A DNA stretch of 53,439 bases from an uncultured Clostridia bacterium. Lineage in GTDB: Bacteria > Bacillota > Clostridia > Christensenellales > Borkfalkiaceae. Within the stretch, counting starts at the first letter, position 1. Each line of letters begins with the position of its first letter. This document shows positions 1 through 53,439 of the stretch, piece after piece. The position numbers were made by a program, and so were the translations under genes. The notes beneath the pieces were generated by a model. It did no database searches, was not told the DNA's origin, and saw only the letters and a program-made list of their open reading frames with translations. The DNA is taken from NCBI GenBank assembly GCA_947626935.1, contig CANQUD010000010.1, forward strand, positions 1 to 53,439. Direction: 5' to 3'.

Positions 1-279
1 AAAGATTATCAATCTTTGGCAGAATGCAAAATTCTTCCCTCAAGGGGTGGGCAAGGGGTGGACGAAAAAAACAAAATCGTTCGAAACATTCTAAATTACG
101 TGCCATAGGCGGAATTCACTTCCGCCGTGGGCGACCCCATTTGGTACCCTACGGGAACCTTAATGTCCGTCTGAAAGGCGGAAGGCGTGGCAGCGGAGTA
201 TGAGGGATGTACAACACTAACCCCTCGAACGTATTTATTTTGCGCAGCAAAAGAAATCGTTCGAAATAATCGTTCGAAA
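1..279. repeat. Left flank of phage cassette with dispersed repeat
   Basis: No gene is seen here. Bases 1-55 match bases 45616-45670 in inverted orientation with one difference in 55. The motif ATCGTTCGAAA occurs three times, at 76-86, 256-266 and 269-279. The arms AAATAAT and ATTATTT near 264-285 could form a weak hairpin just past the end of the last phage-type gene. The stretch looks like host intergenic repeat next to the cassette, but whether phage genes continue to the left cannot be seen. Confidence 0.6.
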
Positions 280-774
280 TTATTTCACATACTCCGCCAA
301 AAGTTCGTAGAGCGTCTGGTAGTATTCGCCCAAATAGGCGCGGGCGAGCGTATCCATCGCGTACATCTGCAGGCGGGTGGCGGCGTCCGAAGTCACGTTC
401 ATGTAGTAATTCCTGACGACCAAAAATCTCTGCGATGCGGACAGCGCATAATTGGGATTTTCGGGATACCTGTACGGTCCCGCGTCGTTCCCTTCCGTCG
501 CGATCGACTCGAAATGCAGCTGCTGGATGAGATCTTCCCGCACCGCGGCGATCTTCTCCTCGGAGAGCGCGTCGAGCCGTTCTTCCTCGCACAGCCTGAT
601 GTTGCTCCTCGCCGTGTTGTTCGAAAGCATGAAGTAGAACATCTTCTTCTTTTCGGCATTCGTCTCGGAGACAATGGTGTTCTTCTTCGTCTGCGCCGCG
701 CGGACCATGGAGAGCTGCACCTCGGAAAGGTCGCTGTACGCGGGGTCGTTGAGGTCAATAATGTCGATCTCCAT
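280..774 (-). CDS. Phage head-module protein, unknown function
   Basis: A 164-residue acidic, mainly helical protein with no recognised domain, signal peptide or membrane segment. The start at 774 is chosen because GGAGGAAGGAAG precedes that ATG, while an upstream ATG lacks a ribosome site. It overlaps the end of the upstream gene by 20 bases and is the last gene of the co-directional terminase-portal-scaffold-capsid run. A head-completion or connector role is likely from position only. It could also be a minor virion protein; nothing in the residues decides this. Confidence 0.6.
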   Translation of the reverse strand: MEIDIIDLNDPAYSDLSEVQLSMVRAAQTKKNTIVSETNAEKKKMFYFMLSNNTARSNIRLCEEERLDALSEEKIAAVREDLIQQLHFESIATEGNDAGPYRYPENPNYALSASQRFLVVRNYYMNVTSDAATRLQMYAMDTLARAYLGEYYQTLYELLAEYVK

Positions 775-2017
775 CTTCCTTCCTCCATGCAAATTCCAAG
801 GCGCGGATGCAAAAATTCGGCTGCTCCGACGTGATCGAGACGGTCGTCTCCGACGTCCTCTCTTTCCCGTCGATCCTTACCCCATCTCCCCCTTTTGCGG
901 GGAAAGGGTCCCCTCCGTTCACGCTGATCTCGAAGGTCCCCTCTCCGTCAATGCGCATCCATGCAAGTTTGAGGAGCGGGGCGGGGACCGTCACTTCCAT
1001 GATACACCCGAAGCCGAGCGGCAGTCCGCCCGTCCTGTTGAACTTGTACACTGCCGTCCCCGCGAGGAAGTTTTCCCTTGCCCCTGCGGAGAGTCCCTTT
1101 CCGATGAGAAATCTGCCGCTCTTCTCCTCGAAATCGTAGACATAGACAACTTTTCTGCCGTTTTTCAGTCCGACGACGGCGGCGTAGTTTCCCCCGTAGC
1201 AATCCCCCGAGACGGCGGAGTTCGGATCGATCTCATCCCTCTGTTCGAGAAGGGAACAGCTGTTTCCGTCGAAGGCGAACAGTCCCTTCTCCGTCAGATA
1301 ACAGATCTGTTCCCCGCACGCTGCGGCGGAACGGGGGAGCACGCTTCCGCCCGCAAAGGGCATCTCCGTCGCGGCGAAGTCGAGGGCTTCCCCCTCCGCC
1401 CGCATGCGCATGATCCCCCGCTCGAAAAAGACATAGAGTCTCTCGCGGAAGGAAATGAGCGCGACGATGTCCCCCTTGCCGTCCTCGAAATCGACATAGC
1501 CCGCCCCGTCGGGGTCCTTGCCCGTCTGCGTGACTCCTTCGATGGAGAAGGGGGCGGAGAAGCGGAGCCTCTTTCCGTCCGCCGCGAACAGCCTGCCGTG
1601 GTGCATGGCAGCGCAGGTCCCCCCGATGCCGAAGGTGCGGATGACACTGTCCCCGCGGATGTAGTAAGCGCCGTTTTCCCCGACGCAGTAGATCCCCTTG
1701 ACCCCCGTATCGGTGGAATGGGACAGAACTGCCCGCGGCGCGGCGTCGATCCCCGCGATCGGCGTCATCGTCGTGACGTCGTAGAGCATCTTCTTCCCGC
1801 TCAAATAGGCATAGACCCCGCCGTCCGTCGCAAAGAGACGGCTCCCCGCGGCAGGAAGGGTCGCGATCTCCGTGTTCCCCTCCCCGCAGACGATGCCCGA
1901 GGACGTCGGGCGCATGTGATAGAGGGATACTTTCTGCCCCGCCTTCGGCTTGGAAGGATCGACGCGCTCGGTGAAATACTTCTCCTCGGGCGCGAAGAGG
2001 GTCTTTTCGTACCTCAT
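755..2017 (-). CDS. Phage structural protein, beta-propeller-like
   Basis: A 420-residue protein with repeated short beta-rich segments of the type GGxYAYLSG, GENGAYYIRG and FRERLYVFFERG, suggesting a propeller-like fold. No catalytic motif is seen. The start at 2017 follows GAGGTGGGC and overlaps the upstream stop as ATGA, so the two genes are probably translationally coupled. In P22-like phages a propeller-like protein closes the head (gp10, packaged DNA stabilisation). The gene order here, after capsid and one small head gene, fits that role, but this assignment is inference. Confidence 0.6.
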   Translation of the reverse strand: MRYEKTLFAPEEKYFTERVDPSKPKAGQKVSLYHMRPTSSGIVCGEGNTEIATLPAAGSRLFATDGGVYAYLSGKKMLYDVTTMTPIAGIDAAPRAVLSHSTDTGVKGIYCVGENGAYYIRGDSVIRTFGIGGTCAAMHHGRLFAADGKRLRFSAPFSIEGVTQTGKDPDGAGYVDFEDGKGDIVALISFRERLYVFFERGIMRMRAEGEALDFAATEMPFAGGSVLPRSAAACGEQICYLTEKGLFAFDGNSCSLLEQRDEIDPNSAVSGDCYGGNYAAVVGLKNGRKVVYVYDFEEKSGRFLIGKGLSAGARENFLAGTAVYKFNRTGGLPLGFGCIMEVTVPAPLLKLAWMRIDGEGTFEISVNGGDPFPAKGGDGVRIDGKERTSETTVSITSEQPNFCIRALEFAWRKEDGDRHY

Positions 2018-2553
2018 GCCCACCTCCTCGAGCGGACGGAGAGCGGATGGCGCAGGATGCCCGCGGACCGCAGCGCATTGCGGTAGTGGATCCCCCACAG
2101 CTTCCCCTCTTCATATCTGCCCTTGATGAAGCAGTACTCCGAGACGATGCCGAATGCCATGAGGCGGGCGGAGATCTTTCCGCCGTGCTCGCTCGTGCCG
2201 TCGATGCCCTTCTTGCTCGGCGCATAGCAGTAGGTGACTTCCGCCTCGGCGCAGTCGCTCCTGACGCCGTCGCAGGTCAGCGCGAACTTGATCCTCTCTC
2301 CCCCCGCCTGCACCGAACAGACGTCGATCGGCGGGGAAGAGAAGGCGGAAAAGGGCAGAAATCCGTTCATAAACGAGAGTTTTTCCGTCCTCTTCAGGGG
2401 GTAGTCATCGAGAGCGATCTCGTTCTCGATGACGTTGAAACATTCCAAAAGCGTCGCCGCCTCCCCTTCCGCCGCGCCGTCCGAGACCGCCGACAGAAGC
2501 GCTTCATCGTCGAGAAAGGCGGCGGAAAGGAGCAAAACTTCCCGAACGGTCAT
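2014..2553 (-). CDS. Phage head-completion-type protein, hypothetical
   Basis: A 179-residue protein lying directly after the capsid gene. The N-terminal third is helical and acidic, and the C-terminal part is rich in beta-type residues. The start at 2553 has AAGGAG upstream. It ends in an ATGA overlap with the next gene. The position is that of head-tail connector or head-completion proteins in tailed phages. I recognise no family motif, so the role is inferred from order alone. Confidence 0.6.
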   Translation of the reverse strand: MTVREVLLLSAAFLDDEALLSAVSDGAAEGEAATLLECFNVIENEIALDDYPLKRTEKLSFMNGFLPFSAFSSPPIDVCSVQAGGERIKFALTCDGVRSDCAEAEVTYCYAPSKKGIDGTSEHGGKISARLMAFGIVSEYCFIKGRYEEGKLWGIHYRNALRSAGILRHPLSVRSRRWA

Positions 2554-2563
2554 GCTTTTCTCC

Positions 2564-3712
2564 TTACTTTTCGGTGATCCCCGAGAGCATCGCCTGTCCG
2601 CACGGGCGGTAGCACATGAGGTCGGCGTACTTGACGAGGGTCGCCGTGAACACGGGCTTGCCGGGGATCTGGCGCAAGATCTTGCCGTCCTCGTCCTCGA
2701 GCCATTCCCAGTCGCAGAGCTGGTGCAGGACGAAGTCGTCCGTGTTGAGCAGGTACATCGTCCCTTCGGGGCAGAATCTGTCCGTCACGACGGGAATGCC
2801 GTTGAAGGAGATCGCCTTGTAGCCGCCCTCGAGTTCAAGGGTGTCGACGTGGCGGTACTGCGAGAGCAGTTCGACGAGCGCACGGCGGACTCCCCACGAG
2901 CAGATGATGAAGTTCACCTTGCCGCCCGATTTCTCTTCCACCTTGTCGATGGCGAGCTGGATCTCGTTCTCCGTGAGCGTCTCCACCGTCTTCATGTACG
3001 GTTTGAGCCACGAATTTTCCGTCCGCGAGACGCCGTAGAGCGCCGTCGTCGTGAAGATGCTCCCGAGTCCCGTCAGTTCGGCGTTCTTCGACCCCGCCGC
3101 GTAGAATTCATAGTCCTCGGAGGAAGCGATGCTCTTGTCGATGGTGATGGTGTTCTTTTCCTTGTCGACGGACTTGACGCAAAGCCCGCTCTCCTGCTTC
3201 GCCCCGAGGTCGGAATAGAGGTCGACGATCATGCCGTCCGTGAAGTTCCTCGCGCTGTCGAGGGTGACGGTCGTGCCCGACGCCGAGACGACCTTTCCGA
3301 GGTAGCCCGTGCCGTTGCCGAAGAGCATACGGCTCAAATTGTAGCTCGCGCTCTTGACAAGCCCTTCCATCTCCTCGTCCAAGAGGTTGACGAAGGCGCC
3401 CTCGCTCGTCGAGGAAGCCCTGATCGCCTTGTCGCTGATCTCGATGGTGCCGTAGAGGTTCTTGAGTCCGAGCGTGAGGGTGCAGTAGCGGTTGCCGTGC
3501 GCGGCGGGAAGGTCGCCGTCCTCCGCGCCCGCGGAGACGCCGCCGTTCATGCCGTAGCGGATGAGTTTCTTGATCTCCTTTCCCTGCACGTTGTTCGTCG
3601 ACTGGCGGATGCGTGCGAGAAAGGGATTCGCATAGAAGTTGAGTTGGTCGGTGACGGCGCTCAAGTAGTACTTTTTGAGCGCCGCATCGGCAGAAGTTGT
3701 CGTAACTGTCAT
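2564..3712 (-). CDS. Major capsid protein, HK97-fold type
   Basis: A 382-residue protein with the usual features of a tailed-phage coat protein. It has a helical N-terminus mentioning fixed sites on the lattice (NPFLARIRQSTNNV), a run with TLGLKNLYGTIEISDKAIRA, and a C-terminal domain with the segment NGIPVVTDRFCPEGTMYLL, typical of capsid proteins that end in a beta-rich axial domain. It lies directly after a scaffold gene, which supports the call. The start has AGGAGAAGATC before the ATG. Whether the closest relatives are P22-type or N4-gp56-type coats cannot be settled by eye. Confidence 0.85.
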   Translation of the reverse strand: MTVTTTSADAALKKYYLSAVTDQLNFYANPFLARIRQSTNNVQGKEIKKLIRYGMNGGVSAGAEDGDLPAAHGNRYCTLTLGLKNLYGTIEISDKAIRASSTSEGAFVNLLDEEMEGLVKSASYNLSRMLFGNGTGYLGKVVSASGTTVTLDSARNFTDGMIVDLYSDLGAKQESGLCVKSVDKEKNTITIDKSIASSEDYEFYAAGSKNAELTGLGSIFTTTALYGVSRTENSWLKPYMKTVETLTENEIQLAIDKVEEKSGGKVNFIICSWGVRRALVELLSQYRHVDTLELEGGYKAISFNGIPVVTDRFCPEGTMYLLNTDDFVLHQLCDWEWLEDEDGKILRQIPGKPVFTATLVKYADLMCYRPCGQAMLSGITEK

Positions 3713-3725
3713 GATCTTCTCCTTT

Positions 3726-4100
3726 TTACTTGTTTTTCAGGAAGCCGAGCGCCAATGCCCCGGCTTCGCGGATGCTTCTCGGCTTTTGGGGGGGCGCCGT
3801 GACGCCCGCCCCCGCCGAAGAGAGCAAGGGCACGCCCTTGAGCGTCTTGAAATAGTCGTCAAGGACGCGTGCCTTCACTTCCTCATTTTCGCTGACGGCG
3901 AGGTAGAGTCCGTCGGCGTCCATGACAGGGTGCGCCTCTTCTCCCTTCCGCTCCTCTCCTTCGAGGGCTTTCAAGCGTTGACTGCGGCGGGTGAATTCCG
4001 CTTCCAGCTCCCCATACGCGCGCACGAGGGCGTCAACGCTCTTGAATTTTCCCGCGAGCAATTCCCCGCAGGGTCCCTGTTGTCCGTTTTCCTCTTCCAT
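3726..4100 (-). CDS. Phage scaffolding protein
   Basis: A 124-residue acidic protein. The segment GKFKSVDALVRAYGELEAEF followed by a charged helix (RRSQRLKALEGEERKGEE) is characteristic of phage capsid scaffolds. These assist coat assembly and leave before or during DNA packaging. The C-terminus is basic (GFLKNK), as expected for the coat-binding end. It lies between portal and capsid, the classical place, and begins 2 bases before the portal gene ends. No protease gene is seen nearby, so the scaffold may leave intact rather than be cleaved. Confidence 0.85.
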   Translation of the reverse strand: MEEENGQQGPCGELLAGKFKSVDALVRAYGELEAEFTRRSQRLKALEGEERKGEEAHPVMDADGLYLAVSENEEVKARVLDDYFKTLKGVPLLSSAGAGVTAPPQKPRSIREAGALALGFLKNK

Positions 4101-4101
4101 G

Positions 4102-5949
4102 TCATGCTCCTTTGCGGTGGCTCCCGAGGTGGCGCAAGATCCTCTCCTTCACCGCTCTGTCGTCCTCCCCGCCCGAGAGCAGGAAGCGTGTGTGTTCGGC
4201 GATATGGAGAGCATGGTCGTCGTATGCGTCCGCTTCCACATCGCCCTGCGCCAGCATGAGGTTTTCCTTCTCCGCTTTCCTGATATGGAGAGAGGAAATG
4301 TCCCTCGCGCTCTCCGCCGTCCCGTAGCCCAGAGCCTCGAGTACCCTGTTCCGCGTGTCGTCGTCGAGCACGCCGTTCTCGTTCTTGAGCAGTCCGAGGC
4401 GCAGAAGTTCGAGAATTTCTTCCCGCGTTTCCTCGGGCTTCCGCTCGTATCCCGTCTCGAACTGTACATCGTCAGCCGAGATATCGCTTGCGGAAAACCA
4501 GAACAGCTCGGTAGACCCGCCCGTTCCCGTCATGCGGAGCACGCGCTTGGCGGAGGCGAATTGCTTGTAGAGGTGCAGGATCTGTTTGCCCGCTTCCTTG
4601 ATCGCCCGCTCCACGCTTTCGACGCTCATCTGCATGCGGTTTTGGTCTTGGTCGAGGAGAAGCTGCAGTCCGACGCCCGACGTGACATGCGTGGGGTTGG
4701 CGGAATTTCGGGAGATCTCGCTCATGCCCGATACGAGGATGAACTCGTCGGATATGCGCTCCTCTTCCTGTGCAAATTCGCTCGGCAGGGATCCGCAGTC
4801 GAGAAATTCGGGCTTGGGCGAGCCTTGGCGATAGATGAGGACTTTCCCGGGATACAGTCCCTCCTCGCTCAACTCGTCCGCGTCGACGGATCCGTCCTCG
4901 ACGGCGATGACTCCCATGGAAAGGCGGTTCAAAAACTCGTGTTTGCGGTTTCGTACCGCGTTATACGCCCGCTGCAGTGGGATCATGCGGTCTACGACGG
5001 ACGTCCCGAAAAAGGACCCCGCCAAGGGAATGCACGTCTGCCGCACAAAGGGCAGCGTGCGCTCTCCTCTGTCTTTGTTGCGATAGGGAAGCGGTCCTTC
5101 ATAGAGAAGCGTATCCCCCGCGATTATCTCAAGCCGTCCGTCGGGATAATCTCCCGTCGGGCGGGTATACCGTTCAATGACGATCTCGGCGTTTTCGAGC
5201 ACGGGGCGGGCGGCGCCGTCCAAGGGCTTTTTCCAGCCCCCGGCCTGCGAAAACGGCAGGAGCGGGAAGTCCTTGATCTCCCTTCCCGCAAGCTCCACGC
5301 CGTACCGTTCGCGGATCTCGGAGACGGGCACCGCCTTCGCGTGGATGAGGCTCCGCACCTCGTCCATGCTCTCCGCCGTGAGGGAATCGGGATAGATCTC
5401 GAAGGGAGAGAGCGCGATGACGTTGACGTCCCCTTCCCGCAGGGAATGCCCCGTCTCGTCGGTGCCGATGACGTTGCCGTCGTCGAAGTTCCAGATGACT
5501 TTGTAGAATGCCGTCCCGCACGTCTCCGACCAGACGGTCGCGCGGGAGACGATCTTGTCGAGGTCGAGCCTGTTCTTGACGGAGTCGAGGATCCCCGAGC
5601 ACAGCCTCGCCGTCTTGACGTCCCCTTCGCTGTCCGAAAACGCCCTGACGGTGAGGGTGGGTCTGATCTTGGCGAGACGGGCAAGGCGGGTGTCGATGGT
5701 GGGCGCGACGTGGTTGAAGCATCTGCGCGACTGCCAGTAGAATTCCCTGTCCTCCTGCACGAGTTCCCCCGCGGGGGAGATGTCGCAGTACTGGTTCCCG
5801 CTGACGAAATTCATGTTGAGTTCCCAGCTCTTTTCGATGCTCCGCCTCGCCTCTCTCCTCGCCTCGAAGTCTGCGGCGATCGAAGCGACGAGCTTCTTCT
5901 TCCGCTCCTCTTCTGCCTTCTGTTCCTTTGTGATCTTGTCGTTTTCCAT
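4102..5949 (-). CDS. Phage portal protein
   Basis: A 615-residue protein that would form the dodecameric DNA entry ring at one capsid vertex. The segment NFVSGNQYCDISPAG near residue 45, followed by RRCFNHVAPTIDTRLA, matches the clip and wing entry of P22-type portals. The later segment SGMSEISRNSANPTHVTSGV near residue 400 is the usual portal core motif. The start at 5949 is chosen because GAGGAGATATATC precedes it; the upstream in-frame ATG has no such site. The C-terminal part is helical and rich in Glu and Arg. Confidence 0.88.
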   Translation of the reverse strand: MENDKITKEQKAEEERKKKLVASIAADFEARREARRSIEKSWELNMNFVSGNQYCDISPAGELVQEDREFYWQSRRCFNHVAPTIDTRLARLAKIRPTLTVRAFSDSEGDVKTARLCSGILDSVKNRLDLDKIVSRATVWSETCGTAFYKVIWNFDDGNVIGTDETGHSLREGDVNVIALSPFEIYPDSLTAESMDEVRSLIHAKAVPVSEIRERYGVELAGREIKDFPLLPFSQAGGWKKPLDGAARPVLENAEIVIERYTRPTGDYPDGRLEIIAGDTLLYEGPLPYRNKDRGERTLPFVRQTCIPLAGSFFGTSVVDRMIPLQRAYNAVRNRKHEFLNRLSMGVIAVEDGSVDADELSEEGLYPGKVLIYRQGSPKPEFLDCGSLPSEFAQEEERISDEFILVSGMSEISRNSANPTHVTSGVGLQLLLDQDQNRMQMSVESVERAIKEAGKQILHLYKQFASAKRVLRMTGTGGSTELFWFSASDISADDVQFETGYERKPEETREEILELLRLGLLKNENGVLDDDTRNRVLEALGYGTAESARDISSLHIRKAEKENLMLAQGDVEADAYDDHALHIAEHTRFLLSGGEDDRAVKERILRHLGSHRKGA

Positions 5950-5993
5950 GATATATCTCCTCATTTTTGTTCTCCCGCACGGCGGCGGAAGGG

Positions 5994-6248
5994 CTATTCT
6001 TCGTCCTTCAAACAGCGGATAAGCCGCTGTTTTTCGGCTTCGAGCTGTTCGTCGGTGAGCGTCGAGAAGTCGCTGTCCTCCAAGAGGAGCTTGACGGCTT
6101 TGAGGTCGGGCGGAACGTCCTTTTTGGTCTCCTTCCGCTTGAGGAGCCGCAGCTCCCCTTCCTTCGCATCGTACTCCTCGGTGACTTCTTCCACCGTGAA
6201 TCCGAGCGCCACCTTGAGAATGGCGTCCCTGATCTTATCCTCCGTCAT
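5994..6248 (-). CDS. Small phage protein between terminase and portal
   Basis: An 84-residue highly charged protein. The N-terminal 30 residues (KIRDAILKVALGFTVEEVTE) could form a helix-turn-helix, which would suit a DNA-contacting packaging factor such as a small terminase, though that subunit usually precedes the large one. The rest is a Lys/Glu-rich helix. It overlaps the end of the terminase gene by 14 bases, indicating coupled translation. No family is recognised. Confidence 0.6.
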   Translation of the reverse strand: MTEDKIRDAILKVALGFTVEEVTEEYDAKEGELRLLKRKETKKDVPPDLKAVKLLLEDSDFSTLTDEQLEAEKQRLIRCLKDEE

Positions 6249-7692
6249 GTTTCCTCCTTAAAACGCGGATGCGCCGCTCCTTGTCGAGCGCGATCCTGCT
6301 CTTTTGCGCCGCGGGGACGGCGGGAGCGGGTCTCGTCATGAGATAGTACCGCAGTTCGTCCATCGCGTGATCGTCCCGCTTGACGGGACTCTCGTCGTTC
6401 CCCCAAAAGTACCCCTTGAATTCTCTGATCATGTTCGGGCAGCTCGAAAAGATGTAGAGGTCGGGCAGCCCGTTCGTGCGGGAGAGATAGCTCTTGATCC
6501 GCGCGATCCCCGCAAAGACGTCCTTGTCGACCCGCATGTCGGCGAGGATGCCGCGCTCGTAAAAGAGTTCGGCGACGGACTTGGAAGAGGCGAGCGTCCT
6601 CTGCCCCGCCGCGGGGTCGATGAGGGCGGAAATGCGACCCCGTGTGTCCCTTTTCCACCCCAATTTGTCGCAGATCTCCCCGATCGCGCGGGTGTGGAAA
6701 TCGACGTCCCGTCCCGCCGCATAGTGCTCCGCCACGACATAGACGTTGCCGTCGAAATCGGTGCAGTACCAATGACAGGAGAGCGGGTTCTTCAGCCCGG
6801 GGTCGATGGAGAGGGTGTCCTGCCACTCCTTCGGGATCGGGAAGGGGTCGATGACGTGCACATTTTCGTCGAACTCGGGATAGACCAGCCCTTCCCGCGT
6901 GCAGAATTTCCCGTAGCGGCGGGACTGGAGCGTCGTCTCGTCCATCGTCGCCGTGAGGAGCTTTATCTCGCTCTTCGGAAGGAAAGGGTTGTCCGCCCAC
7001 TCCATGAATTCGTACCAGATCTGCGGGTCGTTGTGCCGATTCAGATAAATTTCCTCATAGACGAACGTCAAGCCCTTGAGGGGGGTCATCGTGCCGAAAA
7101 TGTCTCCCTTCTTGTCGAGAACGCGCATGGCGCATTCCTCATAGACGTCCTGCGGCGGCTCCTCGTCGAACCAGACAAAGTCGAGAGAGCTTCCCTGAAA
7201 GCGCTCCCGTCCCTGATCGCAGCTCTTGAATCCGATGACGGAGATGCCGCCGAACACGTTTTTCACGCGGATCTGGTCGATGACGCCCGCATACGGCGCG
7301 TCCTTCCTGCCGCTCGACATCACAATGTCCTCGATCCAGTCGGGACGGAGATAGTACAGGATCTTCTGCTGGGCGACGTCCCTCTGGACCTGTGACGTGA
7401 GGGAAACGACCCAGCCGAACACGTTCTTTTTGTTCTTTCTGTAGGGATGATTTCCCCTTGCGAGCCAGACGGCTTCCGCGGCGCCGCATTCCGTCTTTCC
7501 CGAACGGTTCCCGCCGAACACCCAGCGGTTGCGCTTCTTGCACCTGTGGAAGGCGAGCTGCTTCTTGTGCTTCTTCCTGCCCGTGTTGTAGCGGGCGAGA
7601 CGGTCGGACTCGCTCCGCTTCTTCTGTTCCCGTTCGATGGCGTGGATCTTCTGCAATATTTCGTTCATTTTCGATAAAATAAATGCTTTCAT
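6235..7692 (-). CDS. Phage terminase large subunit
   Basis: A 485-residue DNA packaging motor. The ATPase domain has Walker A GGNRSGKT at residues 60-67 and Walker B VWFDEEPP near 170. The C-terminal RNase H-like nuclease domain shows SIDPGLKNP near 290, LIDPAAGQRT near 360 and DDHAMDELRYYL near 447, giving the expected acidic metal ligands. The length is normal and all motifs are intact. The start is uncertain: 7692 has GAAGG four bases upstream, while the ATG at 7668 has none. If 7692 is right, the gene start lies against the divergent promoter of the membrane-protein gene at 7722. Confidence 0.93.
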   Translation of the reverse strand: MKAFILSKMNEILQKIHAIEREQKKRSESDRLARYNTGRKKHKKQLAFHRCKKRNRWVFGGNRSGKTECGAAEAVWLARGNHPYRKNKKNVFGWVVSLTSQVQRDVAQQKILYYLRPDWIEDIVMSSGRKDAPYAGVIDQIRVKNVFGGISVIGFKSCDQGRERFQGSSLDFVWFDEEPPQDVYEECAMRVLDKKGDIFGTMTPLKGLTFVYEEIYLNRHNDPQIWYEFMEWADNPFLPKSEIKLLTATMDETTLQSRRYGKFCTREGLVYPEFDENVHVIDPFPIPKEWQDTLSIDPGLKNPLSCHWYCTDFDGNVYVVAEHYAAGRDVDFHTRAIGEICDKLGWKRDTRGRISALIDPAAGQRTLASSKSVAELFYERGILADMRVDKDVFAGIARIKSYLSRTNGLPDLYIFSSCPNMIREFKGYFWGNDESPVKRDDHAMDELRYYLMTRPAPAVPAAQKSRIALDKERRIRVLRRKHDGG

Positions 7693-7721
7693 ACGCCTTC
7701 GTTTGGACTATGATAGCGGCT

Positions 7722-8432
7722 ATGAAACGCTTATTCTTCCTCCTGTTTCTTACGATGTTCGCCCTCGCGCTCTCCCCTTCCCCTACGGCTGTCTCCGCCG
7801 CGGAAGAGCGCTATGCCGTCGTGCCCGACGGGGATGTCTGGTTCTATGCGGGCGAGACGGAAAGCTCCCGCGTGTTCTTGCTCCCCCGCACCTACTATGT
7901 CAAGCTCCTCGGCGAGGGAGACGGCTACTACCGCGCGGAATACCTCGTCGACGAGGCTCCCTACAAAAAATTGACGGGTTATTGCAAGAAAGAGGACGTC
8001 ATTCCCGTCGATTATATCCCCGTGCGTCCCTATCTCAAGAAGGAGATCACCCTCTCCTATTCCCTTCCGACCTCGGGCGGGACGGGCGGACTCGGCGGGT
8101 CCTTCTCGAGCGTGGAAAAGACGTTCGTCTACTACGGACAGCGGTACGAGGGCGCGGAACTGTACTATTACGTGCTCTCGGACGGGACATTCGACTACAT
8201 TCCCGCAAAATCTGAACTTGTCTTTGAGCAGAACACCGACTATCTCGACTATCTCGCCGCCCAAGGGACGATGGGAAGCGGCGGAGATACGGCTTCCACG
8301 ACGGAGAAGGGCATAAGCGCCGCCGTCATCGTCGTCATCTGCCTTGCCTCCGCAGCCGCCGTCGCCGTCGCGGTCCTGCTCGTCCGCGGAAAGAAGCAGA
8401 CAGCCGCAGAGGACGATCAGCCCGAGGACTGA
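7722..8432 (+). CDS. Secreted or anchored membrane protein, unknown
   Basis: A 236-residue protein with a clear signal peptide (KRLFFLLFLTMFALAL, cleavage near VSAAEE), an extracytoplasmic domain of about 170 residues rich in Tyr and beta-type residues, and a C-terminal membrane helix (VIVVICLASAAAVAVAVLLV) followed by Lys/Arg. The general plan, SH3-like region then membrane anchor, resembles the C-terminus of the protein at 10899-13481, suggesting a shared host family. The start at 7722 is preferred because the signal peptide begins there. A -10-like TATGAT at 7709-7714 leaves 7 bases to the ATG. It lies on the opposite strand to all the phage genes around it. Confidence 0.8.
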   Translation: MKRLFFLLFLTMFALALSPSPTAVSAAEERYAVVPDGDVWFYAGETESSRVFLLPRTYYVKLLGEGDGYYRAEYLVDEAPYKKLTGYCKKEDVIPVDYIPVRPYLKKEITLSYSLPTSGGTGGLGGSFSSVEKTFVYYGQRYEGAELYYYVLSDGTFDYIPAKSELVFEQNTDYLDYLAAQGTMGSGGDTASTTEKGISAAVIVVICLASAAAVAVAVLLVRGKKQTAAEDDQPED

Positions 8433-8926
8433 CAGGGTCTCCCCCGTCTCCTTTGCGCCGTGAGGGCGTATTCCCGTCCGTCGCCGAGGGCTGCCATCAC
8501 GCGGGAGAAGAGTCCGTCCGTCTCGGCAAGAAACTTCTCCTGCGTCCACCCCTTTCGGGTAAAATATCCCGCCGCCTTGAGAAAGAGGCGGTTTTGTTTG
8601 CGGAAATAATTGCGCTCCGTACAGCCGAGCGCGAAAGAGGAAAATTTCTCCCGCAGCACCCTCTTTCTGCGAAAATATTTGTACTCGAGGAGAAAGGTCT
8701 CCTCTTCCGAACAGTCCCCGAGCATCTCCTCGACGACGGAACAAAGCTCCTCGATCGTCCGACGCACGCAGATCTCCTTCACGATCTCCCCCGCGACCTT
8801 CTCCGTCGAGCGGAGATCTCTGTAGGAGAGCAGGGCTTTGTTGTCCGCCGCCGCCCCGACGGCTTCCCCGATCTCGCCGAGAGCGGGATAGGCATACAGG
8901 ATCGCCTTGACATAATCGTATTTCAA
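8417..8926 (-). CDS. Putative phage late transcription regulator (ArpU/RinA-like)
   Basis: A 169-residue protein. The C-terminal half (residues ~95-150: ETFLLEYKYFRRK, then CTERNYFRKQNRLFLKAAGYF) resembles the sigma-like helix-turn-helix of ArpU/RinA-type phage late regulators, which often lie just before the terminase. The start is a TTG at 8926, preferred over the ATG further up because AAAGGAGTG lies 8 bases before it. Its 3' end overlaps the convergent gene 7722-8432 by 16 bases. An SOS-type box lies about 50 bases upstream. The family call is tentative. Confidence 0.6.
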   Translation of the reverse strand: MKYDYVKAILYAYPALGEIGEAVGAAADNKALLSYRDLRSTEKVAGEIVKEICVRRTIEELCSVVEEMLGDCSEEETFLLEYKYFRRKRVLREKFSSFALGCTERNYFRKQNRLFLKAAGYFTRKGWTQEKFLAETDGLFSRVMAALGDGREYALTAQRRRGRPCQSSG

Positions 8927-8978
8927 CGCGCCACACTCCTTTTCGCAACGGTCCGAACGCCCGTGCGCAGACAAAATC

Positions 8979-9002
8979 CGAACGTTTGTTCGCATTTATC
9001 TT
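8979..9002 (-). promoter_or_regulatory. LexA/SOS-type box with -10
   Basis: On the minus strand a -10-like TAAGAT (8996-9001) is followed by CGAACAAACGTTCG (8979-8992), a full match to the Firmicutes LexA consensus CGAACNNNNGTTCG. The box would overlap the transcript start of the putative phage regulator at 8926. The -35 box is not convincing. Confidence 0.55.
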
Positions 9003-9115
9003 ACCACAGAATTCTGACACGCGGGTGCAGGTATGACAAAAATTTTTCTCAAAAAAAGTTTTTGGGGAAAGGCGCGATTTTTGGGAAATTCTTTGCGCGG
9101 CTCCCGTCGCAACCC

Positions 9116-9150
9116 TTGCATTTTCTCCCCGCGCGTGTTATAATGGAGAT
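9116..9150 (+). promoter_or_regulatory. Promoter with no room for a 5' leader
   Basis: TTGCAT (9116-9121), a 17-base spacer and TATAAT (9139-9144), then six bases (GGAGAT) before the ATG at 9151. With normal geometry the first transcribed base is the A of the start codon. Confidence 0.7.
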
Positions 9151-10902
9151 ATGTTGAAACAAAAGCTGATCGGTACGCTGCTCGCAGGCGTGATCCTGAC
9201 TGCGGGCTTCGGACTCGCTCTGCAGGAGAAAATTCCCGCAAGCGCAGCCTCGATGCAACTCAATGATATGAGTGCTTCTCTCTTTCTCCCCGAACACTAC
9301 GAGGAGTATTTAGAGCTGAATGCCCCTTCCGACATCGCCGTCTGCGGGGGACATATTGCTATCTCCTGCGACAAGGATCTTTTCCTCTTTGACCGCAACG
9401 CAGAGGAAGCGACCTACCAAAAATTTACGCACACCGCAAAAATTTCCAAGATCCAGTTCTCCGACGACGAGCAGCTGTACTTTTCGGACGAACTGCAAAA
9501 TTTCTATCAGCTCGATCTCTCTGCGCTTTCCTGCGGAGAGGTGCTTACTACGCTCACAACGTTTTATATCCATGAGGACACGCTGTTCAGAGTTCTCATG
9601 ACGGACTTGGGGACGAATTATCTCGCGGTAGACATCGCCGATTTGAAAAACAACGACTCGCCGTTCGCACACAGTGAATACAAAAATACGCCTCTTTTGA
9701 CCTTTGACAACGGCATTTTTTACAGTGTCGTCGAACAAGTCATCAATGCGTATTCCTACAATACTGTTTCGGAAAAATACGAACCGAACGGCACCCATGC
9801 GCTTGACCAACGCATGAGCGGGGTCTCTTCCGCCTGCGCGGTCGGGGGAGTCCTGTATCTCTCCGTCAACAGCGATTCTGGCACCAATAACGGTCTCTAT
9901 TCCTATGACTTCACGACCGAGGAAGAGACCCTTCTCTTTGCGGGAGACGGGTACGGGGCTTTGACGTCCTATGACGGCAAGCTCTATGCCGTCAAGGGCA
10001 ATTCCGTCCTCGAATATTCCCTCGAAAACGGCGTCAAAAAGACGGACTACGAGATCTCTTCCGCGTCCGATTCCGTCAACCGTCTCGATACTGCAAGTGA
10101 CAGTGTGCGGGCGGGAGATCTCCTCGTCACGGCGGACAGCGGCAACAACCGCCTCTCGATCTATGACATGGAGAAAGGTTCCTTTGACATCATTTCCGTT
10201 AACTATTCCCCGAAATTCGTCGCCACGGACGGCGAGATCATCGCCGCCGCCTCGGAGAACCAAATCATTGCCTATGCCTGCGACAACCGCGGAAATTGGG
10301 ATCAAACACAGACGCACACTCTCGACAGCGGGGATACCGTAAAAGGCATCACATGTGTATTCGGGAAAGTCTACTATGTCTCCGCGCATAAGCGCGGCGT
10401 ACTTGGCGAAACACCCGTCTTTGACAGCTCCACCGCAAAGGGACTCGCGGCGAATCTCTATGGCGATCTCTTTGTCGCCTATGAAGATGGGAAAGTGGTC
10501 CGTTTCACCGAGGCAAACTTTACCGATAACACGGCGCAGGGCGAAACGCTCTCTTTCACCCTTCACATGCCTGTTTCGTCGCTGCGGGCAGATCGTGAAG
10601 GAAATCTCTACTATTTAAGCGACAATGCTCTTTGGAAGAATCATGAAAAATTAGCCGAATTCGGAAACAGCTCTTTCGTTTACGGCGATGAAAGCGGTCC
10701 TGTTGCGTTCGCTTTGGATCACGAAAATGGCGACGTATTTTTACTCTACGGCAACCATGTTGTGAAAACAAAGTCGGAAGCTTTGGGCATTCTGTCCCAA
10801 AACCATAGCGACGCCTTCGGCAGTCGGTTGGATATTCTTCCGCCCGATAGTCGGGGAAAGAGAAGCGAAAGCGCCCCGATCGTTAGAGGAACTGTAAGAT
10901 GA
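9151..10902 (+). CDS. Secreted beta-propeller-like protein, C-terminally shortened paralogue
   Basis: A 583-residue exported protein with a signal peptide (GTLLAGVILTAGFGLAL, cleavage near ASAAS). About 500 residues of repeated beta-sheet units of the NHL/propeller kind follow (NNGLYSYDFTTEE, DSGNNRLSIYDMEKG, ITCVFGKVYYVS). It is homologous along its length to the next gene, sharing SASLFLPEHYEEYL versus NASLFLPESYENYL near the N-terminus. It stops where that protein continues into a second domain and a membrane anchor; its last ~25 residues (SRLDILPPDSRGKRSE) do not match the paralogue. ATGA overlap couples it to the next gene. The function is unknown; a soluble released form of the anchored partner is one possibility. 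Confidence 0.8.
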   Translation: MLKQKLIGTLLAGVILTAGFGLALQEKIPASAASMQLNDMSASLFLPEHYEEYLELNAPSDIAVCGGHIAISCDKDLFLFDRNAEEATYQKFTHTAKISKIQFSDDEQLYFSDELQNFYQLDLSALSCGEVLTTLTTFYIHEDTLFRVLMTDLGTNYLAVDIADLKNNDSPFAHSEYKNTPLLTFDNGIFYSVVEQVINAYSYNTVSEKYEPNGTHALDQRMSGVSSACAVGGVLYLSVNSDSGTNNGLYSYDFTTEEETLLFAGDGYGALTSYDGKLYAVKGNSVLEYSLENGVKKTDYEISSASDSVNRLDTASDSVRAGDLLVTADSGNNRLSIYDMEKGSFDIISVNYSPKFVATDGEIIAAASENQIIAYACDNRGNWDQTQTHTLDSGDTVKGITCVFGKVYYVSAHKRGVLGETPVFDSSTAKGLAANLYGDLFVAYEDGKVVRFTEANFTDNTAQGETLSFTLHMPVSSLRADREGNLYYLSDNALWKNHEKLAEFGNSSFVYGDESGPVAFALDHENGDVFLLYGNHVVKTKSEALGILSQNHSDAFGSRLDILPPDSRGKRSESAPIVRGTVR

Positions 10903-13481
10903 ATCATGTACGAATTGGAAAAAACAAAATAAAAAGATTTTGTCTTGCTGCATTGCTGTTTTATGCGTTTGGTTGTATACTCGCAGGCGCATTCTTGTCG
11001 GGTGCGCCGAATGTGGCGCACGCAGCGCAAAATTTGGACAGCGAAACAAACGCGTCTCTATTTCTACCCGAAAGTTACGAAAACTATCTCAAACTCTCCG
11101 CTCCTTCTTCGGTGGCGATCGGAGAACGTTATGTTGCCGTCGCGGACGGAAAAAAGATCTATATATATGACCATATGGACCCTTCCAAGGGATACCGCGT
11201 GTGGGAGCACAGCCGAGGCGCAGAGACTGTGACCGTCGGCAAAATGCAATTCACCGACGAAGACCGTCTCTATTTTTCAAGTGTCTCGGGTCTTTTCGAA
11301 CTTTCGCTCGAGAATGAACTTTCCGAAAAACAAGTGAGTAACAACTTCTATCCCTATACCTTTCTCATCGCGGAGAATATCCTCTATGTTGTGACTGTGA
11401 ACGACGGTTCCGACACCGTCCTCTACCGCTTTGAAATGAGCCGTGAATTACTCAGCCTTACGGACGCCAAACAACACGTAACGATATCAAAATCAAGTAG
11501 CGAGAAAAGTTCTCCTCTTCTCGCCTATTCGGATGGCACGGTATATTGCTCTTTGAACGGCTCTGTGTATCATTATAATGGCGAGACCCTGGAAGGAAAC
11601 GGCAACTTTCCCCTCGATAACACGGTTTCGAGCACGCTCACGCCGAGTTCCGTCTGCGCAATCGAGGACAGCCTCTACTTCACCGACGGAGCGGGTCTGC
11701 ACCGCGCCGATACGAATGGAAACGCTAAACTGATCGAGTCTGCAGAGGACATCAAAGCCCTTTATCCGCACGGCGATCTTCTCTACTGCCTGTGCGGGAA
11801 CGCTGTCCGCGCCTACGATACCAAGAAAAACGTTTTCACCGACTACGAAATTTCCTCCGACTCCGCTTCCGTCGGGCGGCTCTCGGGCGCAACCGACATC
11901 GTGCGGGCGGAATCCCTCGTCGTTGTCGCCGATACCGCCAATCACCGCGTATCGGTGTATAACAGCGACACGGGAAACTACTCCGTCCTTAAAGCGAGCG
12001 GGGACTTCTCCCCCACGCTCGTTGCAACGGACGGCACCCTTGTTGCCGCCGTGAGCGGGGGCAATGTGTATGTTTGCCAAAACCCAATGAGAGATCCGAC
12101 GTTCGGCGATCCCTTCTCCCCCAACAGCGGCGTGATCGAGGGCATCGCCTGCGTGTTCGGAAAGGTGTACTACGTCACTCAAAACAACATTCAGGGCGTG
12201 CTTGGCGGAGAGAGCGCTTCCAAGTCTAACGGCGGCTCCCCCACTGCTATGACGAGCGACCTCTACGGCAATCTCTACGTTGCCTATAACGATGCGTCCG
12301 TGCGCTCCTTTTCGGAGGAGCAATTCATTGCGCAGGACGAAAATGGGACAGTGCTCGAGGGCGTGACTGTCCCCGCCGAGGCAAAGACCCTGCGGACGGG
12401 CTTTGACGGCTCTCTCTACTATCTCGACAAGGACGGAAAACTCTGCGGCACCAATGGCGAGCAACTCGCCACGATCAACGGCGCGAATTTCGTCTACAGC
12501 GAAGAGAGTTCCCTCTCCCCTGTCTCCTTTGCGCTCGGCTTCGAGGACGACTGCGTCTACTTCAATTTCGGCAATTTCATCGTCGCTTCCAAGGAAGGCT
12601 CCCTCGGCTTCCCGACCCTCAAGACGATCGGCACAGCCGATGTGTACGGCGAACTTTCCCTCGTGCATGCGCCCGAAGATGTCCGATACGTTGACGTCAA
12701 GAAGGGCGCCGTCGGAATCAAAGTCGACCTCTCGACGCTCACCGGGGACACTCCCTATTTCCCCTATGACTCCTACGCGCGGACGGCGGAGAAGGACCGC
12801 GGCGTCATGCTTGCCGAGACGGACAAGTACGGACTCATCGCCCTCTATCACGACCGCGGCTATGACGTGCGGCTCTTCCGCAAGGAAGAATGTGCCGATG
12901 CGAGCGCGGTCATCGACGAGGCGGCGGGGCAGAAATATCTCTCCAGTCCCTGCAATCTCTACAACTTCCCCTGCATTGCGGAGGCATTCCAACAGACCCT
13001 TCCGCGCGGGACCCTTCTCACCGTCCTCAATGTCGTGCAGGCGGACGGGGATAAGGACGCGCTTCCCGATTACGGCTATGACTTCGCCTATGTGGAAGTC
13101 GTAACTCCCGCCCGCGAGACGGTGCGGGGATATGTTCCCCTCTCCTTCCTGACGGACGCAGACCCGAGCGGCGGCGCGGAGGAAGATTTTGAACTTGTCA
13201 AGCTCAAAGAGGACGCCGTCTTTACGGACGGGACGCACAGCAAGACGCTCCCCGTGGGGACGGAAGTGCGCGTCCGCGCGAACGGGGACGGGACCTATTC
13301 CGCCCGCTACTCCGACGGGGAAGGGACGTACTCCGCCGTCCTCGCCGAGGGAATGATCGACCGCGGGCAATCGGATGCGCTCCGCATCGCGCTCATCGTC
13401 ATCTTGAGCGTCCTTGCGCTCGTCATCATCGGCGCATATTTTGCCCTGCTTCCCCGCATGAAAGACCCTGAAAATCCTTGA
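10899..13481 (+). CDS. Membrane-anchored beta-propeller surface protein
   Basis: An 860-residue protein. A signal peptide near residues 15-45 (LAALLFYAFGCILAGAFL) is followed by a propeller-like region to about residue 590. A C-terminal domain follows with SH3-like segments (CNLYNFPCIAEAFQQTLPRG, then PARETVRGYVPLSFL), and the protein ends in one membrane helix (ALRIALIVILSVLALVIIGA) with a short basic tail. It is translationally coupled by ATGA to the shorter paralogue upstream. SH3-like repeats often contact peptidoglycan, so a wall-associated role is plausible, but no enzyme motif is seen. The pair probably arose by tandem duplication. Confidence 0.82.
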   Translation: MNHVRIGKNKIKRFCLAALLFYAFGCILAGAFLSGAPNVAHAAQNLDSETNASLFLPESYENYLKLSAPSSVAIGERYVAVADGKKIYIYDHMDPSKGYRVWEHSRGAETVTVGKMQFTDEDRLYFSSVSGLFELSLENELSEKQVSNNFYPYTFLIAENILYVVTVNDGSDTVLYRFEMSRELLSLTDAKQHVTISKSSSEKSSPLLAYSDGTVYCSLNGSVYHYNGETLEGNGNFPLDNTVSSTLTPSSVCAIEDSLYFTDGAGLHRADTNGNAKLIESAEDIKALYPHGDLLYCLCGNAVRAYDTKKNVFTDYEISSDSASVGRLSGATDIVRAESLVVVADTANHRVSVYNSDTGNYSVLKASGDFSPTLVATDGTLVAAVSGGNVYVCQNPMRDPTFGDPFSPNSGVIEGIACVFGKVYYVTQNNIQGVLGGESASKSNGGSPTAMTSDLYGNLYVAYNDASVRSFSEEQFIAQDENGTVLEGVTVPAEAKTLRTGFDGSLYYLDKDGKLCGTNGEQLATINGANFVYSEESSLSPVSFALGFEDDCVYFNFGNFIVASKEGSLGFPTLKTIGTADVYGELSLVHAPEDVRYVDVKKGAVGIKVDLSTLTGDTPYFPYDSYARTAEKDRGVMLAETDKYGLIALYHDRGYDVRLFRKEECADASAVIDEAAGQKYLSSPCNLYNFPCIAEAFQQTLPRGTLLTVLNVVQADGDKDALPDYGYDFAYVEVVTPARETVRGYVPLSFLTDADPSGGAEEDFELVKLKEDAVFTDGTHSKTLPVGTEVRVRANGDGTYSARYSDGEGTYSAVLAEGMIDRGQSDALRIALIVILSVLALVIIGAYFALLPRMKDPENP

Positions 13482-13506
13482 CATTTCTCTTCACACAGGG
13501 TATAAT
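13478..13506 (+). promoter_or_regulatory. Consensus promoter of the GH43 gene
   Basis: TTGACA (13478-13483), 17-base spacer, TATAAT (13501-13506). The -35 box overlaps the stop region of the upstream gene. The leader is about 30 bases and carries GGGAG before the ATG at 13543. Confidence 0.85.
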
Positions 13507-13542
13507 ACACAGCGTTTGTTTTCGTAAGGGAGAATGAAATCT

Positions 13543-14550
13543 ATGTCCAAATATCCTTCCCCTCTCATTCTGCAGAGGGCGGATCCCTATCTCTTGAAGA
13601 AGGACGGAAAATACTACTTTACCGCGACCTGTCCCGCTTACGACCGCATCGAACTCAAGTGCGCCGACAAGATCGCGGACATCCCCTCCGCGCCCGCCCG
13701 CGTCCTCTGGAAGAAGCACCCTTTCGGGGCGCTTGCCTGCCACATTTGGGCGCCCGAACTCCACTTCATCATGGGCAAGTGGGTCATCTACTTCGCCGCG
13801 GGGCACAAGCCGGGGAAATGGCGCATCCGTCCCTATGCGCTCATCTGCAAGGGGAGCGATCCGATGAAGGACGAGTGGGTCGAGGGCGGCATGCTCTCCC
13901 CCGCCGACGGCGACCGCTATCCCTTTACGGACTTTTCCCTCGACACGACCGTCTTTGAACACCGCGGCAGGTGGTACGCGATCTGGGCGCAGAAGTTCGG
14001 CACCGCCGAGGCAAAGCCCGCGATCTCCAATCTGTACATCGCAGAGCTTGCGACGCCGACAAAGCTCAAGACCTTCCACGTCCTTCTCTCGACGCCCGAC
14101 TACGACTGGGAGCGGCAGGGCGGATTTTGGGTCAACGAAGGTCCCGCCGTCCTGAAGCATGCGGGGAAGATCTTCGTCACCTATTCCGCCAGCGCGACGG
14201 GTGCCTGCTACTGCATGGGAATGCTCCGCGCCGACGAGAACGCCGATCTCCTCGATCCCCGTTCATGGCAGAAGGAGCGCTATCCCGTGTTCAAGACGGA
14301 CGAGAAGCGCAAGATCTTCGGACCGGGGCACAACTGCTTTGTGGAAGGCGACGACGGCGAACAGCTGACGATGCTCCACTTCAGAAACTACGAAAAGATC
14401 ACGGGCGATCCCCTCGACGACCATAACCGTCACGCCCACCTCATGAAGGTGGAATACGACGAAAACGGCGCACCCGTGTTCGCGTTTCCCGATGAGGACC
14501 TCTACACCGTCCCCTTTGAAAACGAACATCAAAAACACATCAATGAATAA
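13543..14550 (+). CDS. Glycoside hydrolase family 43-type enzyme
   Basis: A 335-residue cytoplasmic five-bladed propeller glycosidase, probably acting on arabinose- or xylose-containing oligosaccharides. The family's three acidic residues are visible: the base in RADPYLLKKDGKYYFTAT, the pKa-modulating Asp region in TDFSLDTTVFEHRGRWYAI, and the acid Glu in NEGPAVLKHAGKIFVTYSA. WAPELHF and GPGHNCF are also typical. There is no signal peptide, so imported oligomers are the likely substrate. The start at 13543 is preferred over 13534 because GGGAG would lie too close to the first ATG. A GH51 arabinofuranosidase elsewhere in the window suggests arabinan use. Confidence 0.85.
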   Translation: MSKYPSPLILQRADPYLLKKDGKYYFTATCPAYDRIELKCADKIADIPSAPARVLWKKHPFGALACHIWAPELHFIMGKWVIYFAAGHKPGKWRIRPYALICKGSDPMKDEWVEGGMLSPADGDRYPFTDFSLDTTVFEHRGRWYAIWAQKFGTAEAKPAISNLYIAELATPTKLKTFHVLLSTPDYDWERQGGFWVNEGPAVLKHAGKIFVTYSASATGACYCMGMLRADENADLLDPRSWQKERYPVFKTDEKRKIFGPGHNCFVEGDDGEQLTMLHFRNYEKITGDPLDDHNRHAHLMKVEYDENGAPVFAFPDEDLYTVPFENEHQKHINE

Positions 14551-14573
14551 GGACCCCGCGGGGTCCTTTTTTT
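14551..14573 (+). terminator. Intrinsic terminator after GH43
   Basis: GGACCCC and GGGGTCC form a 7-8 bp stem followed by seven T residues, starting directly after the stop codon. Confidence 0.9.
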
Positions 14574-14637
14574 GAAAAAAAGCTTCAGATATCGCAGCGG
14601 AAAGCCTTCGGAAAAGCATGAAAGCGGCGCGGGTTCA

Positions 14638-14649
14638 TATACTGACGGT
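14638..14649 (+). promoter_or_regulatory. -10 box placed for a leaderless transcript
   Basis: TATACT (14638-14643) is followed by six bases and the ATG at 14650. No good -35 box and no ribosome site are seen, so the promoter is tentative, but the spacing equals that at 9151, 26603, 37428 and 51993. Confidence 0.45.
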
Positions 14650-15669
14650 ATGAAACATATCCTCTTCACGGGCGGGGGAAGCGCAGGGCATGTCGTCCCC
14701 AACCTCGCCGTCATGAATGCGCTGAAATTCTCCCACCGCATCACTTACATCGGCACGGGCGGGATCGAAAAGGACCTCGTCCGAGAGGCGGGGTTCGAGT
14801 TCTTCGAGATCGACTGTCCCAAGCTCCGCCGCTCCTTCACCCTCAAAAATCTTGCGATCCCCTTCCGTCTCCGCCATGCGGAACGGGACGCGCTCGACAT
14901 TCTCAAGCGGGAACAGCCCGACCTCGTCTTTTCCAAGGGCGGATACGTCAGCTATCCCGCGGTGTGGGCGGCAAGGAAGCTCTCCATTCCCGCGCTCACC
15001 CACGAGAGCGACCTCTCCGCGGGTCTCTGCACGAAATTGATCGCAAAAAAGTGCACATATGTGCTCACTTCCTTCCCCGAGACGGCGGAAACCTTCAAAA
15101 ACGGCAGATACGTCGGGTCCCCCGTCCGCAGGGAGATCCTGAACGGCGAAAGGAGCCGCGCAAGGCACAAGTTCGGCTTCGGGGAAGGTCCCGTGCTCCT
15201 CGTCCTCGGCGGCGGGAGCGGGAGCAGGACGCTCAACGACGCCGTGCGGGAAAATCTCGACGTTTTTCTGCCCCATATGGGCATTTTGCACATCTGCGGG
15301 CGGGGAAATCTCGCAAAAATCTCCCGAGACGGGTACGTCCAGCGGGAGTATGAACGGGACATGGGGTCCGCCTATGCGTGCGCGGACGTCGTTCTCTCGC
15401 GGGCGGGGAGCAACACGGTGTTTGAGATCCTTGCGCTGAAAAAGCCCGCCGTGCTCGTGCCTCTCTCGCATGCTTCCCGCGGCGACCAGATCGAAAACGC
15501 CCTCTATTTCAAGGAACGCGGTCTCGTGCGGGTGCTCGGGGACGAACCACTGCCCGACGCCGTGTTTGCCGCGCTCCGCGACAACGCCCTGCGCGATGCG
15601 CTGGAGCACAGCTCCTTCCCGAGCGGCACCGACCGCATCATCGCCGTCATCAAGGAAGTCCTGAAATAG
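14650..15669 (+). CDS. murG: MurG-type UDP-GlcNAc transferase
   Basis: A 339-residue GT28-family glycosyltransferase. MurG adds GlcNAc to lipid I to make lipid II on the inner face of the membrane. The N-terminal donor-fold motif GGGSAGHVVPNLAV is at residues 8-21. The second domain carries LVLGGGSGSRTLN and the UDP-GlcNAc-binding stretch SRAGSNTVFEILALKKPAVL. The length is slightly short for MurG but complete. The start at 14650 gives the normal family N-terminus. It stands alone, outside a division and wall cluster, so it could be a second MurG or a relative acting on another polyprenyl acceptor. Confidence 0.85.
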   Translation: MKHILFTGGGSAGHVVPNLAVMNALKFSHRITYIGTGGIEKDLVREAGFEFFEIDCPKLRRSFTLKNLAIPFRLRHAERDALDILKREQPDLVFSKGGYVSYPAVWAARKLSIPALTHESDLSAGLCTKLIAKKCTYVLTSFPETAETFKNGRYVGSPVRREILNGERSRARHKFGFGEGPVLLVLGGGSGSRTLNDAVRENLDVFLPHMGILHICGRGNLAKISRDGYVQREYERDMGSAYACADVVLSRAGSNTVFEILALKKPAVLVPLSHASRGDQIENALYFKERGLVRVLGDEPLPDAVFAALRDNALRDALEHSSFPSGTDRIIAVIKEVLK

Positions 15670-15822
15670 GGCGATGTAAAATTCCCCCCATTCGTCACGG
15701 CTGCGCCGTGCCACCTTCCCCCCCAAGGGGTCAGGTCTCGGCACAAAGCCTACCCCTTCGGGGGGGAGGCTCCGCCGTAGGCGGTGGTGGGGGGGATCAT
15801 GCCAACCATGCTCCCCCATATC
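15670..15822. repeat. Palindromic intergenic repeat
   Basis: GC-rich inverted arms such as GTCACGGCTGCGCCGTG and CTCCGCCGTAGGCGGTGG flank a block that recurs, mostly inverted, at 40160-40280. No coding potential. It belongs to the dispersed repeat family found through the window. Confidence 0.7.
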
Positions 15823-15852
15823 AAAAAATCGGCACATATGTGCCGATTTTTT
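15823..15852. terminator. Bidirectional terminator between convergent genes
   Basis: A perfect 30-base palindrome with arms AAAAAATCGGCACAT and ATGTGCCGATTTTTT. It serves the MurG-type gene on the plus strand and the ABC exporter operon on the minus strand. Confidence 0.9.
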
Positions 15853-15865
15853 ACTTTCAATGACC

Positions 15866-17860
15866 TTATTCCAGTTCAAACGCGCCCGTGTAGAGCTGGT
15901 AATATTTGCCCTTCTGTTCGATGAGCTGTTCGTGCGTGCCGCGCTCGATGATCCGTCCCTTTTCGAGGACCATGATCGCGTTGGAGTTCTTGACCGTCGA
16001 GAGCCTGTGCGCGATGACGAACACCGTTCTGCCTTCCATGAGTTTATCCATGCCCCGCTGGACGATCGCCTCGGTTCGGGTATCGATGGAAGAAGTCGCC
16101 TCGTCGAGGATCATGACGGGCGGGTCTGCGACCGCCGCCCTTGCGATCGAGAGAAGCTGCCGCTGCCCCTGCGAGAGATTGGCGCCGTTTTGATGGAGCA
16201 TCGTGTTGTACCCCTCGGGGAGCCTTTGGATGAAGTCGTCCGCCCCCGCAAGCTTCGCCGCCGCGATGCAGTCCTCATCCGTCGCGTCGAGCTTGCCGTA
16301 GCGGATATTCTCCATGACCGTGCCCGTGAAGAGGTTGGTGTCCTGCAGGACCATGCCGATCGCGCGGCGCAGTTCCCCCTTCTTGATCTTGTTGACGTTG
16401 ATCCCGTCGTAGCGGATCTTCCCGTCCGCAATGTCGTAGAAGCGGGTCAGAAGGTTGGTGATCGTCGTCTTTCCCGCGCCCGTTGCGCCGACAAAGGCGA
16501 CCTTCTGCCCGGGCTTTGCATAGAGGGAAATGTCGTGCAGGACGATCTTTTCGGGATCGTACCCGAAGTCGACGTTGAACATGCGGATGTCCCCCATGAG
16601 ACGGGTATACGTCACCGTGCCGTCCTCTTTGTGGGGATGTCTCCACGCCCAGATGCCCGTCCGCTCTTCGCATTCGACGAGTTCGCCGTCCACTTCCTTG
16701 GCGTTGACGAGGGTCACATACCCCTCGTCCGCCTCGGGCTTCTCGTCGATGAGGGCAAAGATACGGGCGGCGCCCGCGAGGCCCATGACGACGGCGTTGA
16801 CCTGATTGGAGACTTGGTTGATGTTATTGGAGAACTGCCGCGTCATCTGCAGGAAGGAGACGATGAGCGCGACGTTGAATGCCTTGAGCGAGGCGTCCGC
16901 GTACACGCCGATCCCCCAGTTCGTGTTCTTGCCGATGATGAACACGGCGCCGACGACCGCGATGACGACGTAGAGCACATGCCCGATGTTCCCCAAAATG
17001 GGCATGAGCATGTTCGCGTAAGTATTTGCCTTGGTGGACTGGTCGCAGAGGTTCCCGTTGACCTTGTCGAAGTCCCTCTTTGCGGCTTCCTCATGGCAGA
17101 ACACCTTGACGACCTTCTGCCCGTTCATCATCTCCTCGATGAAGCCTTCCGTCTGCGCGACGGCGCGTTGCTGTCCGAGGAAGAATCTGCCCGCTCCCCC
17201 GCCGACGAACTTCGTCACGAAGAGGATGAGCACGACGCAGCCGAGCACGATGAGGGTCAGATAGACGCTGTACCAGATCATGATGAAGAAGAGGGTCACG
17301 ACCATGATGCCCGACGTCAGAAGCTGCGGGAGAGACTGGGAAATGAGCTGGCGGAGCGTATCGATATCGTTCGTGTAATAGCTCATGATGTCGCCGTGGC
17401 TGTGCGTGTCGAAGTACTTGATGGGAAGCTCCTGCATGCCGTTGAACATCGCCTCGCGCATGCTCTTGAGATACCCTTGCGTCATGATCGCCATGAGCTG
17501 CTTGTCGATCGCCCCCGCGACGAGGGAGACGACGTACAGCCCGATGAGGGTGAACATGAACGTGCAGATCTTCCCGCCGTACAGTCCCCAGAAGTCGATC
17601 CCTTGGATGAGTTCGGCGTGAACGACACCTGCGGCGTCGGTCGCGGTCGTCGTGGCGTAATCGATCGCCTCTTCCACGACCGTGAAGATCCTCTGCATGA
17701 AGATCGAGGGCAGCGCGGAGATGACGGCGTTGCAGACGATGAGGATGAGCGCGACGACGAGCATTCTCGGATAGAAGTGATAGACGGACTTGAGGATCCG
17801 CTTGAAAGTCCCCTTGGGTGCAGCGGCATGCGGTGCGCCCTTCATTCTCATGTTAGGCAT
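15866..17860 (-). CDS. ABC exporter subunit with canonical ATP site
   Basis: A 664-residue half-transporter: six membrane helices in residues ~25-320, then a nucleotide-binding domain. Walker A is GATGAGKTT, signature LSQGQRQL, Walker B VMILDEATSSID with the catalytic Glu, and switch His in IAHRLSTV. An extra stretch of about 40 residues before the ATPase domain (VDGELVECEERTGIWAWRHP) is longer than usual. The start at 17860 follows GGTGAGGACA and overlaps the previous gene by 8 bases. It pairs with that gene to form a heterodimeric exporter of the LmrCD/BmrCD type. Such pumps move drugs, lipids or peptides; the substrate here is unknown. Confidence 0.9.
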   Translation of the reverse strand: MPNMRMKGAPHAAAPKGTFKRILKSVYHFYPRMLVVALILIVCNAVISALPSIFMQRIFTVVEEAIDYATTTATDAAGVVHAELIQGIDFWGLYGGKICTFMFTLIGLYVVSLVAGAIDKQLMAIMTQGYLKSMREAMFNGMQELPIKYFDTHSHGDIMSYYTNDIDTLRQLISQSLPQLLTSGIMVVTLFFIMIWYSVYLTLIVLGCVVLILFVTKFVGGGAGRFFLGQQRAVAQTEGFIEEMMNGQKVVKVFCHEEAAKRDFDKVNGNLCDQSTKANTYANMLMPILGNIGHVLYVVIAVVGAVFIIGKNTNWGIGVYADASLKAFNVALIVSFLQMTRQFSNNINQVSNQVNAVVMGLAGAARIFALIDEKPEADEGYVTLVNAKEVDGELVECEERTGIWAWRHPHKEDGTVTYTRLMGDIRMFNVDFGYDPEKIVLHDISLYAKPGQKVAFVGATGAGKTTITNLLTRFYDIADGKIRYDGINVNKIKKGELRRAIGMVLQDTNLFTGTVMENIRYGKLDATDEDCIAAAKLAGADDFIQRLPEGYNTMLHQNGANLSQGQRQLLSIARAAVADPPVMILDEATSSIDTRTEAIVQRGMDKLMEGRTVFVIAHRLSTVKNSNAIMVLEKGRIIERGTHEQLIEQKGKYYQLYTGAFELE

Positions 17861-19790
17861 TGTCCTCACCCCCTTTCTCGGCGCCCCTCTTAGGGGAGCT
17901 GTCACCATCGGCGGTACTCTCGGCGCCCTTGCTCATACCCCCTCCATGGGAGGGGGGTAGGGGGGTGGGTTCCCCCATCTCTCCAAAAGACGTGACCGCC
18001 TTGCCGCCCTTGTTCTGGGTGGTGTAGACCTCGGTATAGATCGCATTCGTGCCGAGGAGCTGCTCATGGGTACCTACGGCGTCGATGTGACCGTTGTCCA
18101 TGATGATGATACGGTCTGCGTCCTCGACGGAAGAGGTGCGCTGGGCAATGATGATCTTCGTCGTCGAGGGGATATACTCGCGGAACGCCTTGCGGATGAG
18201 GGCGTCCGTGTGCGTATCGACGGCGGACGTCGAGTCGTCCAAAATCAAGATCTTGGGCTTCTTCAGAAGGGCGCGGGCGATGCAGAGACGCTGTTTCTGT
18301 CCGCCCGAGACGTTCGTGCCCCCCTGCTCGATGTATGTATCGTACTTTTGGGGGAAGGTCTGGATGAACTCATCCGCCTGCGCAAGACGGCAAGCCTCTT
18401 CGAGTTCCTCGTCCGTGGCGTCAGGATCCCCCCAGCGCAAGTTCTCCTTGATCGTCCCCGAAAAGAGGACATTCTTCTGGAGCACGACGGCGACCTGATT
18501 GCGGAGAGACTCGAGATCGTACTCTCTGACGTCCCTTCCGCCCACCTTGACGCTCCCCTCGGTCACGTCATAGAGACGGGAAATGAGGTTGACGAGGGAC
18601 GTTTTCGAAGAACCCGTGCCGCCGATGATGCCGATCGTCTCGCCCGACTTGATGTGCAGGTCGATGTCCTCGAGCACGTTCTTCTCCGCCGTCGCGGAAT
18701 ACTTGAAGCTGACATCGTCGAAGTCGATGGAGCCGTCCGCGACCTCGTGAACGGCGTTTTCGGGGCTGTGCAGCGTGGATTCCTCTTTCAGGATCTCACA
18801 GATACGCCTTGCGCTCTCGACAGACATCGCGATCATCGCAAAGGTCATGGAGAACATCATGAGCGAGGTCAGGATCTGCATGCCGTAAACGACAAGCTGG
18901 GAGACCGACCACACCGTGAGCGGCGAACCCGACTCCGTCAGGATGTCGGAGATGTTCGTGGTCTTGAGAATGAGATAGGACCCCAAGAAGAGCACCGTCG
19001 AGAGCACGCCGTAGAAGAAGAGCTGCATGACGGGGTTGTTCCATGCGAGGATGCGCTCCGCCTTGGTGAAGTCCTTTTGCACGTCCGTCGCGGCGCGGTC
19101 GAACTTCTCCTTTTCGAAGTCCTCGCGGACGTAGGACTTGACGACGCGGATGCCCGAGATGTTCTCCTGCACCGATTCGTTCAAGTTATCGTACTTCTTG
19201 AACACGCGGCGGAAGAGAGGCATCGTTCTCCACATGATGAAGAAGAGGATCGCCGCAAGCGGCACGATGACCGCCAAAAAGATCCACGCGAGGCTTCCCC
19301 CCATCACAAACGCCATCACGACGGAGAACACCATCATCATGGGGCTTCTGACCGCGACGCGAATAATCATCATGAACGCCATCTGTACGTTCATGATGTC
19401 CGTCGTCATGCGGGTGACAAGGGAAGGAGTGGAGAACTTGTCGATGTTCTCGAAAGAAAACTCCTGTACTTTGTAGTAGAGGTCTTGGCGGACGTTCTTC
19501 GCAAAGCCGCACGACGCCCTCGCGCAGACGGCACCCGCCGCCGCGCCGCAGATGAGAGACAGAATCGCCATTCCGACGAGAATGAGCGCATACTGCCCCA
19601 CGCCGAGGGTCCGCCATGTGACGCCCGAACCGGTCGCCCACAGCCCCGCGCCGCCTTGGATCGCCTCGCCGAGCAGGGTGATGGCAAAGGGAATGAGGCA
19701 TTCGAGGATGACCTCAAACGTGACGAAGATGGGCGAAAGAATTGTAGAGACCTTATATTCTCTGATACATTTTGCAAGGATCTTGAGCAA
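17853..19790 (-). CDS. ABC exporter subunit with degenerate ATP site
   Basis: A 645-residue half-transporter with six membrane helices and an ATPase domain: Walker A GGTGSSKTS, signature VSGGQKQR, Walker B ILILDDSTSAVD. The usual catalytic Glu after Walker B is Asp, and the switch His is Gln (IIIAQRTSS), as in the non-catalytic half of heterodimeric exporters. The start is TTG at 19790, directly after GGAGGTGATCG. The last ~45 residues (from TPLPPSHGGG on) are low-complexity and are encoded by dispersed palindromic repeat DNA (17871-17965), so they are probably an acquired extension. It is cotranscribed with the partner gene. Confidence 0.9.
   Translation of the reverse strand: MLKILAKCIREYKVSTILSPIFVTFEVILECLIPFAITLLGEAIQGGAGLWATGSGVTWRTLGVGQYALILVGMAILSLICGAAAGAVCARASCGFAKNVRQDLYYKVQEFSFENIDKFSTPSLVTRMTTDIMNVQMAFMMIIRVAVRSPMMMVFSVVMAFVMGGSLAWIFLAVIVPLAAILFFIMWRTMPLFRRVFKKYDNLNESVQENISGIRVVKSYVREDFEKEKFDRAATDVQKDFTKAERILAWNNPVMQLFFYGVLSTVLFLGSYLILKTTNISDILTESGSPLTVWSVSQLVVYGMQILTSLMMFSMTFAMIAMSVESARRICEILKEESTLHSPENAVHEVADGSIDFDDVSFKYSATAEKNVLEDIDLHIKSGETIGIIGGTGSSKTSLVNLISRLYDVTEGSVKVGGRDVREYDLESLRNQVAVVLQKNVLFSGTIKENLRWGDPDATDEELEEACRLAQADEFIQTFPQKYDTYIEQGGTNVSGGQKQRLCIARALLKKPKILILDDSTSAVDTHTDALIRKAFREYIPSTTKIIIAQRTSSVEDADRIIIMDNGHIDAVGTHEQLLGTNAIYTEVYTTQNKGGKAVTSFGEMGEPTPLPPSHGGGMSKGAESTADGDSSPKRGAEKGGEDNA
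17871..17965. repeat. Dispersed repeat inside a coding region
   Basis: The segments CGCCCCTCTTAGGGGAGCTG and CCCCCTCCATGGGAGGGGGG match the intergenic repeat family seen at 48110-48450 and 52830-53439. Here the repeat stays in frame and encodes the C-terminal tail of an ABC exporter subunit. Confidence 0.65.
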
Positions 19791-19861
19791 ACGATCACCT
19801 CCGAAAGCAAAAAACGGATAAAAGGCGCAAACTCCCCGAGGAATTCACGCGACATTTCTAT

Positions 19862-19890
19862 ACTATACCATTGATAAGAAAAAAAGTCAA
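19862..19890 (-). promoter_or_regulatory. Promoter of the ABC exporter operon
   Basis: TTGACT (19885-19890), 17-base spacer, TATAGT (19862-19867) on the minus strand. The predicted leader is about 65 bases to the TTG start. Confidence 0.8.
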
Positions 19891-19934
19891 CTTTTGTGCG
19901 CCCCTCATTTGTCTTTTCACAGAAAAAACATATT

Positions 19935-20190
19935 GAGCGCCCGCGCCCCTGCGGGGGCGAAATGAACGGTCTACGTCATTCCGAACAAAGTGAGGAATCT
20001 CGTGCTTGAAATTTCTCGCTACGCCACTTCGTCGCTTCGCTCCTCGTGCCGCGCTTGGAGCAATCAGAATTCGCGCGGGGCGAAATGACGTGGAAGTCAC
20101 GCGGGGCGAAATGACGTGGAAGTCACGCGGGGCGAAATGACGTGAAAGTTGCGCGGGGCGAAACGACGTAGAAGTCATGCGGGGCGAAAT
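19935..20190. repeat. Intergenic repeats with a 26-bp tandem array
   Basis: From about 20085 to 20190 a 26-base unit beginning GCGGGGCGAAATGACGTGGA is repeated about four times, two copies identical and two diverged. To the left lies a degenerate repeat (CATTCCGAACAAAGTGAGGA) of a kind common in bacterial intergenic DNA. No leader-like AT-rich flank, uniform spacers or cas genes are present. Confidence 0.75.
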
Positions 20191-20208
20191 TCGGGTGAGA
20201 CTGTTCCC

Positions 20209-20346
20209 ATGTCCTGCAACTACAAGGCGTACGACAAGAACGGCAACAGCCACGACGAAGAAAAGACCTATCTCAAAAGGGCACGACGCACGACCCTCCC
20301 GCCCCTTCAGCATGAAGGCGGCTACTGGGTCATGGACCACGACTAA
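20209..20346 (+). CDS. Possible small protein, 45 residues
   Basis: A short reading frame whose third codon positions are mostly C or G, like the surrounding genes. It encodes a charged peptide with CNYKAYDKNGN near the start and GGYWVMDHD at the end. GGTGAG lies about nine bases before the ATG. It is followed by a terminator. No family is recognised, and part of its upstream region is repeat DNA, so it may be a gene remnant. Confidence 0.4.
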   Translation: MSCNYKAYDKNGNSHDEEKTYLKRARRTTLPPLQHEGGYWVMDHD

Positions 20347-20357
20347 GCCCCATTCGG

Positions 20358-20392
20358 AAAAGAGCGCTGCCTCATCGGCAACGCTCTTTTTT
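20358..20392. terminator. Bidirectional terminator between small gene and bioY
   Basis: Arms AAAAGAGCG and CGCTCTTTT enclose a 15-base loop, with T-runs on both sides. Confidence 0.8.
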
Positions 20393-20964
20393 CAAACATA
20401 TCTTTCAATTTTTACCGTCAGAACTGCCGCAACGGCAAGTTTTATGAGGTCGGGCAGAATGTAGGGAACCACGCAGAGCATCAGCGCCGACATCACCCCG
20501 ATTCGGTCCCCCGAACCGTTGTTATAGACGGTGAGAAACCAGACGGTTCCAAAGAAGTAGCACACGGTGAGCCCGAGAAGCATGGCCAAATACAGCATGC
20601 CGCATCGCAACCATCGGTTCCGAACGGAGATATGCCTCGCGGCTGCGGGAATGAGGACCGCAAAAACAAAGCCGAGAATGTAACCGCCCGTCGCGCCGAA
20701 CAGTGCCGCCGCGCCTGCCTTGAACCCCGCAAACACGGGGATCCCGACGAGTCCCATGAGAACATAGACGGCGACCGCCGCCGTTCCCCGCTTCACCCCC
20801 ATAAGTCCCCCGACCGCCGCAACGGCAAAGGTCTGCAGGGTAAACGGGACCTCTCCGATGGGCAGGGAGATCCACGCACATACGGTGATGAGCGCGACCC
20901 CGACGGCAATCAAAGCGGCCTCCTTTGCCGCGCTATCCTGACGCTTGGAAGCAATTTTTTTCAT
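20392..20964 (-). CDS. bioY: BioY biotin transporter S component
   Basis: A 190-residue integral membrane protein with about six helices. It matches BioY: PFTLQTFAVAAVGGLMG in the first loop and helix, then LMGLVGIPVFAGFKAGAAAL and GATGGYILGFVFA, the conserved biotin-binding and helix-packing segments. It captures biotin and works alone or with a shared ECF energizing module, none of which is encoded nearby. Seventeen or so basic and polar residues precede the first helix. No clear promoter or biotin-repressor operator is seen upstream. Confidence 0.92.
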   Translation of the reverse strand: MKKIASKRQDSAAKEAALIAVGVALITVCAWISLPIGEVPFTLQTFAVAAVGGLMGVKRGTAAVAVYVLMGLVGIPVFAGFKAGAAALFGATGGYILGFVFAVLIPAAARHISVRNRWLRCGMLYLAMLLGLTVCYFFGTVWFLTVYNNGSGDRIGVMSALMLCVVPYILPDLIKLAVAAVLTVKIERYV

Positions 20965-21049
20965 GCGAAACTACCAAAAAAAGCAACTTATGTCGCGATT
21001 TTCGCTCCTACCCCTCCCGCGGAGGGAGATGTCACGAAGTGACAGGGAG

Positions 21050-21089
21050 TGAATGCGGCGGCGGGGGGATTGCCCCGCCGCCGCATTCA
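21050..21089. repeat. Long GC-rich hairpin after metK
   Basis: Arms GTGAATGCGGCGGCGGGG and CCCCGCCGCCGCATTCAC form an 18-bp stem with a four-base loop. It lies just past the metK stop and may stop transcription or protect the mRNA 3' end. No T-run follows. Confidence 0.7.
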
Positions 21090-21098
21090 CCGCAATTT

Positions 21099-22265
21099 TT
21101 ATTTTTCAACGCAATACTTCTTGAGGTCCCCTCGGTCGGTCTGTTCCCAAGGATAACTGTCCCTGCCGAAATGCCCGTAAGAGGCGGTCTGCCCGTAGAT
21201 GGGACGGCGCAGGTCAAGTTTCTTGATGATCGCCGCGGGACGCAGGTCAAATTCCTTTCTGACGATCTCCGCGATCTCATCGTCGGGCAGTTTTCCCGTG
21301 CCGAACGTGTCGACAAACACCGAGACGGGGCGTGCGACCCCGATCGCATAGGCGACCTGCAGTTCCATCTCATCGGCAAGCCCCGCCGCGACGACGTTCT
21401 TGCAGATGTACCGCGCCATGTAAGCGGCGCTCCTGTCGACTTTGGTCGGATCCTTTCCCGAGAAGGCGCCGCCGCCGTGGGGCGCTCTCCCCCCATAGGT
21501 GTCGACGACGATCTTCCTGCCCGTCAGCCCCGAGTCCCCCTCGGGTCCGCCGATCTCGAACCTGCCCGTCGGGTTGATGAAGTACTTCGTGTTCTCGTCG
21601 AGAAGTTCCTTCGGGATCACGTCCTTGATGACGAGTTCCTTCATGTCCCGCTCGATCTGTTCGTGCGTGACGTGCGTGTTGTGCTGGGCGGAAAGGACCA
21701 CCGTGTCGACGCGCACGGGCGTTCTCCCCTCGTATTCGACAGTGACTTGCGTCTTTCCGTCGGGACGAAGATAATCGACGAGTTTTTCCTTGCGGACTTC
21801 GGCAAGACGGTAGGCAAGCTTGTGCGCAAGGACGATGGGAAGAGGCATGAGTTCTTCCGTCTCGCGGCAGGCATAGCCGAACATCATGCCCTGATCGCCT
21901 GCGCCGATGGCGTCCTCTTCCTCGCCGCCCGCCTTCTTCTCCTTGGAAGCGTCCACGCCGAGGGCGATGTCGGGCGACTGCCCGTGAATGAGGGTGATGA
22001 TCTTGCACTTGTCGTAGGCGAAATCCCCCGCATAGTAGCCGATTTTTTGGATGACGGAACGAGCAATCTGTTCATAATCGACGTTCGCCCGCGTCGTGAC
22101 TTCCCCCATGATCATGAGAGTGTTGTAAGCCGCGCAGCATTCGACCGCCGCACGGGTGTTTTTGTCCTGTGCCAAAAGTTCGTCCAAAATGGCGTCGGAG
22201 ATGTTGTCACACACCTTGTCGGGGTGCCCTTCCGTGACGCTTTCGCTCGTAAAAAATCTTCTCAT
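21099..22265 (-). CDS. metK: S-adenosylmethionine synthetase
   Basis: A 388-residue enzyme making SAM from methionine and ATP in the cytosol. It begins [19 protein letters not shown] with the ATP-binding His-Pro-Asp, and carries [29 protein letters not shown] and [20 protein letters not shown], the P-loop-like and substrate motifs of the family. The length is normal. The start at 22265 follows GAGGAAACGCAT. It has its own promoter and a leader of about 19 bases, with no room for a SAM riboswitch. That contrasts with the elaborate leader of metNIQ in the same window. Confidence 0.96.
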
Positions 22266-22290
22266 ATGCGTTTCCTCGCCGTGTCTCTCT

Positions 22291-22319
22291 ATTATAGCGA
22301 AGGCAGGGAAAGATGTCAA
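22291..22319 (-). promoter_or_regulatory. Consensus promoter of metK
   Basis: TTGACA (22314-22319), 17-base spacer, TATAAT (22291-22296). Confidence 0.88.
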
Positions 22320-22327
22320 GTAATAAT

Positions 22328-22560
22328 GCGGGGGCGGCGGGCGCTTTTTGCGCCCGCCGCCCCCGCCCCCGTGTTCATGCAGAGCGCAGCGATGCATCCC
22401 ATTCAACCTACGGAGCAGGTGCGTCCCCTTGGCGCCCCCCTTGAGGGGGAGCTGCCGAGGCTGCCTTTGCCGAGGCTGAGGGGGTGTCCCGATTCGGAAT
22501 AACACCCCTTCTGCCCCTGCGGGGCACCCACCCCTCAAGGGGTGGGCAAGGAATGCGCCG
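22328..22560. repeat. Intergenic hairpin and dispersed repeat
   Basis: A 17-bp stem (arms GCGGGGGCGGCGGGCGC and its complement, 22328-22367) is followed by repeat-family DNA from about 22420 to 22560, with arms such as TTGCCCACCCCTTGAG and its complement. No gene is seen. Confidence 0.7.
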
Positions 22561-22590
22561 CACCACCCGCTTTCCCTCAAACATAGTCAA

Positions 22591-22620
22591 GGCGCCCGCC
22601 GACGAAAGTCGGCGGGCGCC
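22591..22620. terminator. Hairpin at the 3' end of the large BspA gene
   Basis: Arms GGCGCCCGCCGAC and GTCGGCGGGCGCC with a GAAA loop. The same design, with different arms, ends the other two BspA loci (40631-40660 and 52753-52780). No strong T-run follows. Confidence 0.7.
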
Positions 22621-22651
22621 TGCATCAAAAACCTTTCTTATTGCTCAAAAC

Positions 22652-25600
22652 TTATTGCTCAAAATACGTCACATTCCCATTTTTATCGATCGTCCCGTCC
22701 GTGCAGGTTACAGTGTAATTTCCTATGTGACTGTTCCACCCGCTTCCTTTCTTGATTGCTTGCCATTCTTTTACCGTTCCCTTAAATTGAATCTCCGTCA
22801 GACTACTGCACCACTCGAACGCCCACTCTCCAATCGAGGTTACGCTGTTGGGAATTGTGATGCTCTTCAGCCCGCTACAACTATAGAATGCATCCTCTCC
22901 AATCGAGGTCACACTGTCGGGAATGGTAATGCTTGTCAGCCCGCTACAACCCTTGAACGCATCATCTCCGATCATGGTCACGCTGTTCGGAATTGTAATG
23001 TTTGTCAACCCGCTGCAATAACCGAACGCACCATCTCCAATCGAGGTCACGCCGCTTCCGAGCGTCACACCCGTCAACCCGTTGCAACCAGAGAACGCAT
23101 AATCTCCAATCGAGGTCACGCTGTTCGGAATTGTAATGTTTGTCAACCCGCTGCAATCACCGAACGCACCATCTCCAATCGAGGTCACGCCGCTTCCGAG
23201 CGTCACACCCGTCAACCCGCTGCAACTACTGAACGCATGCTCTCCGATTGATGTCACGCTGCCGGGAATCGTGATGCTCGTCAGTCCGTCGCAATCATAG
23301 AACGCATAAGGCTTGATCTCAGTGATTTCATTGGGAATGGTAAGTTCTTTCACTTCCACATTGTTCACATAGAGGTGATGAGCATCACACAGCGGGTTGG
23401 CATCATGATCCCTAAAATTGATTTTACACCATGCCAAAAGATCGGAGATAATAACTTTTTCCAGTCTGCCACAATTCCCGAACGCCCGATATCCGATCGA
23501 TGTCACACTGTCGGGAATTGTTACGCTTGTCAGCCTGTCGCAGCTCTCAAACGCCCCATTCGGAATCGATTTGGTCCCTGTCCGAATGGTGTATGAACCT
23601 GAAATCGTATTTTGTGCCTCAATAAGGTGATTGCCGATATAGAGGACACCGCTATTGTCCCAATGACTTTGATCATTATAATACGCCGTACTCCAGAACG
23701 CAAAATCTCCAATCTCTGTCACGCTGTCGGGAATCGTTATACTTGTCAGCCCGCTGCAATTCTCAAATGCCCATCTTCCAATAAATGTCACACTATCTGG
23801 AATTGTTACGCTCGTCAATCCGCTACAATTACTGAACGCATAATCTCCAATCGATGTTACACCGTCGGGAATGATGATTGCACCCTTGACAGCATGAGGA
23901 ATAAGAATAAATTCTGTTTTTTCTTTGTTATATAGAATCCCGTCTTGACTGCTGTATTTTGGATTGTCAAGTGAAACAGTTATGCTTGCCAGTCCACTGC
24001 AACCCGAAAACGCAGAATATCCAATCTTAGTTACGCCGTTTCCAATCGTCACGCTCGTCAGCCCGCTACAACCATTGAACGCATAACTTCCAATCGAGGT
24101 CACGCTATCGGGAATTGTTACGCTCGTCAATCCGCTACAACCCGAAAACGCACTTCTTCCAATCGAGGCCACGCCGTCGGGAATGATGCTGTTTTTACAA
24201 CCGAAAACCAATGTTTTTGTTTCAATTTTAATCAGACAATCCTGTTCATTCCGATAGATTTTATTGCCTTCCGCTACCGTAATATGTTCAAGCCCACTAC
24301 AACCTGCAAAAGCTGCCGCTCCAATGGATGTCACGCCGTTGGGAATCGTTATACTTGTCAGCCCATGGCAACCGTAGAACGCAGAATCGCCAATTGCTGT
24401 CACACTGTCTGGAATTATGCTGTTTTTACAGCCCAAAATCAATGTTTTTGTTTCGATTTCGATCAGACAATCCTGTTCACTCCGATAGACCTTATTGCCT
24501 TCCGTTACCGTAATATGTTCAAGCCCGCTGCAACCCTCAAACGTATACTTTCCAATTGCTGTCACACTGTCTGGAAGCGCAATGTTCGTCAATCCACTGC
24601 AACCCTTGAACGCAGAATCACCAATTGCTGTCACACTGTCTGGAAGCGCAATGTTTGTCAATCCACTACAACCCGAAAACGCATAGTCTCCAATCTGGGC
24701 CACACCACTTCCAATCGTCACACTCGTCAGCCCGCTGCAGTCCTGGAATGCATAACTTCCAATTGAGGTCACGCTGTCGGGAATTGTAATACTCGTCAGC
24801 CCGCTGCAGTCCTGGAATGCATCACTTCCAATTGAGGTCACGCTGTCGGGAATTGTAATACTCGTCAATCCGCTACAACCCGAAAACGCAGATTTTCCGA
24901 TTGATGTAACTAATTTTTTATTATAATACTTTGGAATAACAATTTCCCTTGATTCGCAACTTCCTCTTCCTGTCACTGCAACGGTAGAATCATCTATATC
25001 CTCATAGCGCAACCCTAAACTTGCAAATTGTCCCCCGCAAGCGCACAAGCCGTTTTCAAACTTATGCTCATGCCCTTCTTTGGCATACACGGTGCCGCCG
25101 ATTTTGAGAACGTCCTTTTGAATCGTTCCTTCCATTTCGATTTTGGACATTCCCGTCTTGTCCATGCCGCCCGACGCGTCATAGGTGAGCTTCACGTTTT
25201 CGCCGTCGAAGATGATCTCGCCCTTGTTGCCGTCCGCATCCTGCCATGTGCCGCCCGAGAGCTTGTAGAACCGCTCCATGTTGTATTCTTCCGTCTCGCC
25301 ATTATAGACATAGTAAACGCCGTTGTGGCGGTTGGCAATAGCAACGGGAACCGCGACGCCGACAATGACGGCGACGACGAGAATCATGGAAACCACAACC
25401 GCCGCCTTTTTGTGCTTTTTCAGCCAAGTTTCAAAGTCCGTGGGTTGCGCTGCCGCGATTCTCCTTTCCTGCGCTTTGACGAGCACGGGATAGGTATTCC
25501 TCTGATACCTTGCCAAAAGAGCGCAGATGACGGCAGCAACGCATCCGATCAACGAAAACACGAGCGTCAGAATGGGAGCCGCGCCCGCCGTGAAGATACC

Positions 25601-26233
25601 AAACCCGCCGTCCTCACTCGAGATCTGTCCCAAAAGAATGCAAGAGACGACGAAGAGGACAAAGAAGAGGACATAGCCGATGCCCGTCAACAGACTGCGC
25701 AAGAAGATCGGCTTCCCGAGCAAGGAGACACGCTTGTAAAGCGTCTTTGAAAAGAGGGAGAACACGACGATCAAGACCGTCAAAAACAGGGTACACGCGG
25801 CAAGCACGATGAGCGTCGTCAAAGACCCCGTCAGGGACGAACCTTCAAAATTCGAGATCTCATAGACATTGCCGTAGCTCTCGCTCGGGATCGCCTGTCC
25901 CATGAGTTCCCCGCCGGGCATGACTGCGACAGGCGCGAGGAAGAAGAACATAAGGACGACGGAAAGCAATGCGAAAAGATCCGTGGGGAATGTAGAGACA
26001 AAGGAATAAAGCTTTTTCGTCCCTGCCGTCAAGGGTCTTGCCGCCGCGGGTGCGGGCGTGGGCGAAGCCTTCGGCGCGGAGACAAAGGAATACCCGCAGT
26101 TGGGACAGAATTTAACGCCGCCCGCAAGGGTCTTTCCGCATTTCGGGCATTTTTTCTCCTCTTCCCATTTCCCGCCGCATTCGGGGCAGAAGTTCCCCTC
26201 AAACTCGGTGCCGCACGTTGGACATTTGTGCAT
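22652..26233 (-). CDS. Zinc-ribbon, multi-membrane, BspA-type leucine-rich repeat protein
   Basis: A 1193-residue protein. Residues 1-50 hold two zinc ribbons (CPTC, CPEC, CPKC, CPNC). Residues ~75-310 hold about five membrane helices, followed by a small beta domain ending HKFENGLCACGG. From about 420 to 1140 run more than twenty LRR_5/BspA repeats of the form [20 protein letters not shown], with a few inserted segments. The protein ends with a conserved tail ([13 protein letters not shown], then GNVTYFEQ) shared with the BspA genes at 40497 and 52079. The start at 26233 follows GGAGG. BspA proteins bind host or matrix proteins at the cell surface; here the zinc ribbons would be cytoplasmic, an unusual layout. 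A structured RNA lies just upstream. Confidence 0.88.
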   Translation of the reverse strand: MHKCPTCGTEFEGNFCPECGGKWEEEKKCPKCGKTLAGGVKFCPNCGYSFVSAPKASPTPAPAAARPLTAGTKKLYSFVSTFPTDLFALLSVVLMFFFLAPVAVMPGGELMGQAIPSESYGNVYEISNFEGSSLTGSLTTLIVLAACTLFLTVLIVVFSLFSKTLYKRVSLLGKPIFLRSLLTGIGYVLFFVLFVVSCILLGQISSEDGGFGIFTAGAAPILTLVFSLIGCVAAVICALLARYQRNTYPVLVKAQERRIAAAQPTDFETWLKKHKKAAVVVSMILVVAVIVGVAVPVAIANRHNGVYYVYNGETEEYNMERFYKLSGGTWQDADGNKGEIIFDGENVKLTYDASGGMDKTGMSKIEMEGTIQKDVLKIGGTVYAKEGHEHKFENGLCACGGQFASLGLRYEDIDDSTVAVTGRGSCESREIVIPKYYNKKLVTSIGKSAFSGCSGLTSITIPDSVTSIGSDAFQDCSGLTSITIPDSVTSIGSYAFQDCSGLTSVTIGSGVAQIGDYAFSGCSGLTNIALPDSVTAIGDSAFKGCSGLTNIALPDSVTAIGKYTFEGCSGLEHITVTEGNKVYRSEQDCLIEIETKTLILGCKNSIIPDSVTAIGDSAFYGCHGLTSITIPNGVTSIGAAAFAGCSGLEHITVAEGNKIYRNEQDCLIKIETKTLVFGCKNSIIPDGVASIGRSAFSGCSGLTSVTIPDSVTSIGSYAFNGCSGLTSVTIGNGVTKIGYSAFSGCSGLASITVSLDNPKYSSQDGILYNKEKTEFILIPHAVKGAIIIPDGVTSIGDYAFSNCSGLTSVTIPDSVTFIGRWAFENCSGLTSITIPDSVTEIGDFAFWSTAYYNDQSHWDNSGVLYIGNHLIEAQNTISGSYTIRTGTKSIPNGAFESCDRLTSVTIPDSVTSIGYRAFGNCGRLEKVIISDLLAWCKINFRDHDANPLCDAHHLYVNNVEVKELTIPNEITEIKPYAFYDCDGLTSITIPGSVTSIGEHAFSSCSGLTGVTLGSGVTSIGDGAFGDCSGLTNITIPNSVTSIGDYAFSGCNGLTGVTLGSGVTSIGDGAFGYCSGLTNITIPNSVTMIGDDAFKGCSGLTSITIPDSVTSIGEDAFYSCSGLKSITIPNSVTSIGEWAFEWCSSLTEIQFKGTVKEWQAIKKGSGWNSHIGNYTVTCTDGTIDKNGNVTYFEQ

Positions 26234-26323
26234 AAGAACAACCTCCATGAAAATTTTGCGGGCAATGTTGGTGAACCCCCACCCCTACCCCGCCCCCTTG
26301 AAAAGGGGGCAGGCAAGGAGAGT
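26234..26323. repeat. Short palindromic repeat between RNA and BspA start
   Basis: CGCCCCCTTGAAAAGGGGGC and neighbouring CCCACCCCTACCCC belong to the dispersed repeat family. It separates the structured RNA from the BspA start codon. Confidence 0.6.
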
Positions 26324-26464
26324 AAAAAATAAGGGCGCTCCAATCACGGAACGCCCGCATTGAGTATCCCATGATTGTTGCGACACAAGTTCATCCGCAG
26401 ATGGATAAAAGGATACACCAATTGCCAGTGTAGCCATCTGCGTTAAAATATGAACTTATGTCGC
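26324..26464 (-). ncRNA. Structured RNA A upstream of BspA gene
   Basis: About 141 bases with its own promoter and terminator. Stem 1 pairs GCGACA..AGTTCAT with ATGAACT..TGTCGC. Stem 2 pairs CGCAGATGG with CCATCTGCG and encloses GGCTACAC...GTGTATCC. Downstream GGATAC (26364-26369) is complementary to the loop-proximal GTATCC (26411-26416), a possible pseudoknot or switch. The 3' end is GGGCGTTCC/GGAGCGCCC followed by TTATTTTTT. A homologue with different stems but preserved pairing lies at 39703-39854. No family that I know fits. It may be a cis-acting leader for the BspA gene 91 bases downstream, or a free small RNA. Confidence 0.8.
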
Positions 26465-26470
26465 AGTTCC

Positions 26471-26499
26471 AGTATATCACGGCTCCATAAAATTTGCAA
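26471..26499 (-). promoter_or_regulatory. Promoter of structured RNA A
   Basis: TTGCAA (26494-26499), 17-base spacer, TATACT (26471-26476). The predicted first base is the G of GCGACA at 26464. Confidence 0.8.
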
Positions 26500-26567
26500 G
26501 ATTTTTTTGATATTTGCTTGAAAAACTCTGCCGCGCCGCCGAAATCGTTCGGCGGCGCGGCTTTTCA

Positions 26568-26602
26568 TTGACTTTCCCCCCCTCGTATGCTATACTTTCT
26601 CC
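26568..26602 (+). promoter_or_regulatory. Promoter with no room for a 5' leader
   Basis: TTGACT (26568-26573), 17-base spacer, TATACT (26591-26596), then six bases (TTCTCC) and the ATG. No ribosome site can exist on the predicted transcript. Confidence 0.8.
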
Positions 26603-27454
26603 ATGAAGTGTTTTCTTTGCCCCGTGAAATGCGGGACGGACAGAGAACTGCGGGCAGGCGCGTGCGGCGTCAGGGGGATCACCGTCGCCAAGGCGTATCT
26701 GCATCCCTTTGAGGAACCCTTTTTGTCCCCGCACGGCAAGAGCGGGACGGTCTTTTTTTCGGGCTGTTCCCTTCGGTGCGTGTTCTGCCAGAATTTTGAA
26801 GTCTCCCGCGCCGCCAAGGGGAAAGAGGTCTCTCCGCGCGAACTGGGGACGATTTTCCGCGATCTTGAGGACATGGGTGCGGAAAACATCGATCTCGTCA
26901 CCGCCGATCACTTCATTCCCCAACTTGCGGAAGCGTTTTCCTATTTCCGACCCCATGTGCCCGTTATCTTCAATTCGGGCGGCTATGTGACGGAGGAAGC
27001 CCTCTCCCTCATCGACCCCTTCATCGACGTATATCTGCCCGATTTCAAGTTCTTCTCCCCGCTCCTTGCGGAGAAATTCACGGGGCGGAAGGACTATCCC
27101 GCCGTCGCGGAAGCGGCGATACGGTTCATGGCGAAAAAGCCGTCCGTTTTCGAAAACGGACAGCTCAAAGGGGGGCTTGCCGTGCGGCATCTCGTTCTTC
27201 CCGCCCACACCGAGGACAGCAAGCGGGTGCTCGACGTCCTCTCAAAGACGATCCCCCGTTCGGCTCCCCTCTCGCTCATGCGCCAATACACGCCGATGGG
27301 CGATATCGGAGCTTTCCCCGAACTTGCCCGCCGCGTCACCGACAGGGAGTACGAAAAAGTCGTAAACTACGCATTAAGTCTCGGTTTTTCGGACATTTAC
27401 ACGCAGGACGCCGCGAGCGCGGAACCCTCTTTCATCCCGAACTGGGACGAATGA
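26603..27454 (+). CDS. Radical SAM protein, PflA-like
   Basis: A 283-residue iron-sulfur enzyme. The cluster motif is SGCSLRCVFCQNFEVS (CxxxCxxC) at residues ~54-69, and an N-terminal MKCFLCPVKCGTDRE supplies further cysteines. GGYVTEEALSLI and LRQYTPMGD-like segments (SLMRQYTPMGDIGAFPEL) match the family of proteins annotated as pyruvate formate-lyase activating enzyme-like. True PflA partners (a glycyl radical enzyme) are not in the window, so the substrate is unknown. Its predicted mRNA is leaderless. It is convergent with a very small gene at 27458. Confidence 0.85.
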   Translation: MKCFLCPVKCGTDRELRAGACGVRGITVAKAYLHPFEEPFLSPHGKSGTVFFSGCSLRCVFCQNFEVSRAAKGKEVSPRELGTIFRDLEDMGAENIDLVTADHFIPQLAEAFSYFRPHVPVIFNSGGYVTEEALSLIDPFIDVYLPDFKFFSPLLAEKFTGRKDYPAVAEAAIRFMAKKPSVFENGQLKGGLAVRHLVLPAHTEDSKRVLDVLSKTIPRSAPLSLMRQYTPMGDIGAFPELARRVTDREYEKVVNYALSLGFSDIYTQDAASAEPSFIPNWDE

Positions 27455-27457
27455 ACC

Positions 27458-27577
27458 CTACTTCCCCATCAACTCCGCTTTGAGCCGCACGAGTTTCTTC
27501 GTCAGCTTTGCACAGGCGGCGGGCGGCGCCGCGCGGAGTTCCTCTTCGAGCTTTCTCACTTCCTCAAGTCTCGTCAT
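27458..27577 (-). CDS. Possible 39-residue coiled-coil protein
   Basis: A short frame encoding a Leu-, Glu- and Lys-rich helix (TRLEEVRKLEEELR, then LTKKLVRLKAELMGK). It lies between two well-defined genes and divergent from the ABC-F gene. AATACT (27584-27589) sits six bases before the ATG, the same leaderless spacing as at neighbours, though the -35 is poor and there is no ribosome site. The heptad pattern suggests a coiled coil. No family is recognised. Confidence 0.45.
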   Translation of the reverse strand: MTRLEEVRKLEEELRAAPPAACAKLTKKLVRLKAELMGK

Positions 27578-27608
27578 AGACACAGTATTGCATTCGGAGC
27601 GACCGACT

Positions 27609-29453
27609 ATGCTTTTTTCCTTTGACAACGTCACATTCGGATACAGCGGCGAGCCGATCGTCGAAAACGTCACGTTCGAATTCCATGAGGGCGAACGGGT
27701 CGGGTTTTTGGGTGGAAACGGCGAGGGAAAGACGACCGTTCTTCGTCTCCTCACGGGTCAGCTCCTTCCCGACAGCGGCACGGTGTTCAGAAAGAACAAG
27801 CTTCTCATCGGCTATCTCGAGCAGACGGGCGGATTTGAGAGTTCGGACACCGTCTACGGCGCGATGGAAGAGGTCTTTGAAGAGGACAAGGCACTCCTTG
27901 CCCGTCTCGAGGAGACGCAGCGGGAGATGAGCCTTCCCAATGCCGATCTCCGCATTCTCTCCGCGCGGGCGGAAAGTCTCAACAAGCGCATCGCCGCACG
28001 GGACAGCTACCGCTACCGCGTCAGGATCGAGACCGTCCTGAACGGCATGGGCTTCGGCGAATTCTACGACCGTCGCATTCCCACGATGAGCGGCGGCGAA
28101 AAGACAAAACTCAAGCTCTGCAGGCTTCTTCTGGAAGAGCCTGAACTCCTCGTCCTCGACGAGCCGACCAACCACCTCGACGTCAAGACCCTCTTCTGGC
28201 TGGAAGAATATCTCTCCGCCTTCCGCGGCGCTCTTCTCGTCGTCTCCCATGACAGATACTTCCTCGACAGGCTGACTTCCCGCACGCTGGAGCTGGAACA
28301 CGGCAGGCTCTCTTCCTACAAGGGCAACTATTCCCGCTATAAGGTCCTCAAAGCCGAACGCGTCAAGGAACTTACGCGGGAATACGAAAAACAGCAGGAA
28401 GAGATCGCGAAATTGCAGACATATGTGGACAAAAACATCGTCCGCGCGACGACTGCGAAGTCCGCGCTCTCCCGCGTCAACAAGCTCGAACGCATGGAGC
28501 TTGTCGAAAAGCCCCGTCTCCCCTCTCCGCCCCCGCGCTTCTCTTTCACCTATGACGAAAAGCCGTACGAGAAGGTCATCGACACCGACCTCTTCGACCT
28601 GAAAGCGGGCGATAAGACGCTCCTGAAGGACGTCCGCTTCACCCTGATGCGGGGAAGAAAGTGTGCGATCGTCGGCGACAACGGCACGGGCAAGACGACG
28701 CTTCTCAAGTTTCTCCTCTCCCGCGATCCCCGCGTCCGCTTCGGCAAGTTCACCCGCGCCGCCTATTACGATCAGGAAAATGCCGATCTCGACCCTTCCG
28801 ACCGCGTCCTCGACGCCTTTTGGAGCAAATATGCGCTGATGTCGCAGACGGATGCGCGGAAGCTCCTCGCGCAGGCGGGACTGGACGCAGAGGACGTCAT
28901 GAAAGAGGTCGGAGAGCTTTCGGGCGGACTCAAGGCGAAGCTCGAGCTTGCCCTTCTCGAGGCGAAACGGGGGAATCTTCTCGTCCTCGACGAACCGACC
29001 AACCACCTCGACCTGCCCGCGCGGGAATCCCTCGAGGAAGCGCTCCGCGCCTTTGACGGCACCGTCCTCTTCGTCTCCCATGACAGGCGGTTCATCGAAT
29101 CGGTCGCCGACTGCATCGTCTCGCTCGGAAACGGGACGCTGACCTTCTTCGACGGCGGGTATCAGGCATTTCTCGACGCCCAAAAGCGGGAAGAGGCGCC
29201 CGTTCCCCCTCCGCGCAGGAGCGAAAACGGCTACCGCAGCAGAGAGGACCGCGCACGGGAAGCGAAGATCCGCACCCGCACCAAGGAGATCGAGGCGCGG
29301 CTCGAGGCGCTTGAAAAGGAAGAGGCGGAGCTGAATGATGCGCTCATCCAAAACTCCGCCGACTATCAAAAAATTCTTGAGATCACGAAAAAGCTCGACG
29401 AGGTCCGCAAGGAAACGGACGCCCTCTATGCCGAATACGGGACGCTGATTTGA
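27609..29453 (+). CDS. ABC-F ATPase (ribosome-associated)
   Basis: A 614-residue soluble protein with two ATPase domains and no membrane part. Domain 1: Walker A GGNGEGKTT, signature MSGGEKTK, Walker B LLVLDEPTNHLD. Domain 2: Walker A GDNGTGKTT, signature LSGGLKAK, Walker B LLVLDEPTNHLD. The linker between them (residues ~240-310) is a charged helical hairpin, the segment that reaches the ribosomal P site in ABC-F proteins. The C-terminus is a long charged coiled coil. Such proteins act as translation factors or antibiotic-target protectors. The subgroup cannot be told by eye. The start at 27609 has CGGAG upstream. Its end overlaps the convergent membrane-protein gene by 28 bases. Confidence 0.92.
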   Translation: MLFSFDNVTFGYSGEPIVENVTFEFHEGERVGFLGGNGEGKTTVLRLLTGQLLPDSGTVFRKNKLLIGYLEQTGGFESSDTVYGAMEEVFEEDKALLARLEETQREMSLPNADLRILSARAESLNKRIAARDSYRYRVRIETVLNGMGFGEFYDRRIPTMSGGEKTKLKLCRLLLEEPELLVLDEPTNHLDVKTLFWLEEYLSAFRGALLVVSHDRYFLDRLTSRTLELEHGRLSSYKGNYSRYKVLKAERVKELTREYEKQQEEIAKLQTYVDKNIVRATTAKSALSRVNKLERMELVEKPRLPSPPPRFSFTYDEKPYEKVIDTDLFDLKAGDKTLLKDVRFTLMRGRKCAIVGDNGTGKTTLLKFLLSRDPRVRFGKFTRAAYYDQENADLDPSDRVLDAFWSKYALMSQTDARKLLAQAGLDAEDVMKEVGELSGGLKAKLELALLEAKRGNLLVLDEPTNHLDLPARESLEEALRAFDGTVLFVSHDRRFIESVADCIVSLGNGTLTFFDGGYQAFLDAQKREEAPVPPPRRSENGYRSREDRAREAKIRTRTKEIEARLEALEKEEAELNDALIQNSADYQKILEITKKLDEVRKETDALYAEYGTLI

Positions 29454-30403
29454 CTCTCCGCTATCTGCTCGAACCCGCAACACTCCAGCTTCTTCTGCAA
29501 TTTTTTGGGCAAATTCATGGAGCGGAAGAAGAACACGGCGCTGCCGAACAGCCAGACAAAGACCAGAATTTCAGACAGGATACAGCATACGACCTTGAGC
29601 GCAACGGGCATCCTCTTCCAGAGCGTCGCCGTCCGCCCGATCTTCCCGTCGAGGAAGGGACCGCGGATCTCTGCCGTATAGATGTAAGAACCGTACACCG
29701 CGCTGCGGCAGAGCATGAGCGTCACCGCAGTTTTTTTCATGTCGATGAGGTCGTTTTTCTCCCCGTCGCGCAGGATGAAGGTCTGCCGCTCTCTCCCGAC
29801 GATGCCGACGCGCGGGGCGATGAGAATGTAGACGGCGCAGACGGCGATCAAAATTCCGACCCCCATTCCCACAAAACTGTTGTACATGTCGACATCGGGG
29901 ACGGTCGTGTAGTTGAGAATGGCGATCTGTGCCGTCAGGAGCGCGATCGCGGCGATGCAGAAGTCGATGATCTTGATGTCGAGATATTGATAGCCCCTGT
30001 CTGCCGTGCGGAAGATGCCCGCAATGGAGAAGCCGAGTTCGCAAAAGGCGATCGTCGCGAGGAAGAGGACATAGATGAGGGAATAATCGCCGTGGCTCCG
30101 CCGCGTGAACGCCATACTCCCCATGAATGCCGAATAGACGACGCTCGCAAACAGCAAAAAGACGGCGGTCAGGACGTTCCGCCGCGCGGGAGCGGAACCC
30201 TTTGCCCCGCGGACGCATTGCAGTTTCGCAAGCAGGATCGCGCAGGTGTAGACGGCGATGATGCAGAGATTGACGTCCGTCAGAATGCCGATGACGAATT
30301 TCCCTGTCGTCAGGACGGCAGAAAAACACAGCCCCAAGGTCGCCCTCAAGACCAGCCTGTCCTCAAACGGCTTTTCTCTGTATTTTCGGATGAGTCCCTT
30401 CAT
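29426..30403 (-). CDS. Integral membrane protein, unknown
   Basis: A 325-residue protein with about eight hydrophobic helices (e.g. LTTGKFVIGILTDVNLCIIA, VFLLFASVVYSAFMG, GVGILIAVCAVYILIA, VVCCILSEILVFVWLFGSAV). A cytoplasmic loop carries REERQ-like charged residues (GRERQTFILRDGEKNDLIDM). The C-terminus is soluble and holds CCGFEQ. No transporter or enzyme motif is recognised. The promoter and a GGGGGA ribosome site precede the ATG. It stands alone, convergent with the ABC-F gene. Confidence 0.78.
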   Translation of the reverse strand: MKGLIRKYREKPFEDRLVLRATLGLCFSAVLTTGKFVIGILTDVNLCIIAVYTCAILLAKLQCVRGAKGSAPARRNVLTAVFLLFASVVYSAFMGSMAFTRRSHGDYSLIYVLFLATIAFCELGFSIAGIFRTADRGYQYLDIKIIDFCIAAIALLTAQIAILNYTTVPDVDMYNSFVGMGVGILIAVCAVYILIAPRVGIVGRERQTFILRDGEKNDLIDMKKTAVTLMLCRSAVYGSYIYTAEIRGPFLDGKIGRTATLWKRMPVALKVVCCILSEILVFVWLFGSAVFFFRSMNLPKKLQKKLECCGFEQIAESQISVPYSA

Positions 30404-30440
30404 CGGTCCCCCGCTTCACGGTATGGAATAACCCGTCTCT

Positions 30441-30469
30441 ATTATAGCACACCGCTCAACTTTCATCAA
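30441..30469 (-). promoter_or_regulatory. Promoter of the membrane-protein gene
   Basis: TTGATG (30464-30469), 17-base spacer, TATAAT (30441-30446). Confidence 0.8.
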
Positions 30470-30693
30470 GCAAATTCCCGTCTGCTTCGACCCGCGCAGT
30501 CCGCAGACGCGCAAAATCGCATCAAAAAAACGCCTTGAACGGCGGCTTCGATCGGGACTCTTGAGCAGCGGGAAAAAACCGTTGCTTTTTTCAAAAAAAT
30601 TTGTCATATAACGGGCTTCTCGCAATCATCTGTGGTATAATAAAATCAAGAATACGGCGCACGTATTTGAAATTCAAACAAAGGAGAGACCCG

Positions 30694-31134
30694 ATGGAGA
30701 ATAAAATACAAAATAACGAAATCTGTTGCGTTTGCGGCAAACCGGCGTTTGTAGACGGGTCCAAATTCATAAAATGTCCGTACTGCAATTTTGAGATCGA
30801 ACAAAGTTGGGATAAAGCACATCCCGAGAAGATCACCTACCCTTTGCTCGTTTCGGTGTCCCGTGCCAGAGAGTAATATCGTGCAGGAAAACCCTTTCAG
30901 GCGTCTTTTGAGGAATTTCTCAAAGGGCTTGATTTTTACGCCGAAATGTCGTTCCGACATGGAGGACTCCTGTATTACGTCATGTTTTCGGAAGGGAAAA
31001 TTTGCGTCGGGCATGACGATGTCTATCAATTCTATGATACCGTCGAAGAATTCGCAGAAAAGGCGAACATCGACGGACGGCTCTTGAAAGACATCTGGGA
31101 CGAAGTGGAAAATCCGAGCTATATGTTCGATTAA
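30694..31134 (+). pseudogene. Zinc-ribbon protein gene with in-frame TAA
   Basis: A single 147-codon frame interrupted once by TAA at 30874-30876. The first 60 residues hold a zinc ribbon (CCVCGKPAF and IKCPYCNFEIE) and the segment HPEKITYPLLVSVSRARE. After the stop the same frame continues without a break for 85 residues (YRAGKPFQASFEEF to ENPSYMFD), with matching composition. The ribosome site AAAGGAG precedes the ATG. Either this is a recent nonsense mutation or two short peptides are made; an ATG at 30946 could start the second. TATAAT near 30636 is a probable -10. Confidence 0.7.
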
Positions 31135-31143
31135 AGGAGAGAG

Positions 31144-31323
31144 ATGCAGGAAGAACTTACAGAATACGAAAAACAGAAAGCACAAAAGAAGCGCGAACTT
31201 GTGCGGAAGGAGCTTCAAACAGTGGAAAAATATCAGATCCTGCTCATCAAAAAGCGTAGTGTGCTATCCTTTCTTTCGAATAAAAATTTAAGGGAGACAT
31301 CTGTCTCCCTTGTTTTTTTGTAA
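31144..31323 (+). CDS. Small charged protein running through a terminator
   Basis: A 59-residue peptide with a charged N-terminal helix (EELTEYEKQKAQKKRELVRK). AAAGGAG lies five bases before the ATG and overlaps the stop of the broken gene upstream, so they are probably one operon. The last 12 codons are read from the terminator hairpin and its T-run (LRETSVSLVFL), suggesting the original gene was longer and was cut by a deletion. No family is recognised. Confidence 0.5.
   Translation: MQEELTEYEKQKAQKKRELVRKELQTVEKYQILLIKKRSVLSFLSNKNLRETSVSLVFL
31290..31319. terminator. Bidirectional terminator
   Basis: Arms AAGGGAGAC and GTCTCCCTT, T7 on the plus side and A/T-rich on the other. It lies between the small operon and tsf. 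Confidence 0.8.
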
Positions 31324-31349
31324 TACACGCCTTGAAGGGCGTTTTTGGG

Positions 31350-32261
31350 TTACTTCTTCATGGCTTCGACTTGCTTTGCGACTTCCTCGGAGAGATCCTC
31401 GCTCTTCTTTTCGAGTCCCTCGCCCATGACGTAGAACACATAGCGCTTGACGGAGACGGGAACGCCCGCTTCCTTCGAAGCCTGCTGCAGGAGCTGCTTG
31501 ACCGTGACTTTGTCGTCCTTGACGAACTTCTGCTCGAGCAGGCAGTTTTCCTCGTAGTATTTGTTGATCTTGCCGAGCACGATCTTCTCTGCGATCGCGG
31601 CAGGCTTCCCCTCGTTGAGGACTTCCTGCATCATGATCACCTTTTCCTTCTCGAGAACTTCCGCGGGGACCTCTTCTCTCGTGAGGTACGCGGGTTTTGT
31701 GAAGGCGGTGTGGAGCGCAAGGTTGTGCGCAAGCTCCTTCGTCGTGCCGTTTTCCGCACAGCCGAGGTCGAGCATGACGCCCATCGTCCCGCCCATGTGG
31801 ATGTAGGTCTCGAGGAAACCTTCCGTCTCATAGAGGCAGAAACGGCGGACGGAGACTTTCTCTCCGATGACGCCCGTCTGCTGCTGGACGTAGCTCTCGA
31901 CGGTGACGCCGTCCATGTCGGACGCGAGGAGCGCATCGACGTCGGCGGGTTTGGTCTTTAAGATCTGTTTCGCGACGGTGTTTGCGATCTCATGGAACTT
32001 GTCGCCGTTCGCGACGAAGTCGGACTCGCAGTTGACCTCGACGAGGACGCCCTTGTTGCCCTCGACGAGCGCATAGACGATCCCCTCTGCGGCGATCTTG
32101 CCCGCGCGCTTTGCCGCCTTTGCGATGCCGCGTTCGCGGAGAATGTCCGCCGCCCTCTCGAAATCGCCGTCAGCCTCGGTGAGAGCGTTCTTGCAATCCA
32201 TCATGCCCGCGCCCGTCTGTTCGCGGAGCTTCATTACGTCTTTCGCGGAAATAGCTGCCAT
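31350..32261 (-). CDS. tsf: Elongation factor Ts
   Basis: A 303-residue nucleotide exchange factor for EF-Tu in the cytoplasm. The N-terminal UBA-like region AAISAKDVMKLREQTGAGMM and the following DCKNALTEADGDFERAADIL are the family signature; EVNCESDFVANGDKF begins the core. Full length, downstream of rpsB by 20 bases, the standard bacterial order. Confidence 0.97.
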   Translation of the reverse strand: MAAISAKDVMKLREQTGAGMMDCKNALTEADGDFERAADILRERGIAKAAKRAGKIAAEGIVYALVEGNKGVLVEVNCESDFVANGDKFHEIANTVAKQILKTKPADVDALLASDMDGVTVESYVQQQTGVIGEKVSVRRFCLYETEGFLETYIHMGGTMGVMLDLGCAENGTTKELAHNLALHTAFTKPAYLTREEVPAEVLEKEKVIMMQEVLNEGKPAAIAEKIVLGKINKYYEENCLLEQKFVKDDKVTVKQLLQQASKEAGVPVSVKRYVFYVMGEGLEKKSEDLSEEVAKQVEAMKK

Positions 32262-32281
32262 ATCTCTTTTTCTCCTTCAGA

Positions 32282-33031
32282 TTATTCCTGTGCGCCTTCC
32301 TCGGCTGCGGGAGCGGGTTCCTCGCTCTCCTCGCTCGTCTCGTAGGCGACGCCTTGGTTTGCCTCGATGACGGCGTTTGCAATGACCGAAGAGATGAGTT
32401 TGATCGCGCGGATCGCGTCATCGTTGCCGGGGATCACATAGTCGACGAGGTCGGGATCGCAGTTGGTATCGGTGATCGCGACGATCGGAATGTGGAGTTT
32501 TCTTGCCTCTGCGATGGCGATATCCTCGTTGTGAGGGTCGACGACGAACATCACGCCCGGGAGCTTCCGCATGTTCTTGATGCCGCCGAGGTTCTCCGTG
32601 AGCTTTGCCATCTCCTTCTTGAGACCGAGGACTTCCTTCTTGGGGAGAAGGTCGAACTCGCCGCTCTCTTCCATTCTCTCGAGCTTTTCGAGGTAATCGA
32701 TGCGGGAGCGGATGGTCTTGAAGTTGGTGAGCGTGCCGCCGAGCCAGCGGGAGTTGACATAGTACTGCCCGCAGCGCTCCGCCTCTTCCTTGATGGCGTC
32801 CTGCGCCTGCTTCTTGGTGCCGACGAAGAGTACTTCCTTCCCCGCCTTCACCGATTCGACGACGAAGCTGTACGCCGCTTCGATGAGGACTGCCGTCTTT
32901 TCGAGGTCGATGATGTGGATATCATGACGGGCGGCGAAGATGTACTTGCTCATCTTGGGGTTCCACTTTCTCGTCTGGTGTCCGAAGTGGACGCCCGCTT
33001 CGAGAAGCTGTTTCATGGTGATAACTGCCAT
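32282..33031 (-). CDS. rpsB: 30S ribosomal protein S2
   Basis: A 249-residue ribosomal protein. It opens with [20 protein letters not shown], and carries [17 protein letters not shown] and [18 protein letters not shown], the diagnostic S2 segments. The start at 33031 follows GAGGAATTT and gives the normal N-terminus. An acidic tail ([15 protein letters not shown]) is slightly longer than usual. It is the first gene of the rpsB-tsf operon with a 116-base leader. Confidence 0.97.
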
Positions 33032-33182
33032 AAATTCCTCCGTTTTTCCTCCCCGCAAGGCGGCAGTTCCGCTCCATTTCCGCATGAAAGATTTACGGAA
33101 CACGGCGAGCGGCGCTCTGCGGGTGTGGACTATCTGCCTTTGCAGACTTTAGTATTATACCATAGTCGCGGGAAGAAGGCAA
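33032..33182 (-). promoter_or_regulatory. rpsB promoter and leader
   Basis: TTGCCT (33177-33182), 17-base spacer, TATAAT (33154-33159). The predicted leader is 116 bases and contains the complementary pieces GAGCGCCGCTC and TCTGC/GCAGA, so it could fold. S2 leaders often mediate feedback by S2, but no known motif is recognised here. Confidence 0.7.
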
Positions 33183-33227
33183 GCGATTTCCCCCATCTTC
33201 GCGCCGAAAATTTGCCCGATAAAACAC

Positions 33228-33250
33228 GAAACCGCCGATTCGGCGGTTTC
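33228..33250 (-). terminator. Terminator after the surface-protein gene
   Basis: Arms GAAACCGCCGA and TCGGCGGTTTC, followed on the minus strand by TGTTTTA. Confidence 0.75.
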
Positions 33251-33256
33251 GGGAAA

Positions 33257-35749
33257 TTATTTCTTTTTGCTCTTGTTCTTGCCCTTGAGCTTTTCGAGGT
33301 CGACCTCTTCCACGTTCTTCTCGGAAGGTTTGACGACGAAGAGCACGACGATGGCGACGGCGAGAACTGCGGAGATCGCAAACAGCACGACGGACGTGAC
33401 GTTGTTCTTCAGCCAGTCGATCTGCCCGGGCGTGATGTCGGAGGGATTGCGGATGTCAATCGTCTGATAGGCGACCGTCTGCTTGTTGGCGAGGTAGGTG
33501 TCGGTGAGCACGAGCTTGACGATGTACCTGCCGCTCTTTTGCGGGGTGAAGGAGCCGGGCGTCGTGCCGGGGTTCCAGTTGTAGTCGTTATCCGTCCTGT
33601 TCCAGGCGTCCTCGTCCTCTTTGGAGATGTCCGAGTTGTACTTTCTGATCTCGATGAAGCAGGGGTCGTTGTCCGCTGCGCCGTTGTAACGCTCGTCATT
33701 GAGGTATTTCGCAGCGTCCTCGTTGAGTTCCGCGACGGTGGGAACGTGCATCCCTTTCTCGTTGATCTTCGCCTCGTCCATGTAGTACAGCGTGTAATCT
33801 CTCTTGCTGTTGCCGTAGGCGATGATGTCGAAGCTCGTGATGGAGTAGGACGATCCGCGGTAGCCGATGGAATTGTCCTCGACGGGTTCGATGACCGCGC
33901 CCGTGTAGCCGATCTCGATCGTGAAGTCGGGGATCTCCTCGACGTCCCAGATGTTGGTCGCCGTCAGAGTCGTCAGCGTGGGCGTCTCGTTCCCGTCATC
34001 CAGATACATCTGCATGGTGTTGCCCGCGGAGTCGGAAGCCATGACGCGGAATTTGTACGTCCCCGGTTCCTCGATCTCGAAGCGGAGATTGTTGTAGCGG
34101 AGACTCGTCTCGGAAGAGGCGGAGCTGCCCTCTGCAACGCCGGGCTTATAATAATAAATGTTGAATCTCAAATTGCGGTAGTCCGCGCTCTTGCTCTCGA
34201 TGAGATCGCGCAGGGACGGGAGATAGAAGTAAGCGCCGTCGCCCGCGGAGACCTTTTCGGCAGCGGCATCGAGCTGATCCTGATAGGCCTTGACCGCCTC
34301 TTCGTAATTCTTACTTTGGGTGTTCTTTCCGACCTTGACCGTCTCGCCCGCATCGTTCGTCTCTTCGACGACTTCGGGCGTGATGATCGTGTAGTAGGGA
34401 GCTTGCTTCTCCTTGTCGATGCGGATGTAGTTGAAGCCGTTCTGCTCCTTGACGACGTTCGCGCCTTCGGACTTGTCCGCATACCAGTCGAGGTAATAGA
34501 ACCACTTGGTGGACGCGTCGTCTCTGCCGTCATCGACCGTGAAGCGGATGGAGACATACTCTACCTCATCCGAATCTGCGGGGGATTCCTGTGTGGGAAC
34601 AAAATACGTCGTCGTGTAGAGAGATTTGTAGCCGTTTTCGTCCGTCAGCTTCTTGAGTTCGGGAACGGCATACATATCGTCCACCTTCTTCGCCATGTAG
34701 TAGTAGCGGGATGTGGAGAGGGAATCGTCGCAGACGTCGATGGCTGTGGGAGAGAGGTCATATCTCTGCCCGAGAGTGAACGCGTAGATCTTTTGGTTGA
34801 AGATGAGCGCGGGGGGCGCATCGTCCACGACCGAACCGCCCTCATAGAGGACCGTCTTGTCGTCCTGCTCGAGCTTGCCGTTCTCTTCCGTCGCGGTGCC
34901 GCCCGTGACTTTCATGGTCTGCCCGTTGAGTTTCTTCATGAGGACCTTCTGGGACTTGGTCGCATTTTCGGGCATGACTGCCTTGAACGTCAGAGGCACG
35001 TTGGGGGTGCTCGACGTGCGGTATTCGAGGTATTCGCCGCCGACATTGGTGAGCTTGGAGTTCTCTCCGACGGTCTTGCCGTTGATCGTGAGCAGGAATT
35101 CGCCCGCATTGCAGTTCCCTTCGGAGAGCTTGATCTCGAGATCCTTCGTCGGTTCGTCGATGAGGAGCAGTTTGGGATCTCCCGCATCGGGGAAGAAGTC
35201 CTTGTGTTCGTCATCCTGCAGAGAGGAATCCTTGAGGAAGGCATAGAATCCGTCCGAGGTATTCTTGAAGATGAGCTGGTTTGCCGACTTCCCCTCTTTG
35301 GTGACGTTTTCCTCTGCGCCCGAGAAGGTGAGCGTGAACGTCTCGAAATTGACTTCGGGGAAGGAGAACGTGAGACCGAAATACTGCAATTCGCCCGAGC
35401 GGTCGATCGCGGGAGCTTCTTCGCCCTCTTCGACCGTCGGATCTTCGTTGACGGGAAGATACCACTTCAGCGCAAGGTTCTTGCGGTACTCCACCGAGCC
35501 TTCCTTGTGGTCGTTTTCGGCGAGAATGAGGGTAACGTAGCCGTAGGAGTCCTCCCCTTCGGCGTGCTCTCTGCTGTCCGCATACGCTCTGACTTCACCG
35601 CCCGACATTCCCCAGAAGAGGGAAGAAGGTCTTACCGTGATCGCGCCCGCCGTGACGGGCGTGAGTGCGCCGACTGCCAGTCCTATCAAAAGTGCAAGCA
35701 AAGCAAAGCATGCTGTGATTGTTATGAAACGCGTCTTGATCTTATTCAT
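33257..35749 (-). CDS. Large secreted, membrane-anchored surface protein
   Basis: An 830-residue protein with a signal peptide (FITITACFALLALLIGLAVG, cleavage near AGAIT), about 750 extracytoplasmic residues rich in Asp, Glu, Tyr and beta-type segments, then a C-terminal helix (VVLFAISAVLAVAIVVLFVV) and a Lys-rich tail. Segments such as PGTYKFRVMASDSAGNTMQM and SGRYIVKLVLTDTYLANKQ look like Ig-like or PKD-like domains. No catalytic motif is seen. The start at 35749 is preferred because GTGGAG precedes it. Its role is unknown; surface display or envelope architecture is likely. Confidence 0.8.
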   Translation of the reverse strand: MNKIKTRFITITACFALLALLIGLAVGALTPVTAGAITVRPSSLFWGMSGGEVRAYADSREHAEGEDSYGYVTLILAENDHKEGSVEYRKNLALKWYLPVNEDPTVEEGEEAPAIDRSGELQYFGLTFSFPEVNFETFTLTFSGAEENVTKEGKSANQLIFKNTSDGFYAFLKDSSLQDDEHKDFFPDAGDPKLLLIDEPTKDLEIKLSEGNCNAGEFLLTINGKTVGENSKLTNVGGEYLEYRTSSTPNVPLTFKAVMPENATKSQKVLMKKLNGQTMKVTGGTATEENGKLEQDDKTVLYEGGSVVDDAPPALIFNQKIYAFTLGQRYDLSPTAIDVCDDSLSTSRYYYMAKKVDDMYAVPELKKLTDENGYKSLYTTTYFVPTQESPADSDEVEYVSIRFTVDDGRDDASTKWFYYLDWYADKSEGANVVKEQNGFNYIRIDKEKQAPYYTIITPEVVEETNDAGETVKVGKNTQSKNYEEAVKAYQDQLDAAAEKVSAGDGAYFYLPSLRDLIESKSADYRNLRFNIYYYKPGVAEGSSASSETSLRYNNLRFEIEEPGTYKFRVMASDSAGNTMQMYLDDGNETPTLTTLTATNIWDVEEIPDFTIEIGYTGAVIEPVEDNSIGYRGSSYSITSFDIIAYGNSKRDYTLYYMDEAKINEKGMHVPTVAELNEDAAKYLNDERYNGAADNDPCFIEIRKYNSDISKEDEDAWNRTDNDYNWNPGTTPGSFTPQKSGRYIVKLVLTDTYLANKQTVAYQTIDIRNPSDITPGQIDWLKNNVTSVVLFAISAVLAVAIVVLFVVKPSEKNVEEVDLEKLKGKNKSKKK

Positions 35750-35879
35750 GATAACTTGCTCCACGCGGATATACCGCCCGACTATCTCCGTCTATTTTAC
35801 AATAAATTTCCCCGCTCGTCAAGCGGTATTTGCCTCTATCTTCCAAGAAATTAAAAATTTCGCAGAATTTCCACACTTG

Positions 35880-36578
35880 TCACACGAGCTTGAGACGGTC
35901 GATCTCGAACTCCTTCCACGGCGTCGCCTCGGGCGGAAACGCCACAAAGCGCATGCGTTCCTTGGTGACGGGATGGGTGAAGGAGAGCGAGTACGCCCAG
36001 AGCGCGAGCTTCCCCTTCTGCGCCGTCTCCCCGCCGTAGCGCATGTCGCCGAACACGGGATGCCCCGCGCCCGCCGTCTGGACTCTGATCTGATGGCTCC
36101 GCCCCGTGTGCAGCTTGATCTCCGCGAGCGAATACTTCCCGTAGAGCGCGAGGGTCCTGTAGTCGAGACGGGCATACTTCGCCCCGTCCGTCCCCTGCGG
36201 GCAGAGGTAGACCATGTTGTTGACGGCGTTCTTCTTGAGCCAGCCCTCGAGGGTCCCCTCCGCGGGGTCGAGGGATCCGTGAAGGACGGTGAGATACTTC
36301 TTCTCGAAGTCCCCCGTTTTCATCTGTTCGGACAGCCTCGCGGCGGCTTTGGACGTCTTTGCGAACACCATGACGCCCCCCGTCGGTCTGTCGAGACGGT
36401 GCACAAGCCCCAGATAGACGTTCCCCGCCTTTTGGTAGGCCGTCTTGAGATAGGCTTTCAGAAGGTCGAGAAGGTTCTCGTCCTTGCTGTCGTCGGGACA
36501 GCAGGCGAGGTTCTGGTCCTTGAGGACGACGAGGAGATGGTTGTCCTCGAAGAGAATGTTTTCGGTGATTTCAGCCAT
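35880..36578 (-). CDS. RluA-family pseudouridine synthase
   Basis: A 232-residue enzyme converting uridine to pseudouridine in RNA, probably rRNA. The catalytic motif is HRLDRPTGGVMVFAKT with the nucleophilic Asp near residue 63. The substrate-contacting LHTGRSHQIRVQTAGAGHP and DMRYGG follow. No S4 domain is present, so it is a short RluA-type member. The start at 36578 overlaps the methyltransferase stop by 8 bases, which suggests coupled production of two RNA-modifying enzymes. Confidence 0.92.
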   Translation of the reverse strand: MAEITENILFEDNHLLVVLKDQNLACCPDDSKDENLLDLLKAYLKTAYQKAGNVYLGLVHRLDRPTGGVMVFAKTSKAAARLSEQMKTGDFEKKYLTVLHGSLDPAEGTLEGWLKKNAVNNMVYLCPQGTDGAKYARLDYRTLALYGKYSLAEIKLHTGRSHQIRVQTAGAGHPVFGDMRYGGETAQKGKLALWAYSLSFTHPVTKERMRFVAFPPEATPWKEFEIDRLKLV

Positions 36579-37428
36579 GAATGCAAATGCCTCCCGCGCC
36601 GCACGGAAGGGGGATCCCCTCTTCGGTGGGCAGTCCCACTTCGTACGCTTCGATGTTCCCCCCGCCGAGCGCAAGGGTCAGAATGTTGCCGAGGACCGCA
36701 GGTTGCAGCCCCGTCGTGTATGAGTTGATGAGGAAGAAGAGAAAATCGTCGGACAGGAGCTGCGTGCACAGCTTGACGAAGGGAAAGAGTTCCGTCTCGA
36801 TCTTCCACATCTCCCCGCCCGGTCCCCTGCCGTAGGACGGAGGGTCCATGACGATCCCGTCGTAGCGGTTTCCCCGCCTGATCTCGCGGAGGACGAACTT
36901 CTTGCAGTCGTCCACGATGTAGCGGATGCCGCCCGTGATGCCAGAGAGCCGTGCGTTCTCCCCCGCCCGCTCGACCATGCCCTTGGCGGCGTCCACATGG
37001 ACGACTTCCGCCCCCGCCTTGGCGAGCGCGACCGTCGCCCCGCCCGTGTAGGCAAAGAGGTTGAGGATCTTGGGCTTTCTCCCCTTCTTGACGGCTTCCG
37101 CGACGAGAGACCCCGTCTTTTCCCAGTTGACCGCCTGTTCGGGGAAGAGTCCCGTGTGCTTGAACCCCATCGGCTTGATTTTGAAGGTCAGATCTTTATA
37201 TCCGACCGTCCAGCTCTCGGGGAGCTGTCTTTTGTATTCCCATGCGCCGCCGCCCTTGTCGCTGCGGCGGTAGACGGCGTCATAGCCGAGGGAAAAGAGG
37301 TCCTTCCCCTGCCAGATGACCTGCGGATCGGGACGGAGAAGGCGGATGTCCCCCCACCGTTCCAGTTTATAGCCGTCTCCCGTGGCGATCACGGAGAAAT
37401 CTTTCCAACCCTCTGCAATGCGGATCAT
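36571..37428 (-). CDS. Class I SAM-dependent methyltransferase, RlmI-like
   Basis: A 285-residue enzyme. SAM-binding motif I is ILNLFAYTGGATVALAKAGA, the acidic motif is VVHVDAAKGMVERAG, and the catalytic loop is MDPPSYGRGPGG. These fit methyltransferases that modify 23S rRNA bases (RlmI/RlmK class). An N-terminal beta domain of about 110 residues precedes the catalytic domain. The start at 37428 is chosen because TATAAT lies six bases upstream, implying a leaderless mRNA. It is cotranscribed with the pseudouridine synthase. Confidence 0.87.
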   Translation of the reverse strand: MIRIAEGWKDFSVIATGDGYKLERWGDIRLLRPDPQVIWQGKDLFSLGYDAVYRRSDKGGGAWEYKRQLPESWTVGYKDLTFKIKPMGFKHTGLFPEQAVNWEKTGSLVAEAVKKGRKPKILNLFAYTGGATVALAKAGAEVVHVDAAKGMVERAGENARLSGITGGIRYIVDDCKKFVLREIRRGNRYDGIVMDPPSYGRGPGGEMWKIETELFPFVKLCTQLLSDDFLFFLINSYTTGLQPAVLGNILTLALGGGNIEAYEVGLPTEEGIPLPCGAGGICIHG

Positions 37429-37463
37429 GATTCTATTATAGTGACCTTTGAAAAATTTGTAAA
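37429..37463 (-). promoter_or_regulatory. Promoter with no room for a 5' leader
   Basis: TTTACA (37458-37463), 17-base spacer, TATAAT (37435-37440), then six bases (AGAATC) and the ATG. The first transcribed base should be the A of the start codon. Confidence 0.8.
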
Positions 37464-37489
37464 GCAAAATGGGACGCCGCGCGGCATCG

Positions 37490-39451
37490 TCATTTCTTGA
37501 AGATGAGGACGCTGAAGCTGTAGGGCGGGAGGGTCAGAGAGGTCGGAGCGGAGGGCGCGACTTCGACGGGCGCGATGAGGGTCGGCTCGTCGACCGTGTT
37601 GTAGGCGTCGAGCTTGCCCGACAGCCTGACGATCCGCGTCATGGAGCCGAACTCGACGTCCGCCGTCACTTCCGCCTCCGTCTCCCTGTCCGTCGCGTTG
37701 ACGACCTTCACGAAATAGGTGCCGTCCCGCTCGGTGACGGAAGCGTAGATCCCCTTCTCGTCCGTCGCCGTCGGGAAGGACCAGTTGCCCGTGTACTGGC
37801 TGTAGAGGAGCTGCACATAGTAGCTCGCCGAGCCGTACGCGCTCTTGCCGTCGAACCAGATGAGGTCGGGACACCATTCGGTGTAGCCGAGGCGGGCGAA
37901 GAGAGGCGCGAAGGACTTCATGATGACGACGTCCGAATTGCGCTCCATGCCCGTCATGAACGCCGCTTCCGCAAGCGCTCCTTCCCAGCAGTTCGACTGG
38001 GGCGCATTGAAGCCCGCCGCCCCCGAACCGGGGACATGGGCTGCGTATTCTCCCGCATAGACCGTCCCGAGACGGGGATAGCTGTCATATACGTCGGCAT
38101 GGTCGTACATCCACTGCGGCGGCACGTAGAAGTGTTCGTCGGAGACATAGACGAAGTTGGGATTTTTCTCCAAATTCTCCCGCGTCCACTTCCAAGCGTC
38201 GCGGTGGGAATCGGTGCCGACGGTGGGTCCGACCGTCCCGACGATCTTGAGGTCGGGGTATTTTTCGTGGATGCGCTTTTCAAAGATCTCAAAGCGCCTG
38301 TAAAATTCGTTGGGAGCGGGCTTCCCCGTGTCTTTTTGGATCGGCGAGGCTTCCCACTGTTCGTTGCCGACGCCGAGCATCTCGAGGTTGAACGGTTCGG
38401 GGTGCCCGAGTTCCGCCCGCACCCTCCCCCAGACGGTATCCTTGCCGCCGTTGGCGAATTCCACGACGTCGAGGGCTTCCTGAATGTATGTCTCGAGTTC
38501 GGGATCGCCGAGCGGGACAAATTCCGTAGACATGTACTGGCAGGCGATACCGACGGAGACGACGGGCATCGGCTTCGCGCCGAGATATTCGCAGAGACGG
38601 AAATATTCGTAGTACCCGACGCCGAGGGTCTGCCCGTAGTGGGAATAGGCGGAACGCCAGCCCGTCTCGGGACCCGTCGCATGGACCGCCCAGCGGTTCC
38701 AGTTCTGCTTTCTGCGCTCGACGGGACCGATCGAATTCTTCCATAAGTAGCGGTTTTCGAGGTTGTTCCCCTCGACGACGCAGCCGCCGGGGAAGCGCAA
38801 AAAGCCGGGGTTCATCGCCTTCATCAATTCGACGAGGTCGCGGCGGAACACGCCGAGAACGGCGTTGTCGGGCATCATGGAGAAGGCGTCGATGTGCAGT
38901 CTCCCCGCCCGTTCGAGCAGAAAACGGAACTGTGCGCGTTCGGCATCCGCCTTCGCCTTGACCGTGAAGGCATACTTGTGCCACCTGCCGTCCTTTTTGA
39001 TCTTGATCCGCTTCCCAACGAGGAGATCCTCTCCGTACACGCCCACACGGACGTGACCCTTGTAGTCGTAAGAGCGGGCATAGAAGGAAATTTTATAGCT
39101 GTGACCCTTGGAGAGATAGATCCCGTCGTACGCCTTGTTGGAGACGCCGACGCCGTCCTCCATGGTCTCCACGCGCATGTAGTGGGGATTTTCGGGGAAG
39201 AGCGCCCTGTCCGTCTTGATCTTGAGGAGAACTTTCGCCTGCGCGGGGCAGGGCGCCCACGCGTAGCCGCCGTCCTCTTCGACGATATAATGATCCCATT
39301 CGCCGTGAACGTCCTTGGCTTCGAAATTGCGGTTTTCGAGCATTTCCGCATACAGCCCGCCGTCGAGGTCGTAGTTGAGATCCTCGAAAAACAGTCCGAC
39401 GCCGCCCGATGCGACGGGCACCTTGCCGTTCTGCGTAAAGTTGACTTTCAT
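37490..39451 (-). CDS. GH51-type alpha-L-arabinofuranosidase
   Basis: A 653-residue cytoplasmic enzyme that would release terminal arabinose from arabinan or arabinoxylan fragments. The N-terminal part contains a carbohydrate-binding-like beta domain (residues ~40-190). The TIM barrel has RFPGGCVVEGNN, GVGNEQWE with the acid/base Glu after Asn, and SDEHFYVPPQW with the probable nucleophile Glu. A C-terminal beta domain ends FSVLIFKK. No signal peptide is present. The start at 39451 follows AGAGGAAAGGC; the longer frame upstream is not used. The GH43 gene at 13543 could act in the same pathway. Confidence 0.9.
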   Translation of the reverse strand: MKVNFTQNGKVPVASGGVGLFFEDLNYDLDGGLYAEMLENRNFEAKDVHGEWDHYIVEEDGGYAWAPCPAQAKVLLKIKTDRALFPENPHYMRVETMEDGVGVSNKAYDGIYLSKGHSYKISFYARSYDYKGHVRVGVYGEDLLVGKRIKIKKDGRWHKYAFTVKAKADAERAQFRFLLERAGRLHIDAFSMMPDNAVLGVFRRDLVELMKAMNPGFLRFPGGCVVEGNNLENRYLWKNSIGPVERRKQNWNRWAVHATGPETGWRSAYSHYGQTLGVGYYEYFRLCEYLGAKPMPVVSVGIACQYMSTEFVPLGDPELETYIQEALDVVEFANGGKDTVWGRVRAELGHPEPFNLEMLGVGNEQWEASPIQKDTGKPAPNEFYRRFEIFEKRIHEKYPDLKIVGTVGPTVGTDSHRDAWKWTRENLEKNPNFVYVSDEHFYVPPQWMYDHADVYDSYPRLGTVYAGEYAAHVPGSGAAGFNAPQSNCWEGALAEAAFMTGMERNSDVVIMKSFAPLFARLGYTEWCPDLIWFDGKSAYGSASYYVQLLYSQYTGNWSFPTATDEKGIYASVTERDGTYFVKVVNATDRETEAEVTADVEFGSMTRIVRLSGKLDAYNTVDEPTLIAPVEVAPSAPTSLTLPPYSFSVLIFKK

Positions 39452-39471
39452 GCCTTTCCTCTCAAAGGATT

Positions 39472-39507
39472 TTTCTTGATTATAACACAAAACTCTGCGA
39501 AGGGAAA
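39472..39507 (-). promoter_or_regulatory. Probable promoter of the GH51 gene
   Basis: TATAAT (39479-39484) with a weak TTTCCC -35 at 17 bases. The predicted leader is 21 bases with a purine-rich ribosome site. Confidence 0.6.
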
Positions 39508-39667
39508 CAAAAAAGCGGGGTGGAATGAAAATTTCATCACGAAAAAAGAGCGTCTGCGGCGCCCGCGCGTTCCCCCGCTCATCCCGCGCCGTAGACGAAG
39601 GACCCCTCGGCAATCCTGCGGGAGCATCTTATTTTGACCCTCTTTCCGTCAAGTTGCAAAAAAATCC

Positions 39668-39696
39668 TTGCTTTTCCTTCCCCGCTGTGATATACT
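39668..39696 (+). promoter_or_regulatory. Promoter of structured RNA B
   Basis: TTGCTT (39668-39673), 17-base spacer, TATACT (39691-39696). The predicted first base is the G at 39703, equivalent to that of RNA A. Confidence 0.8.
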
Positions 39697-39702
39697 GAAA
39701 CT

Positions 39703-39854
39703 GCGCCACAACTGAATATGAAATTTGTCAAATGGCTACAATAGGCACTGTTGTATCCCTTTTTTCCGTTTGACAAATTTTATGGAAAAGTTGTGGCGCA
39801 ACACATCGGGATACTCTCTGCGGGCGCTCCCAATGTGGAGCGCCCTTATTTTTT
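39703..39854 (+). ncRNA. Structured RNA B upstream of BspA remnant
   Basis: About 152 bases, homologous to RNA A. Stem 1 pairs GCGCCACAACT with AGTTGTGGCGC. Stem 2 pairs TTTGTCAAATGG with CCGTTTGACAAA and encloses GGCTACAA...TTGTATCC. GTATCC (39753-39758) can pair with GGATAC (39809-39814). The terminator is GGGCGCTCC/GGAGCGCCC with TTATTTTTT. Stem sequences differ from copy A while pairing is kept, which argues for an RNA structure under selection. A BspA C-terminal remnant lies 640 bases downstream on the same strand, with repeats in between. Confidence 0.8.
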
Positions 39855-39859
39855 ACTCT

Positions 39860-40496
39860 TTATCCCCTCTCCGAAAGGGTAGGCTCTCCAAACCTTACCC
39901 CCAACGGGGTGGAGCAACGCTTTCCTTGCCCACCCCTTGAGGGGTGGGTGCCCCGTAGGGGCGGAAGGGGTGTCATTCCTAATCGGGACACCCCCTCAGC
40001 CTCGGCAAGGACAGCCTCGCCACTGTCTCGGACGGGTAGAGATCCGTCCTCGGTCACCGTTCGCGCGGGATAATGCGCTCACTCACCGCAAAACGCAGCG
40101 CACAGCACACTGTGCTGATGCGCAAGAAATGCGTTTTGCGACCCTAAAAGGGGCAGCGAGACCTGACCCCCCACGGGGGGAAGGTGGCACGGCGAAGCCG
40201 TGACGAATGGGGGGGAACAAGGTTGGCATTATCCCCCCCACCACCGCCTACGGCGGAGCCTCCCCCCCGAAGGGGTAGGCTCTACCTTCTCCGTGGGAGG
40301 GTGGAGCGGCGCAATTCTGCTCAACAGCCCAGTGGGCTGTGAGCTGCGCCGCGACAGGAGCGCTGGCAGGCGCAGACCGCCCGCACGTTCTTTATGACGT
40401 CGAAGGGCGGCACGAGCGGCATAGCCGCGAAGTACGGGGTTGCGGCGGTCCCTGCCGCCCAAAGGCAGGGAGTGGGTCACCGTGACATTCCCGACG
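39860..40496. repeat. Block of dispersed palindromic repeats
   Basis: Several repeat types lie end to end: CTTGCCCACCCCTTGAGGGG-type arms (39925-39955), a GTGGCACGGCGAAGCCGTGA palindrome (40183-40203), and a ~155-base block (40302-40460) that recurs at 48238-48395 and, in part and inverted, at 52858-52960. No coding sequence is supported. The block appears to have replaced the 5' part of a BspA-type gene. Confidence 0.75.
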
Positions 40497-40608
40497 TGGC
40501 AAGCGATTAAAAAAGAATCTCTTTGGAATCACGCTACAGGCGATTACACGATAACCTGCACGGACGGGACGATCGATAAAAAGGGTAATGTGACGTATTT
40601 TGAGTAAT
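40497..40608 (+). pseudogene. C-terminal remnant of a BspA-type gene
   Basis: The frame WQAIKKESLWNHATGDYTIT, then CTDGTIDKKGNVTYFE and a stop, matches the last ~37 residues of the BspA proteins at 22652 and 52079. Nothing upstream is coding; repeat DNA abuts the fragment directly. It has lost its start and leucine-rich repeats. Its terminator hairpin (40631-40660) survives. Confidence 0.85.
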
Positions 40609-40630
40609 CAGTAGATGATTTTAGATGCAA

Positions 40631-40660
40631 TGCGCCCGCGGACAGGAGTCCGCGGGCGCA
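40631..40660. terminator. Hairpin after the BspA remnant
   Basis: Arms TGCGCCCGCGGAC and GTCCGCGGGCGCA with a four-base loop, followed on the plus strand by TTCTTTCTT. It also lies downstream of the Na/Pi symporter gene on the other strand. Confidence 0.8.
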
Positions 40661-40692
40661 TTCTTTCTTGACGATATTTGAGACATCTCGGG

Positions 40693-42429
40693 TCAGATCT
40701 TTTCGATGTAAGCTTCCCTTCCGCCCTCTTCGACGGAATGGGCGATGTACGTGATGTGGTCGGCGGCACGCTCCAGATTGCCGACGAGGTTGATGAACAC
40801 GCTCGAGTTCTTCGGGTCGCATTTCCCCTCGTTGAGCCTGTCGATATGGGTGGAGACGAGCAGTTTTCTGTCCTCGTCGATCTCGTCCTCGAGCGCGTCG
40901 AGTTCGGGAAGTTTGCCCGTGTCCTTTTCGAGAAAGATCTCGAGGGTCAGCTCGTACAGGCGGCGGATCTTGGCATACATCGCGCGGAGCATCTCCAAAA
41001 ATTCGTCGGAGAACACGAGTTCGTCCTCGACGGTGTGGCGGGTGTACTTCGTGACGTTGTCCGCGAGTTCGCCGACACGCATGATGTCATTGAGCACATA
41101 GTGCAGATCGGAGACCGTCTTTTCGTCCTCGAGCGCCGCCGACTGCGCCGTCAGCTTCACGAGGTAAGAGACCCCCTTTCTGTTCGCCGCCGCCAGCTCC
41201 GCGTTGCGCTTGACGATCTCTTCCGTCACGGAGACGTCCCTGTTGAGGAAGGCGTCGAATGCCTTGTCGAGTTCCGCCATCGCATACGAGAACACCTTTC
41301 CCGTCTCCTGATACATATAGCCGAGCGCGACGGAGGGAGAGCGGAGCAGACGGTCGTCCAGTTCGCCGTACAGGTCCGCATGCACGTCCCCCTTCTCTTC
41401 CTGCTTCTTCTCGCGGACGAGGTGTTCCGCGATCCAGACGAACACCTTGACGAAGGGCAAAAACAGCAAGGTATTGACGGTATTGAAGAGAGTGTGGAAG
41501 AGGGCGATCTGCATCCCGGGCGCCATGTCCCTTCCCGCAAAGAGCATCTTGCCCGTCGGGAACACGGAGCCGAGCACGGTGTCCGCAAAGCCCGTCCAGC
41601 ACACGAGAATGACCATGAAGATGATCGCGCCGAAGAGGTTGAACAGGAAATGGATGAGCGCCGCCCGCTTCGCGTTGGGGCTTGCCCCGAGGGAAGAGAT
41701 GAGCGCCGTGACGCATGTGCCGATGTTGGAGCCGATGATGATGTAGAGCGCCGCATTCCCGCCCCCGCCGATCACGAGTCCCGACGAGACCATCGTCAAA
41801 ATGATGGCGTTGACGGCGGTCGAGGACTGCACGAGAGCGGTGATGACGATGCCGAGGAGAAGGAGCAGGCAGGGATTGGCGATCCTCTGCAGAATGCCCG
41901 AGACGGCATTGAACGCCGCTTCCCCTTCCGCCGTCGCCGTGTCGAAGGTCAACGCGCCCGACATGAATTTGAGTCCGACAAAGATGATGCCGAAGGCGGC
42001 GATGACGGAGCCGAGCGTGACGACGCGTTCCTTTTTCGAGAACATCATCATGAGGACGCCGACCGCGGCGAGAATGAAGAATAGGACGGTGATGTCCGAT
42101 CCGCCGAGGGCGATGACCCACGCGTTGAGCGTCGTGCCGATGTTCGCGCCCATGATGATGGCGGTCGCCTGAAAGAGCGTCATGATGCCCGCGTTGACGA
42201 GACCGACGACCATGACCGTCGTGAAGGCGGAACTCTGCCCGAGCACGGTGACGGCGGCGCCGATCCCGACGCCCGCAAAGCGGCTGTTCGCCGTCTTGTT
42301 GAGCATCTTTTTGAGCTTGCCGTGCGCGAGTTTCGTCATATTTTCGGACAGCATTCTCATGCCGATGAGGAAGGTCCCCATGCCCCCGAAAATCTCCAAT
42401 ACGATTGTTACGATCTCCCATGCGCCCAT
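40693..42429 (-). CDS. Na/Pi cotransporter with PhoU-like domain
   Basis: A 578-residue membrane protein. The two inverted transport repeats each carry the family motif: GQSSAFTTVMVVGLV near residue 63 and VQSSTAVNAIILTMV near 200. About nine hydrophobic helices end near residue 330. The C-terminal 200 residues are helical and resemble PhoU (SDLHYVLNDIMRVGELADNV, and NLERAADHITYIA). Such fused transporters take up phosphate with sodium and may sense phosphate state. It has its own promoter and no pst or pho genes beside it. Confidence 0.92.
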   Translation of the reverse strand: MGAWEIVTIVLEIFGGMGTFLIGMRMLSENMTKLAHGKLKKMLNKTANSRFAGVGIGAAVTVLGQSSAFTTVMVVGLVNAGIMTLFQATAIIMGANIGTTLNAWVIALGGSDITVLFFILAAVGVLMMMFSKKERVVTLGSVIAAFGIIFVGLKFMSGALTFDTATAEGEAAFNAVSGILQRIANPCLLLLLGIVITALVQSSTAVNAIILTMVSSGLVIGGGGNAALYIIIGSNIGTCVTALISSLGASPNAKRAALIHFLFNLFGAIIFMVILVCWTGFADTVLGSVFPTGKMLFAGRDMAPGMQIALFHTLFNTVNTLLFLPFVKVFVWIAEHLVREKKQEEKGDVHADLYGELDDRLLRSPSVALGYMYQETGKVFSYAMAELDKAFDAFLNRDVSVTEEIVKRNAELAAANRKGVSYLVKLTAQSAALEDEKTVSDLHYVLNDIMRVGELADNVTKYTRHTVEDELVFSDEFLEMLRAMYAKIRRLYELTLEIFLEKDTGKLPELDALEDEIDEDRKLLVSTHIDRLNEGKCDPKNSSVFINLVGNLERAADHITYIAHSVEEGGREAYIEKI

Positions 42430-42463
42430 AGAGGATATGCTTGTCCTTTCCGTAAATTTCCGA

Positions 42464-42500
42464 CATCTTTATTATACCAAGCATGTCCTCTCTTTGTCAC
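42464..42500 (-). promoter_or_regulatory. Promoter of the Na/Pi cotransporter
   Basis: GTGACA (42495-42500), 18-base spacer, TATAAT (42471-42476), with a leader of about 35 bases. Confidence 0.75.
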
Positions 42501-42521
42501 GCAATTTTCATAGAATTGAAA

Positions 42522-42541
42522 AAATTTCTTCGATGAAATTT
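42522..42541 (-). terminator. Terminator of the metNIQ operon
   Basis: AAATTTC and GAAATTT arms directly after the metQ stop, followed by T residues on the minus strand. Confidence 0.7.
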
Positions 42542-43387
42542 TCAGACCGTAAAGACGGCTTGGACGGCGCCTTGGTAGTGTTCCGAGATGAAATCGATGA
42601 CCTTCTGCGTCTTGAGCGCCTTGAGGAGCGCCAACGTCTTGGGGTGCGTTTCATTCCCCGTCTTGACGGCGATGACGTTCGCGTAGAGCTGCGCCGCCGC
42701 CCCCTGTGCGTTCTCGAAGGCGAGCGCGGTCTTCGCGTCGAGTTTGGCTTGCAGGGCATAATTCCCGTTGATGACGGCGATCGTCCCCTCCGTCTCCTCT
42801 TTGAGGAGCAGGGCGACGGCCTCGGCGTTGACGGGACGGATGTGGTTTCCCTTGTCGTCCGTGATGTCGTGCTCGGTCAGATTGTTCTCGGGGGAAGCGT
42901 CGGCGGGAAGTTCGATATACCCCTCGTCGCGGAGCACGAAAAGCGCCCGCGTGAGATTGCTCCCGTCATTGGGGACGAGAATGGTCCTGCCCGTCTTGAC
43001 GGTGTCGAACTGCTCCTGCGTGACCCCGTTGCCGTAGACGCCGAAGGGTTCGTAGTGGATCTTTTCGACGGCGGTGAGCCGTGTGCCGCGTTCCTCGTTG
43101 AAGGTGTTGAGGTAGGGCGTGTGCTGGAAATAGTTCGCGTCGATCGATCCCTCGTCGAGGGCGGTGTTGGGGGTGATGTAGTCGTCGAACACCTTGACCT
43201 CGAGGGTGTAGCCCGCGGCGGAAAGGTCGTCGCGGACGGCTTCGAGGATCTCCGCGTGCGGGGTCGCGCTCGCGCCGACGACGATGACGTCGGGGTCGCT
43301 GTCGATGTTCCTGCCGCATGCGGCGAAGAAGGTGCATGAAGCGAGTGCAAGGGTCGCGGCAAGGATGCCTGTGAGAAGTTTTTTCAT
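42542..43387 (-). CDS. metQ: Methionine-binding lipoprotein MetQ (NlpA family)
   Basis: A 281-residue lipoprotein. The signal peptide (LTGILAATLALASCTFFAAC) ends in a lipobox with the acylated Cys near residue 24. The mature part carries IVVGASATPHAEILEAVRDD, DEGSIDANYFQHTPYLNTF and NDGSNLTRALFVLRDEGYI, the core of D/L-methionine-binding NlpA/MetQ proteins. It captures methionine outside the cell for MetNI. It is the third gene of the operon, with AAAGGAG before the ATG. Confidence 0.95.
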   Translation of the reverse strand: MKKLLTGILAATLALASCTFFAACGRNIDSDPDVIVVGASATPHAEILEAVRDDLSAAGYTLEVKVFDDYITPNTALDEGSIDANYFQHTPYLNTFNEERGTRLTAVEKIHYEPFGVYGNGVTQEQFDTVKTGRTILVPNDGSNLTRALFVLRDEGYIELPADASPENNLTEHDITDDKGNHIRPVNAEAVALLLKEETEGTIAVINGNYALQAKLDAKTALAFENAQGAAAQLYANVIAVKTGNETHPKTLALLKALKTQKVIDFISEHYQGAVQAVFTV

Positions 43388-43421
43388 GGGTTCTTATCTC
43401 CTTTTTTTAATTTTTTTCGAC

Positions 43422-44138
43422 TTATGTGCGCGTTTTGCGCGGTTTTGCCTTGGATCTCTTTGCCGTCATGCGGAGACGGCGGTCCGTCTTTCTCGCGAGG
43501 AACATGCCCACTTCCTGCACGATCTGGACGATGATGACGATGAGGACGACGCACAGCCAGATGACGTCCTCGGCGTTCGAGGGACGCGCCTGCGTGACGG
43601 CGATCGCTCCCAGTCCCCCGCCCGCGATCGTTCCCGCCATCGCCGAATATCCCAGCACGGTGACGGTGGAGATGACGGCGCCGACGATGAGTGAGGGCTT
43701 CGCCTCGGGCAGATAGACTTTGAAGATGATGGAGAAGAGTCCCGCCCCCATCGAACGCGCGGCTTCGATGACGCCCGCGTCCACTTCCTTGAGGGAACTT
43801 TCGACCATCCGCGCGACATAGGGCGCCGCAGCGACGGTCAGCATGAAGATCATCGCCTCATTTCCGATGCTCGTCCCGACGATCGCCCTTGCGACGGGGA
43901 TGAGCGCGACGATGAGGATGATGAAGGGAATGCTCCGAAAGACGTTGACGACAAAGCCGACGAGCCTGTGGAGCCATGCGAGCGGTCTCAATCCGTCCTT
44001 GCCTGTGACGCAGAGGAGGATCCCGACGGGAAGTCCGATGAGATAGGCGATCAATGTGGAGACGAAGGTCATGTAGAGCGTTTCGAGAACGCCGAGCAGG
44101 AATCCCTGTGCTCCGAGCTGGACGAAGAGGCGGCTCAT
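43422..44138 (-). CDS. metI: Methionine ABC transporter permease MetI
   Basis: A 238-residue membrane protein with about five helices. ETLYMTFVSTLIAYLIGLPV and NVFRSIPFIILIVALIPVAR near the N-terminus and the cytoplasmic coupling loop EAARSMGAGLFSIIFKVYLP are typical of MetI. The tail is strongly basic. The start at 44138 overlaps the metN stop as ATGA, so the genes are coupled; a longer upstream frame is not used. Confidence 0.95.
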   Translation of the reverse strand: MSRLFVQLGAQGFLLGVLETLYMTFVSTLIAYLIGLPVGILLCVTGKDGLRPLAWLHRLVGFVVNVFRSIPFIILIVALIPVARAIVGTSIGNEAMIFMLTVAAAPYVARMVESSLKEVDAGVIEAARSMGAGLFSIIFKVYLPEAKPSLIVGAVISTVTVLGYSAMAGTIAGGGLGAIAVTQARPSNAEDVIWLCVVLIVIIVQIVQEVGMFLARKTDRRLRMTAKRSKAKPRKTRT

Positions 44139-45124
44139 ATTTCCTCCTTGAACGAGACTTGATGCTGCAATAAAAATTCCTTGACTTTCTCCCCTTCCGC
44201 TTCCTCGGCGGGAAGGGCGATGACCATGTGCCCGAACGCCCTGCCGTCGATGTTCTTTGTGTCGGCGTAGAGAATGTTGACGGCGATCCCGCATTCGATG
44301 GCAAGTCTCGAGATGACGGGGCTGTCCGCCGTCTCCCCGTTAAACACGAGCCGCAGCTTTTTCCCGCCGCTGCTCTTGACCGAGCGGATGAGTTCGGGAA
44401 TGATGAGTTGCTTCGCAATTTCAGACTTGGGGTAGGAAAACACCTCGCTGACTTCCCCCTCTTCGACGATCTTGCTGCTGTCGAGGACGGCGACGCGGTC
44501 ACAGACGTTCTCCACGACCCGCATCTCGTGGGTGATGACGACGATCGTCACGCCGAGTTCGGAATTGATGCGGCGGAGAAGCTCCAGTATGGAATCGGTC
44601 GTCGCGGGGTCGAGGGCGCTCGTCGCCTCGTCGCAGAGGAGATATTTGGGCTTGGTCGCGAGCGCTCTTGCGATGGCGATCCGCTGTTTTTGCCCGCCCG
44701 AGAGCTGTGCGGGGTAGCTCTCCGCCTTGTCCGAAAGCCCCACGAGTTCGAGGAGTTCCTTCGTCCGTTCAGCCGCGTCCTTTCTGTTCACCCCCGCGAT
44801 CTCGAGGGGGAAACGCACATTCCCCTCCGCCGTCCGCTGTTCGAGCAGGTTGAAATTCTGGAAGATCATGCCGATGTTGCGGCGGATCTCTGGCAGACGT
44901 TTCTTCCCGATCGCGGTCAGTTCCTCGCCGTCGATGAACACCTGTCCGCGCGTGGGACGCTCAAGCAGGTTGATACATCGGACGAGGGTGCTCTTCCCCG
45001 CTCCCGAAAGCCCGATGATGCCGTAGATCTCGCCGTCCTTCACGGTGAGCGACACATCGTCGAGGGCAAGAATGACGCCGTCTTTCGAGGGGTATTCCTT
45101 GGTGATATGGCAAAGTTCGATCAT
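44135..45124 (-). CDS. metN: Methionine ABC transporter ATPase MetN
   Basis: A 329-residue ATPase. Walker A is GLSGAGKST, signature LSGGQKQR, Walker B YLLCDEATSALD, switch His in VITHEM. The C-terminal ~80 residues (from RLVFNGETADSPVISRLAIE) form the NIL/ACT-like domain that binds methionine and inhibits transport. Ribosome site AAAAGGAG. It heads the metN-metI-metQ operon, downstream of a 320-base leader with two Met-rich peptides and two terminators. Confidence 0.97.
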   Translation of the reverse strand: MIELCHITKEYPSKDGVILALDDVSLTVKDGEIYGIIGLSGAGKSTLVRCINLLERPTRGQVFIDGEELTAIGKKRLPEIRRNIGMIFQNFNLLEQRTAEGNVRFPLEIAGVNRKDAAERTKELLELVGLSDKAESYPAQLSGGQKQRIAIARALATKPKYLLCDEATSALDPATTDSILELLRRINSELGVTIVVITHEMRVVENVCDRVAVLDSSKIVEEGEVSEVFSYPKSEIAKQLIIPELIRSVKSSGGKKLRLVFNGETADSPVISRLAIECGIAVNILYADTKNIDGRAFGHMVIALPAEEAEGEKVKEFLLQHQVSFKEEI

Positions 45125-45158
45125 ATCTTTCTCTCCTTTTCAGATGTCAAAATAAAAA

Positions 45159-45180
45159 GCCCGCGGGGTGTTCCGCGGGC
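45159..45180 (-). terminator. Attenuator terminator 2, before metN
   Basis: Arms GCCCGCGG and CCGCGGGC, six-base loop, then TTTTTATTTT on the minus strand, ending 21 bases before the metN ribosome site. Confidence 0.88.
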
Positions 45181-45202
45181 AGCTCTTTCGGCGAAATTGC
45201 GG

Positions 45203-45280
45203 TCACGGCAGACCGCCCGCCGGGAGAGTCCCGCGGGTGCACATCTGCATCATGCCGATCGTCTGGAATGAATATAACAT
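45203..45280 (-). CDS. Methionine leader peptide 2
   Basis: A 25-residue peptide whose middle reads TIGMMQMCT, with three Met codons in four. GAGGAG and AAAGG precede the ATG. The frame ends inside a foldable region before terminator 2. It shares the run ATGATGCNNATGTGCA with leader peptide 1 but little else, as expected if codons, not the product, matter. Confidence 0.75.
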   Translation of the reverse strand: MLYSFQTIGMMQMCTRGTLPAGGLP

Positions 45281-45302
45281 AACCTTTCTCCTCAAAGAAA
45301 AA

Positions 45303-45328
45303 TGCCCGAGACTTGATCGTCTCGGGCA
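45303..45328 (-). terminator. Attenuator terminator 1
   Basis: Arms TGCCCGAGAC and GTCTCGGGCA form a 10-bp stem with a six-base loop, followed by TTTTTC on the minus strand. It lies 24 bases after the stop of leader peptide 1. Confidence 0.9.
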
Positions 45329-45351
45329 GAAAATGTCAACTTATCGCCGAT

Positions 45352-45432
45352 TTAACGCGCGGCAACAAGCCCGTACATCTCTGCCCGGACCTTGCACATG
45401 CGCATCATGTTGTTTTCGGCTGCGAAGAACAT
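45352..45432 (-). CDS. Methionine leader peptide 1
   Basis: A 26-residue peptide with five Met codons including the start; the cluster reads NNMMRMCKV, with another Met at position 19. AGGAG lies eight bases before the ATG. The product is too short for a domain and would serve as a sensor of charged Met-tRNA. Confidence 0.78.
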   Translation of the reverse strand: MFFAAENNMMRMCKVRAEMYGLVAAR

Positions 45433-45452
45433 ATCTCTTCTCCTATGCAAGG

Positions 45453-45482
45453 ATTGTATCACACCGAATTCCCGTTTGTCAA
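45453..45482 (-). promoter_or_regulatory. Promoter of the metNIQ operon
   Basis: TTGACA (45477-45482), 18-base spacer, TACAAT (45453-45458), predicted start 45446, 14 bases before leader peptide 1. Confidence 0.8.
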
Positions 45483-45604
45483 GCATTTTTTCGGAAAAAA
45501 TAAAAATCAAATTCGGACGGAAAAATTTGACCGCGTCGCCGCACGTCTGCACATATGACGACCTGCCAACATTTGTTACTTGCCACCCGTGGGCGCTTAT
45601 TCTT

Positions 45605-45800
45605 GCCCACCTCTTCTTGCCCACCCCTTGAGGGAAGAATTTTGCATTCTGCCAAAGGTTGATAATCTTTGGCGCAAAATTCTTATAGCATTTGCCCATA
45701 TGCGTGGGCAAATGCCGACCAAACGCGGGTCTCTACCCGCGTGCGAGGGTGCCCCGTAGGGGCGGAAGGGGTGTCATCCCAAAACGTGACACTCCCTCAT
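45605..45800. repeat. Dispersed repeat block
   Basis: Bases 45616-45670 repeat bases 1-55 in inverted orientation. The following stretch (GTGCCCCGTAGGGGCGGAAG) matches 39948-39970 and other repeat blocks. No gene is seen. Confidence 0.7.
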
Positions 45801-45942
45801 TCTCGGCTTCGCCGTCGGCGGCTCCTTTTCCCAAAAAAATACTTCGTCTTTTTTTGGGAACCCTATGCTGTGACCAAGAGGTCGCGGACAAACCGCACCT
45901 GAATCACAAACGGACGGAAGGGGAACCCCTTCCGTCCGTTTG
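45801..45942. repeat. Truncated copy of the tRNA-linked unit
   Basis: Contains the A/T hairpin CCCAAAAAAA/TTTTTTTGGG (45830-45858), the tRNA-like piece GACCAAGAGGTCGC in inverted orientation (45869-45882), and a 40-base palindrome with arms CACAAACGGACGGAAGGGG and complement (45905-45944). This palindrome occupies the place of the tRNA terminator but has a wholly different sequence. Confidence 0.65.
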
Positions 45943-46156
45943 TGGTCGAGGAGACGTGATTTGAACACGCGACCGCGTCGCCGCAAGCTGCGCTTTTTCG
46001 CCTTTTGTATCCCAAAAGGCTATTTTCGCTCCGCTACGGCTCCTTTTCCCAAAAAAATACTGCGTCTTTTTTTGGGATCCCTGTGCTGTGACCAAGAGGT
46101 CGCTGCAACACGCATCACACCAAAACAGGGCACAGACAAACGTCTGTGCCCTGTTT
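45943..46156 (-). repeat. 214-bp unit 1 with tRNA-Pro 3'-end copy
   Basis: Bases 45943-45974 copy the last 32 bases of the tRNA-Pro gene, including CCA. They are followed by ~115 bases of structured element, an inverted tRNA-like piece (46090-46104) and half of the terminator-like hairpin. The unit repeats at exactly 214 bases. Confidence 0.8.
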
Positions 46157-46370
46157 TGGTCGAGGAGACGTGATTTGAACACGCGACCGCGTCGCCGCAA
46201 GCTTCACTTTTTCGCCTTTTGTATCCCAAAAGGCTATTTTCGCTCCGCTGCGGCTCCTTTTCCCAAAAAAATACTGCGTCTTTTTTTGGGATCCCTGTGC
46301 TGTGGCCAAGAGGTCGCTGCAACACACATCACACCAAAACAGGGCACAGACAAACGTCTGTGCCCTGTTT
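46157..46370 (-). repeat. 214-bp unit 2 with tRNA-Pro 3'-end copy
   Basis: Bases 46157-46188 again copy the tRNA-Pro 3' end including CCA. The unit is about 95% identical to unit 1 and abuts the real tRNA gene. It contains the hairpins 46262-46290 and 46333-46374. Confidence 0.8.
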
Positions 46371-46374
46371 TGGT
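46333..46374 (-). terminator. Hairpin after tRNA-Pro
   Basis: Arms ACCAAAACAGGGCACAGAC and complement with an AAAC/GTTT loop, beginning in the tRNA CCA end. The inner arms end in TTTT, so it can work as a terminator. The same hairpin ends unit 2 (46119-46160). Confidence 0.7.
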
Positions 46375-46447
46375 CGAGGAGACGTGATTTGAACACGCGA
46401 CCTCTTGGTCCCGAACCAAGCGCGCTACCAAACTGCGCTACTCCTCG
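46371..46447 (-). tRNA. tRNA-Pro (anticodon CGG)
   Basis: A 77-base cloverleaf with CCA encoded. Acceptor arms CGAGGAG and CTCCTCG pair fully; the anticodon stem CTTGG/CCAAG encloses TTCGGGA, giving anticodon CGG; the T loop is TTCAAAT. It is the only complete tRNA in the window. Two partial copies of its 3' end lie downstream. Confidence 0.93.
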
Positions 46448-46536
46448 TGACCCCTGTATTATAACAAAAGTGTCCGACGAAATCAAGCTTTTTCGCCCTG
46501 CTTTTTTCGGAAGAGGCACGATTTTTCGGGAAGGTA

Positions 46537-46565
46537 TTGACTTTTCCGCTTTTCCCTCTTATAAT
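46537..46565 (+). promoter_or_regulatory. Consensus promoter of tnaA
   Basis: TTGACT (46537-46542), 17-base spacer, TATAAT (46560-46565), with a short leader containing AAGGAGG. There is no room for a tnaC-type peptide. Confidence 0.88.
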
Positions 46566-46594
46566 AAGACCGTAAGAGATAAGGAGGAAACCCC

Positions 46595-47974
46595 ATGAAA
46601 CCCAATTACTATCCCGAGCCTTTCCGCATCAAGAGTGTGGAACCGCTCAAGATCCTGACGCGGAAGGAGCGCGAAGAAAAGATCGCCGCGGCAAATTACA
46701 ACGTCTTTTCGCTCGCCGCAACGGACGTCTATATCGACCTTCTGACGGACAGCGGAACGGGCGCGATGTCGAGCGCCCAGTGGGCAGGCGTCATGGTCGG
46801 CGACGAGTCGTACGCAGGCGCTGAAAGCTACTATAAGTTGCAGGAATCTGCAAAAGAAGTGTTCTCTCTCCCCTACATCCAGATCGTCCATCAGGGGCGT
46901 GCGGCGGAGAAAGTTCTCCTTCCCATTCTGCTCGAGGGGAAGAAGTATGCCATCGCGAACATGCACTTCGACACGACCCGCGCCCATGTGGAACTGGCGG
47001 GCGCCCGTGCCATCGACTGCGTCGTTCCCGAGGCGCTTGATACTGCTACATATTACGATTTTAAGGGAAATATGGACTGCGAAAAGCTCGAGTCGCTCAT
47101 TCACGAACTCGGCGCGGAGAACATCGGCGTCGTCATCATGACGATCACGAACAACTCCGCAGGCGGGCAGCCCGTCTCCGTCGAAAATATCCGAAAAACG
47201 GCAAAAATCGCACACAGGTATGCAATTCCGTTCATGATCGATGCCGCACGCTGCGCCGAAAACGCCTATTTTGTCAAGCAGCGCGAAGCGGAATTCAAGG
47301 ACAGTTCCATTCAGGAGATCATCCACGCCTGCTTTGCCGAAGCGGACTGCTTCACGATGAGCGCCAAGAAGGACGCGATCGTCAACATGGGCGGTCTCAT
47401 CGGCTGCAGGGAGAAGTCCCTCTTCGAGGCGGTGAAACAGCGCACGATCTCCTTTGAAGGCTTCGTCACCTACGGCGGCATGTCGGGCAGGGACATCGAG
47501 GCGCTCGCGATCGGACTGCGGGAAGGCATCGACGAGCATTTCCTTCGCTACCGCATCGGGCAGATGGAATACCTCGCGGCGCGGCTCGACGAGGCAGGGA
47601 TCCCCTATCAAAGCCCTGTCGGCGGGCATGCCGTGTTCGTCGACGCGAAGAAGGTCCTTCCCCACATTCCCTACTATCAATTCCCCGCGCAGGCGCTCGC
47701 CGTCGAACTGTATCTCGAAGCGGGGATCCGCGCGTGCGACATCGGCTCCTTCCTTCTCGGGAACGACCCCGACACGGGAAAGCAGCTCGAGGCTGACTTT
47801 GAATTCACGCGGCTCGCGATCCCCCGTCGCGTCTACACCCAGTCCCACCTCGACGTCATCGCCGACGCGCTCATCAACATCAAGGAACGCGCGTCCTCGA
47901 TCAAGGGCTACAAGATCGTCGAGGAACCGCCGATCCTCCGCCACTTCACGGCGAAGCTCAAACCCATCGACTGA
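46595..47974 (+). CDS. tnaA: Tryptophanase
   Basis: A 459-residue PLP enzyme splitting tryptophan into indole, pyruvate and ammonia. It carries [19 protein letters not shown], the PLP lysine in [12 protein letters not shown], and the C-terminal [15 protein letters not shown] and [11 protein letters not shown]. Tyrosine phenol-lyase is the close alternative, but two positions favour tryptophanase: HFDTTRAH has Asp where phenol-lyases have Thr, and IRACDIGSF has Ile where they have the substrate-binding Arg. No tryptophan permease follows. Indole production would be a metabolic output of this bacterium. Confidence 0.9.
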
Positions 47975-47980
47975 CATTTC

Positions 47981-48010
47981 CCCCTGCGCCTTCCGCGCAG
48001 GGGTATTTTT
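47981..48010 (+). terminator. Terminator after tnaA
   Basis: CCCCTGCG and CGCAGGGG arms, seven-base loop, followed by TATTTTT. Confidence 0.88.
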
Positions 48011-48020
48011 ATGCCATATT

Positions 48021-48048
48021 ATAACATATGTTATATAACATGCGTTAT
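48021..48048. promoter_or_regulatory. Two abutting 14-bp palindromes
   Basis: ATAACATATGTTAT (48021-48034) is a perfect palindrome and is directly followed by ATAACATGCGTTAT (48035-48048), the same arms with a changed centre. It resembles a double operator or plasmid-type binding site, but no gene start lies next to it. Confidence 0.5.
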
Positions 48049-48063
48049 GAATAGTGTTGAAAT

Positions 48064-48089
48064 GACCCCCGCATAGAGCGCGGGGGGTC
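48064..48089. terminator. GC-rich hairpin
   Basis: GACCCCC and GGGGGTC arms extended by ATGA/TCAT. There is no T-run, so termination is uncertain. Confidence 0.45.
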
Positions 48090-48109
48090 TCATGAAACAT
48101 GCGGTGCAG

Positions 48110-48465
48110 ACGTGTCCCCTTGGCGCCCCCTTGAGGTCACCACTTCCTCTTGTCGCCCCTCGGGGTCCCCGCAAAAAGACAAAGTATTTTTGCGGGGTGG
48201 TTTAGGGGAGCTGTCGAGCGAAGCGAGACTGAAGGTGGAGCGGCGCAATTCTGCTCAACAGCCCAGTGGGCTGTGAGCTGCGCCGCGACAGGAGCGCTGG
48301 TAGCGCAGACCGCCCGCACGTTCTTTATGCCGTCGAAGGGCGGCACGAGCGGCATAGCCGCGAAGTACGGGGTTACGGCGGTCCCTGCCGCCGTAACCCA
48401 AAACCCCTTTGCCCCTTACGGGGCACTTCCCCTATAAGGGGCAGCGAGAACATAATGTTCCGCGT
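48110..48465. repeat. Dispersed repeat block with A/T hairpin
   Basis: Includes CCCCGCAAAAAGAC...GTATTTTTGCGGGG (48167-48197), GGGGAGCTGTCGAGCGAAGC, and the ~155-base block shared with 40302-40460. No gene is supported. Confidence 0.75.
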
Positions 48466-48474
48466 GGCTTATTA

Positions 48475-48727
48475 TCCCAACGCCGCCCCCGCTAAAAAGC
48501 GGGGGCGGCGTTGGGATACGAGCGGACCTATAAGCCGGGTTCTTCGTCGGGACAAACTTCGCTTTCGGTCCTTTTTCTCCGAAAAAGGGCCCCTTCGCTC
48601 CGTTGTCCCTCCTCTCCCCGCAAAAATACTACGTCTTTTTGCGGGGTCCCCTTAAGCTCGACAGAACCCGCTTTTCGATCGGCTTATTATCCCAAGGCGC
48701 CCCCCGCTGTTGCGGGGGGCGCCTTGG
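48475..48727 (-). repeat. 213-bp unit with copy of the rnpB 3' end
   Basis: Bases 48515-48543 repeat the last 29 bases of rnpB at a distance of 213. The hairpin 48475-48516 (arms TCCCAACGCCGCCCCCGC and complement) takes the place of the rnpB hairpin 48690-48729 (arms TCCCAAGGCGCCCCCCGC). Between lie the structured motif (48544-48615), the A/T hairpin (48616-48646) and an inverted piece of the rnpB end (CTCGACAGAACCCG at 48657-48670). Confidence 0.8.
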
Positions 48728-49206
48728 GATACGAGCGGACCTATAAGCCGGGTTCTGTCGAGCGCGGTCATTTATCTACGCCTTCCGTCACCGAAAGGCT
48801 CCAGCGTTATTCACGGACCTTCTCGGGCGGGCAACCCTGTGTGAAAAGGTCCCAAACTTGCATCGGACGGGGTTTACATGGCACGGGGCGTTACCGTCCC
48901 GTCGGTGAGCTCTTACCTCGCCTTTCCATCCTTGCCTCGTCGAAGCAAATCTCACGTTCCGCTCTTCGCTCACGCAAAGAGCGCGTTTCGTTCGATTGCT
49001 TCTCCTCTTCCCAAAAAATCTTGCTACGCAATCTTTTTCGGGACCCCTGCGAAAAAAAGGGTCAAAAGAGGGACGGGCGGTCTATTTCTGTTGCACTTTC
49101 CTTGAAGTCACCTTCACCTGACGTTATCAGGCGTCCTGCCCTGCGATGCCCGGACTTTCCTCATCGTGCGCAAAAGCACGCCGCGACCGCGTAGTCCGCT
49201 CGTATC
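48728..49206 (-). ncRNA. rnpB: RNase P RNA
   Basis: The catalytic RNA of RNase P, which matures tRNA 5' ends. Conserved blocks are clear on the minus strand: GAGGAAAGTCCGGGC near the 5' end, the CAGGGCAGGA-type loop, AACAGAAATAGACCGCC, the GGCGAGGTAAGAGCTCACC element, GATAAATGACCGC near the 3' end, and a closing P1 stem between GATACGAGCGGAC and GTCCGCTCGTATC. The length (~479) is about 80-100 bases above the usual type A because of an insertion in the P12 region (48937-49062). TATAAT (49213-49218) is the probable -10. Confidence 0.93.
48937..49062 (-). repeat. Structured element inserted in rnpB
   Basis: This stretch lies where the variable P12 helix sits. It carries the motif also found in the units at 46189-46290 and 48544-48646: AGAGGAG, a 4-bp stem AAGC/GCTT, a hairpin, and CGACGA, followed by a CCCGAAAAAGAT.../...TTTTTTGGG hairpin. 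Confidence 0.7.
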
Positions 49207-49346
49207 ATCTTGATTATACCACCTTTGCGGGAAAAAGGCGACTCTTTTTGCCTCTTTTTTTGAATTTTTCAAATGCGGTGTCGCCGTTCGTCGTAAAGCG
49301 CGGCACGGGGAGCAAAACGACGAATGGCATTCCAAAGCGTCAAAAA

Positions 49347-49370
49347 AGCGCATGACGGCAGCCATGCGCT
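49347..49370 (-). terminator. Terminator of the zinc-ribbon membrane protein
   Basis: AGCGCATG and CATGCGCT arms, then TTTTTT on the minus strand. The rest of 49219-49394 shows no gene. Confidence 0.85.
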
Positions 49371-49394
49371 CAAATCTGATGAGAAATTGCAAAG

Positions 49395-49871
49395 TCAATC
49401 CTCTTTTTTCTTTAATTTTAAGATCGACTTGATATACTTGTCCACCGTAACATTTGCCGTTGCCTCGTTCTTGTCCCGTACCTTGTGGACGAACATCGTC
49501 GTATTGCCGCAATGGGGACAGGTGATCTCGCAGTCATAGCTGAAGATCATGCCTGTATATTTCCCCGAACTGTCATACTTCTTATCTGCCTGTGCGAGCG
49601 AAATTTCATAACTGACCGCCTCATCCGTCTCTCCCATGAACTTCTGGCAGCTCGGACAGATCGCATACATGGTATCCTTGGCGAATCCGATGCCGACCGC
49701 AACACACAGACCGCCTGCAACGGCGATGATGAGTCCCACCCAAAGCAGAGCATTGGAGGGGATCGCCAGTCCGATAATAAAGAGAACCAGTCCGACCGCA
49801 AACACGCCGCTTCCGATGATAACGGGGAGCTTTGCCGCCTTTACCATCTGCTTTAATTGAAATTTTTCCAT
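49395..49871 (-). CDS. Membrane protein with C-terminal zinc ribbon
   Basis: A 158-residue protein. Two membrane helices form a hairpin at residues ~17-62 (VIIGSGVFAVGLVLFIIGLA, LLWVGLIIAVAGGLCVAVGI). The cytoplasmic part has CPSC and CPHC pairs about 40 residues apart, a likely zinc site. The ribosome site AAAGGAG fixes the start at 49871. It is divergent from an XRE regulator, with repeated operators between them, so it is probably that regulator's target. The function is unknown. Confidence 0.8.
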   Translation of the reverse strand: MEKFQLKQMVKAAKLPVIIGSGVFAVGLVLFIIGLAIPSNALLWVGLIIAVAGGLCVAVGIGFAKDTMYAICPSCQKFMGETDEAVSYEISLAQADKKYDSSGKYTGMIFSYDCEITCPHCGNTTMFVHKVRDKNEATANVTVDKYIKSILKLKKKED

Positions 49872-49909
49872 CTTCTTCTCCTTTTTTTGAGATATTGACA
49901 TCATTATAC

Positions 49910-49951
49910 AAGAAGTTTTCTTCTTTGTCAATCATTTTAAGAAGTTTTCTT
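49910..49951. promoter_or_regulatory. Paired operator sites between divergent genes
   Basis: AAGAAGTTTTCTT occurs twice, at 49910-49922 and 49939-49951; each is a palindrome AAGAA-N3-TTCTT. The spacing is 29 bases. The adjacent XRE gene is the likely binder. TAAAAT six bases before its ATG is a possible -10. Confidence 0.6.
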
Positions 49952-49964
49952 GTAAAATTTTATT

Positions 49965-50174
49965 ATGGTGAAATTGGGAGAAAGAATTAAGGATCTTCGG
50001 CTCGAGAAGGGTCTGACGCAGCAAAAGCTGGCGCAGCTTGTCGGGGTCAGCCAAAAAGCTGTGGACTATTGGGAACGCTCGGTCAATGAACCGAAGGCGA
50101 GCTACATCATCGCCATGGTCAATGTGTTCGGCATCAGTTTTGATGATTTTTTTGAGAATGTCACGACGGAATAG
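49965..50174 (+). CDS. XRE-family transcriptional regulator
   Basis: A 69-residue DNA-binding protein that is almost all helix-turn-helix: LGERIKDLRLEKGLTQQKLA, then VGVSQKAVDYWERSVNEPKA as recognition helix region, ending FGISFDDFFENVTTE. Proteins this short act as dimers and often repress their own divergent promoter region. Repeated operators lie just upstream. Confidence 0.9.
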   Translation: MVKLGERIKDLRLEKGLTQQKLAQLVGVSQKAVDYWERSVNEPKASYIIAMVNVFGISFDDFFENVTTE

Positions 50175-50181
50175 CGTTATG

Positions 50182-50202
50182 GGGTCCTGCGGGACCCTTT
50201 TG
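50182..50202 (+). terminator. Terminator after the XRE gene
   Basis: GGGTCC and GGACCC arms with a four-base loop and a short TTTTG run. Confidence 0.7.
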
Positions 50203-50270
50203 CTTTGTTCCCGCGCTTGCGGCTTAAAAGGAGCACATCGCCATACTTTCCACTTTTTTCCGAAAACTAC

Positions 50271-50298
50271 TTGAAAATATTTTCATTTATGATAAAAT
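50271..50298 (+). promoter_or_regulatory. Probable promoter of pyk
   Basis: TTGAAA (50271-50276), 16-base spacer, TAAAAT (50293-50298). The leader is about 25 bases with GGGGGGAT before the ATG. Confidence 0.65.
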
Positions 50299-50328
50299 AG
50301 AGACGATATTTTCATTCAGGGGGGATCT

Positions 50329-51741
50329 ATGAAAAAGACAAAGATCGTCTGCACGCTCGGACCCGCTTCCGAGACCAAAGAGGTCATCGCCGCAATGGCG
50401 GACGCGGGCATGAACGTCGCACGCATCAACTTCTCGCACGGCACGCACGAGGAACACGCAAAAAAAATCGAGATCATCGAGGAAGTCCGCAGGGAAAAGA
50501 ATATCCCGCTGCCCATCCTTCTCGATACCAAGGGACCCGAATTCCGCATCCGCGCCTTCAAAAACGGCAAGATCTTCTTGAAGGAAGGCGACCCGTTCAC
50601 CTTCACGGCGGATGAGATCGAGGGCGACGAGACCCGCGTCTCCGTCTCCTATAAGAACATCTGCAACGAGATGCTCCCGGGGGACAAGATCTTGCTCAAC
50701 AACGGTCTCATGGTGTTCGAAGTCGTCTCCGTCAAGGCGCCCGACGTCCTCTGCAAGGTCGTCATCGGCGGGGAACTTTCCAGCCGCAAATCGATGTTCT
50801 TCCCCGAAAAACAGCTCGACCTCGTCTATCTCTCCGAACAGGACAAAGCCGACCTTCTCTTCGGGATCAAGCACGGCGTCGACTTCATCGCCTGCTCCTT
50901 CGTCTCCAAGGCACAGGACATCCTCGATGTCAGGAATTTCCTGCATGAAAACGGCTCCGACGACATCGACCTCATCGCAAAAATCGAGAACCGCGCGGGC
51001 GTCAACAACCTCGACGAGATCCTGAAGGTCTCCGACGGCATCATGATCGGCAGAGGCGACATGGGCGTGGAAATTCCCTATGAGGAACTGCCCGACATTC
51101 AGAAATACATCATCACGGCTTGCAGGATCGCGGGCAAGCGCTGCATCACGGCGACCGAAATGCTCGAATCCATGATCCACAATCCCCGCCCGACCCGTGC
51201 GGAGATCTCCGACGTCGCAAACGCCGTCTATGACGGTTCCTCCGCCATCATGCTCTCGGGCGAGACCGCCGCGGGCGAATATCCCGTCCGGTCTGTCGCC
51301 GCCATGGCGAAGATCGCCGCACAGGCGGAATCCAAGATCGACTATATCCAGCGCGTCGACGACGACAAATACCTCATCAAGAATCTCTCCGACGCGCTCT
51401 CCCACTCCGCCTGCCTTCTTGCCCACGACGTCAGAGCAAAGGCGATCGTCGTCTGCACGAGGACGGGCGGCACCGCAAAGATGGTCTCGAGGTTCCGCCC
51501 CATGATCGACATTATCGGCATGACGACGGATGAGAAGAGCTATCGCAAGCTCGCCCTCTCGTGGGGGGTCCTGCCCGTCCTGTCCGAGGAATACAACTCC
51601 GTCGACGTCCTGTTCCACTTTGCGAAGCGGGCGGCGCTCGACAGCGGGCTGGTGAAGAAGGGCGACGTCATCGTCATCACGGGCGGCACCCCGAACGGCA
51701 AGAGCGGAAATTCTTCCCTCATCAACCTCGAAACAGTCTGA
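50329..51741 (+). CDS. pyk: Pyruvate kinase
   Basis: A 470-residue glycolytic enzyme making pyruvate and ATP from phosphoenolpyruvate and ADP. KKTKIVCTLGPASETKEVIA, RINFSHGTHEEH, LLDTKGPEFRI and the metal-site stretch IAKIENRAGVNNLDEILKVS with GRGDMGVEI are all present. The regulatory C-terminal domain ends with VIVITGGTPNGKSGNSSLI. There is no extra C-terminal PEP-utiliser-like domain, as found in many Bacillota. Monocistronic by its promoter and terminator. Confidence 0.97.
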   Translation: MKKTKIVCTLGPASETKEVIAAMADAGMNVARINFSHGTHEEHAKKIEIIEEVRREKNIPLPILLDTKGPEFRIRAFKNGKIFLKEGDPFTFTADEIEGDETRVSVSYKNICNEMLPGDKILLNNGLMVFEVVSVKAPDVLCKVVIGGELSSRKSMFFPEKQLDLVYLSEQDKADLLFGIKHGVDFIACSFVSKAQDILDVRNFLHENGSDDIDLIAKIENRAGVNNLDEILKVSDGIMIGRGDMGVEIPYEELPDIQKYIITACRIAGKRCITATEMLESMIHNPRPTRAEISDVANAVYDGSSAIMLSGETAAGEYPVRSVAAMAKIAAQAESKIDYIQRVDDDKYLIKNLSDALSHSACLLAHDVRAKAIVVCTRTGGTAKMVSRFRPMIDIIGMTTDEKSYRKLALSWGVLPVLSEEYNSVDVLFHFAKRAALDSGLVKKGDVIVITGGTPNGKSGNSSLINLETV

Positions 51742-51760
51742 AAATCACAACATGGGTATG

Positions 51761-51797
51761 AAAAATGAGACCCGAGGCATTCTCGGGTCTCATTTTT
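51761..51797. terminator. Bidirectional terminator between pyk and an XRE gene
   Basis: A 16-bp stem (AAAAATGAGACCCGAG and complement) with a five-base loop. It includes the last codons of the convergent regulator gene. Confidence 0.9.
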
Positions 51798-51993
51798 GTT
51801 TGAGCTGAAGAAGCTCATCCGCGCTGATCTCAAAAAACATGCACAGCGTTCGGATCGCGTGATAATCGGGCAAACGCCCCGCATTCAACCATCCGCTGAT
51901 CGTGGTCTTGGGGATCCCCGTCTCCCGCGAAAGTTGCGCCTGCGTCAGTTTGTACTCCGACAGCAAATCTTTCAACAAGTCAGAAAATTTCAT
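51790..51993 (-). CDS. XRE-family regulator of the BspA lipoprotein gene
   Basis: A 67-residue helix-turn-helix protein: FSDLLKDLLSEYKLTQAQLS, TGIPKTTISGWLNAGRLPDY as the DNA-reading region, ending FFEISADELLQLKQK. The start at 51993 is chosen because TATAAT (52000-52005) lies six bases upstream and the longer frame has a non-native N-terminus. It is divergent from the BspA lipoprotein gene, with two ACCT-N4-AGGT palindromes between; autoregulation and repression of the neighbour are likely. Confidence 0.85.
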   Translation of the reverse strand: MKFSDLLKDLLSEYKLTQAQLSRETGIPKTTISGWLNAGRLPDYHAIRTLCMFFEISADELLQLKQK

Positions 51994-52011
51994 AAAAATA
52001 TTATATCCCAA

Positions 52012-52056
52012 ATACCTAAAAAGGTATTGACTGTACCTAATTAGGTATGATATAAT
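52012..52056. promoter_or_regulatory. Double operator and promoter of the BspA lipoprotein gene
   Basis: Operators ATACCTAAAAAGGTAT (52012-52027) and GTACCTAATTAGGTAT (52033-52048) have centres 21 bases apart, two helical turns. The second fills the 18-base spacer between TTGACT (52027-52032) and TATAAT (52051-52056) of the rightward promoter. The first covers the -35 zone of the leftward one. Confidence 0.75.
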
Positions 52057-52078
52057 ATTCGATAAGGAGAAAAAACTA

Positions 52079-52732
52079 ATGAAACGTAACTTTTTGACGG
52101 TCTTTTTGACACTCATTGCAACCCTCTGCCTCTGCTTCGCCCTCGCGGCATGCGGCGGCAATAGCGGAAATGGCGGAAACAAGGACGACAGTGAGGATGT
52201 CGTCCTTGAAGGGACGGAAGGACTTCAATATCGGGAGATCTTGACGGAAGGAGAACCCGTTGCCGAAGTTGTCGGTCTCGGAACCGCCTCGGGTACCGAT
52301 ATCGTCATTTCCTCTTTCTACAACGGTTTGAAGGTGACCTCGATCGGAGAGCGTGCGTTTGAAGGCTGCAGCGAACTTACGAGTATTACCATTCCCGACG
52401 GTGTGATCACGATCGGAGATTCGGCGTTCTGGAGTTGTAGCGGACTGACAAGCATTACGATTCCCGACAGCGTGACGTCGATTGGGATTGGTGCGTTCTC
52501 GGGTTGCATCGAATTGACAAGCATTACGATTCCCGACAGCGTGACCTCGATCGGATATGGTGCGTTCGGGTGGAGCGGTAGTCTGACGGAGATCCAATTT
52601 AAGGGAACGGTAAAAGAATGGCAAGCGATGGACAAAGCGAGTAGTTGGGATTCCGATACAGGAAATTACACAATAACTTGCATAGACGGGACGATCGATA
52701 AAGAGGGCAATGTGACGTATTTTGAGCAATAA
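52079..52732 (+). CDS. Small BspA-type leucine-rich lipoprotein
   Basis: A 217-residue lipoprotein. The signal peptide ([20 protein letters not shown]) ends in LAAC, then a Gly/Asn linker. A beta domain of about 45 residues precedes four LRR_5 repeats (e.g. [20 protein letters not shown]). The C-terminal tail [13 protein letters not shown]...GNVTYFEQ is shared with the giant BspA protein and the remnant at 40497. AAGGAG precedes the ATG. It is probably displayed on the outer membrane face and controlled by the divergent XRE protein. Confidence 0.9.
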
Positions 52733-52752
52733 GTAGATGATTTTTGATGTAG

Positions 52753-52780
52753 GCGCCCGCGGACAGAAGTCCGCGGGCGC
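52753..52780. terminator. Hairpin at the 3' end of the BspA lipoprotein gene
   Basis: GCGCCCGCGGAC and GTCCGCGGGCGC arms with a four-base loop, as at the other BspA loci. Confidence 0.75.
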
Positions 52781-52829
52781 TGTTTGAATGAGCGGAAGGA
52801 TGGGTTTAGGATGACGCACAGTCCCCCCA

Positions 52830-53439
52830 CCACCCGCTACGCGGGAGCCTCTTTGGGCGGCAGGGACCGCCGCAAAGCCCTTCGGCGATGCCACGCCTCA
52901 TGTCGCGGCGCAGCTCACAGCCCACTGGGCTGTTGAGCAGAATTGCGCCGCTCCACCCTCCCATGGAGAGGGGTTGCCTTGGCGCCCCCTTGAGGGGGAG
53001 CTGCCGAGGCTGCCCTTGCCGAGGCTGAGGGGGTGTTCCGATTTGGAATGACACCCCTTCCGCCCCCTTCGGGGGCGCCCACCCCTCAAGGGGTGGGCAA
53101 GAGAAATAAGGTGACCCACTCCCCCTGTTCTTTGGGCGGCAGGGACCGCAGCCGCTCATGCAGAGCGTAGCGAAGCATCCCGTTAAACCTACGGGGCGGG
53201 TGTGTCCCCTTGGCTCCCCTCGAGGTCCCTGCAAAAAGACAACGTGTTTTTGCAGGGTGGTTTAGGGGAGCTGTCGAGCGAAGCGAGACTGAAGGGTTTA
53301 ACCCCTCTGTCACTTCGTGACATCTCCCCTATGAGGGGCGACAAGAGAACGGATGCGCCGCTCCACCCTCCCATGGAGAGGGGTTGCCTTGGCGCCCCCT
53401 TGAGGGGGAGCTGCCGAGGCTGCCCTTGCCGAGGCTGAG
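52830..53439. repeat. Large block of dispersed palindromic repeats
   Basis: No gene is supported. Bases 52966-53030 recur at 53360-53439 (TCCCATGGAGAGGGGTTGCC onward). Bases 53227-53257 hold another CTGCAAAAAGAC.../...TTTTTGCAG hairpin, followed by the GGGGAGCTGTCGAGCGAAGC segment found at 48205. Bases 52858-52960 are the inverse of part of the 40302-40460 block. Confidence 0.8.

Follow-up and report, generated by a model that had tools for sequence, protein, structure and literature searches.

Upstream of the metNIQ genes in the 53,439-nt stretch of DNA analysed here (the window), which comes from a gut member of the Clostridia, lies a leader that we read as two ribosome-mediated transcription attenuators in series, which would gauge charged elongator Met-tRNA and switch the transporter genes accordingly. 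On the strength of modelled folds and comparison between genomes, we give this reading a probability of roughly 0.87. The 360 nt upstream of metN on the minus strand hold one promoter-like site and two serial modules, each running from a Shine-Dalgarno site through a short frame with a Met cluster to an intrinsic terminator (Table 1). Those attenuator features that can be tested on sequence appear in both modules, less sharply in module 2 than in module 1.

In the proposed mechanism, a shortage of methionine would stall the ribosome at the Met codons, with its leading edge short of the antiterminator arm. The freed arm could then pair with the 5′ half of the terminator once this is transcribed, and RNA polymerase would read on. 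With ample methionine, the ribosome would proceed, cover the arm and finish at the stop codon; a small hairpin would re-form behind it and the terminator would form. RNA polymerase would have to pass two such checkpoints in the window, which may give less leakage and a steeper response.

Table 1. Features of the metNIQ locus and its two-module leader (window positions)
Feature	Position	Strand	Basis or remark
Whole two-module leader	45125-45482	minus	upstream of metNIQ
-35 hexamer TTGACA	45477..45482	minus	promoter scan and sequence
-10 hexamer TACAAT, TG preceding, spacer 18	45453..45458	minus	promoter scan and sequence
Shine-Dalgarno site of frame 1, AGGAGA	45439..45444	minus	sequence
Leader frame 1, MFFAAENNMMRMCKVRAEMYGLVAAR, 26 codons + stop	45352..45432	minus	ORF; homologues in relatives
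Met cluster 1, ATG ATG CGC ATG (MMRM)	45397..45408	minus	sequence
Antiterminator 1, 5′ arm (segments A + B), within frame 1	45360..45388	minus	predicted fold
Antiterminator 1, 3′ arm (segments E + C); C overlaps terminator 1 5′ arm	45323..45349	minus	predicted fold
Intrinsic terminator 1, 10 pairs, then TTTTTC	45303..45328	minus	terminator scan and fold
Shine-Dalgarno site of frame 2	45283..45293	minus	sequence
Leader frame 2, MLYSFQTIGMMQMCTRGTLPAGGLP, 25 codons + stop	45203..45280	minus	ORF
Met cluster 2, ATG ATG CAG ATG (MMQM)	45242..45253	minus	sequence
Antiterminator 2, 5′ part, inner GCGGTC/GACCGC stem around stop codon	45199..45237	minus	predicted fold
Antiterminator 2, 3′ arm, ends in terminator 2 5′ arm	45173..45193	minus	predicted fold
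Intrinsic terminator 2, 8 G-C pairs, then TTTTTATTTT	45159..45180	minus	terminator scan
Shine-Dalgarno region of metN	45127..45140	minus	sequence
metN, ATP-binding protein	44135..45124 (ATG 45124)	minus	best NCBIfam MetN, 370 bits; cut-off 499.7
metI, permease, start codon inferred	43422..44138	minus	best NCBIfam MetI, 193 bits; cut-off 212
metQ, substrate-binding lipoprotein	42542..43387	minus	best NCBIfam MetQ, 116 bits; cut-off 374

Layout of the leader and its surroundings

The first-pass annotation had described one promoter followed by two modules, each with a ribosome site, a 25-26-residue Met frame and a terminator, and the scans bear this out. The promoter-like site (45482..45453) shows 11 of 12 matches, and the promoter scan found no second minus-strand promoter-like site between the modules, so both probably lie in series on one transcript. 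The names metN, metI and metQ follow the best NCBIfam matches, all three of which score below the curated cut-off. A segment complementary to the terminator 5′ arm had also been pointed out in each frame. The pairing is real, joining CGGGCAGA (45387..45380) to TCTGCCCG (45330..45323) in module 1 and CCGCGGG to CCCGCGG in module 2, but it forms merely the outer part of longer predicted antiterminators. In the 1.675-Mb draft genome the pattern ATGATGNNNATGTGY has three matches, two of them in the window leader, and its reversed control none; the third match (L003) runs antisense within a 901-codon frame and was rejected as a leader.

No T-box (RF00230) match was found in the window. The Rfam scan of the window leader returned no family at its gathering score, and three matches with E-values of 0.09-0.57, far under gathering, were rejected. 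A SAM riboswitch was rejected as well: RF00162 matches 3 of 14 control genomes and nothing in the draft genome. Elsewhere in this genome, two T-box matches that fall short of the gathering score (L001 432-645; L002 1501-1679; 87 and 59 bits) precede frames that we take to be pheS and thrS, so that T-box control has probably not been lost genome-wide.

Around the locus, a Na/Pi symporter-like protein whose C-terminal part is PhoU-like (40693-42429) adjoins metQ on the same strand. Repeats at 45818-46402, comprising direct repeats of 214 nt (two copies, 97%) and a 35-nt unit in three copies, overlap the 3′ part of the tRNA-Pro(CGG) gene (46371-46447, minus strand) and represent partial tRNA copies in series beside this intact gene. 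A gene of tryptophanase/tyrosine phenol-lyase type (46595-47974; 718 bits to NCBIfam PRK13238) has a promoter-like site at 46537-46565, and positions 48728-49202 of the minus strand encode RNase P RNA of class A (274.7 bits).

Met leaders and T-boxes at metN in the family

A MetN match of more than 290 bits is present in 26 of 151 family genomes, all 151 having weaker ABC-transporter matches. Upstream of the 26 metN loci we read a Met leader in 14 cases, a T-box in nine and a metQ-like frame directly upstream in three. The 14 Met-leader loci amount to 15 modules, as the window locus has two. T-boxes sit at the same place before metN in close relatives; eight of the nine pass the Rfam RF00230 gathering score and the ninth (L020) was recognised by its core motif alone. 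We infer their Met specificity from this position before metN. For the 11 Met-leader relatives included in an Rfam scan of 20 loci, no family matched. A MetN tree of 54 rows needs three changes between T-box and leader. Since the leader alternates with a T-box between close relatives, the exchange of tRNA-charging sensors can be traced at a single gene.

The first-pass annotation had proposed to look for the same arrangement at metN homologues and to compare the conservation of Met codons with that of other codons. Relatives do keep the short frame, the Met cluster and the terminator, and Met-x-Met is kept in all 13 family modules compared, whereas the three following codons vary. Its proposed motif MMxMC holds for this Met-x-Met core but not for the C, which follows the last Met in 2 of 13 family modules (8 of 25 non-redundant modules). 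The Arg within Met-x-Met is kept in 11 of 13 family modules, and so is the Arg-Ala of the RNA arm; eight of the 13 have an extra Met three codons ahead of the last one.

L046 has the same pair of modules as the window. The second frame there (L046b) has no stop before metN and crosses the terminator into the metN start. In genome G476 (L123/L143, the same as L039), metN is preceded by two nearly identical modules with a spacing of about 163 nt. The 54-row MetN tree groups the window with L046 as its sister and places L123 elsewhere; by parsimony, serial duplication thus arose at least two times, and the duplication in G476 is apparently independent of that in the window.

Alternative RNA structures

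A total of 34 homologous modules was assembled for structural comparison. We call the two halves of the stretch after the Met codons A and B, the segment after the stop codon E, and the terminator arms C and D. When A pairs with C and B with E, a single long helix results whose loop region contains the stop codon; this is the predicted antiterminator. For a ribosome halted on the first Met codon, and before D is made, the predicted antiterminators of the window reach -38.7 kcal/mol (module 1) and -41.8 kcal/mol (module 2), and their 5′ arms begin 8 nt and 4 nt after the last Met codon, respectively. Since the antiterminator also uses the terminator 5′ arm, the two predicted structures are mutually exclusive. 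The stop codon stands 16-41 nt ahead of the terminator arm in 33 of 34 modules, and strong terminators (script score of at least 25) were found in 31 of the 34 against 0.15 in shuffles.

A small hairpin between A and B is also possible, and its loop is often of the GNRA type. In an alignment of 12 modules made without structure (A1), 96.4% of its cells are paired and one of seven pairs has changed on both sides. The corresponding values for 33 distinct rows are 96.0% and three of seven pairs, in an alignment (A2) that was fitted to the structure of the covariance model R1 described below. The loop-closing pair in these 33 rows is A-U in 19, U-A in four, G-C in three, U-G in one and unpaired in three. 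As a lone switch the hairpin was dropped, since a stall would then terminate; the A:C plus B:E helix fits better.

Exchanging segments among 25 non-redundant modules supports the long helix, within a design that, like the shuffle tests, leaves kinship among modules in place. A module's own A:C and own B:E pairings are more stable than exchanged ones, with none of 2000 exchanges as good in either case, and its own C:D pairing is likewise more stable than exchanged. In the same 25 modules, A:E was no better within a module (1903 of 2000) and within-module A:B was not distinguishable from exchanged A:B (335 of 2000).

Leaders across the order and class

R1, a covariance model of the Met cluster and following hairpin built from 12 modules, gave 28 matches in 27 of 396 genomes of the order. 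Each of the 19 strong matches (E no higher than 2.8e-4) is immediately followed by metN; they come from families f1, f3, f16, f19 and f32. The nine weaker ones (L134-L142, E 6e-4 to 0.0098), which are not before metN, were dropped as noise. As 12 of these modules served to build R1, the Met-x-Met of its finds is partly there by construction. R1 also misses leaders of other types.

For a search independent of structure we used a criterion chosen after the first peptides had been seen: at least three Met in eight codons, an SD-like site, a length of 10-50 codons and an end 30-260 nt before metN (20-260 nt in the class survey). Met-rich leaders of this kind stand in 49 of 117 metN upstream regions of the order, against a mean of 0.65 and a maximum of 3 in shuffles; the 49 regions correspond to 21 of 47 genera, regions of one genus not being independent. 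Under the same criterion residues other than Met gave, for instance, 8 regions against 3.2 in shuffles (Cys), 38 against 34.6 (Arg) and 2 against 0.5 (Trp), so that Met is the sole residue in large excess. In the class survey, which took 80 of the listed metN places picked for spread over families, eight regions from six families qualify (shuffles 0.45, maximum 2). Genomes with Met leaders include G697 (family f38, one contig) and G745 (f58, three contigs), both of which may come from isolates. Met-rich frames also occur in two Lachnospiraceae records (L099, L104). The Rfam scan covered 40 of 80 regions in the order set; in the further set of 80 loci it covered L036-L055, and leader analysis covered 58, with 22 left out (mostly Bacilli).

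Outside the 34-module set, 39 further leaders were collected, 32 from the order set and seven from other loci, among them one weak R1 match (L144). Their sequences differ, in-frame Met codons behind an SD-like site recur, and by eye they have Met codons in common and no evident common peptide sequence. A terminator-like site precedes metN in 38 of the 39, as judged by a lax script that also hits about 30 of 39 shuffled leaders; strength alone is beyond chance, with strong terminators in 28 of 39 against 0.05 in shuffles. Terminators as strong as those of the window do not arise in shuffled leaders.

Sensing of cysteine was rejected: Cys makes up 10.4% of the 39 further leaders against 8.9% of dinucleotide-shuffled frames (maximum 10.7%), and another reading frame holds more Cys. 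Five leaders of f4 g103 (L184, L187, L188, L192 and L196) have Cys-rich tails, for example CYLCCVA, after the Met cluster at a position that looks regular; composition mostly explains the Cys excess of the whole set. Beside one metN locus, a ZMP/ZTP riboswitch match lies on the opposite strand to metN (L156 285-368).

These surveys bear on whether the frames are read at all. A riboswitch or tRNA-binding RNA with incidental ATG triplets would account for the A:B hairpin, a kept structure with covariation and a GNRA-like loop, but hardly for in-frame Met codons recurring behind an SD-like site in 39 leaders from outside the homologous set, nor for a Met excess of 49 of 117 regions over 0.65 that has no counterpart in other residues. 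With no Rfam family reaching its gathering score over the window leader, we hold this to be the least probable of three alternatives to attenuation by translated Met codons.

Modelled position of the switch

To locate the predicted switch, the first free base after the ribosome was moved along each leader, and the uptake of C by upstream sequence was followed before D is made. Averaged over 34 modules, sequestration of C is 0.82, 0.83, 0.82 and 0.81 from -3 to +6 of the last Met codon, declines to 0.77 at +9, 0.54 at +12, 0.31 at +15 and 0.23 at +18, and rises again to 0.36 at +21 and 0.38 at +24. The mean drop is 0.52, compared with 0.03 (maximum 0.09 in 20 shuffles) when the stretch between Met cluster and terminator is shuffled. 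The footprint of a ribosome usually reaches some 13 nt downstream of the A site. Combined with the scan, this implies that the antiterminator would remain intact with a ribosome paused at the earlier Met codons, would be about half intact with one at the last Met codon, and would be disrupted by one past that point. In the model, the antiterminator is available solely with the ribosome edge positioned at the Met codons.

A sharp drop after the Met codons was not found for window module 2 (-0.09) or for L046b (0.11); in window module 2, other G-C-rich stretches keep C paired until the ribosome is close to the stop codon. Across 38 of the further leaders, uptake of the terminator arm falls from 0.65 when the ribosome stands on the cluster's first Met to 0.25 when it has reached the stop codon; the drop of 0.43 is a modest excess over the shuffled 0.28 (maximum 0.35). 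Nine of the 38 have a drop below 0.25 (L145, L146, L158, L186, L205, L206, L208, L053 and L055).

When D is included, equilibrium folds of several modules favour the terminator at every scanned ribosome position. Its probability never falls below 0.93 in L011, L014 and L015 or below 0.83 in window module 2; in L006a, L008, L009, L010, L012 and L021 it dips to 0.04-0.52 with the edge near the Met codons. With the terminator favoured at all positions in several modules, the switch must be kinetic, the antiterminator forming first.

Some resistance-gene leaders sense slow translation in general, and the metN leaders could be suspected of the same, as any modelled stall upstream of the antiterminator arm frees the arm in most modules. 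Met, however, is the sole residue in large excess, the switch falls at the last Met codon, and each of the 19 strong R1 matches precedes a methionine-transporter gene; a sensor that is not methionine-specific is therefore highly improbable, ranking second to last. The remaining alternative involves the nascent chain itself. Arrest peptides that sense small molecules exist, TnaC being an example, and a compact, kept Met cluster might similarly let a Met-rich chain stall the ribosome with methionine or S-adenosylmethionine and set the fold. Stalling at the Met codons, though, promotes the antiterminator, so that a stall caused by a ligand would switch uptake on in the presence of abundant methionine; turning genes on suits starvation rather than a ligand signalling plenty. 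Moreover, the lack of an evident common peptide among the further leaders fits codon reading and not a ligand pocket. Arrest by a ligand, the best placed of the three alternatives, is thus itself very unlikely, and reading of charged elongator Met-tRNA at the Met codons stays our preferred account.

Implications

Beyond the window, we lean somewhat towards a broad unnamed class of Met leader attenuators in Clostridia, replacing T-boxes or SAM riboswitches at metN and gauging elongator Met-tRNA. In some lineages it would be serially duplicated into a two-step gate, so that failure of initiation (fMet) and of elongation could feed one uptake decision. A leader peptide would then be a third methionine device at the same gene in many lineages, beside SAM riboswitches and T-boxes. 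As methionine is also the initiating amino acid, such leaders would provide a natural test of how the supplies of elongator and initiator Met-tRNA are separated. Serial attenuators would be a simple system, provided by nature, in which to measure how successive termination steps multiply, and the leader system may predict when these uncultured bacteria switch on methionine uptake.

Comparison with known systems

The usual devices for methionine control in Bacillota are SAM riboswitches and T-boxes. Much like the window leader, the T-box (RF00230) of sister loci stands at the same place before the same gene, controls a terminator and senses tRNA charging; unlike the leader, it binds uncharged tRNA directly by RNA and has no reading frame. 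The SAM (S-box) riboswitch RF00162, which controls methionine genes by termination in Bacillota, differs from the window leader in binding SAM. Classical ribosome-mediated attenuators are the trp, his, leu, thr and phe leaders of Proteobacteria. The window modules resemble these in their clustered codons for the regulated amino acid, an antiterminator overlapping the frame, a stop codon before the terminator and a terminator arm common to the antiterminator. They depart from them in the amino acid (methionine), the Bacillota host, the arrangement of two attenuators in series and a kept small hairpin in the antiterminator arm that comes after the regulatory codons, not over them.

In bacilli, His leader peptides of hisS paralogues are reported by Naville and Gautheret to replace T-boxes (PMC2965389). 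The window system is similar in being a putative leader-peptide attenuator of Bacillota in the place of a T-box; the His leaders differ in responding to histidine, in belonging to a tRNA-synthetase family and in that no tandem is reported in the available part of that source (PMC2965389).

Regarding methionine, the available part of a 2005 survey of Actinobacteria reports that their methionine operons showed no conserved RNA structure (PMC1262725). In Streptomyces lividans a leader peptide, metL, with the sequence MSTTSDRTPATEATTTPGARCMCRRMCAF, is predicted before metNIQ (PMC8079986). Its transcript is leaderless and, according to the authors in the available text, a typical Rho-independent termination structure is missing (PMC8079986). 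The first-pass annotation knew of no described Met attenuator of the present kind; this has to yield to the predicted S. lividans Met leader, itself described without a typical terminator. That leader is the one earlier metNIQ Met leader found in a search of the open literature, with subscription journals mostly outside it, and others may exist. The window shares with S. lividans metL a short Met-containing frame before metNIQ, whereas metL belongs to another phylum, is a single leader and, in the available text, is given no comparative support (PMC8079986). What appears to be new here, judged from sequence comparison, is a predicted methionine-specific attenuator that is widespread in Clostridia, swaps with T-boxes and, in the window, occurs in series.
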